Origin: Candidatus Gastranaerophilales bacterium
Lineage (GTDB): Bacteria; Cyanobacteriota; Vampirovibrionia; Gastranaerophilales; Gastranaerophilaceae
Reading direction: 5' to 3'
Assembly (NCBI GenBank): GCA_944323155.1
Contig: CALURL010000016.1
Location: 1-32,853 of the forward strand
DNA: 32,853 nt
This document shows, piece after piece, positions 1 to 32,853 of this stretch (its first letter is position 1; each line of letters starts with the position of its first letter). The notes under the pieces were generated by a model that was given only the letters and a program-made list of their open reading frames with translations, had not been told where the DNA came from and did not search any database. Position numbers and translations under genes: made by a program.

Positions 1-1373
1 ATTAAGTTTGGCACAGCCAAGAATAAAGTAAATGCATCAGATAGATTAATTATACTTTTAAAGTTCATGGCAGAACCAATAATTATGAATATACAATATA
101 TAACCTGAAAAGTCCTGGTTGTCAATTTTGTATCGCCAAATAAATAATTCCAAGCCTTAATCCCGTAATATGAGCCGCAAAGCATTGTTGAAAGAACAAA
201 GCAGCTTGCCATAAAAGTTAACAAAAGCGGGAAAAACGGACAAACTGTCCCAAAAGCCTTTGAGGTTAATTCAATACCTGCAATTCCAGTGTAATTCAGG
301 TAAGCGCCGGAAACTACTATTACAAAAGCTGTTGCAGATCCTACAATTACTGTATCTACAAATGGCTGGAGCATGGCAATAAATGCCTGCGATACTGGAT
401 TATTTGTTTTAACGGCAGAAAATGCAATGGGGGCAGTTCCAAGTCCGGCCTCATTTGCAAACATTGCACGTCTAAATCCCCACAACATGCAGGCAAACAT
501 CCCTCCTGTCATTGCTTTGGGAGAAAATGCCTCTTTTATAATAATTGCAATAGTATGCGGCACATGGTGAATATTCAATAAACATACAACAAATGCTGTT
601 AATACATATAAACTGCACATTACAGGCGTAACTTTTGATGTGAATTTCCCTATTGCTTTAATTCCTCCGATGATTGTAAAGTATGTAATTACTGCAACAA
701 TAAGCCCCAAAAGCCAGCTTTGGTTTGCAAAGAAACTTTCATTCCCGCCTGTAACTTCTGTTATCTGAGTTGTCATTGCGTTTATCTGAAACAAATTCCA
801 GCCGCCAATCATCGCAAAAATACAGCATACTGCATAAATTTTTGATAAATATGGCGCAAATTTCCCGATGTATTTATTTTTTACAAGAGTTGCCTCAATA
901 TAATACATAGGGCCTCCTGCAATTGTACCGTCAGGATTTACTTTTCTAAATTTTAATCCGAGAAGTACTTCTGCAAATTTCAAAGCCATAGAGAAAAATC
1001 CAGCAATAATCATCCAGAAAATTACTCCAGGCCCGCCTATTGAAACAGCAGCCGCAGAACCTGCAACGTTACCTATTCCGGCAGATGCCGAAATTGTTGC
1101 CGTTAATGCCTGAAATGATGATACTTCCCCTCTTTTTTTCTTTTTTATAATGTCTTTATGTTCGTAATTTTTTGTAATTAATTTTACTGCATGCTTAAAT
1201 CCCCAAATCCCGATAAAACGAGTTCTTATTGTAAAATAAATGGCAGCAAACATAAGCAGGGCAACCAAAAATTCTACTTTTACTCCATGAATTGTTACGG
1301 AGCTGAAGATTATCCCTGAAATTCTATCGGCTATCGGTGATAAAAATGTATCTATCGCACTATCTAAATTCAT
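1..1373 (-). CDS. Sodium:alanine symporter (AGCS) family protein, C-terminus cut off
   Basis: This polytopic inner-membrane carrier would import alanine or glycine with sodium. Reading from the ATG at 1373, 457 codons lie in the window and the frame is still open at base 1, so only the last part of a usual 450-500 residue AGCS protein is missing. The diagnostic AGCS stretch is near residues 89-120 (ALTATISASAGIGNVAG, then SIGGPGVIFWM), followed by AGGPMYYIE near 152-160. A second family block in the C-terminal half reads RAMFANEAGLGTAPIA. The protein is hydrophobic throughout. No clear Shine-Dalgarno sequence precedes the ATG. The gene lies 25 bp downstream of the HD-GYP-type gene on the same strand and may be co-transcribed with it. 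The exact substrate cannot be told from sequence. Confidence 0.9.
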   Translation of the reverse strand, partial: MNLDSAIDTFLSPIADRISGIIFSSVTIHGVKVEFLVALLMFAAIYFTIRTRFIGIWGFKHAVKLITKNYEHKDIIKKKKRGEVSSFQALTATISASAGIGNVAGSAAAVSIGGPGVIFWMIIAGFFSMALKFAEVLLGLKFRKVNPDGTIAGGPMYYIEATLVKNKYIGKFAPYLSKIYAVCCIFAMIGGWNLFQINAMTTQITEVTGGNESFFANQSWLLGLIVAVITYFTIIGGIKAIGKFTSKVTPVMCSLYVLTAFVVCLLNIHHVPHTIAIIIKEAFSPKAMTGGMFACMLWGFRRAMFANEAGLGTAPIAFSAVKTNNPVSQAFIAMLQPFVDTVIVGSATAFVIVVSGAYLNYTGIAGIELTSKAFGTVCPFFPLLLTFMASCFVLSTMLCGSYYGIKAWNYLFGDTKLTTRTFQVIYCIFIIIGSAMNFKSIINLSDAFTLFLAVPNL

Positions 1374-1398
1374 TAATTATAATTATATAACAAAAATA

Positions 1399-2184
1399 TT
1401 AAAATGTTTTTTGCGAAATTTTAGTTTCTGAATTTTGTACAAAATTTACAAGAGCTTTAAAGATGAGCGGATTTAGTTTGCCGTCTTTAACGTCCTGATA
1501 GATTATTGTGAGTGCTTGCTGGCTGCTCATCGGTTCTTTGTACGGGCGTTTTTCTGTAAGGGCTGAGAATTTGTCTGCTGTTGAAAGTATTTGTAAATTT
1601 ATATCAGCAAAAAAATCTTTACTAACCCATGGGTAGCCTGTTTTCTTTGCATTCTGGTGGTGGTTGCGTATCAGATGTAATGTTCTTGTATCTATATCTG
1701 TTGTTTTTAGTAATTCGTAGCCCAATTCTGAGTGCTTGTGCATTATTTCTGTCTCTTTTGAATCAAGTTTTCCATTTTTATTTAAAATTTCTTTAGGGAT
1801 AAGGGCTTTTCCTAAATCGTGAAGATAAGCAGCGTCGCTCAATGATTTTTTGTTAACCTGAGCGCCAAGTGAAAATGGTAAGTTTTCGCTAATTCCAAGC
1901 GCAATATTTTTTGTATCAGCAGCGTGATTTGCCAGAAGATTTTTTAGATCATCCATATTTAAATTTAGCGGGATATTGTGCCTGTTTAAAATATTTTTTA
2001 TTTTCGGGTTTGCTAAAATCATCTTTTTAAGTGCGATTTCAGATGTGTATTTATCCGGAGAAGTTTGCTCGAAAGTATCTGCAGATAAATAATTCCCGAA
2101 ACTTGTCTGATATCTGTTCGGATTAATATTTATATTCGAAGTAACTCCGCCCACACCAAGCGGTCTGAATATTTCTATTCCCAT
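1399..2184 (-). CDS. HD-GYP-type HD domain phosphohydrolase
   Basis: This 261-residue protein carries an HD domain of the HD-GYP subclass, whose members usually hydrolyse cyclic di-GMP. Visible elements in order are the HD pair in YLHDLGKALIP (residues 122-123), LNKNGKLDSKE (134-144), H151 in MHKHSELGYELL, HH at 175-176, a GYP at 183-185 and the DKFSALTEKRPY block at 204-215. The usual HHE is HHQ here and the spacing to GYP is slightly altered, so activity may differ from canonical enzymes. The first 85 residues are not recognisable. There is no signal peptide, membrane segment or receiver domain, so the signal input is unknown. The start at 2184 lacks a good ribosome site. Confidence 0.85.
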   Translation of the reverse strand: MGIEIFRPLGVGGVTSNININPNRYQTSFGNYLSADTFEQTSPDKYTSEIALKKMILANPKIKNILNRHNIPLNLNMDDLKNLLANHAADTKNIALGISENLPFSLGAQVNKKSLSDAAYLHDLGKALIPKEILNKNGKLDSKETEIMHKHSELGYELLKTTDIDTRTLHLIRNHHQNAKKTGYPWVSKDFFADINLQILSTADKFSALTEKRPYKEPMSSQQALTIIYQDVKDGKLNPLIFKALVNFVQNSETKISQKTF

Positions 2185-2352
2185 CTACAAATTCACACTG
2201 ATTTTTTACTACACTACTTATGTATTTATAAAGTATTTTTTTCTTGTGAAATTGCCCGCTTTATTACTCATGTGTACAATTTTTAACAAAATTTGATTAA
2301 TTATTTATAAAGAACTGTTTTAAAATCAAAATTGCGTGCTAGAATAAAAGTT

Positions 2353-3303
2353 ATGAGAGAGATAAATAATGTATTAATATGCGGAATAGGCGCTGTCGGC
2401 AGTATTTATGCAGACAAAATACAACGCTTTAGCCCTGAAAGTTTGAGGGTTCTTGTTGACGAAAATCGTTTAAAACGATATAGAGAAAATCCTACTGTTT
2501 TTAATGGAAGAGTTCTTGATTTTAACTATATACTTCCAACTCAAAATGATTTTAAAGCGGATTTGATTATAATTGCAACAAAATTCGACGGGCTTGAAGA
2601 GGCGTTGAATAATATAGAAAATTTTGTTTATGATGACACTGTAATTCTTGCTTTGCTGAATGGGGTTACAAGCGAGAAGATTATTGCAGAAAGATACGGC
2701 AGAGATAAAGTTTTGTATTCATATTTTATCGGACACAGTGCAATAAGAAGCGGACGAAATATAATTCATGATGATGTGAATACAATTGTTTACGGTTCAG
2801 AAAACTCAGATGACTATGAAAATGTTCAAAGGGTTAAGGAATACTTTGAACGTGCAGGTATTGATTATAAAATCCCAGAAGATATAATGCATTCTATGTG
2901 GCTAAAATTTATGCTTAATGTAAGTGCAAATCAGACTACTGCTATATTAGGTTTAACTTTTGGACAAATGCTTGCAAATAAAAAATGTATGGAATTTGCA
3001 GTGAATGTAATGAAAGAAGTTCAAGCTGTTGCTAAAGCAGAAGGGGTAAGAAATTCCGAACTATTGGTAGATGAAACTATAGAAAAACTCCATACAATGA
3101 TTCCAGAAGGAAAAACTTCAATGCTTCAGGACGTTGAAGCAGGGCGTAAAACAGAAGTTAATATGTTTGCAGGAACGGTTATTGCTTACGGCTTAAAACA
3201 TAATATTCCAACTCCATACAATAGAGCACTAAAAGAACTAATTGATGCGATTTATGAAAATCAGATTTTAAAAGAAAAATGTGAAAATTTTGTAATAATT
3301 TAG
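2353..3303 (+). CDS. panE: 2-dehydropantoate 2-reductase family protein (PanE/ApbA-like)
   Basis: This family reduces ketopantoate to pantoate with NADPH in pantothenate/CoA synthesis. The 316-residue protein has the nucleotide-binding GIGAVG loop at residues 11-16. It also has the family block WLKFMLNVSANQTTA, which holds the catalytic lysine and the substrate-binding asparagine, and the C-terminal SMLQDVEAGRKTEVNMFAG motif with the conserved glutamate. I chose the ATG at 2353. A TTG at 2332 would add seven unconvincing residues (RARIKV-type), and a -10-like TAGAAT at 2340-2345 lies between them, so the message may start at or very near this ATG. No other pantothenate gene is adjacent. Paralogues act on other 2-oxo acids, so the gene symbol is tentative. 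Confidence 0.82.
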   Translation: MREINNVLICGIGAVGSIYADKIQRFSPESLRVLVDENRLKRYRENPTVFNGRVLDFNYILPTQNDFKADLIIIATKFDGLEEALNNIENFVYDDTVILALLNGVTSEKIIAERYGRDKVLYSYFIGHSAIRSGRNIIHDDVNTIVYGSENSDDYENVQRVKEYFERAGIDYKIPEDIMHSMWLKFMLNVSANQTTAILGLTFGQMLANKKCMEFAVNVMKEVQAVAKAEGVRNSELLVDETIEKLHTMIPEGKTSMLQDVEAGRKTEVNMFAGTVIAYGLKHNIPTPYNRALKELIDAIYENQILKEKCENFVII

Positions 3304-3370
3304 GCAATTTTTCCGCTTTAATTTCGTTTATATAGATACGGGGAATATTTTTAACTTAAAGGGAAGATTT

Positions 3371-4051
3371 ATGGTTGATAAGATTGCCGAACAAGATTAT
3401 ATTAATGCTGTTATGGCTAAATTGCCAGAAGTTAAAGCTCAAAAAGTTCATGTTTTGAAAAATGGTGACAATTTGTGGAATTTAGCAAAAAAAGAACTTA
3501 ATAAAAAAGATGCCTCTAATCAAGAAATAAGTAATTATATGCTTTTAATTGCAAAGCTTAATAAATTAAATACTATTGAAAAAATGAATAATTTGAAAAT
3601 TAATGATAAAATTTATTTACCTGGCAATGCTGTTAAAGTTGATAATATTCAGCAGCTTTCGGCTTCTGAAAAAACGGTTAATGCATTAATTAATGTATTG
3701 AAAAATGATAAAACATTAAGTGTTAAAAAAGCTGACTTAGATTTGCCAAATGTTGATTTGTATCATGTTTTTAAACAAAATCCAAAATATGCAAATAATT
3801 ATTTTCTTAAAGAAAATAATTTGTATTCGTTTAAAGTAGATAAAAAATCGGGTAAAATTTCTTCTTTAATCGTAAACGATAATGAAAAGCGTGTTCATAA
3901 ACTGTGGTTTGATTACATTATTCACGCAAATGGGAATATAAATGACGGGCAGTTTTCAAGCAAATTAGTTGAAAAGCTATCGCAAGAACAAACAAAACAA
4001 CTATTTGGAGAAACAGAAAAATTATTTAATCAATACAAAAAAAGCAAATAA
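3371..4051 (+). CDS. LysM domain protein, no signal peptide
   Basis: The 226-residue protein has one LysM-like domain at about residues 27-85. It opens HVLKNGDNLWNLAKKEL and closes with LKINDKIYLPG, the usual start and end of the fold, with a longer middle than standard LysM. LysM normally binds peptidoglycan or chitin, but no signal peptide or membrane segment is present, so export would need another route or the domain has another role. The rest (residues 90-226) is lysine- and asparagine-rich and not recognised. GGGAAG lies 6 bases before the ATG. It stands alone on the plus strand and ends 21 bp from a convergent gene. Confidence 0.7.
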   Translation: MVDKIAEQDYINAVMAKLPEVKAQKVHVLKNGDNLWNLAKKELNKKDASNQEISNYMLLIAKLNKLNTIEKMNNLKINDKIYLPGNAVKVDNIQQLSASEKTVNALINVLKNDKTLSVKKADLDLPNVDLYHVFKQNPKYANNYFLKENNLYSFKVDKKSGKISSLIVNDNEKRVHKLWFDYIIHANGNINDGQFSSKLVEKLSQEQTKQLFGETEKLFNQYKKSK

Positions 4052-4072
4052 TAATTTGTAATTTTATATTTA

Positions 4073-4309
4073 TTAGTAATTATTCTGCTGTTGTATCTGG
4101 TTATTGAAATCTATGGATTGCTGGCGCATGTTTTGAATTTCATTAATCTGTGAATCTATTTCCTGTTCAATATTCTTTGTGTTAACAGAAGACTCTCCAA
4201 ATCCTTTGCCGCCGATACCCTTCATGGCATTCATCATAACAATGAATAATACTGATACAATAACAAGACCGATTAGCAAACTTATTACACCAAAAGCGTT
4301 TTTCTTCAT
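4073..4309 (-). CDS. Small single-pass membrane protein, unknown
   Basis: This 78-residue protein is not recognised. After a short basic start (MKKNAFG) there is one hydrophobic helix at about residues 7-28. A glycine-rich turn and a polar, glutamine- and asparagine-rich tail follow, predicted helical with heptad character (IEQEIDSQINEIQNMRQQ). The basic start followed by a long hydrophobic helix recalls pilin-like or TadE-like leaders, but no clear prepilin cleavage site is seen. It is the last gene of the minus-strand operon with RNase E/G, 9 bp after the preceding small membrane protein gene. Confidence 0.65.
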   Translation of the reverse strand: MKKNAFGVISLLIGLVIVSVLFIVMMNAMKGIGGKGFGESSVNTKNIEQEIDSQINEIQNMRQQSIDFNNQIQQQNNY

Positions 4310-4318
4310 ATCTTAACC

Positions 4319-4699
4319 CTAATTTAATTTATTTTTCTTTATAAAAAATATTATAGCATCATCAATAGTCTTTGGAGTTTTTAAAATATTTTCGGTTATC
4401 TGGTTATAATTTTGTTTGACGGAAAATATTTTTTTATAAAGTGTTAATCCGCCCAAAATTACAAGTGAAGATAATATAACTCCGCCCATAGCCCAGACAA
4501 ATTTAATTAAAATACCGGCATGAGCTGCTTTTGGTATTGTATCAGCCGGTACGGCTGTTGTGGCAGCCGCTGTTGATGCTGCAGTTTGGGCTGTTTGTGC
4601 CGCTGTATCTGCGGCACAATACCCAATATTTACTGCTAAAAGATATAATATTGCTAATATTCCTATAATAGAAATTATTTTTAGCGAATTATTCTTCAA
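4319..4699 (-). CDS. Small exported/membrane protein, unknown
   Basis: This protein is not recognised. It opens with a hydrophobic signal-like helix (IISIIGILAILYLLAVNIGYCA), followed by an Ala/Thr-rich stretch (DTAAQTAQTAASTAAATTA). A second membrane helix (FVWAMGGVILSSLVILGGLT) and a basic cytoplasmic-type tail come next. I chose the TTG start at 4699 because GAGG lies six bases before it. A GTG at 4711 would add four residues (MRKK) but has no ribosome site. Either start overlaps the 3' end of the RNase E/G gene (11 or 23 bp), which implies translational coupling. The two small membrane proteins behind an RNase could help place it at the membrane, but that is a guess from position. Confidence 0.65.
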   Translation of the reverse strand: MKNNSLKIISIIGILAILYLLAVNIGYCAADTAAQTAQTAASTAAATTAVPADTIPKAAHAGILIKFVWAMGGVILSSLVILGGLTLYKKIFSVKQNYNQITENILKTPKTIDDAIIFFIKKNKLN

Positions 4700-6521
4700 C
4701 TTTTTCCTCACTTGTTTCTTTTGTTTTTTTACTTGAGCGTGGCTTTCTTGTTTTTGAAGTGCCTCTGTTTGGTCTGCGTGTTTTTTTAGGTTTTTCCTCA
4801 GTTTGTTCTGTTGTAGTTTCTTGTTTTACAGATTCTTCTGAAGATGTTTCATTGTTAGCAGGTTTCTCCTCTTTTATTTCAGAAGATGGAATTTCTTTAG
4901 ATTCAGAGGCTTCTATTTCTATAACCGGTTTGATTTCTTCATTTGGTTTTAGAACTGTTTCTGCTGTTTCAATTTGGCCTTCAATAATTATTTCGGGTTG
5001 ATCTTTTTGTTTATTTTTATCAAATCTGTTACGTTTATTTCGTTTTTTACCTGTATTTTCGCGTTTTTCAGTTTCCTGAGCCGCAACTGTTGATGGGTTT
5101 TCAACTTCTATTTCTACAGGAGGTTGTTGTTGAACTTCTTGAACTTCCTGTTGAGCTTGAGTCTGTTGCTGGTTATTATTTTTGTTATTTTTCTTGAATT
5201 TATTGTTGTTATTGTTTATTGGTAATTTCATTTTAGCGGCTTTTGCACGGTATTCGCCTTCTGCAGTTGGAGTTGCAAAGTTGAAATCTATTATGGTATG
5301 TCCTGTACCCTGACAGTGAGGACATTTTTTTGTAAAGATTTCTGCAAGAGATTGACCTTGGCGGTGGCGTGTCAATTCTACCAGTCCTAAGTCAGAAAGC
5401 TGACCAACTTGTGGTTTTGCTTTATCCGGTTCAAGGGCGATTTCAAGTTCTTCCATAATTGCAAGTTTATCAGCGCGTGAAAGCATATCAATAAAGTCTA
5501 TGATAATCATACCGCCAATGTTGCGAAGGCGTAATTGGCGTGCAATTTCATGAACTGCTTCAATATTAGTTTTCAAAATTGTTTCATCCTGAGTAGATGA
5601 ACTTGTAAATTTGCCGCTGTTTACATCAATTACTGTTAATGCTTCTGTTGTTTGGATAAATAAATAGCCGCCAGATGGCATATTAACTTTTACATTAAGT
5701 GCAGCTTTAATTTCTTTGTGAATATCAGTTGCAACAAGAAGTGGTTCTGTGCCTTTGTATAGAGTAACCTGTACATTTTTATTCATATGCCAGTTTTGCA
5801 AAAGATTTTGTACGCGGCTTAGAGCAAAGGCTGTATCTACGATAATTTCCTTAGTGTTTTCTGTGCAGGCTTCTCTTATAACTCTATAAAGCAAGTCTTG
5901 ATCTCTGTAAATAAGGTTTGGAGGTGTTAGAGTTTCTGCGGATGTAATAATATTATTCCATTTTTCAAGAAGAATTTCTAAATCTTCTTGAATATCAGCT
6001 TCTGACTGTCCTTCTGCTTCTGTACGGATAATTACACCGACTCCGACTGGTTTTATTAAGCTTACGATAGCTTTTAATCTAGCTCTTTCTTTAGAGTTTT
6101 CAATTTTTTTACTAATGCTGATTCCCGGTTCATTTGGCATTAATACAAGAAATCTTCCGGGAAGGCTTATTTCTGTAGTAACTCTAGGACCTTTATGTCC
6201 TGTAGGTTCTTTTACAACCTGTACAATTAATTTCTGTTTTGGAGAAAGTTTGTCTTTTAAAGCACCTTTTCCCATAACATCCTGTGCGTGCAAAAATCCC
6301 ATTTTATCAGTACCGACATTTACAAATGCTGCATCAATACTTGGCAGAATATTATCTACGGTTGCAAGATAAACATCTCCTAATAAAACTTCTCCTCTGT
6401 GGATAAAAAAGTCTGTAACTTTACCGTTTTCTGTAACTGCAGCAATATTATCACGTTCAGCGATAATAATTTTTTGTTCTAAAGTCTGAACATTTCCGTT
6501 TCTGTTTTTGTCATTTGCCAT
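4689..6521 (-). CDS. rng: Ribonuclease E/G family endoribonuclease
   Basis: This single-strand-specific endoribonuclease acts in rRNA and mRNA processing and decay. Residues 36-100 form the S1-like RNA-binding part (VTDFFIHRGEVLLGDVYLA). The catalytic aspartates are D299 in TVIDVNSGKF and D342 in IIIDFIDM. The zinc-link cysteines are C400 and C403 in KKCPHCQGTGH. These match E. coli RNase E D303, D346, C404 and C407 with a constant offset of four. After residue 415 comes a low-complexity tail of about 190 residues, first Asn/Gln-rich, then Glu/Lys/Thr-rich and ending in Arg/Lys clusters, as in scaffolding tails of RNase E. The gene follows the radical SAM gene by 21 bp, a pairing common in several phyla. 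Confidence 0.95.
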   Translation of the reverse strand: MANDKNRNGNVQTLEQKIIIAERDNIAAVTENGKVTDFFIHRGEVLLGDVYLATVDNILPSIDAAFVNVGTDKMGFLHAQDVMGKGALKDKLSPKQKLIVQVVKEPTGHKGPRVTTEISLPGRFLVLMPNEPGISISKKIENSKERARLKAIVSLIKPVGVGVIIRTEAEGQSEADIQEDLEILLEKWNNIITSAETLTPPNLIYRDQDLLYRVIREACTENTKEIIVDTAFALSRVQNLLQNWHMNKNVQVTLYKGTEPLLVATDIHKEIKAALNVKVNMPSGGYLFIQTTEALTVIDVNSGKFTSSSTQDETILKTNIEAVHEIARQLRLRNIGGMIIIDFIDMLSRADKLAIMEELEIALEPDKAKPQVGQLSDLGLVELTRHRQGQSLAEIFTKKCPHCQGTGHTIIDFNFATPTAEGEYRAKAAKMKLPINNNNNKFKKNNKNNNQQQTQAQQEVQEVQQQPPVEIEVENPSTVAAQETEKRENTGKKRNKRNRFDKNKQKDQPEIIIEGQIETAETVLKPNEEIKPVIEIEASESKEIPSSEIKEEKPANNETSSEESVKQETTTEQTEEKPKKTRRPNRGTSKTRKPRSSKKTKETSEEKVEE

Positions 6522-6542
6522 AAAAAATCCTTTTAATTAAAC

Positions 6543-9071
6543 TTATAACTCATTTAATTCACTATCTAAAAAACGGGTTCGTTTGATATTAAATATTACA
6601 TCAGGCGCTATAATATTCATAAGAACATCCGCACGTAATGCAGGTATATCATTATTTTGACCTGTTTTTAAGATTATGAACAGACTTTCATCTTCAAATC
6701 TATAAGACTTTATTGATGGTTTGATGTCTGTTTTTTTAATTAAACCTTTTTTGTTTTTCTTCTCAATAAAAATTTCTTTGGAAGATAAAACTTTGTCTGT
6801 ATTATATCTTAAACTTTCAAAATCGTAAAGGTCTTTGTTAAAAATATCTATTTTATACTCTGCCCAGCAGGCTGTTATATCAATTGCTTTTGCGCCTTTG
6901 TCAATTTTTACAATACTTATTATTTTCGATTGCTCTGGCAGAACTTTTTCCAACTTTAGTTTGAGTTCTGTTTCTGAAATGTCATCAAAAAGCTCAATAT
7001 CAACAAGTTCACATTCGCTTTCTGCAAAAAGCGGCAGTGCTATTCCCATAGAAACTTTCATTGTCGGGTTGTAACCAAGTGAAAATACAACATTCAAATC
7101 CGTTCTTGAAAGTGCTTTCAAGAATGTATTTTGCCAATCAAGGTGGGAAAAATATTTTAAGATTCCTGTTTTTGTCAATTTTATTCTGTATTTGTAAATT
7201 TCTTTGTCGTAGCCCTGACAAGTTTTTGGATCTTTAATTTCTATTTTTAACTCTTGAGCTTTGGTGCTTGCTTTATATGGTTTTGCAAGAATTTTATGTG
7301 TTTTAAGATTTTTACATACACCGCAGTTTACACAACCATTTTCGCAGGTTGGTGTGAAATGAGTATTTGAGTTTGAAGTAGTATTAAGTGCTTTGGTGTA
7401 TTCTTCCTTAAACCATTCTTTGTCAACTCCTATGTCAATAAAATCCCATGGAAGTTCTTCTTCTGTGGAATATTTTTTTTGAGCAAGTTCGCCAAGGTTA
7501 ATGTTTAATTCTTCTGCTGTCTGGTACCATATATCTTTATTAAAGTACTCTCCCCACGCGTCTAAATAACAGCCTTTTTTGTATAATGCTTCTATGTACT
7601 TGCATAAATCTTTACCGCCGCGTGTTAAGACTGTTTCAATCTGCGAAACAGTATCTTCATGGTAATTAATTTTTAGGCCTTTTATGTGTGCTGTTTTTTC
7701 TTTAAGATAGTGTATGTGTTCTCGGACTTTTTCAAGATTCATTTGACCGCACCACTGGAATGGTGTAAACGGTTTAGGTACAAAAATTGAAAGTGTGCAG
7801 GTTATATCAAGTCCGTGATTTAAACCTTTTTCTTTTTTTATTTGTTTACATTGATACTTGATTTTTTCAAGAAGTCCAGCCATTTCATCCATATCTTCAA
7901 GCGTTTCTGTTGGAAGTCCGCATATAAAGTAGAATTTAACCTTTGACCAGCCGTTTTCGTATAATGTTAAAACAGCATCAAGAATTTGTTTTTCTGTTAT
8001 ATTTTTCTTTATAACATCTCTAAGTCTCTGGCTTCCCGCTTCCGGAGCAAGTGTCATTGTAGATTTTCGAACGCTTTGAACAAGGTTTGCAAGTTCAAGG
8101 TTAAAACCATCAATACGTTGGCTTGGTAGTGATACAGAAATTTTCTTTTCGTTAAAATCAACGGCAAGTTCTTTTATTACTTCATTAATATTTTTGTAAT
8201 CGTTTGATGATAATGAAAGTAGTGAATATTCATCGTATCCTGTATTTTTTACTAATTCTTTTGCGATTTTAATGATATCTTCAGCAGGTCTTTCTCTTAT
8301 TGGTAAAGTGACATGTCCTGGCTGGCAGAAACGGCACATCCTGCCGCAACCACGTCTAATTTCAACAATTGCTCTATCTTGTACAGATGTTGAAAAAGGT
8401 ATTGGATATGATTTTAGTGCTGTATCGTATGTCAATTGTGCAATGCGCTTTGTAACTATTCCTCCGACACTAGCTGACCAGCGTCCTGAATTTTCACCAT
8501 CCACAAGAGCTTTAATCCGCTCCTGGCGCGGTAAGTGTTTTGTTTTTGCAAGAATATCACAAACTTCAATTATGCTATCTTCACCGTCGCCTATCATAAA
8601 TACATCAATAAAATCAGCAACAGGCAAAGGGTTAAATGCGCAAGGACCGCCGGCAATAATAATCGGATCTTTGTCGCTTCTTTCAGAATTTTTATATGGA
8701 ATACCTGACATTTCAAGCATTTTCAAAACTGTCGGATAAGCCATTTCATATTGGAGAGAAAATCCTACTGCATCGAAGTCTTTTATTTGTCTTTTGCTTT
8801 CAAGTGCATAGAGAGGTTTTGGCTGGAAATCTTTTTCCGGCGCATAAACTCTATCTGCCATGTATTCAGGCTGCTTGTTAACAAGGTCATATAAAACACG
8901 TAAACCTAAGTTACTTATGCCTATTTCGTACTTATCAGGGAATGCAAATGCAAATCTGACTTTAGACATTTCAAAATCTTTGTTGTATGAAAGAAATTCT
9001 CCGCCGACATACTGATAAGGTTTGTTACATTTAAATAAGGCTTCGTGATAATCTCTAAAAAAACAATTCAT
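6543..9071 (-). CDS. Radical SAM protein with B12-binding-like N-terminus and fused DUF2344
   Basis: The 842-residue protein matches the TIGR03960-type radical SAM family fused to a TIGR03936/DUF2344 domain. Residues 1-230 form a B12-binding-like region (GGPCAFNPLPVADFIDVFMIGDGE). The cluster-binding motif C242-x3-C246-x2-C249 sits in RRGCGRMCRFCQPGH, followed by a radical SAM barrel with MTLAPEAGSQRLRDVI. Near residue 585-600 is a cysteine-rich patch (CENGCVNCGVC) that could hold another iron-sulfur cluster. The C-terminal domain begins around YKYRIKLTKTGILKYFSHLD. The exact reaction is unknown for this family. Its frequent linkage to RNase E/G, seen here too, suggests a role in RNA modification or translation, which is inference. 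Confidence 0.9.
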   Translation of the reverse strand: MNCFFRDYHEALFKCNKPYQYVGGEFLSYNKDFEMSKVRFAFAFPDKYEIGISNLGLRVLYDLVNKQPEYMADRVYAPEKDFQPKPLYALESKRQIKDFDAVGFSLQYEMAYPTVLKMLEMSGIPYKNSERSDKDPIIIAGGPCAFNPLPVADFIDVFMIGDGEDSIIEVCDILAKTKHLPRQERIKALVDGENSGRWSASVGGIVTKRIAQLTYDTALKSYPIPFSTSVQDRAIVEIRRGCGRMCRFCQPGHVTLPIRERPAEDIIKIAKELVKNTGYDEYSLLSLSSNDYKNINEVIKELAVDFNEKKISVSLPSQRIDGFNLELANLVQSVRKSTMTLAPEAGSQRLRDVIKKNITEKQILDAVLTLYENGWSKVKFYFICGLPTETLEDMDEMAGLLEKIKYQCKQIKKEKGLNHGLDITCTLSIFVPKPFTPFQWCGQMNLEKVREHIHYLKEKTAHIKGLKINYHEDTVSQIETVLTRGGKDLCKYIEALYKKGCYLDAWGEYFNKDIWYQTAEELNINLGELAQKKYSTEEELPWDFIDIGVDKEWFKEEYTKALNTTSNSNTHFTPTCENGCVNCGVCKNLKTHKILAKPYKASTKAQELKIEIKDPKTCQGYDKEIYKYRIKLTKTGILKYFSHLDWQNTFLKALSRTDLNVVFSLGYNPTMKVSMGIALPLFAESECELVDIELFDDISETELKLKLEKVLPEQSKIISIVKIDKGAKAIDITACWAEYKIDIFNKDLYDFESLRYNTDKVLSSKEIFIEKKNKKGLIKKTDIKPSIKSYRFEDESLFIILKTGQNNDIPALRADVLMNIIAPDVIFNIKRTRFLDSELNEL

Positions 9072-9083
9072 TTTAATCTCTCT

Positions 9084-9422
9084 TTATGCTAAATCTTCAG
9101 GGAAATACTTATCTATTTCGATAATTGTCCCGTCAAGCGTATTTTCTTCAAACGAGCGGATGAATTTAAACAGGTCTTTATTTGAAACGTCATAGTTATA
9201 TAGTACGGTTTCACCTTTGTAATTGCGCATTACTCTTACTATATAATGACAGCCTTCCGCATATTTTAAAAGGTGTTCCGCATTAAATTTGTTTCCGTTT
9301 GTGTCTTTGTCAATACGTACGTAATTGAATCCTGCATAAAATTTAACCTTTTCAGGAGTAGGAAGTTCCTTGTTATGCTTGGAAAAAATATTGATAACTT
9401 TTTGATTTATTTCATCGCTCAT
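9084..9422 (-). CDS. Hypothetical protein, first gene of the radical SAM/RNase operon
   Basis: This 112-residue soluble protein is not recognised. It has mixed alpha/beta character, with strand-like segments such as FYAGFNYVRID, CHYIVRVMRNY and GTIIEIDKYF, and no signal peptide or membrane helix. It lies 12 bp upstream of the radical SAM gene and leads the minus-strand operon, so its product probably accompanies that enzyme or RNase E/G. The upstream gap (9423-9530) contains a wide inverted repeat (ATTTTCTTA near 9424 and TAAGAAAAT near 9490) and presumably the operon promoter. Confidence 0.7.
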   Translation of the reverse strand: MSDEINQKVINIFSKHNKELPTPEKVKFYAGFNYVRIDKDTNGNKFNAEHLLKYAEGCHYIVRVMRNYKGETVLYNYDVSNKDLFKFIRSFEENTLDGTIIEIDKYFPEDLA

Positions 9423-9530
9423 AAAATTTTCTTATCTTAATTACACATGTTTATTAAACAATATTTTTGTCCACATGTCATTAATGTTAAGAAAATTGAT
9501 ACAAAATAATTTAAAAAGCAATTAATATTC

Positions 9531-9845
9531 TTATTTAAACTTTTTTTCGTAGTCTATGTATTCCTTAATAAAGTCAATAATTTCAATTGCAAGCTGATGT
9601 CTTATATCAATCGGCGCATTTCTTAGGTATTCCATAGCATGCGAAACTTTTATATTTTTGTCATACCATCTGCGCATGATGTAATTATATTGATCATCAA
9701 GAGACAGTTCAATGTCAAATTCAATATCTTTTAATTTATCAATAATAAAATCAGCACATCTGATTTGAATATATTCTTCAGCTTTTTCAAGTTCTGCTAC
9801 AGCCTTGCTGACAACAGGATCTAAGTCATACCAACGTTTGTTCAT
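9531..9845 (-). CDS. RWYD-repeat small protein, copy 2
   Basis: This 104-residue soluble helical protein has no recognised family. I chose the ATG at 9845 (MNKRWYD) because it matches the start of the neighbouring paralogue. An ATG at 9863 would add six hydrophobic residues. Two RWYD motifs open two similar halves, RWYDLDPVVSKAVAEL (residues 4-19) and RWYDKNIKVSHAMEYL (59-74). Each is followed by a helix-rich stretch. The gene lies 53 bp after its paralogue on the same strand, so it is a tandem duplicate and probably co-transcribed. Confidence 0.7.
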   Translation of the reverse strand: MNKRWYDLDPVVSKAVAELEKAEEYIQIRCADFIIDKLKDIEFDIELSLDDQYNYIMRRWYDKNIKVSHAMEYLRNAPIDIRHQLAIEIIDFIKEYIDYEKKFK

Positions 9846-9898
9846 AGGTATAATAATATACATTTTTTAATAAAATGTCAATTTGTTTTTTCTTAATG

Positions 9899-10207
9899 CT
9901 AAGCAGGAACATTTTCGTTTTTCAGCATTGAAAAAATTTCTTTGCAGATTGTAATCTGTGCTTCAAGCGGTAATTCTTTTAAATATCTAAAAGCCAGTGA
10001 AACTGTTTCATTCTTGTCATACCAGCGTTTGTAGTATCTTCGTTTAATATTTATTGCAGTAACTTTTCTTATAAAATCTAAGTCCGGCTCTAATTCCTGA
10101 GCTCTTTTAATAATATGTTCAGCACATTCTATCTGTCTGTTTGAAGGCGAAAGCTCTATAAAACTTATTCCCATGCAAACAGTAGGTTCCATATCGTACC
10201 AACGCAT
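9899..10207 (-). CDS. RWYD-repeat small protein, copy 1
   Basis: This 102-residue soluble protein has no recognised family. Two RWYD motifs occur at residues 2-5 (RWYDMEPTVCMGISF) and 61-64 (RWYDKNETVSLAFRYL). They align with the two halves of the downstream paralogue (RWYD then two acidic or variable residues, then V and A). GGAGG lies 8 bases before the ATG, a strong ribosome site that fixes the start. A short palindrome sits just upstream at 10227-10240. The motif repeats suggest a repeat-fold interaction protein, but no function can be assigned. Confidence 0.72.
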   Translation of the reverse strand: MRWYDMEPTVCMGISFIELSPSNRQIECAEHIIKRAQELEPDLDFIRKVTAINIKRRYYKRWYDKNETVSLAFRYLKELPLEAQITICKEIFSMLKNENVPA

Positions 10208-10226
10208 AAATATCCTCCAATATACA

Positions 10227-10240
10227 ATATACGTGTATAT
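10227..10240. promoter_or_regulatory. Perfect 6-bp-arm inverted repeat upstream of the RWYD genes
   Basis: ATATAC-GT-GTATAT is a 14-bp inverted repeat placed 20-33 bases before the start codon of the RWYD operon, in the region where the -10 element or an operator would lie. It could bind a dimeric repressor, but short AT-rich palindromes also arise by chance here. Confidence 0.3.
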
Positions 10241-10306
10241 AAATTATTCCCAATGATTTTTAAAATAAAACATTCTAATCTATTTCTTATAAAAAATTAA
10301 AAATTT

Positions 10307-10335
10307 TTGGTAATAAGAAAATCCTGTTGTATAAT
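10307..10335 (+). promoter_or_regulatory. Sigma-70-type promoter, likely leaderless transcript
   Basis: A -35 of TTGGTA (10307-10312), a 17-bp spacer and a perfect TATAAT (10330-10335) lie just before the ATG at 10342. With only six bases between the -10 box and the start codon, transcription would begin at about the A of the ATG. No ribosome site is visible, which agrees with a leaderless message. Confidence 0.6.
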
Positions 10336-10341
10336 TTTGTT

Positions 10342-11502
10342 ATGAAAAAGTTTATTGCAATGTTAACTTTAATATCTTTTTTATTCAACACATCAATAGC
10401 ATATGCAGATGTGCTTGAAGGTCATGCTGAAAAAAGTGATACATATTATCAGGATAAATTACAAAAAGAGCTTTTTACTGGAGAAGTTGAACATCTAGAG
10501 AAAAAAGATGTTATAAATATGACAGTTTCTCAGGTATTGGATTCAACTATTAATATGGAAGGCGATGAGTTTTTTGCAGAAGTTACAACAGAAGTCGCAG
10601 GAGATAAAGGCGTAATAATTCCTAAAGGCACAATTGCCCATGGTAAAATTATTCAAACTCAGGATCCAAAAAGATTAGGACGTTCTGGTTGGATTGAAAT
10701 GGATTTTGATTATCTTATAACCCCTGACGGGCGTGAAATTCCGATAGAAGGGAAAATGTCTACAAAAATGCATCCTGTCGCAGAAGCTGGAAAAATTGCT
10801 GTTCAAGATGTCGGTTATACACTTGCAGGCGGTGCAATTGGCGGTTTAATGGCTTTAAACTGGCTTGGTATTGAAGCTGCAATTGCCTCTCAAGGTTATA
10901 CACTTGCAGGCGGCGCTGCTGTAGGCGGCGCTATTGGGCTTGGTATGGCTTTAATTCGAAAAGGACATGATGTTTTAATCGCTCCTGGTGATGAAATTCG
11001 TGTGAAAATTAATACAAGCGTACCGCTTCCGGTGTATAAAGACACTGCATTAATGCAGCATGAATTGTTTTATCCTGGACTTGATATTCATATCAGTGAT
11101 ATTAAACACGAAAAAGATCCGTTTGGAGAGCTTAATACTCTTACCTTAACAGTTATGATTTCAAATCTTTCCGATAAAACTTTGTCAGGTTTAGATATGG
11201 CCTTGATTAATGATTATAATTCGTCTTTTAGACCATCTATCTTTGGCGATACAAAGATTATGTTTAAACAAATTAAGCCTGGGGATAAAGTTGCAGGACA
11301 GATTTCTTTTTCTGTAGATAATATTGATAGAAAATTCTGGCTGGCATTTTTTGATAGAAGAAGCGGAAAAGCTTTGTGTAAAATTTCTTTAGATAACGCT
11401 TATCGCGGTGTATCCGTAAAAACCAAAAAGAAAAATGCAAAATTAAGACGCAAAATGACTAATTTTAAAAGAGAAGATGATATATTAGATATGATGGATT
11501 AA
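10342..11502 (+). CDS. Exported protein with glycine-rich repeats, unknown
   Basis: The 386-residue protein begins with a clear signal peptide (basic MKK, hydrophobic core, cut after SIAYA before DVLEG), so it is exported. I chose the ATG at 10342. A TTG at 10327 would place non-hydrophobic residues before it and lies inside the promoter. Around residues 75-140 a beta-rich segment (GVIIPKGTIAHGKI, FDYLITPDGREIPIEG) recalls the periplasmic domain of VirB10/TrbI-type proteins, but this is only a resemblance. A central Gly/Ala-rich part contains GYTLAGGA twice and may insert in or contact a membrane. The tail is very basic (KTKKKNAKLRRKM). It appears monocistronic. Confidence 0.65.
   Translation: MKKFIAMLTLISFLFNTSIAYADVLEGHAEKSDTYYQDKLQKELFTGEVEHLEKKDVINMTVSQVLDSTINMEGDEFFAEVTTEVAGDKGVIIPKGTIAHGKIIQTQDPKRLGRSGWIEMDFDYLITPDGREIPIEGKMSTKMHPVAEAGKIAVQDVGYTLAGGAIGGLMALNWLGIEAAIASQGYTLAGGAAVGGAIGLGMALIRKGHDVLIAPGDEIRVKINTSVPLPVYKDTALMQHELFYPGLDIHISDIKHEKDPFGELNTLTLTVMISNLSDKTLSGLDMALINDYNSSFRPSIFGDTKIMFKQIKPGDKVAGQISFSVDNIDRKFWLAFFDRRSGKALCKISLDNAYRGVSVKTKKKNAKLRRKMTNFKREDDILDMMD
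10813..10913 (+). repeat. Exact 20-bp direct repeat inside the exported-protein gene
   Basis: GGTTATACACTTGCAGGCGG occurs at 10813-10832 and again, identically, at 10894-10913. The copies are 81 bp apart and therefore in the same reading frame. They encode GYTLAGG within two glycine-rich hydrophobic segments. Identity of the DNA as well as the protein suggests recent duplication or conversion. Confidence 0.7.
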
Positions 11503-11526
11503 TTGTAAATTTTCTGTTATTAAACG

Positions 11527-11555
11527 TTCTGTATATATAGATTTTATGTTACAAT
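11527..11555 (+). promoter_or_regulatory. Promoter of the BlaI-like operon
   Basis: An extended -10, TG-T-TACAAT (11547-11555), sits 17 bp after a weak -35 (TTCTGT, 11527-11532) and about 40 bases before the BlaI-like start codon. BlaI-type repressors often bind their own promoter, but no clear dyad operator is visible. Confidence 0.4.
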
Positions 11556-11596
11556 GTTAGTAAATAAGTAAGTAGTTAAAGAAAGTAGAGGAATTT

Positions 11597-11938
11597 ATGG
11601 TTTGTGGCAGGCTCGAAATTGATATTTTGAACACTTTTTGGAACTTAACAAGCGAAAATGAAGATAGAGATATATCTATTCAGGATGTAGTTGATGAACT
11701 TTCCAGAAATGGTGTTGAAAGAGCGTATACCACTATTAAAACAGTTATGGACAGATTAACTGTTAAAAGTATTTTGGTGCGTTATAAGGTTGGTAAAAAA
11801 TTCTTTTATAAAGCTGCAATGAATAAAAAAGAAATGTCGATGGATGCAGTTAAGACCGTTGTAAATCAGTTTTTTGACGGAGATTATGTAAAACTTTTGC
11901 GTTTTGTAGAAAAAGAGTGCGACAATCTTTTAGTATAG
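11597..11938 (+). CDS. BlaI/MecI-type transcriptional repressor
   Basis: The 113-residue protein matches the BlaI/MecI family. It has an N-terminal winged helix with DVVDELSRNGVERAYTTIKTVMDRLTVKSILVRYKVGKKFFYKA (read here as consecutive segments of one fold at about residues 28-75). The C-terminal dimer helix includes VKTVVNQFFDGDYVKLLRFVE. The AYTTIKTVMDRL recognition helix is the family signature. BlaI repressors normally sit beside a BlaR1-type metalloprotease sensor that inactivates them, and none is present here. The gene has an AGAGG ribosome site, and three bases separate it from the next gene, making an operon with two downstream genes, the last encoding an exported protein. Confidence 0.82.
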   Translation: MVCGRLEIDILNTFWNLTSENEDRDISIQDVVDELSRNGVERAYTTIKTVMDRLTVKSILVRYKVGKKFFYKAAMNKKEMSMDAVKTVVNQFFDGDYVKLLRFVEKECDNLLV

Positions 11939-11941
11939 TAT

Positions 11942-12325
11942 ATGAAAGAAAATATTTCTAAAGCGGATAGGGCGCAGGTCGCAGAATTAATTCGGAAAGT
12001 TTTAATGGGTTATATCTGTGTGAGGGAGGCAATTTTAGCTTTTCCTAAAGATAGCGAAGATTCAAGCATAATTGCTGCCTATCATGCTCTGGTTCATTTT
12101 GAAGCTGATGAGGATTTGCGTAATCGTGATTCTCTTTACAAAGAAGAGCAGAATGATTATCTTGAATTTATTTCATATATACTTGAAAGAGGCGAGGATT
12201 TGCCGGATAATATAATTCAAAATTATGAAAAATATTATAAAGGCGCAAGTCTTCCGCACGAAAAAAATGCAAAAGGTTTCTTGCATAGTTTTTTGAAGTT
12301 TTTAAATATAGAGGAGAAAAATTAA
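11942..12325 (+). CDS. Hypothetical soluble protein in the BlaI-like operon
   Basis: This 127-residue protein is not recognised. It is mostly helical and acidic in the middle (HFEADEDLRNRDSLYKEEQND), with no signal peptide or membrane segment. It starts three bases after the BlaI-like gene stop, and its own stop overlaps the next start by one base (TAATG), so the three genes are translationally linked. The opening ISKADRAQVAELIRKVLMGY suggests a helical bundle. No function can be given. Confidence 0.65.
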   Translation: MKENISKADRAQVAELIRKVLMGYICVREAILAFPKDSEDSSIIAAYHALVHFEADEDLRNRDSLYKEEQNDYLEFISYILERGEDLPDNIIQNYEKYYKGASLPHEKNAKGFLHSFLKFLNIEEKN

Positions 12326-13380
12326 TGAAAAAACTTTTAGTAACATTATTGGCATTAACAATGACAGCATCTGCTGTATTTGCCTTTGGCAGCAAGCCAA
12401 AGCAAATTTTGGATGTTGTTCCTTTGATGTCATCAGAAACTGAACAGGCAAACAGAGTCTGGGTAGGTACTTTTCAGCTTGTTTGGAACGATTTAATGGA
12501 CGGAATTGTTAAAGGACCGGTCAAGTTTGTTGGTGATAAGTCTGAACTTGCAAAACAGTTGAACAAACAGAAATTTAAAACAAGCGATTTGTCTGAAGAT
12601 TCTTATTACACAGCGTATGGAGAAACTTCACCAGAGCTGAAAACACAAATAGAAGCTGCTATCAAAGAAAAATTCAATGAAACAAGCGATGTTTTGAATA
12701 ATATTGACTGGACTCCTGGGCCTCAAAAATATGTTCTTTATGCAATGTTGAAAAAAGATTTTAAATTTTTGACTGCTTTTGATAAGTTAGGAGCGGAAAA
12801 ATTCGGTAAAAACAGAACTAAAGTTCAATACTTTGGTATTGGCAAAGACAGTGATTCTATGCTTGATAAAACTGTTTATGTTTTATTCTATAACTCATCA
12901 AAAGACTATGCTGTATCAATTCAGACACAAGGTAAAGATGTTCTTTATTTATACAGAACTAAAGATGACAAACCTTTTGACAAACTTTACAGTGATATGA
13001 TGATGAAAAAGGCTCAATATGACGGTGTAACTGAATTTTTAAAAGCTGATGAATTAAAAGTTCCTGATATCAGCCTTTATAGAGAAAAATCTTTTGCAGA
13101 GCTTTGTGATAAAGAAATCAAAGGTACTAAAGGTATGATGATTGATCAGGCTTTGGAAACAGTAGATTTTAAAATGAATAATGAAGGCGTAAAATTAAAA
13201 TCAGAAGCTGCAATTGCAACAAAAATGTCAATGCCTTTGATTCCGGCAAAAATGAAGCCTAGAAAATTCTATTTCAATGACACATTCGTAATGTTCCTTC
13301 AAGAGTATGACAAAAACAAACCATACTTTGCTTTGAGGGTTCAGGATGTAAGTCTGATAAATAAAACAGGTAGAAATTAA
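12325..13380 (+). CDS. Exported protein with serpin-like features
   Basis: The 351-residue protein has a standard signal peptide (MKKLLVTLLALTMTASAVFA, cut before FGSKP), so it acts outside the cytoplasm. I see a tentative match to the serpin order of elements. YVLYAMLKKDFKFLTAFDKL may correspond to the NAIYFKGKW-F strand. DISLYREKSFAELCDKEIKG may correspond to the KFKIE-YDLKE-L segment. ALETVDFKMNNEGVKLKSEA followed by AIATKM resembles the serpin hinge EEGTEAAAAT. FYFNDTFVMFLQEYDKNKPY resembles the closing FxADHPFxFxI signature. Serpins are suicide inhibitors of serine or cysteine proteases. The hinge contains bulky KLK residues, so inhibition may be lost. It ends an operon begun by a BlaI-like regulator and is followed by a terminator. 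Confidence 0.6.
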   Translation: MKKLLVTLLALTMTASAVFAFGSKPKQILDVVPLMSSETEQANRVWVGTFQLVWNDLMDGIVKGPVKFVGDKSELAKQLNKQKFKTSDLSEDSYYTAYGETSPELKTQIEAAIKEKFNETSDVLNNIDWTPGPQKYVLYAMLKKDFKFLTAFDKLGAEKFGKNRTKVQYFGIGKDSDSMLDKTVYVLFYNSSKDYAVSIQTQGKDVLYLYRTKDDKPFDKLYSDMMMKKAQYDGVTEFLKADELKVPDISLYREKSFAELCDKEIKGTKGMMIDQALETVDFKMNNEGVKLKSEAAIATKMSMPLIPAKMKPRKFYFNDTFVMFLQEYDKNKPYFALRVQDVSLINKTGRN

Positions 13381-13389
13381 ATAATTTAA

Positions 13390-13412
13390 GGCGGTTTAAA
13401 ACCGCCTTTTTT
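13390..13412 (+). terminator. Rho-independent terminator
   Basis: GGCGGT (13390-13395) pairs with ACCGCC (13401-13406), extendable by T-A pairs into the loop, and is followed by TTTTTT (13407-13412). It lies between the convergent exported-protein gene and a small minus-strand gene whose stop overlaps its T run. Confidence 0.9.
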
Positions 13413-13623
13413 AGTCTAAATATATGCTTTCTAAAGCAGTTCTTATGTTTTCGAGTTTGTTGCATTCTGTTTTGAATTGGTCGGTAATAATATAAATATA
13501 TCGTCCTAATTCATCAACTCTGTCATCTTCGGATATTTTTGCGATGAACGCAGTCATGTCAAGAATTCTTAGCGAACGATATTCAAAGGCTTGAAAGATT
13601 TGTTTAATTTCATTTCGTTCCAT
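13411..13623 (-). CDS. Hypothetical 70-residue helical protein
   Basis: This small soluble protein is not recognised. It is nearly all helix, with alternating charges (MERNEIKQIFQAFEYRSLRI, then DRVDELGRYIYIITDQFKTE), and could be a small coiled-coil or four-helix protein. GGAGT lies about 6 bases before the ATG. It is transcribed divergently from the XRE regulator, and the 89-bp gap between them would hold both promoters, so that regulator is a plausible controller. Confidence 0.55.
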   Translation of the reverse strand: MERNEIKQIFQAFEYRSLRILDMTAFIAKISEDDRVDELGRYIYIITDQFKTECNKLENIRTALESIYLD

Positions 13624-13712
13624 TTAAACTCCTATTCTTTTGTGTATAATAAGTATCAATATTCGTATAATAATATATAGAATTTGTATTGTCAATAGTA
13701 TAAAATTATTGA

Positions 13713-13949
13713 ATGAAGAAGAAAGATGATTTAACTATTTTAGGTGACGGAATAAGATTGGAGCGATTACGCCGGAAGTGGTCGCAAGAATATCTTGCGG
13801 ATAAAGCTGGTTTGTCTCAATCTCAGCATGTAAGCCGTATTGAAGGCGGTAAAGTTGATATTCAAGTTACAACTTTGTTCTCTATCCTTCGTGCGCTAGA
13901 TTGTGAACTTAGTGATTTGATAAATCTTCGCGGAGAAAATAATGGCTAA
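13713..13949 (+). CDS. XRE-family HTH regulator overlapping radA
   Basis: The 78-residue protein is a single Cro/C1-type helix-turn-helix domain: IRLERLRRKWSQEYLADKAG for helices 1-2, then LSQSQHVSRIEGGKVDIQVT for the recognition helix. Such compact XRE proteins bind DNA as dimers, often autoregulating. The last eight bases overlap the start of radA, so the two are translationally coupled. TATAAA lies eight bases before the ATG without a visible ribosome site, which suggests a leaderless or nearly leaderless message. A regulator fused by overlap to a recombination gene is unusual and points to conditional control of radA. Confidence 0.85.
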   Translation: MKKKDDLTILGDGIRLERLRRKWSQEYLADKAGLSQSQHVSRIEGGKVDIQVTTLFSILRALDCELSDLINLRGENNG

Positions 13950-15354
13950 AGTAAAATCAAAATGGATTTGTCAGGAATGCGGGTACGAAAGCGCCGGATA
14001 TCTCGGCAAATGTCCTGAATGCGGCAGTTGGGGAAGTTTTGTTGAAGAAGTGCAATTTGTCTCAAAAACTCCACAAACTTCTGTTCATGATGAATTTATT
14101 AATACGCAAAAGCCAACGCTTTTAAAAGATATAAAATTCGATGAAGAAATTCGAGTAAGTACAAATATTCCGGAATTTGACAGAATTCTAGGCGGCGGCT
14201 TTGTACAGGGTTCATTAGTTCTAATCGCAGGTGATCCGGGGATTGGTAAATCTACGATTCTGCTTCAAACAAGCGGTGAACTTTGTAAAAATGATAAAAA
14301 AGTTCTTTATGTTTCTGCAGAAGAAAGCGCAAATCAGCTAAAACTCAGGGCTGAACGCTTGTCAATTAATTCCGATAACCTTTACGTTTATCCGCAGACT
14401 TCAATGGAAAATATTAAATCTCAAATAGAAGAAATTAATCCGGATTTTGTCGTAATCGATAGTATTCAGGCGATTTATTCTCAAAATGTAGCAAGTTCCG
14501 CAGGCAGCGTATCTCAAATTAGAGAATGTACAAATCTTCTTATGCATATTGCAAAAACAAAAAACATAACAGTTGTTGTAATCGGTCATGTTACAAAAGA
14601 AGGAAACATTGCAGGTCCGAAGGTTCTTGAACATATGGTTGATACGGTAATATATTTTGAAGGTGATAAGTACAAATCTTATAGAATGCTGCGTTCCATG
14701 AAAAACCGTTTTGGAAACACATCAGAAGTCGGAATTTTCGAAATGAGTGCAATAGGCTTAAAATGTGTAAGCAATCCAAACGAATTATTTTTGAATGAAC
14801 GCTCACAAGGTGCAATTCCAGGCTCTGCAATTATAGTCGCAAATGAAGGCACAAGACCTCTTCTGGTTGAAATTCAGGCACTTGTCGGAACAACTCCTTA
14901 TCCTTCACCAAGAAGGGTTACAAACGGTGTTGATACCAGCAGGGTTTTACAAATTCTTGCGGTTTTAGAAAAAAGAGTCGGGCTGAATTTGTCAAAACAA
15001 GATGTTTACGTAAACGTTATGGGCGGGCTTGATGTAACTGAACCTTCTGCTGATTTAGGTATCGCGCTTGCTGTAGCGACCTGTGCAAGAGATGTTGTGG
15101 TTGATCCGCAGACTGTTATTATCGGCGAAATCGGTTTGTCAGGAGAAATTCATCCGGTAAATAATATTGAAAAACGTCTTAATGAAGCTGTTATGTCAGG
15201 TTTTAAAAAGGCAATAATTCCACATGCAAACAGTGTATCAAAGGATTTTAACAATAAATTGGAAGTTATAAAAGTTAAGCGATTAATTGATGCAATAAGT
15301 GCATGCGTAAATTCTTCAAACAAGAAAGTAGAAATAGTCTATGAAGATTGCTAA
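13942..15354 (+). CDS. radA: DNA repair protein RadA
   Basis: RadA (Sms) is a RecA-like, DnaB-type branch-migration helicase in homologous recombination. The 470-residue protein has the N-terminal zinc finger (C10, C13, C24, C27 in CQECG and CPECG), Walker A GDPGIGKST at residues 97-105, Walker B-like DFVVIDSIQA, the RadA-specific KNRFG motif in RSMKNRFGNTSEVG, and the C-terminal Lon-protease-like domain (PSADLGIALAV, IGEIGLSGEIHPV). Length and motifs are all typical and complete. It overlaps the XRE gene upstream and is followed 38 bp later by the pilus platform gene. Confidence 0.97.
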   Translation: MAKVKSKWICQECGYESAGYLGKCPECGSWGSFVEEVQFVSKTPQTSVHDEFINTQKPTLLKDIKFDEEIRVSTNIPEFDRILGGGFVQGSLVLIAGDPGIGKSTILLQTSGELCKNDKKVLYVSAEESANQLKLRAERLSINSDNLYVYPQTSMENIKSQIEEINPDFVVIDSIQAIYSQNVASSAGSVSQIRECTNLLMHIAKTKNITVVVIGHVTKEGNIAGPKVLEHMVDTVIYFEGDKYKSYRMLRSMKNRFGNTSEVGIFEMSAIGLKCVSNPNELFLNERSQGAIPGSAIIVANEGTRPLLVEIQALVGTTPYPSPRRVTNGVDTSRVLQILAVLEKRVGLNLSKQDVYVNVMGGLDVTEPSADLGIALAVATCARDVVVDPQTVIIGEIGLSGEIHPVNNIEKRLNEAVMSGFKKAIIPHANSVSKDFNNKLEVIKVKRLIDAISACVNSSNKKVEIVYEDC

Positions 15355-15392
15355 AAAATGTTTTAAAGTAATTATCAGAAGTTGGTTATAAA

Positions 15393-16634
15393 ATGGTTAA
15401 ATATTACTACAGTGCGCTAAAAGATAATAAACTGCTGGTTAAGGGCGAAATTGAGGCCTTGAATCCTCGTGACGCCCGTGAAAAAATCCGCCAGCTCGGT
15501 TTTTTGCCAACAAAAATTTATATGGAAGAACAGGAAATTCCGTCTCAAATTTCTTCTGAATCTGCAAGTTACGGGATTTCCGATACTTCTGTAACCAGTT
15601 TAAGTCTTAATGACAAAATAAATTTTACAAGCCAATTGCAGGTAATGCTGTCTTCTGGAATATCTATTTTAGATGCTTTGCAGGCAATTGAACAAAATTC
15701 TCCGCGCGTAAAGCTTTGTAAAATAGCCGCAAGACTTCGAAAGGATATTACTTCCGGAATGACATTTACTCAGGCTTTACAAAAAAATTATTCTCAAGTA
15801 TTTGGAGCAGTCTATGTTGGTTTATGCGTTTCTGGAGAAGCGTCTGGAGAATTAGATGTTACGCTTGACAGAATGTTGACTCTTTTGAGGAAAGAGCAGG
15901 GGATAAAAGATAAAGTTGTTCGTGCATCAATTTATCCGGCTGTTTTAATTTTGATAATGTTTGGTGTGCTTTTGCTTTTTGCCAAAGTTGTTTTTCCTGC
16001 ATTTGCCGGCGTAATAACTTTTAATGGAGGAAATATTCCATTATTAGCTGCATTGCTAATGGGAATTTGCAATTTCGTTTCTAATTTTTGGTATTTAATA
16101 ATTTTAGCTGGTATAGGGGGAGTTTTCGGAGTTATAAATCTTATGAAAAATCCTCAATTCAGACAAAAAGTGGACAAATTTATAATGGAAATTCCTGTAT
16201 TGTCTGAATTTGTAAGATATATAAATCTTTCTAATTTTATGAGTGTATTGCAGGTTTCTTATGATGCCGGTGTTACAATACTTGAGGGACTTGGATTGGC
16301 TAAACAAACAGTAAAAAATACTATTGTTTTAAGGCAGGTTAACAGTGCACTAAATCTTGTAAAGCAGGGGAAAAATCTTTCTGAATCATTCGGGGTAACT
16401 GATTTACTGCCGAATGAACTTTTGATGATGGTTGCTACAGGCGAAAAATCCGGTACTCTGGGCAAAATGCTCGCTGATGCTGTAAATGTTATTGATAGAA
16501 AAGTTGAAATGGTGCTTGAAACTCTAACAAGATTATTTGAACCTGCTTGTATTGTTATTCTTGGCGGCTTTGTTTTGTTCATTGCCCTTGCATTTTATCA
16601 ATTATATACAGGAATGCTTGGCAGTTTATTTTAA
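15393..16634 (+). CDS. Type II secretion / type IV pilus platform protein GspF/PilC
   Basis: This inner-membrane platform protein couples the cytoplasmic assembly ATPase to pilin insertion. The 413-residue protein has the two-repeat T2SSF architecture. The first cytoplasmic repeat is residues 75-175 (NFTSQLQVMLSSGISILDAL, SGEASGELD at 147-155), with membrane helices near 182-205, 214-250 and 385-408. The second repeat is residues 275-375 (FMSVLQVSYDAGVTILEGL, MVATGEKSGTLGKML). The N-terminal domain (residues 1-45) is the usual ARM-type lead. The next gene is a prepilin, as expected. Neither the ATPase nor the prepilin peptidase is in this window. Confidence 0.93.
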   Translation: MVKYYYSALKDNKLLVKGEIEALNPRDAREKIRQLGFLPTKIYMEEQEIPSQISSESASYGISDTSVTSLSLNDKINFTSQLQVMLSSGISILDALQAIEQNSPRVKLCKIAARLRKDITSGMTFTQALQKNYSQVFGAVYVGLCVSGEASGELDVTLDRMLTLLRKEQGIKDKVVRASIYPAVLILIMFGVLLLFAKVVFPAFAGVITFNGGNIPLLAALLMGICNFVSNFWYLIILAGIGGVFGVINLMKNPQFRQKVDKFIMEIPVLSEFVRYINLSNFMSVLQVSYDAGVTILEGLGLAKQTVKNTIVLRQVNSALNLVKQGKNLSESFGVTDLLPNELLMMVATGEKSGTLGKMLADAVNVIDRKVEMVLETLTRLFEPACIVILGGFVLFIALAFYQLYTGMLGSLF

Positions 16635-16641
16635 TTTAATC

Positions 16642-16670
16642 TTGAAATTTTTTATAAAATTTGCTATTCT
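16642..16670 (+). promoter_or_regulatory. Promoter of prepilin gene 1
   Basis: TTGAAA (16642-16647), a 17-bp spacer and an extended -10 TG-C-TATTCT (16662-16670) lie 30 bases before the prepilin ATG, followed by an AAAAGGAG ribosome site. The prepilin therefore has its own promoter apart from gspF. Confidence 0.6.
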
Positions 16671-16699
16671 TATAAAGAAAAATAAAAGGAGATATTTAT

Positions 16700-17438
16700 A
16701 TGATGAAAAATTTATTTAGAAGTCAAGTTGGGGGGGGGGGGCAAAGGCCGCGTAGTCTCCTTTTCCAACCTTAGTAACGGTTTTACGTTAGCAGAAGTTC
16801 TGGTTACTTTAGGAATTATTGGCGTTGTATCAGCAATGACTGTTCCAACTTTGATGCAAAACCATCAAAGAAAAACTTATGTTGTTCAATTACATAAAGT
16901 TTATAATGAATTAACACAGGCTGCTGAAATGTATATGACAGATCATAATGCCGTTAATATGCGTGAAGCAGGAATAAATTCGCAAGAAGCTTTGGATGAA
17001 TTTGTTAAAAGCTCTTTTAAAGTAATTCAAGACTGCGGAGCTACGAGTACACCCTGTTTTGCTCCAAATTCTGAATACAGAAAAATTTCAGGTGTTGCTG
17101 CGGTTGGTACAGAATTAAAAGGTTATGTTACATTAGCAAGCGGCGTTTCGCTCGGATATACTTATGGTTTACATGAAACCGCAAGTTATATTGCAACATT
17201 TGATATTGATATAAATGGGCAGCAAGGACCTAATATTGCAGGACGTGATGTTTTTACCTTCATGTTGTATAATAATGGCATTGTAGATGATGGAGCTGAA
17301 AAAACAACTGCTACTGCACCATTAAGTGAAGAAGAAAGAGAAACTTTGTTTAATGAAAGATGTATGTCCTCCACAACTGATCAGTGGTCAGGCTGTTTCG
17401 GAAAACTTCTTAATGACAACTGGGAAATGAATTATTAA
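16700..17438 (+). CDS. Prepilin-like protein 1, leader out of frame at a G12 tract
   Basis: This is a type IV prepilin/pseudopilin-like protein. Translation from the ATG with a good AAAAGGAG ribosome site (16700) gives MMKNLFRSQVGGGG, crosses 12 G and hits a stop at 16772. The pilin body lies in another frame, open from a TTG at 16728: GKGRVVSFSNLSNG, then the cleavage-type core FTLAEVLVTLGIIGVVSAMT. Losing one G (or gaining two) joins both into a 27-residue leader cut at G/F. The mature part is about 218 residues and has GRDVFTF and several cysteines. It follows the GspF gene and ends at a strong terminator. I read it as a phase-variable gene drawn in its off state. A fixed frameshift or homopolymer read error is possible. 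Confidence 0.8.
16730..16741 (+). repeat. Poly-G tract (12 G) in prepilin leader
   Basis: Twelve consecutive G interrupt the leader of prepilin 1, ten codons after its ATG. In an AT-rich genome such a tract is far outside background. The pilin frame is restored at 11 or 14 G. Confidence 0.95.
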
Positions 17439-17445
17439 ATACTAT

Positions 17446-17480
17446 AAAGTCCTGATTAATTAATCAGGACTTTTTATTTT
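17446..17480 (+). terminator. Rho-independent terminator after prepilin 1
   Basis: A perfect 28-nt palindrome at 17446-17473 (arms AAAGTCCTGATTAA and its complement) is followed by TTTTTATTTT. It lies between the prepilin and a convergent small gene and probably serves mainly the prepilin. Confidence 0.9.
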
Positions 17481-17507
17481 TTATTGGCTTATTATGGCGT
17501 ATTGATA

Positions 17508-17711
17508 TTAGTTATTGCTTAATACAAGTTTGAAAGTGGCAAGATTTTTGATAGAAAGCATTGTATGTTTTACATGCTGTTCTTTAGAAATATTGAATAT
17601 ACGAATAATGCGTTGAATTTCTTCCAAGTCTTTTCTTGATTCAATTTTATAGACGTTTTTAATTGGGTCTGAAACCACTGACATTAATGTATTTAATTCC
17701 TGTTCTTTCAT
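17508..17711 (-). CDS. Hypothetical 67-residue protein
   Basis: This small soluble protein is not recognised. It opens MKEQELNTLMSVVSDPIKNV and is mostly helical and basic in its second half (ISKEQHVKHTMLSIKNLATF). AGAGGA lies about 10 bases before the ATG. It sits alone between the prepilin terminator and mazG. No function can be given. Confidence 0.55.
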   Translation of the reverse strand: MKEQELNTLMSVVSDPIKNVYKIESRKDLEEIQRIIRIFNISKEQHVKHTMLSIKNLATFKLVLSNN

Positions 17712-17844
17712 AATATCTTATCCTCTTTCCTGTATATTTATATAAAGGATTTTTTTCTAAAAAAATTGCTTTTTAGGTAAATATATTTGTAATATTTGTT
17801 TACAATGTCTGGAAATTTTTGTTATCAAGGTGTGTGAGGAGGGT

Positions 17845-18609
17845 TTATAATTCTGATTTTGCTTTGTTCCACAAGTCGTCATATTCTTTAAAATTGTATT
17901 CTTCAAGCGGCTTGTCTGCCAGTTCTTCCATTTTGCGGAAGCGTTTTACAAATTTTTTATTAGCTTTTAGTAAGGCTTGTTCTGCATCAATTTTGTTCCA
18001 GCGGGCTAAGTTCACTACTGCAAAAAGAATGTCTCCCAATTCTTCTTCCATATGTTCAGGGTTCTGTTCTTTTTTTGCGTCTTTAAACTCCTGAAATTCT
18101 GAATTAATACATTTGTACAATTCGTCTTCATTTGGCCATTCAAAGCCTGTTTTAACAGCTTTTTTACTGATTTTTTGAGCACTCATCAGGGCAGATTGGG
18201 ATTTAGAAATTCCATCCATTGCAGATTTTCTGTGGGGCTTTTCCTCTTGTTTAAGTTTTTCCCAGTTATCCATAACTTCATTCGAATTGTTAACTTTTGT
18301 GTTCCCGAAAACATGCGGATGCCGGTGAATTAATTTATCTTTAAGAGTTTTAGCAACTTTTTCTATATCAAAAGCACCTTCCTCTTGAGCGATCTGTGCA
18401 TGCAAAAGAACCTGCAAGAGTACGTCACCGAGTTCTTCTTGAAGATGTTTCATGTCATTATCATCAATTGCATCAACAGCTTCATACGCTTCTTCAAGCA
18501 TGTTTCTTCGTAAACTGCTGTGAGTCTGTTCTCTATCCCAAGGGCAGCCTTGAGGTGAGCGTAATTTCGCTATAACTCCTATAAGCTCTTCTAGATTTTC
18601 ATATCCCAT
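17845..18609 (-). CDS. mazG: Nucleoside triphosphate pyrophosphohydrolase MazG
   Basis: MazG hydrolyses NTPs to NMP and pyrophosphate, cleaning the pool of damaged nucleotides and lowering ppGpp precursors in some species. The 254-residue protein has two MazG domains. The first has LRSPQGCPWDREQTHSSLRR (17-36), the metal-binding EEAYE (39-43) and EELGDVL (58-64). The second, near residues 175-230, has EEELGDILFAVVNLARW. Length and motifs are typical of the full two-domain form. The gene is monocistronic, with a 133-bp gap downstream (17712-17844) in which I see no gene. Confidence 0.96.
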   Translation of the reverse strand: MGYENLEELIGVIAKLRSPQGCPWDREQTHSSLRRNMLEEAYEAVDAIDDNDMKHLQEELGDVLLQVLLHAQIAQEEGAFDIEKVAKTLKDKLIHRHPHVFGNTKVNNSNEVMDNWEKLKQEEKPHRKSAMDGISKSQSALMSAQKISKKAVKTGFEWPNEDELYKCINSEFQEFKDAKKEQNPEHMEEELGDILFAVVNLARWNKIDAEQALLKANKKFVKRFRKMEELADKPLEEYNFKEYDDLWNKAKSEL

Positions 18610-18746
18610 AATATTTATTTTATCATAAAAAATTTCTAACTAAAGTATAATTTTTAATTTAAAGAATACATCAAAAGGTTGATAACATATAAATATCGTA
18701 TGGTATTCTTATAATGTAATAAAATTAGACGAAAGGATATTTAATT

Positions 18747-19271
18747 ATGGCAAATTTAACTATTCCATCTATTCGTGCTAGACTTTTCAATTCAAGTAAG
18801 CATGAAGAAGTAAAATCAAGCAATGACAAGGCTTCAAATCCGTTTCAACAAACATCATTTAAAGGAAATGTTTTAACCGCTGATGTTTTTGAATCATCAA
18901 AATCAAAAGACAATCAACCTAGTTTTACAGGAAGATTAGCTTCTGTTCCTGCTAAAAGCAAGTTGTATTTAAGTGCAATGGTTGGTTCTATCAATAATTT
19001 TGGAAATAAAATTTCTGAAAAATTCCATGCAGGTGTTGAATCAATTAATGAATTCTGCAAAAAAGCTTCAGATAAATTTTCAAATCTATGGTCTACTATG
19101 AAAAATACAGAAATCAAATTTGATTTCCTTGATAATATAAAAAATGCTATGAATCCTGGTGTCAGAAAAAATGATATCGGAAAACTTGATTTAAGCAATG
19201 ATGATATATATAACAGTACAAAAGAATTGTTCTCAAGCAAAGCTAATGCTTGGGCAGAATCTATAGCGTAA
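18747..19271 (+). CDS. Hypothetical protein with two FKG/FTG motifs
   Basis: This 174-residue protein is not recognised. The first 65 residues are disordered and Ser/Lys/Asn-rich and contain two short similar sites, QTSFKGNV and QPSFTGRL. The rest is predicted helical (IPSIRARLF at the start, later SINNFGNKISEKFHAGVESI and NEFCKKASDKFSNLWSTMKN). It has no signal peptide. GAAAGGA lies before the ATG, and promoter-like TGGTATTCTTATAAT (18701-18715) sits upstream. It heads a two-gene operon with the next gene (22-bp gap). Confidence 0.65.
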   Translation: MANLTIPSIRARLFNSSKHEEVKSSNDKASNPFQQTSFKGNVLTADVFESSKSKDNQPSFTGRLASVPAKSKLYLSAMVGSINNFGNKISEKFHAGVESINEFCKKASDKFSNLWSTMKNTEIKFDFLDNIKNAMNPGVRKNDIGKLDLSNDDIYNSTKELFSSKANAWAESIA

Positions 19272-19293
19272 GCAATTAGTGGAGGTTGAGTAA

Positions 19294-19665
19294 ATGGTAG
19301 ATAAAAGAACTGAAAAAGATGTTACTAATATAATAGAAGGTTTGAGAATGAACCAGGATCCTAGATCTATTGATTTGTTAGAAGATGTTGGTACTAACTC
19401 AAGCGTTGATGCAATTAGAGAATTAACTTCTCGTGCTTTGGTTAAGAAAAACCAGCATGATTCATTAAAAGTTGTAATTACTAACAAAGGAAAAGGCATT
19501 AATGATATGTCTACAGTAGTTGCGATGAGTACTATTAATGAATTACTTTCTCTAGATGACAAAACAGAAGCTATGAAAGTATTAGAAGACACAGTTAATA
19601 TGCATTCTGATGAAGAAGTTAGAGATAATGCGCGTTCTGTAAAAGCTTTGATGGCTTTATCATAA
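19294..19665 (+). CDS. Hypothetical protein, possible HEAT-like helical repeat
   Basis: This 123-residue soluble protein is not recognised. Helix pairs recur (DPRSIDLLEDVGTNSSVDAI then RELTSRALV; VVAMSTINELLSLDDKTEAM then KVLEDTV; SDEEVRDNARSVKALMAL), which recalls HEAT-type repeats. GGAGG lies 10 bases before the ATG. It follows the FKG/FTG-motif protein gene in an operon and is closed by a strong terminator, so both are probably well expressed as a unit. Confidence 0.65.
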   Translation: MVDKRTEKDVTNIIEGLRMNQDPRSIDLLEDVGTNSSVDAIRELTSRALVKKNQHDSLKVVITNKGKGINDMSTVVAMSTINELLSLDDKTEAMKVLEDTVNMHSDEEVRDNARSVKALMALS

Positions 19666-19706
19666 ATTACGCGGCAAAATATTTAAATTTGCCTATTTCA
19701 TATATA

Positions 19707-19741
19707 ATAAAAGCACATGATGCATCATGTGCTTTTATATT
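19707..19741. terminator. Strong palindromic terminator
   Basis: A perfect 32-nt palindrome at 19707-19738 (core AAGCACATGATG and its complement) ends in TTTTAT on both strands. It lies between convergent genes (ending at 19665 and 19765) and can serve both. Confidence 0.85.
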
Positions 19742-19764
19742 GTTAATTATCGAAAATTATTATA

Positions 19765-21171
19765 TTATTTTTTACTAAACCAGCTTATGATTTTTTCTAT
19801 CAAACCTTCATCTTCTTGCATCTGCATGTCTGTGTGTTCGAGTTTTTCAAGTTTTGATTTTATTTTTTCGTAATCTGGTGTTCCTTTGCCAACTTCAAGG
19901 TATTTATTATAAAATTCTATGGCAGCAGGTTTGTTTTTTATTTTTTCATAACACTGGGCTAATTTTTTTATGTTTAGCGCATTTCTAGAATCCAATTCAT
20001 AAAGCTTTTCTAAGTATTCAGCCTGAGAACGATAGTCGCCTATACTTTCTCTAAATTCTGCTAGTTTTTCTAGAGCTTTTTTATCTTTTGGATCTAGTTG
20101 TGATAATCTTTCATAAAATTCCATAGCATGGTTTTTGTCACCGCTTGCTTCTAAAAGCTGTGCAAGTGTACTTACTAGATTTTCGTCGTCATTCTTTAAC
20201 TGATATGCGTTTAAAAATTCATTGATTGCAACATCTTTATCACCACGGATTAAATTGTATTTTCCCCAGTTAAGTGCTGCATTATAATCATCATTTTTAT
20301 TTTCATAAATTAAAGCTTTCATCTGATAAGTCAATGGTGAATTTTTACTGTATTTGTCAAATTCATTAACACATTCAAGGGCTTTGTCATAATCTTCATT
20401 CATATAATAATATTGCGCTTTTAGCGAATAATATTGACCGTTATTTTTATACTGACTTTCAAGTTCAGTAAGCTTTTTGAAAGCTTCATCCTTTTTGTCG
20501 CATTCAAGCAGGCATTTTATTTTAGTAAGCTCATCGGTAGTAATTTCCATAGCTTTTTCAGCCTGACCATCGCGAATGTAGATTTGAGCAAGAGCTTCAA
20601 GAATATTTTTGTCTTCATAACCGTGTTTTCTGGCTCTTTCAAGAACATCAATTGCGCTGGCTTTTGCATCTTCTTTAATGTATAAATTCGCAAGCTTTAG
20701 GAAAGCTTCTTCCGGTGTATCTTCAAAATCTGTAAGCTTCAAATATTCATCAATGGCCTTCATTGTCTGCCCTGTCTGCTCATAAAGAGTTGCAAGTACA
20801 AATCTCGCGTTATTAGCTTCTTTTTCTTCCTGAGTATTTGCCAGAGCTTTTTTGTAATCATTTATTGCATGTTCAAATTTTTGTTCAACCTGATGAAGAT
20901 TGCCTCTATAGATGTAATATTTATACCTGTCTGTATTTACATAAATATCCATTAGCTGTTCGTATGCAAGTGCATTTGTTGCATCAAACTCCAGAATTTT
21001 TGAATAATATTCAGCAGCTTCGTCTTTTTTGTCAAGAAGAATTGATAAATGCCCTAATCGTTCTATTATACTAATATCTTTCGGATTGTTTTCGTAAAGC
21101 CTTTTATATTCTTCATAAGCTTCATTGTATTGTTCATTTTCTTCGAATTGTTCTGCTGTTTGTAAACTCAT
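19765..21171 (-). CDS. Tetratricopeptide repeat protein
   Basis: The 468-residue protein is built almost entirely of TPR helix pairs from residue 1 to about 440. Examples are EQYNEAYEEYKRLYENNPKD, KDEAAEYYSKILEFDATNAL and NHAMEFYERLSQLDPKDKKA. TPR arrays mediate protein-protein binding. There is no signal peptide. The last 12 residues (GLIEKIISWFSKK) form a short amphipathic helix that could touch the membrane. GGAGT precedes the ATG. It stands alone. No partner can be named. Confidence 0.9.
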   Translation of the reverse strand: MSLQTAEQFEENEQYNEAYEEYKRLYENNPKDISIIERLGHLSILLDKKDEAAEYYSKILEFDATNALAYEQLMDIYVNTDRYKYYIYRGNLHQVEQKFEHAINDYKKALANTQEEKEANNARFVLATLYEQTGQTMKAIDEYLKLTDFEDTPEEAFLKLANLYIKEDAKASAIDVLERARKHGYEDKNILEALAQIYIRDGQAEKAMEITTDELTKIKCLLECDKKDEAFKKLTELESQYKNNGQYYSLKAQYYYMNEDYDKALECVNEFDKYSKNSPLTYQMKALIYENKNDDYNAALNWGKYNLIRGDKDVAINEFLNAYQLKNDDENLVSTLAQLLEASGDKNHAMEFYERLSQLDPKDKKALEKLAEFRESIGDYRSQAEYLEKLYELDSRNALNIKKLAQCYEKIKNKPAAIEFYNKYLEVGKGTPDYEKIKSKLEKLEHTDMQMQEDEGLIEKIISWFSKK

Positions 21172-21257
21172 TTGAGACTCCTTTAATTCTTACTTTTTAT
21201 ATAATTATATCTGAAAAATAAATATTTTAATAACCTATCTGATGTGATTTAAACATG

Positions 21258-21286
21258 TTGTATTGTGCACTTCAATATGATAATAT
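21258..21286 (+). promoter_or_regulatory. Promoter of prepilin gene 2
   Basis: TTGTAT (21258-21263), a 17-bp spacer and TAATAT (21281-21286) lie 38 bases before the prepilin ATG, followed by an AAAAAGGAG ribosome site like that of prepilin 1. Confidence 0.5.
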
Positions 21287-21324
21287 GAATTTGTTGTGAA
21301 AGTTTAAAAAAGGAGATTTTATTT

Positions 21325-22205
21325 ATGAAGAGCTTATTTAAAAGTCAAGTTGGGGGGGGGGCACGCGCCTAGAGCGTGTTTGTGCTACGCACGTAGATAT
21401 CTGCACCAATGTTCGAGGGAGCTTAAATGTTTTGGATAGGTGTGCTACGCACGTAGATACCTGCACCAATATTCAAGATATTTTAAATATTTTTGAGAGT
21501 AGTTACACTTTATTCAGACCAGCAAAAGAATCCAAAAGAAAAACCGCCTTTACTTTAGCTGAGGTATTAATTACTTTGGGAATTATCGGCGTTGTTGCAG
21601 CTCTAACTCTTCCATCTGTTATTAATAATACTCAGAAAAAAGAAATTCAGGAAGGTTTAAAGAAGGCGTACTCAACTTTGCAGCAAGCCCTGCTGATGTA
21701 TCAGAATGATACCGGCGAAACTCCAACTAGACAGTCATTTATTACTAAAGCTGGATCATTGAAAACATCACTTTTCCCTTATTTTACAGGGGGATATGAT
21801 TGTGGTAATGGGTCTGAGGAAACTGCATGTATAAAGCTAATAAATTCTGTGACAAATAATCCATATAGGAATTTTAGCAACAATGCTCAGGTAAATGCTA
21901 TTTATTTTGACGACGGACAATTTATTCTTTCCGATGGTATGATGTATTTCTTTGAAAATAATGATAATGGTGATTCCGCGGTTACTTTTATTCATGTTGA
22001 TGTTAATGGAATTAAAAAACGTCCAAATCAGTGGGGAAGGGATTTGTTTACTTTTGAATTAACTGATTCCGGAAAGCTTTTGCCTGTTGGTGCAGATGGT
22101 ACTCACTTTGATGATGATGAATATTGCAGCAGCACAAGTATTTCCGCTAATAATGGCATTGCCTGTACAAATAGAGCATTGTATGATGCTTCTTTCTGGA
22201 AGTAA
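21325..22205 (+). CDS. Prepilin-like protein 2, leader out of frame at a G10 tract
   Basis: This is a type IV prepilin/pseudopilin-like protein, a paralogue of prepilin 1. The ATG at 21325 has an AAAAAGGAG ribosome site and gives MKSLFKSQVGGGARA, then a stop at 21370. The pilin body is in another frame that is open from inside the G tract, with no good start of its own (the first non-tract option is a TTG at 21432). One extra G (11) or two fewer (8) joins them. The joined leader would be about 75 residues, very long for a prepilin. It includes a doubled CATHVD-CTN segment before KRKTA/FTLAEVLITLGIIGVVAALT. The residue before the expected cut is Ala, not Gly. The mature part shares DVNG and GRDLFTF with prepilin 1 and has cysteine pairs. 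Confidence 0.8.
21352..21361 (+). repeat. Poly-G tract (10 G) in prepilin leader
   Basis: Ten consecutive G follow AGTCAAGTT, exactly as in prepilin 1. The pilin frame is restored at 11 or 8 G. Confidence 0.95.
21381..21500 (+). repeat. Tandem duplication of a 60-bp unit with hairpin core
   Basis: Units at 21381-21440 and 21441-21500 match at about 49 of 60 bases. The first 30 bases differ at one position only. Each core contains the palindrome CTACG-CA-CGTAG. The unit length keeps frame and encodes CATHVD-CTN plus a more variable ten residues. The cores are clearly GC-richer than the surrounding genes. Confidence 0.85.
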
Positions 22206-22213
22206 TTATGGAT

Positions 22214-22759
22214 TTAGTTGAATTTATTTTGAGCCTGTTGAATTCCGTTTTCAAGATAAAACTCAATTGCTTCATCAGCGGTTTTCAATATATTTTTTAA
22301 TTCGTCAAGCTGTTCCTTTGGAAAATTTTGCAGAACATAATTTTCTGAAGGAACGTTTAGCTGCGGGCCTATTCCTATTTTAAGTCTGTCAAAATCTTTT
22401 GTGCCAACATGTTTTATGATTGATTTAATTCCGTTATGCCCGCCGTCTGAACCGTTTGCTCTAAAGCGAATTCTTCCCAAATCAAGCGCAATATCATCAT
22501 ATACTATAAGTATATCTTTTACGTCGATTTTGTAATAGTCCATAACGGCCCTTACTGCTTCTCCGGATAAATTCATAAACGTTGTCGGCTTTATAAGTAT
22601 ATTATCGTTAAATTTTGTAATAAAACATTTTAATTTTTTTTCTTCTCTGAATGTAATACTATTGTCCATAGCCCATTTGTCAAGCACCATAAAGCCTGCA
22701 TTATGACGCGTAAAACAATATTTTTCTCCAATATTTCCAAGTCCTGCAATAAGTTTCAT
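22214..22759 (-). CDS. pth: Peptidyl-tRNA hydrolase
   Basis: Pth releases peptides from peptidyl-tRNA that drops off the ribosome. The 181-residue protein has the full set of family motifs: GLGNIGEKYCFTRHNAGFM with the catalytic histidine H19, KPTTFMNLSGEAV with the substrate-binding asparagine, VYDDIALDLGRIRFRANGSD with the catalytic-site aspartate, and GGHNGIKSI. Length is typical. It is convergent with prepilin 2 with only 8 bp between, and no terminator hairpin is seen there. Confidence 0.97.
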   Translation of the reverse strand: MKLIAGLGNIGEKYCFTRHNAGFMVLDKWAMDNSITFREEKKLKCFITKFNDNILIKPTTFMNLSGEAVRAVMDYYKIDVKDILIVYDDIALDLGRIRFRANGSDGGHNGIKSIIKHVGTKDFDRLKIGIGPQLNVPSENYVLQNFPKEQLDELKNILKTADEAIEFYLENGIQQAQNKFN

Positions 22760-22891
22760 TTTTGTTAATCCCTTTTATTTATTATTTTAACCTAAATAAA
22801 TATTACCGTTGTGATTTACCGTCCTTTCGCTTAACAAATTGATAGAATATTTGTATTTTGATAATGCATAAAACCAGATGAGGATAAAATT

Positions 22892-23461
22892 ATGAGTACA
22901 AAAAATAAACCAATTATTCAGGAAAAGAGTTCTGAAAAAGTTGCAAGATTTCTAGAAAAAAATGCACTGCATAAGAAAGATTTTGCGGAAATGATTGGGG
23001 TAACTCTTTCTTATGTGTATAATCTTATAGATAATACAATTCCTTTTTCCACACGCGGAACAACATTAGAGCGTATCGCAACAGTTATGGAAATTGAACC
23101 GGAAGAGTTTGAAGAATATAAAATCCCTCAAGAACCGGTTTTGGTAGACGATTCTATTGAATTTTTTAAGGAAGTTATGAAAGAAAAAGGCATGACTACA
23201 GTAAATTTTCTAAAGGCATTTCCTCGTAAAAAAAGAATTGATATTGTTGATATGCTTAGAGGAAGCCTCCCTATTCCAATTGATTTTAAAGAATTAACCA
23301 TGATTGCACAAGTTCTTGATTTAAATAAAGATGACATTTATAACATGTGGGAAAAACGCATGAAGCAGGTTTTAGAATCAAACGGGATGAATATTTATTC
23401 TAATGCTGCGCTTGTAAATTCTATGTTTGATTGCGCGAAAAAATACATTAATTTGAAATAA
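22892..23461 (+). CDS. XRE-like protein with two helix-turn-helix regions
   Basis: The 189-residue protein has an N-terminal HTH at about residues 18-72 (ARFLEKNALHKKDFAEMIGV then TLSYVYNLIDN). A second, similar region lies at about 88-150 (EFFKEVMKEKGMTTVNFLKA, with a later VLDLNKDDIYNMWEKRM resembling the end of an XRE domain). It ends in a short helical tail. This looks like an internal duplication of a Cro/C1-type fold, which could let one chain contact both halves of an operator. ATGAGGA precedes the ATG. It stands alone before the tRNA and ends at a terminator. Its targets are unknown. Confidence 0.78.
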   Translation: MSTKNKPIIQEKSSEKVARFLEKNALHKKDFAEMIGVTLSYVYNLIDNTIPFSTRGTTLERIATVMEIEPEEFEEYKIPQEPVLVDDSIEFFKEVMKEKGMTTVNFLKAFPRKKRIDIVDMLRGSLPIPIDFKELTMIAQVLDLNKDDIYNMWEKRMKQVLESNGMNIYSNAALVNSMFDCAKKYINLK

Positions 23462-23483
23462 TTATTATGTTTTATACAAAAGT

Positions 23484-23520
23484 ATTTCGGCAGACGAAAA
23501 TTATCTGCCGAAATATTTTT
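23484..23520 (+). terminator. Rho-independent terminator
   Basis: ATTTCGGCAGA (23484-23494) pairs with TCTGCCGAAAT (23504-23514) around a 9-nt loop and is followed by a short T run. It ends the XRE-like gene. Confidence 0.9.
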
Positions 23521-23531
23521 AATAAAAACTG

Positions 23532-23560
23532 TTGACATTAAATTTTTTTCTTGCTAAAGT
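23532..23560 (+). promoter_or_regulatory. Strong promoter of tRNA-Lys
   Basis: A consensus -35 TTGACA (23532-23537), a 17-bp spacer and an extended -10 TG-C-TAAAGT (23552-23560) lie about 47 bases before the mature tRNA start, leaving a short 5' leader for RNase P. Confidence 0.8.
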
Positions 23561-23613
23561 AATCTTACGGACGTAATGAATAGCATTAGTCGATTGAATA
23601 ATAAAATACATTT

Positions 23614-23686
23614 GCGCTTGTAGCTCAGCAGGTAGAGCACTCCCCTTTTAAGGGATAGGTCGCGCGTTCGAATCGCGCCAAGCGCA
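23614..23686 (+). tRNA. tRNA-Lys (UUU)
   Basis: The cloverleaf is complete. The acceptor GCGCTTG pairs with CAAGCGC, the D-arm is GCTC-AGCAGGTA-GAGC, the anticodon loop is CTTTTAA with TTT at 23647-23649, and the T-arm is GCGCG-TTCGAAT-CGCGC. It is 73 nt long, with discriminator A and no encoded CCA. The top pair of the anticodon stem (C-T) is mismatched. Confidence 0.96.
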
Positions 23687-23714
23687 AATTTTATATTTAA
23701 TTAACGGCTTACTA

Positions 23715-24617
23715 ATGGATATAAATAATAAAAATTATATTAAGTATAAAGATTTTTTTTATAATTCTATTATTCCTGTCATCGGGGAATTTGAGAAAAA
23801 AAGGATTAAATGTCTTTTTAAAATAATATTTTTTTCTTTAATTTTTATTTTATTAGGGGCGGGAACAGCTTACTTTTTCTTTTATTTATTTTTACATTCT
23901 ATCTATAACCCGATTTTGTGGACTGTTTTGTTGTTAATAATTTATGCATTGTTGTTCAGAGGATTATTTTATTATGTAGAAATTGCAAGAGAGTTTGAAA
24001 ATGAATATACGCAATTTATTCTGAATTATTTTTTCAAACCTGTTGCAAATTTTAAACCCTGGCCGCGTAATCATAACAAGGAAAGTATTATTGATTCTGA
24101 TATATTTCCGAATTTTGTTATTCAAGAAGATGCTGAAAGTTATTTTGGTTATTATAACAGAACGAATGTTATGATTACTGATACCTCTCTTGCAACTGTT
24201 ACTCCAATGAATAAACATGATTTATTTAGAGGAACTATTGTCCAACTTGAGCTAGAAAAAAATATTTCAAATCATGTTATTATCCAGCCCAAAAGTATGC
24301 CTAATCCTCGAGGATACACAAAAATCGCTGGTTATGAAAATATTTTTGAAATTTTCTCTTCAGACAAAAATGATTCTGTTGATTTTATTGATGATGAATT
24401 TCTAATGATTATAAAAAAACTTGTTGCTGCTTATCATGCTTATTCATTCAGAATGTCTTTAAAGAACAATATTATATTGATTGCTCTGCCTTCAAATGAG
24501 AAACTTTTTGGCTTGAAATGCATGTTTAAATCTTTAAAAAATATAAAAACTTACGATGAACTTATTGAAAAATTCATCGCAGTTTTTAATATTGTTGATA
24601 AGTTAAATAGTATTTAA
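23715..24617 (+). CDS. DUF3137-type membrane protein
   Basis: The 300-residue protein has two membrane helices at about residues 33-57 and 66-85, then a soluble domain that resembles DUF3137 (SYFGYYNRTNVMITDTSLAT, LFRGTIVQLELEKN). DUF3137 proteins are uncharacterised. Many are cyanobacterial or proteobacterial inner-membrane proteins with the domain in the cytoplasm. The ATG lies 28 bases after the tRNA with no good ribosome site and no terminator between, so the tRNA promoter may also transcribe it. The next gene is convergent, 3 bp away. Confidence 0.7.
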   Translation: MDINNKNYIKYKDFFYNSIIPVIGEFEKKRIKCLFKIIFFSLIFILLGAGTAYFFFYLFLHSIYNPILWTVLLLIIYALLFRGLFYYVEIAREFENEYTQFILNYFFKPVANFKPWPRNHNKESIIDSDIFPNFVIQEDAESYFGYYNRTNVMITDTSLATVTPMNKHDLFRGTIVQLELEKNISNHVIIQPKSMPNPRGYTKIAGYENIFEIFSSDKNDSVDFIDDEFLMIIKKLVAAYHAYSFRMSLKNNIILIALPSNEKLFGLKCMFKSLKNIKTYDELIEKFIAVFNIVDKLNSI

Positions 24618-24620
24618 TAT

Positions 24621-27600
24621 TTAAGCTGATTTTACTTGTTTTAACCTATCTAATAGGTTTGAATTTTTATTTTCGTCAGGTTCAACAGGTATAAAATTGT
24701 TTTGCTGTACGGTTTGGACAATTTCCTGAGAAGCATTTTTTAGTGTATCATCAGTTATTCTTTGCAAAGTTTTATTTGCTTGTTTTATTAGTTTGCTTCC
24801 TTTATATAAATACCATCCGCCAAAGCCCAAAGCTGCAGCAGATAAACCTCCTGTAAATGCGGCAATTTTACCGAATTTGCTATTTTTAGCATTTGCGGCA
24901 ACTTGCTGAAGTTTAGCGGTTTCCACAGCATTTTTTACTGTTTCTTCAATTGAGTTTTTTATTCCTTCTAATGAAGTTTGTTTTGCATTTTCAAGTGTCT
25001 CAAGAGCTTTTTCCAATGGTTCTTTAAGTGAATTTTTGATTTCTTCATTTGTTGATTTAGTAAGAGTTTTGATGAGATCTTTGATTTGAGTTAATGCTTC
25101 ATCAGTTGATTGTTTTATGCTGTCTTGAGATTGTTTTGTAAGTCTATTAATTGTTTCTTCTGCTTTTTTAAGAAGTTCAGCAATAGACTCATCGGCATTC
25201 TGTTTAAGTTGAGCAGCAGTTGTTTGCATTTTTCCGATAAGACGTTTTAAAGGATTTTTGTTTCTGGCTTCCCAGCCTTGATCTATTTTCCAGATGTCTT
25301 CTTTGTACATTTTGTTGGCACATTTTCCGCCGTTGAACTCGTCGTTGTTATGCCAGTCAAATTTTTCTTCTATATTTTTCTTACATCTTGCGATATAACT
25401 TGGTCTGTCGTTTGCGTATTCTTCAGCCATATCTTTAATGCAATCAGAAACTTCGCTTGCAGAACGTGCAATTCGTTTATCATCAATCACATCTGCCGGT
25501 GAATTCCAGTCTAAACCGTCAAAAGGAGGGTTCATTTCCGGTGCTGTTTTTGTTTTCCAGCCGTTCTTTTCGTTTATATAGTCAACAGGACCTCCTGTTG
25601 CTGTTACGCAGGAGCCAACACCGGCTGCCTTTGCTTCCAAAGGTGTTATTCCACACATTTCTCTGCGTGATGTGAATATACCGTGAGTTGCGCAACCGAC
25701 AAGTTTATTAGGATAGCGTCCGTCGGCAAGCATTAGATTATTCTTATAAATCCCGCCGTCAAGAGTGATAATCTCATTATATAATTTGTTAATTAAATGC
25801 CAATCTCTGGAAATTTTATCAAAAGGCAAGTCGCCCCAGCCGATTTGCATATTAACTCGTTTTTTCAATTCTTGTGGAACATCATCACGTTTTAAGAAAT
25901 CCAAAAATCCTTGAAGAGTTATCGGGAAACCTTTTTGATCATCAGGTCTGCCCCATCCGACAATCAACAAGTCTTTGCCTGGAGTGAAATCTAATATATT
26001 TCCTATAACACTTCTTCCCTGTTCGATTTGAATGTCATTATAAAGAACATGATTTACAGTATCCTGGCCTTGTTTTTGGGCTTCTGCAAGTATATCTGTA
26101 AGCCATTTGGAATTGTTTTCTCGTTTTTTTATGTACGCTTCTATATCTCCGTCATAGACAAGAGGAGTAAAGCCGCTTTTCTTTTCAGATAAAATATTTC
26201 CGCCGCGGCCAAAATCCTGAGTATTGTTATCTAACCCTAGTGATGCCGGTGTTGAGCCATTAAGCGGACTTATTGTTTCGATTTCTCTAAGATCTCCGCC
26301 AAGACCTGATGCAACATCCATATCAGGATTTTTCATTTCTTTATCAAAATTTGGAGAAACAGTACCTATTGAAGAATTCAATGGGTTAACTTTTTTGGCT
26401 ACAATTGCAATTTTGGTAACGTTATATGTATTAAAGAAGTCTTTAAACTGCCCTATCATCGGGTCAAAAACGCCTCTTACAAAGTTCTTTTCAACTTCTG
26501 TTAAGTTATTCCAGCCTCTTGCATTAAAGTTTTGTAATAATTCGTATTGAGGATGATTTCTAAGTGCAATTACGTCATCTTTGTCAAAAATCATTCTTGC
26601 AAACAAGAAAGGGTTATCTGTAGTCCCCTGGTAATTTCTGCCCGGATTATGCAATGTGTGGTGGGTGATTGTACCGTTGTAGTAGTCATCACCTTTAGCA
26701 GAGGCATCTGCAATAAAGCTTAAAATATTGGCTAGTTGTCTGTCATGTCCCCAGTAACTTGCCGGTTTCCAGTTGCCAAATCTTTCAGTATTCATTTTCT
26801 TTTCGGCATCCAGGTATGCTCGAACACAGTCTGCGTTTATAATTTCTGCATCAAAACCTTCATTTCCGTCTGGACCGTATGAATAAGGTTTTTTTACTTT
26901 TGCAAGTTCCGGTGTGAAAATTCTGTAATTTGGAGTATCTTTCAATTTATTATAAGACGGGTTATCTTTAGCGTATTCAAATATTTCATAGTTTATGGTT
27001 TTTAATTCCCCGAGCTTTTCATCGTCCATTCTTTCAAAACTGCCTTTTACACCGGTTGGTTCAAGCAATGCATATTTTGATAAGCTGTTTGCTTCTTTGC
27101 CATTTGGTTCACTTTGAATTACATAACGTAAATCTTTTACGTCAAAATTATGAACTTTTGCAAAATCTTCTATAGACTGCCCGGGTTCTGCACTCATAAA
27201 CCATTTGGCTTCTATTTGTTCGGGAAGTTTGCCGTCAACACGTTCTATTTTCCCTGTATACAAAAATTTATAGCCACCTTTGGGGTTGTCGTGTTCAAAG
27301 AAAGGTGAAAAACTCCTAACATCAAGTCCTTCATGTTTTTTCATACTCTGTGGAGCTTCAAAAGTTACAACGCCAAGCCCTCCCTGATAGTCTTCAGGAA
27401 GTCCTGTCCCCATATTTTCGTATGCAATTGAGGCAATCTGATTCATATTTCTGCCGCTGCCAGTAAAGGTAATATGCGCTAATCTCGGACGAAAACTGAC
27501 CGTATCATTTTTTACGGTAAAATTGCTATTTGTATTAAGGCTTTGTGTTTGAAAATTTGTCTGGTTTAATTGTGCCGCGTTCCCTGTGTATTTAAATCGG

Positions 27601-27632
27601 GGGAGGGGCGACATTGTTGATGTGATACGCAT
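24621..27632 (-). CDS. Glycogen-synthase-like (GT5-type) protein with coiled-coil and membrane tail
   Basis: The 1003-residue protein has four parts. Residues 1-60 are disordered, with FKYTGN and ITFTGSG motifs. A GT5/GT-B domain follows (about 62-790). It has QGGLGVVTFEAP (83-94), HHTLHNPGRNYQG (324-336, like the IHN-YQG site), WGHDRQLANI, VGWGRPDDQKG (558-568) and TSRREMCGITPLEAKAAGVG with TGGPVDYI (655-686). Then comes a long coiled-coil region rich in Glu, Lys and Thr (about 800-915). A membrane helix lies near 922-945 (FTGGLSAAALGFGGWYLYKG), with a short tail. Family members transfer ADP- or UDP-glucose to glucan, but the usual sugar-nucleotide-binding K-x-GG-L-G-D reads Q-GG-L-G-V here, so activity or donor may differ. 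It stands alone. Confidence 0.75.
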   Translation of the reverse strand: MRITSTMSPLPRFKYTGNAAQLNQTNFQTQSLNTNSNFTVKNDTVSFRPRLAHITFTGSGRNMNQIASIAYENMGTGLPEDYQGGLGVVTFEAPQSMKKHEGLDVRSFSPFFEHDNPKGGYKFLYTGKIERVDGKLPEQIEAKWFMSAEPGQSIEDFAKVHNFDVKDLRYVIQSEPNGKEANSLSKYALLEPTGVKGSFERMDDEKLGELKTINYEIFEYAKDNPSYNKLKDTPNYRIFTPELAKVKKPYSYGPDGNEGFDAEIINADCVRAYLDAEKKMNTERFGNWKPASYWGHDRQLANILSFIADASAKGDDYYNGTITHHTLHNPGRNYQGTTDNPFLFARMIFDKDDVIALRNHPQYELLQNFNARGWNNLTEVEKNFVRGVFDPMIGQFKDFFNTYNVTKIAIVAKKVNPLNSSIGTVSPNFDKEMKNPDMDVASGLGGDLREIETISPLNGSTPASLGLDNNTQDFGRGGNILSEKKSGFTPLVYDGDIEAYIKKRENNSKWLTDILAEAQKQGQDTVNHVLYNDIQIEQGRSVIGNILDFTPGKDLLIVGWGRPDDQKGFPITLQGFLDFLKRDDVPQELKKRVNMQIGWGDLPFDKISRDWHLINKLYNEIITLDGGIYKNNLMLADGRYPNKLVGCATHGIFTSRREMCGITPLEAKAAGVGSCVTATGGPVDYINEKNGWKTKTAPEMNPPFDGLDWNSPADVIDDKRIARSASEVSDCIKDMAEEYANDRPSYIARCKKNIEEKFDWHNNDEFNGGKCANKMYKEDIWKIDQGWEARNKNPLKRLIGKMQTTAAQLKQNADESIAELLKKAEETINRLTKQSQDSIKQSTDEALTQIKDLIKTLTKSTNEEIKNSLKEPLEKALETLENAKQTSLEGIKNSIEETVKNAVETAKLQQVAANAKNSKFGKIAAFTGGLSAAALGFGGWYLYKGSKLIKQANKTLQRITDDTLKNASQEIVQTVQQNNFIPVEPDENKNSNLLDRLKQVKSA

Positions 27633-27832
27633 TTCCCTACTGCTCCTTTTTATATTTGACCATTACTATTTAGTGACTCCCACCATTACGAAATATACTA
27701 TGGATATACTCTATTTTCAACTCCTAAATATGATTTTATTAAAAATTATTAACACAATTTTTACAAATATAAATAATTATTTTTACTTGTTTTTGATACA
27801 ATATTCTTACAAATTTATTTTATGAAGGGAAG

Positions 27833-29119
27833 ATGATGAACAGATTTTTTGGACTTATCGGTATAGTTTTGATATTTGCAATTGCATACTTGATGTCTAA
27901 TAACCGAAAAGCTATTAATTACAAAACAATTGGTATGGGCTTTTTGTTACAGGTAGGGCTTGCTGTTTTTATATTTAAGGTACCTGTTGGACGTGCTATT
28001 TTCTTTAATATCGGACTTTTTATTCAAAAAATTCTTGAGTTTGCAAAAGAGGGCGGCAACTTTGTTTTTGGCCCATTGATGAACGAGCCGAAACTTGCTG
28101 ATTTATTCGGAAACGGTTCTGCTCAAGTTTTTGCTTTGCAATTAATTGCTTCTCTTATATTTATGATGATTCTTGTTAATATTTTATATTATTACGGAAT
28201 TATGCAAAGGGTTGTTCCTCTTTTTGGCAAGGCTATGAATAAGCTTATGGGGGTAAGCGGAGCTGAGGCGCTTTCAAATGTAGCAAGTGCTTTTGTCGGT
28301 CAAATTGCTGCTCAAATTATGATTAGACCATATTTGGCAAAGCTTACACGATCTGAACTTTTAGCATCTATGGCAGGAAGTATGGCTTGTATTTCAGGTG
28401 CTACAATGCCGATTTATATTGGTATGGGAATTCCAGCACAGTATCTTTTAGCGGCTTCTGTTATGGCAGCACCCGGGGCACTTGTACTTACAAAAATTGT
28501 ATACCCTGAAACTCATACTCCTGAAACAAGTGAAGATATTAAAATTACCTATAGTAAGCGTAGAAAACCTTATATTAATCTGTTTGATGCAATTTCTCAG
28601 GGAGCTTCTGAGGGAATGAAAGTCGCAATTAATGTTGTTGCAATGATTTTAGCTCTTGTTGCTCTTGTCGCATTTGTTGATTGGGTGTTAGGCGTATTCG
28701 GTATGTTTGTCGTTAAATATTTACATATAAATTTCGCATTTTTTGATTTAACACAACTTTCTTTGAAAATGATTTTAGGAAAAATCTTTGCGATATTTGC
28801 ATATTTTATGGGAGTTCCTTTAAGTGAAGCAACAACAGTTGGAAGTCTTATGGGGACAAAACTCGTTTTGAATGAAATGGTTGCATATGTTGATTTAACT
28901 TCACTTCCGCAGCAATTGTCTGATAAAAGTTTTTTGATTGCCTCATTTGCGCTTTGCAGTTTTGGAAATTTCGGTTCAATTGCAATCCAGCTTGGCGGTA
29001 TTGGCGAACTTGCTCCTAACCAGCGTAAAAATCTTGCAAGACTTGGCGTTCGTGCTTTGATATGCGGAACTTTAACTTGTTATATGTCTGCTGCAATTGT
29101 CGGAGTATTATTTAATTAG
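27833..29119 (+). CDS. CNT-family nucleoside transporter with altered base-binding motif
   Basis: The 428-residue polytopic protein belongs to the concentrative nucleoside transporter family (NupC type), which imports nucleosides with sodium or protons. Family blocks are VSGAEALSNVASAFVGQ (141-157), IRPYLAKLTRSELLA, YIGMGIPAQYLLAASVMAAP (195-214), NEMVAY (347-352) and LCSFGNFGSIAIQLGGIG (374-391). The hairpin-1 signature QTEAP reads QIAAQ (157-161), whereas the ribose-binding residues (E348, N379, S382) are kept, so the base specificity probably differs. AAGGGAAG precedes the ATG (27833 or 27836). The gene has its own promoter region and no operon partners. Confidence 0.9.
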   Translation: MMNRFFGLIGIVLIFAIAYLMSNNRKAINYKTIGMGFLLQVGLAVFIFKVPVGRAIFFNIGLFIQKILEFAKEGGNFVFGPLMNEPKLADLFGNGSAQVFALQLIASLIFMMILVNILYYYGIMQRVVPLFGKAMNKLMGVSGAEALSNVASAFVGQIAAQIMIRPYLAKLTRSELLASMAGSMACISGATMPIYIGMGIPAQYLLAASVMAAPGALVLTKIVYPETHTPETSEDIKITYSKRRKPYINLFDAISQGASEGMKVAINVVAMILALVALVAFVDWVLGVFGMFVVKYLHINFAFFDLTQLSLKMILGKIFAIFAYFMGVPLSEATTVGSLMGTKLVLNEMVAYVDLTSLPQQLSDKSFLIASFALCSFGNFGSIAIQLGGIGELAPNQRKNLARLGVRALICGTLTCYMSAAIVGVLFN

Positions 29120-29124
29120 AAAAA

Positions 29125-29439
29125 CTATTTTGGTAAATGTTGATGCCAGTTGCCGTCAAGATTTTTGATGAATCTATGCGCATCTATTACATCATCATAA
29201 GTTATTGGCTCAGGCCCTTCTTGAACTTCCATTATCATATCTTCCGGATTTTTAAGCTCAAGGTCTGAAAATCCTAAAAATGCTACTCCAAAATTTTTGC
29301 CGCAGTGCTTGCATACAAGACTAATTACTGTTAATCCCTGCTCTTCTCTTTTTATAATTATTGAATCTTCATCAAAACCATTTTTGCAGTGAGAACAACA
29401 TAAATTGCTGAATAATGTCTGGATATTTTTCTTTTTCAT
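29125..29439 (-). CDS. Small zinc-ribbon protein
   Basis: I chose the ATG at 29439 because GAGGG lies 7 bases before it. An ATG at 29475 would add 12 residues without a ribosome site. The 104-residue protein has two knuckles, CCSHC (near residue 14) and CKHC (near 43), about 26 residues apart, forming a likely zinc ribbon. An acidic C-terminal half (ELKNPEDMIMEVQEGPEPI, YDDVIDAHRFIKNLDGNWHQ) follows. The function is unknown. Zinc ribbons of this size often bind nucleic acid or serve as adaptors. It is convergent with the transporter with 5 bp between. Confidence 0.75.
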   Translation of the reverse strand: MKKKNIQTLFSNLCCSHCKNGFDEDSIIIKREEQGLTVISLVCKHCGKNFGVAFLGFSDLELKNPEDMIMEVQEGPEPITYDDVIDAHRFIKNLDGNWHQHLPK

Positions 29440-29558
29440 GTAAATCCCTCGTTTCTTTATTATAAGTGTATTCATATTTTTATTAAAGTGATAAAAATTA
29501 TTTATTAAAAAATGTTAATTTCTATTCAGGCATGGGAATAATATATATGTAAACTGAT

Positions 29559-29564
29559 AGGAGG
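29559..29564 (+). promoter_or_regulatory. Perfect ribosome binding site of the 31-residue peptide
   Basis: AGGAGG lies 5 bases before the ATG at 29570. It is the best Shine-Dalgarno in the window and the main support for this very short gene. Confidence 0.8.
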
Positions 29565-29569
29565 CTTAT

Positions 29570-29665
29570 ATGGAAGCTATTAACTTAATCTTATTCGGAT
29601 TTATCGTTTATACTGCGTTAATCGTAGTACCAAGTATTTGGGAAGAATTAACAACTGAAGGATAA
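29570..29665 (+). CDS. 31-residue single-pass membrane peptide, unknown
   Basis: The peptide is MEAINLILFGFIVYTALIVV followed by PSIWEELTTEG. It has one membrane helix (about residues 4-21), then a proline and an acidic tail, giving an N-in or N-out single-pass topology. The ribosome site is perfect, and a TAATAT-type -10 (29539-29544) lies just upstream. Size and form recall small membrane subunits of respiratory or photosynthetic complexes and small regulators of transporters, but I recognise no family. It stands alone between the zinc-ribbon gene and bioA, both on the other strand. The following 134 bases (29666-29799) hold no gene. Confidence 0.65.
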   Translation: MEAINLILFGFIVYTALIVVPSIWEELTTEG

Positions 29666-29799
29666 TTCCTTTATAGTTTCAGACGTTGAGGTCTTAAAAG
29701 AGTTCCTTTTTTCGCTAAAAAACTCAGGGAGAAAATGTTGTGAGGTTGAAAAAGTGTTAGATATACGTTAATTCGTTAACGGATTCTATTGTTATGCAA

Positions 29800-31152
29800 T
29801 TATTCTGCTAAGACTTCACGAAGACAGCTAGCTGCAACGTCGGTGGCAAAGTCCATATCCTTTCTTTCCATAATTAATGGCGGATTAAAGTATATTACGT
29901 CTCCGAGAGGTCTGAGAATGACTCCTTTCTGTAAAGCCTTTTGATATATTTGATAGCCTATTCTAAGTCTATTATCAAAGGGCTTTTTGTTTTGCTTATT
30001 TTCGACAAGTTCTATTGCATTAATTAAGCCAATATTTCTAACTTCTCCAACATTTTTGTGGGGAAGGAATTTTTCTTTAATTATATTATTGAAATATATT
30101 GCATTTTCTTGCGCTTGTTTTAAGATTTTCCCGTCTTCAAGAATATCTAAAACAGCGTTTGCCGCAGAACAAGCCAGAGGATTTCCGCTGTATGTGTGGC
30201 TGTGCATAAAGGCTTTTCCACTATTGTATTCATCATAAAAGGCATCATAAATCTTCTGTGTTGTTACAAAGATAGCCATTGGCATGTAACCGCCTGTCAA
30301 ACCTTTTGATAAACACATAATATCCGGTGAAACTTTTGCATGCTCAAAGGCAAACATTTTTCCGGTTCTTCCAAAACCTGTGGCAATTTCGTCTGCAATC
30401 AGGTGAACATTATACTTGTCGCATAGCTCTCTTAACTTTTTCAAGTATAACGGAGGATAAATTTTCATACCTGCAGATCCTTGTAAAAGTGGCTCTACAA
30501 GTAGTGCTGCGGTTTCGTTTCCATATTTCTTAAAAGTTTCTTCTGCTTTAATTGAACATTCACAATTACAGTTATCCCTTGTTTTTCCGTATGGACACCT
30601 AAAACAGTCAGGCGCATCTATTCTTATAATATCCATTAATATCGGTTTATAAAGTTTAGTGTATAAATCACAATCGCCGGCAGAAAGCGCTCCTATCGTT
30701 TCTCCGTGATAAGCGTCAGTTAGTGCCATAAAACGTGTTTTTTGAGGGTTTCCAGTCTGTTCATGGTATTGGAAACTTACTTTCATGGCGGCTTCTATAG
30801 AGGATGAACCATTGTCTGTAAAGTTAAACTTGCAAAGTCCTTCAGGTAATATTTTGACAAGTCTTTCACATAATCGAATTGCCTGTTTATGTGTAAAGTT
30901 TGCAAATATAACATGTTCTAACTCTTCAACTTGTTTTTTTATGGCATTATTAATTACAGGATTGCTGTGTCCTAGAAGGTTACACCACCAGGAACTAATG
31001 ACATCAACATATCTTTTGCCTTCTGTATCATAAAGGTATATCCCTTTTCCTCGCTCAATAACTATCGGTTTTAAAGTCTCATAATCCTTCATTTGGGAAC
31101 ATGGGTGCCAAATATATTTTAAATCTTTTTCTACCCAATCTGTTGTTGTCAT
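29800..31152 (-). CDS. bioA: Adenosylmethionine-8-amino-7-oxononanoate aminotransferase
   Basis: BioA makes 7,8-diaminopelargonate from 7-keto-8-aminopelargonate with S-adenosylmethionine (or lysine in some species) as amino donor, the third-to-last step of biotin synthesis. The 450-residue PLP enzyme has IWHPCSQMKDYE (14-25), ISSWWCNLLGHSNP (52-65), TDAYHGET (146-153), LIADEIATGFGRTGK (251-265) with the PLP-contacting D254, and LSKGLTGGYMP with the Schiff-base K283. The WWCN and cysteine-rich CFRCPYGKTRDNCNCEC segments match the BioA subgroup rather than other class-III aminotransferases. It starts 2 bp after bioD, forming a bioDA operon. Confidence 0.96.
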   Translation of the reverse strand: MTTTDWVEKDLKYIWHPCSQMKDYETLKPIVIERGKGIYLYDTEGKRYVDVISSWWCNLLGHSNPVINNAIKKQVEELEHVIFANFTHKQAIRLCERLVKILPEGLCKFNFTDNGSSSIEAAMKVSFQYHEQTGNPQKTRFMALTDAYHGETIGALSAGDCDLYTKLYKPILMDIIRIDAPDCFRCPYGKTRDNCNCECSIKAEETFKKYGNETAALLVEPLLQGSAGMKIYPPLYLKKLRELCDKYNVHLIADEIATGFGRTGKMFAFEHAKVSPDIMCLSKGLTGGYMPMAIFVTTQKIYDAFYDEYNSGKAFMHSHTYSGNPLACSAANAVLDILEDGKILKQAQENAIYFNNIIKEKFLPHKNVGEVRNIGLINAIELVENKQNKKPFDNRLRIGYQIYQKALQKGVILRPLGDVIYFNPPLIMERKDMDFATDVAASCLREVLAE

Positions 31153-31154
31153 TG

Positions 31155-31841
31155 TTATATCTCCTTAAATATTGATAAAAGATTTTCTTCTTTAATATCA
31201 ATATCTGTTTCATTTTTCTTTACTGTTGCTATAATTTTTATACCTGTTAGATTTTCTATTTGTTTTTTGTTATCAACCTGCATAAAATTATTTTCGTCAA
31301 AGTTATTTAATATTATACCTCTAATATTTATTCCAATGGATTTTATATATTCAACTGTCAAGAGTGCTGAATTTATTGAGCCTAAAGAAGCATTTGATAC
31401 AATAATCACATCCATATTAAGTAATTTTATTATGTCAGGTAAAATAATTTTCTTTTCTTGCAAATTTATCGGACAGATTATTCCTCCTGCACCTTCTGTG
31501 ACTATATAATCATAATCCTCTTTTATATTATCAAAATCAGTTTTAATTTTTTTAGTTGAAATATTAATATTTTCGATTTCTGCTGCAAGGTGGGGAGAAA
31601 CCGGTGTTTTAAATATGTATGAAGCATATTGTTGAGGCTTTTTATCAAGTCCGGACATTTTTACAACAAATTCACAATCTCCGGGGATTAACTCTCCATT
31701 TATTATTTTTGCTCCGCTAAGTACAGGCTTGTAGTAGCCGCAATTGTAACCTAATTCTCGCATCTTCTTTACAAGAAGTGCTGAAATATATGTTTTTCCA
31801 ACATCTGTACCCGTTGCTGTTACAAAAATTCCTTTTATCAT
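31155..31841 (-). CDS. bioD: Dethiobiotin synthetase
   Basis: BioD closes the ureido ring of dethiobiotin from diaminopelargonate, CO2 and ATP. The 228-residue protein has the P-loop TATGTDVGKT (8-17), the substrate motif YYKPVLSGA (36-44) and TEGAGGIICPI (115-125), all typical. AGAGGAAAAGGG lies before the ATG. It leads the bioDA pair. bioB and bioF are not in this window. Upstream lies a strong stem-loop (31864-31895) that may be the terminator of the preceding gene or a control element. Confidence 0.96.
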   Translation of the reverse strand: MIKGIFVTATGTDVGKTYISALLVKKMRELGYNCGYYKPVLSGAKIINGELIPGDCEFVVKMSGLDKKPQQYASYIFKTPVSPHLAAEIENINISTKKIKTDFDNIKEDYDYIVTEGAGGIICPINLQEKKIILPDIIKLLNMDVIIVSNASLGSINSALLTVEYIKSIGINIRGIILNNFDENNFMQVDNKKQIENLTGIKIIATVKKNETDIDIKEENLLSIFKEI

Positions 31842-31863
31842 ATCCCTTTTCCTCTTTCAAATA

Positions 31864-31895
31864 TTATGCGATAACTTTTTTAAGTTATCGCATAA
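31864..31895. terminator. 14-bp perfect stem-loop before bioD
   Basis: TTATGCGATAACTT (31864-31877) and its complement (31882-31895) enclose a 4-base loop. It lies just after the TpsB-like gene and before bioD, both on the minus strand. The stem is strong, but on the minus strand only TATTTG follows, not a long T run, so termination may be partial. Confidence 0.5.
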
Positions 31896-31917
31896 ATAAT
31901 TTTAATATCTGATGACT

Positions 31918-32853
31918 TTATAAGGCACCGCCGCCGCCATCTCTGAAGTAGTCGTAATGTCTTGTATCATCATAGTTGTTAATATATTCCGCTTCAACAT
32001 TTTTCTGGAATTCAGTTTTAGGAGCTCCAACTCTTGTTGCAAGCAGTGCATCAATATCAGGAGTCAAACTTAATTCAAAGTGGAAACGACCGTATTTTCT
32101 ATCTTGTTCCCAGCGGTTGTTAATGAGCGGATAGCCCCAGTATAGTCTAGCACTTAAATCGCCTGGAAGTTGTACTCTTAACCCCATACCAACAGATGCT
32201 AAGAAGTAGCTGCCTCCATAAATATCTTCTCTTGCTGAGGGGAAAATACCTGCATGGTCTGCAAATATTGCACCTTTAACATATCTGCCGATAAATGGAA
32301 TTTTTTCTCCTGTGCGAGGGCTTGTTATTTCTCTTGGCAATAACGGGAACATCAATTCACCACTGATGAAGTATCCGTTTTTACCAATCATAATACCTTC
32401 TTGATAACCTCTTACAGTTGCCAAACCACCTGATTGAATTTGATCAAGGTAAGGAATTTGTTTGTCACCAGGTACGATTTGATAATTACTTCTCAATTGA
32501 CCGATTACACCATGAGAGAAATCGTGTAATCTTACAACGCTGCCGCTGTATTTAAAGTAATTGTTATCTCTCTGGCTGTTAAATATCGGGAATGAATAAG
32601 CTGCGTTTTGATTTAAATACCAAATACCGTATTTAGTATCTTTTCTTAATTGTAAAGCGACTTCTGCACTTGTAATCTGGTCAGTTCCGCCAATCCAGTC
32701 GTCTAGAATATCAATACTACTGAATGTTCTTGAACGTTTGTAGTTTAAGCCTCCAAATGCTTTTAATTCTAAGCCCGGTTTTCTAATGATTGGTTGTGAA
32801 TAGTAAAGTGAATATTGATAAGCATTACTACCCATGCCTAAATCCCTGAAATC
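31918..32853 (-). CDS. TpsB/Omp85-type outer-membrane transporter (ShlB/FhaC-like), C-terminal part
   Basis: The frame is open to the window edge (DFRDLG continues before the first internal Met at 32835), so only the last 311 residues are seen. They form a C-terminal beta-barrel. The signature SGGLATVRGYQEG followed by NGYFISGELMFPLLP matches the two-partner secretion / Omp85 barrel (ShlB/FhaC/HecB). The last barrel strand, FHFELSL, is followed by an unusual tail of about 45 residues ending in GGGGAL, instead of a terminal aromatic residue. Family members export a large surface protein through the outer membrane or insert barrels. Its partner would be upstream, outside the window. This is direct evidence for an outer membrane. 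Confidence 0.85.
   Translation of the reverse strand, partial: DFRDLGMGSNAYQYSLYYSQPIIRKPGLELKAFGGLNYKRSRTFSSIDILDDWIGGTDQITSAEVALQLRKDTKYGIWYLNQNAAYSFPIFNSQRDNNYFKYSGSVVRLHDFSHGVIGQLRSNYQIVPGDKQIPYLDQIQSGGLATVRGYQEGIMIGKNGYFISGELMFPLLPREITSPRTGEKIPFIGRYVKGAIFADHAGIFPSAREDIYGGSYFLASVGMGLRVQLPGDLSARLYWGYPLINNRWEQDRKYGRFHFELSLTPDIDALLATRVGAPKTEFQKNVEAEYINNYDDTRHYDYFRDGGGGAL

Follow-up and report, generated by a model that had tools for sequence, protein, structure and literature searches.

Two pilin-like genes of a Gastranaerophilales bacterium as members of a probable slipped-strand contingency system of very large size with an OFF default

Poly-G tracts in Campylobacter lie mainly in genes for glycans, capsule and flagellar modification. 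In the sortase-dependent pili of Bifidobacterium, a tract of about 10-12 G stands early in the first pilin gene and the reference sequence is out of frame; an in-frame tract length gives pili, and slippage is enriched in the mouse gut (PMC9187656). Our literature search found no paper linking the bacterial group studied here with phase variation, and the pili papers that it returned do not describe the pilin switch system reported below. The host lineage comprises small-genome, non-photosynthetic, probably gut-dwelling relatives of the cyanobacteria.

We analysed a stretch of 32,853 nucleotides ("the window") from Candidatus Gastranaerophilales bacterium (contig CALURL010000016.1). It contains two pilin-like genes that lie 4.6 kb apart, with unrelated genes in between (Table 1); the first of the two is adjoined on its 5' side by a PilC/GspF-like gene, with a gap of 65 nt from the end of that gene to the first ATG. 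Both genes show the marks of type IV prepilins, namely a leader, a G/A-F-T-L-x-E cleavage-methylation motif and a hydrophobic N-terminal helix; the cleavage site of prepilin 1 is a predicted one, placed by its GFTLAEV motif. All NCBIfam equivalog scores for a named pilin identity (GspG, ComGC, ComGE, PilA) were below cut-off. The window holds 8 overlapping G8 matches, compared with 0.03 expected from shuffles. As proposed in the first-pass annotation, the two tracts (12 G and 10 G) reach the FTLAEVL core only at 2 mod 3, that is, at 11. Because the frame opens only at 11 G (mod 3), both pilins stand out of frame at their assembled lengths: the product of pilin 1 (G12) has 24 residues and that of pilin 2 (G10) has 15, MKSLFKSQVGGGARA, followed by TAG.

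Table 1. Features of the two pilin loci in the window.
Feature	Position	Strand	Evidence
PilC/GspF-like inner-membrane pilus assembly protein	15393..16634	+	Pfam T2SSF PF00482 E 3.3e-42
Pilin 1 ribosome-binding site AAAAGGAG	16684..16691	+	sequence
Prepilin 1 conserved N-terminal leader MMKNLFRSQV (ATG 16700, or alternative ATG 16703)	16700..16729	+	sequence, frame analysis
Pilin 1 G12 tract; needs 11 (2 mod 3) for ON; assembled = +1 / OFF	16730..16741	+	
Prepilin 1 remaining discarded leader, to Gly before predicted cleavage site	16742..16781	+	GFTLAEV motif
Mature pilin 1 (FTLAEVLVTLGIIGVVSAMT...) including stop codon	16782..17438	+	Pfam N_methyl PF07963 E 1.2e-5; TIGR02532 above cut-off
Pilin 2 ribosome-binding site AAAAGGAG	21308..21315	+	sequence
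Prepilin 2 conserved N-terminal leader MKSLFKSQV (ATG 21325)	21325..21351	+	sequence, frame analysis
Pilin 2 G10 tract; needs 11 for ON; assembled = -1 / OFF	21352..21361	+	
Prepilin 2 long, putatively discarded leader, open in 11-G frame only	21362..21548	+	sequence, frame analysis
Interspersed repeat (..CATHVDICTN..), two copies inside prepilin 2 leader	21382-21410, 21442-21470		
Mature pilin 2 (FTLAEVLITLGIIGVVAALT...) including stop codon	21549..22205	+	Pfam N_methyl PF07963 E 1e-4; TIGR02532 above cut-off

Over the 45 nt preceding the tract the two genes share 84% identity, which places this pair 10th of 1,485 genome-wide; their mature parts are only 34% identical (rank 416). The near-identity of the 5' leaders was read correctly at first pass. 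The accompanying statement, that the sequence after the tract differs completely up to the pilin core, is slightly too strong, since the first 11 nt or so past the tract fit a genome-wide pattern, CAANCGCNTAG. The motif checked as a signature of the shared cassette, AGTCAAGTT followed by at least 6 G, did not hold up: the genome contains only the two window copies and 145 relatives contain 0. With no further copies there, the AGTCAAGTT sequence is not the cassette. The same motif has 50 matches elsewhere in bacteria, and no record bearing the name of the present lineage is among them.

Runs of at least 8 G number 93 in the 1.79 Mb genome, compared with about 2 expected from composition; runs of at least 9 number about 92, roughly four fifths of them in the pilin family. 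Among 84 N_methyl matches, 68 have a G/C tract of at least 8 within 400 nt upstream together with a ribosome-binding site and ATG, and in 67 of these 68 (an unfiltered figure) exactly one of the three phases is open from ATG to core. Pilin genes entered a relaxed list, 74 in number, if they had a ribosome-binding site with ATG, a tract and an open path from there to the core; the sequence analysed consisted of the stretches around tracts and pilins, with the tracts C26:1168 and C29:64 left out. The larger contingency-type system that had been suspected is supported and far exceeded by these 74 pilins, which share one ON register (2 mod 3 in 72 of the 74). As assembled, 61 genes are at -1, 3 at +1 and 10 are ON. 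Tract lengths range from 9 to 12, and 61 of the 74 tracts are exactly 10 G, a uniformity tighter than free slippage would give. From tract to core the ON frames comprise 2,061 codons with zero stops, a result partly built in because an open route defined membership; of the two remaining frames, one is open in 0 and the other in 6 of the 74 genes. A stop lies no more than 5 codons past the tract in the -1 frame of 70 of the 74 pilins, and an internal ribosome-binding site with ATG between tract and core was found in none of them.

Type IV prepilin leaders are generally short, about 5-30 residues. The typical gene of this family begins with a ribosome-binding site and an ATG; a short leader, in most cases nine codons long, precedes a tract of about 10 nt that consists of G or sometimes of C, and a short conserved flank, a variable remainder of the leader and the prepilin core come after it. 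The leaders, putatively discarded by cleavage, span about 20 to about 200 residues, and the pilin bodies are full-length (about 207-254 residues in 55 genes compared). Type IV pilus partners are present: an inner-membrane platform protein (PF00482) and the one prepilin peptidase of the genome (PF01478, C6:49789-50187). At these loci a coding tract of at least 8 G/C links a start with a reading frame that is intact apart from it, which is the arrangement of a phase-variable locus. ON and OFF lengths both occur, among paralogues and relatives rather than at one locus in one species; all data are consensus assemblies, with a single genome of this species, and no same-species copies were found among viral contigs, where length polymorphism was sought.

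The pattern recurs in 45 of 97 genomes of the family and 23 of its 41 genera, with a reversed-pattern control near zero. The two other families of the class, sampled by 6 genomes, gave no match, and elsewhere in the phylum counts were background-like. The leaders of relatives are genome-specific, and their tracts are again mostly one base off. Across eight genomes, in which tracts measure 8-15, the ON state occurs at 20 of 156 loci, fewer than one third (p 7e-9), and the length of a tract goes with the register it requires (permutation p 5e-5), p-values that overstate independence because the loci share descent and are probably homogenised. Tracts in G068 have 9 where 10 are needed and 10 where 11 are needed, and locus C1:130471 of our own genome has 11 where 12 are needed. 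The offset is -1 in G000, G022, G058, G068 and G006 and +1 in G003, G013 and G041. The common ON length of 11 proposed at first pass applies in this genome and in G022 and G058; other relatives need 9, 10, 11, 12 or 14. In G010, 7 of 10 sampled tracts lie in a separate upstream open reading frame, with a distinct start for the pilin itself; G012 uses C tracts on a similar pilin set, and some relatives (G053) have large pilin sets with plain leaders and no tracts.

Similarity between leaders does not correlate with similarity between mature pilins (Mantel r 0.02, p 0.36), the leader flanks of one genome resemble each other more than those of different genomes, and the tract module is found in both orientations. 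These data lend indirect support to the idea of a convertible leader cassette, and the first-pass interpretation of a two-gene switch cassette is, overall, partly supported. Recombinational variation of the pilE/pilS type, which combines a single expression locus with silent cassettes that have no start, was rejected because each of the 74 genes on the list carries its own ribosome-binding site and ATG.

Judged from sequence, it is likely that the two window genes belong to a genome-wide, slipped-strand contingency system that comprises about 74 phase-variable genes for type IV-pilin-like proteins. Slipped-strand replication would alter a tract by one base in either direction and so move the core into or out of the frame of the ATG. 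At the assembled lengths, nearly all genes stand one base from ON and terminate a few codons past the tract, so a single-base slip would turn a gene ON. The prepilin peptidase would remove the tract along with the leader, and the glycine run would therefore stay out of the mature filament. Anatomy, frames, copy number and spread among relatives were observed directly; the slippage rate, expression and processing of the products, filament formation and a role in surface variation are inferred. Out of a very diverse pilin set, any one cell would show a small subset that changes, and random slips in the G run probably decide which few pilins these are. Weighing against this reading are the uniformity of the 10-G tracts, the separate upstream open reading frames of G010 and the tract-free pilin sets of some relatives (G053).

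One alternative is programmed slippage: the tracts would keep a constant length in the DNA, RNA polymerase or the ribosome would slip on the G run with a defined frequency, and every cell would thereby make all pilins at a low level from genes that are one base short. The OFF offset is indeed nearly uniform within the genome (61 of 64 OFF genes at -1), length re-adjusts with register (C1:130471; G068; permutation p 5e-5), and the -1-frame stop close behind the tract resembles known frameshift sites. However, relatives are off in opposite directions and would need opposite slips, ten genes of this genome are simply in frame, and tract lengths in G022, of the same genus, scatter over 9-12. A downstream RNA hairpin, sought as a frameshift stimulator, was not found (mean z -0.04). 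We regard this alternative as unlikely.

Another possibility is that the true tracts are in frame and were miscalled by one base per data set. A genome-specific offset sign is what a data-set error would produce, and annotated G-tract lengths may be wrong, as has been warned (PMC9187656). On the other hand, nine of the ten ON pilins have an assembled tract of exactly 11, and non-pilin intragenic G/C tracts of 10-14 in this genome are in frame in 7 of 8 cases, compared with 10 of 74 pilins (Fisher p 4e-5). Because these in-frame tracts come from the same assembly, a general homopolymer miscall is very unlikely, and systematic homopolymer error was rejected for this genome. Least credible is a decayed family of mostly pseudogenes in which the G runs are scars of freezing frameshifts: there are truncated copies (C17:28147, C19:9437, C7:75997, C1:206473, C1:220450) and one broken copy (C6:50675), but frames are intact on both sides of the tract, with the stop-free leader codons and full-length bodies described above, the frame is interrupted by the tract alone, at a constant position and with a constant offset, and 23 genera show this design.

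The best reading is a contingency system of very large size that relies on strand slippage and is OFF by default. More tentatively, at somewhat under even chances, it could be speculated that the family register is held one slip from ON, that each cell presents a few pilins drawn at random from about 74 highly different ones, and that the switch-leader module is copied (and inverted) among genes independently of the bodies, giving a mutation-driven combinatorial surface.

If the contingency reading is correct, this would rank with the largest contingency systems yet described for a single gene family, a genome of 1.8 Mb containing 74 independent switches, and strong cell-to-cell differences in surface filaments are predicted. 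Gene-level annotation would miss most of the lineage's pilins, labelling them truncated or wrongly started. The neighbouring genera, with G tracts, C tracts (G012), separate upstream open reading frames (G010) or plain leaders (G053), form a natural experiment, and the evolution of default-OFF registers becomes testable through reads and strains.

The likeness to Bifidobacterium lies in the pili of a gut bacterium with an intragenic tract of about 10-12 G, out of frame in the reference; there, one or two clusters per genome encode sortase pili with Sec signals (PMC9187656). In contrast, here about 74 type IV-type prepilin genes are dispersed, and the tract lies in a leader expected to be cut by prepilin peptidase. 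Neisseria pilC and other poly-G contingency genes of Neisseria are similar in that poly-G/C tracts with modal lengths of 9-10 switch pilus-related genes ON or OFF by frame, although Neisseria genomes average 15-20 poly-G tracts over many gene classes (PMC5953494). Pilin diversity in Neisseria comes mainly from pilE/pilS recombination, whereas here each pilin has its own switch. As in the poly-G phasomes of Campylobacter, many G/C tracts per genome would give combinatorial ON/OFF states (PMC8355987). Unlike in Campylobacter, the genes here are pilins with a common leader module and a common default-OFF register. The mechanism is thus already known from Neisseria pilC and Bifidobacterium pili; what is new is its scale and the prepilin-leader design.

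Both pilin genes of the window have the anatomy that the first-pass annotation ascribed to them (RBS, ATG, leader, tract of 12 or 10 G, prepilin core), and both are full-length at its proposed common length of 11 G, as prepilins of 245 (gene 1) and 293 residues (gene 2). At the assembled lengths the products are 24 and 15 residues, respectively. Both cores scored above the cut-off of the N_methyl and prepilin cleavage model, and neither was above cut-off for a specific pilin among the equivalog models. Gene 1 lies 65 nt downstream of a PilC/GspF-like gene. Two interspersed repeat copies (GTGCTACGCACGTAGATA...) lie in the gene 2 leader (21382-21410 and 21442-21470). At the window end, the contig boundary cuts a gene for an Omp85/ShlB-like outer-membrane protein (31918-32835, Pfam E 8.6e-12).

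Features of the two window pilin genes, and sites (contig:position) in the same genome
Feature	Position	Detail
Gene 1 RBS	16684	AAAAGGAG; from sequence
Gene 1 ATG	16700/16703	leader MKNLFRSQV
Gene 1 tract	16730-16741	G12
Gene 1 core	from 16779	GFTLAEVLVTLGIIGVVSAMT; stop 17438
Gene 2 RBS	21308	AAAAGGAG; from sequence
Gene 2 ATG	21325	leader MKSLFKSQV
Gene 2 tract	21352-21361	G10
Gene 2 leader remainder after tract		62 codons
Gene 2 core	from 21546	AFTLAEVLITLGIIGVVAALT; stop 22205
Large pilin-like proteins	C4:127188, C6:24944, C4:138507, C10:78588, C12:29612, C20:21414
In-frame non-pilin tracts	C2:502, C3:19079, C6:70214, C24:8252, C9:39856, C8:61421, C2:126675	sampled stretches L123, L133, L155, L187, L164, L163, L131

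The literal motif of the first-pass annotation, which had named a lack of further copies as a refutation of its idea, has no copies beyond these two in the genome (1.79 Mb, 34 contigs, completeness 99.66%). Anatomy defines the cassette better than that sequence, and by anatomy the larger contingency-type set that had been suggested was found, as 74 pilin genes with a tract. The prepilin motif has 84 matches, exceptional for 1.8 Mb, and there are 93 runs of eight or more G against about 2 expected from base composition; the stretches examined are AT-rich (34% GC). Examination of the surrounding stretches placed a G/C run of at least 8 within 400 nt upstream, with an RBS-ATG, at 68 of the 84 genes. 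A single phase of three is open from ATG to core in 67 of these, and the remaining gene is broken. A relaxed search, including pilins under the Pfam threshold, gave the 74.

The ON length, which puts the core in the ATG frame, is 2 mod 3 in 72 of the 74 genes, 12 in one and 10 in one. Tract lengths are 10 (n = 61), 11 (n = 10), 12 (n = 2) and 9 (n = 1), so that 10 genes are ON as assembled, 61 are one base short and 3 one base over. Compared with C20:21414, the leader at C4:138507 is 2 nt shorter, which brings G10 into frame; at C1:130471 the leader is 1 nt shorter and a tract of 11 is still one short. Large pilin-like proteins (>300 residues, EVIIVML/EMMVVML cores) are ON in 4 of 6 cases compared to 6 of the 68 others (p = 0.002), an excess that would suit selection on state.

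From tract to core, the ON frame runs through 2,061 stop-free codons over the 74 genes, whereas the two alternative frames stay open in 0 and 6 genes, although the fair, unfiltered figure is 67/68 because the list of 74 was selected for an open route. No RBS-ATG lies between tract and core in the 74, and in 70 of them the -1 frame meets a stop within five codons, often a TAG after CANNSGC. This part of the leader spans 25 to 545 nt and sometimes contains interspersed repeats, read in frame. Such repeats have accumulated in the putatively discarded leaders of this genome and its relatives (in the latter as CHPELVSGS- and SPRPLGEGAR-type peptides), with leaders reaching ~200 residues.

Among 55 small pilins of the genome, the 45 nt upstream of the tract average 69% identity compared to 26% for the mature parts beyond residue 50, with no correlation between leader and mature similarity (Mantel r = 0.02, p = 0.36). 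Genes 1 and 2 are 84% identical in these 45 nt and 34% in the mature part; adjacent genes on contig C5 have identical leaders and mature parts 29% identical. Over the 24 nt that follow the tract, identity is 65% among genes of this genome versus 52% across genomes, with mature parts about equally similar in both comparisons. Nine genes carry reverse tracts (runs of 10-11 C), whose G strand shows the C-G10-CA flank in 9/9 and full CANNSGC in 6/9. The convertible leader cassette proposed earlier gains indirect support from the uncorrelated similarities and from tracts in both orientations; these sequence comparisons fit, short of proof, a short leader-tract module that may have been copied or converted between genes, sometimes inverted.

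RBS-ATG-G8+ occurs in 45 of 97 family genomes and 23 of 41 genera, with the reversed pattern near zero. It was absent from 6 sampled genomes of the class's other two families, and elsewhere in the phylum only background, similar to the reversed control, was seen; the cyanobacterial GCGATCGC motif is present in phylum-mates, which together with the family's small, AT-rich genomes suggests Gastranaerophilaceae. Eight relatives sampled share the architecture with genome-specific leaders (e.g. MLNKDWNFGGG, MKNLFTRAGGG, METIDMTGLQGGG). Frames were resolved in eight genomes, counting this one, and 20 of their 156 loci are ON. The others are mostly one base short here and in G022, G058, G068 and G006, and mostly one over in G003, G013 and G041. 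Tract length tracks the needed register within genomes (permutation p = 5e-5): G068 has 9 G where 10 are needed and 10 where 11 are.

Other relatives depart from this design. G053 has 90 pilins, with ordinary short leaders in 10/10 examined. G012 has 83, and in most leaders examined C7-C9 replaces the G tract; at L341-L367 it codes PP immediately before the core. At 7 of 10 G010 loci sampled (L310-L318), a G11 tract belongs to a separate short ORF (MQKIDIERISGGG...) that terminates upstream of a pilin gene carrying an RBS-ATG of its own; there the tract may work through coupling or be a remnant. Tract and pilin counts correlate across 60 genomes (Spearman 0.65), and five tract-free genomes have at least 40 pilins; pilin expansion and the G switch are therefore partly separate. 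Contigs often end at or near G tracts (many in G003; C17:3-11 here), indicating that assemblies break at the module, and such genomes probably have more pilins than were counted.

The most likely explanation is that slipped-strand replication at the G tract would turn single pilins ON and OFF, with OFF the usual state. Of this scheme the analysis shows the anatomy, frames, abundance and spread and the presence of one prepilin peptidase in the genome; we infer slippage rate, expression, processing, filaments and benefit. The main rival, programmed transcriptional or ribosomal slippage on the G run, accounts for the narrow clustering of genes one base short. The opposite signs among relatives, the pilin genes that are ON as assembled, the wide spread of tract lengths in G022 and the lack of RNA structure make it less likely. 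For this genome, a consistent one-base error in the calling of G runs was rejected, as non-pilin tracts are mostly in frame and pilins mostly not.

That control, drawn from this genome, comprises eight long genes which, as named from sequence rather than by family search, appear sugar nucleotidyltransferase-like, glycosyltransferase-like (three), radical-SAM-like, Mur-ligase-like and two others. Seven of the eight are in frame (G/C tracts of 10, 10, 10, 10, 10, 11 and 14) compared to 10 of 74 pilins (Fisher p = 4e-5), and the offset is therefore specific to pilins within this assembly. Consensus lengths conceal mixtures, which calls for caution (PMC9187656). The non-pilin tract at C6:70214 has a flank, CATAGGCC, identical to that of pilin tracts.

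The Gastranaerophilaceae literature mentions pili, and we found no paper linking the family to phase variation, weak evidence as most subscription literature lay outside the search. Poly-G switching of pili is known from Neisseria pilC (PMC5953494). What is new is the lineage, the scale on a single gene family, the tract in the prepilin leader and the common default-OFF register. The mean for Neisseria genomes is 15-20 poly-G tracts (PMC5953494), in contrast to about 92 runs of at least 9 here. Like these pilins, Bifidobacterium sortase pili are out of frame at the reference tract length, and an in-frame length yields pili (PMC9187656).
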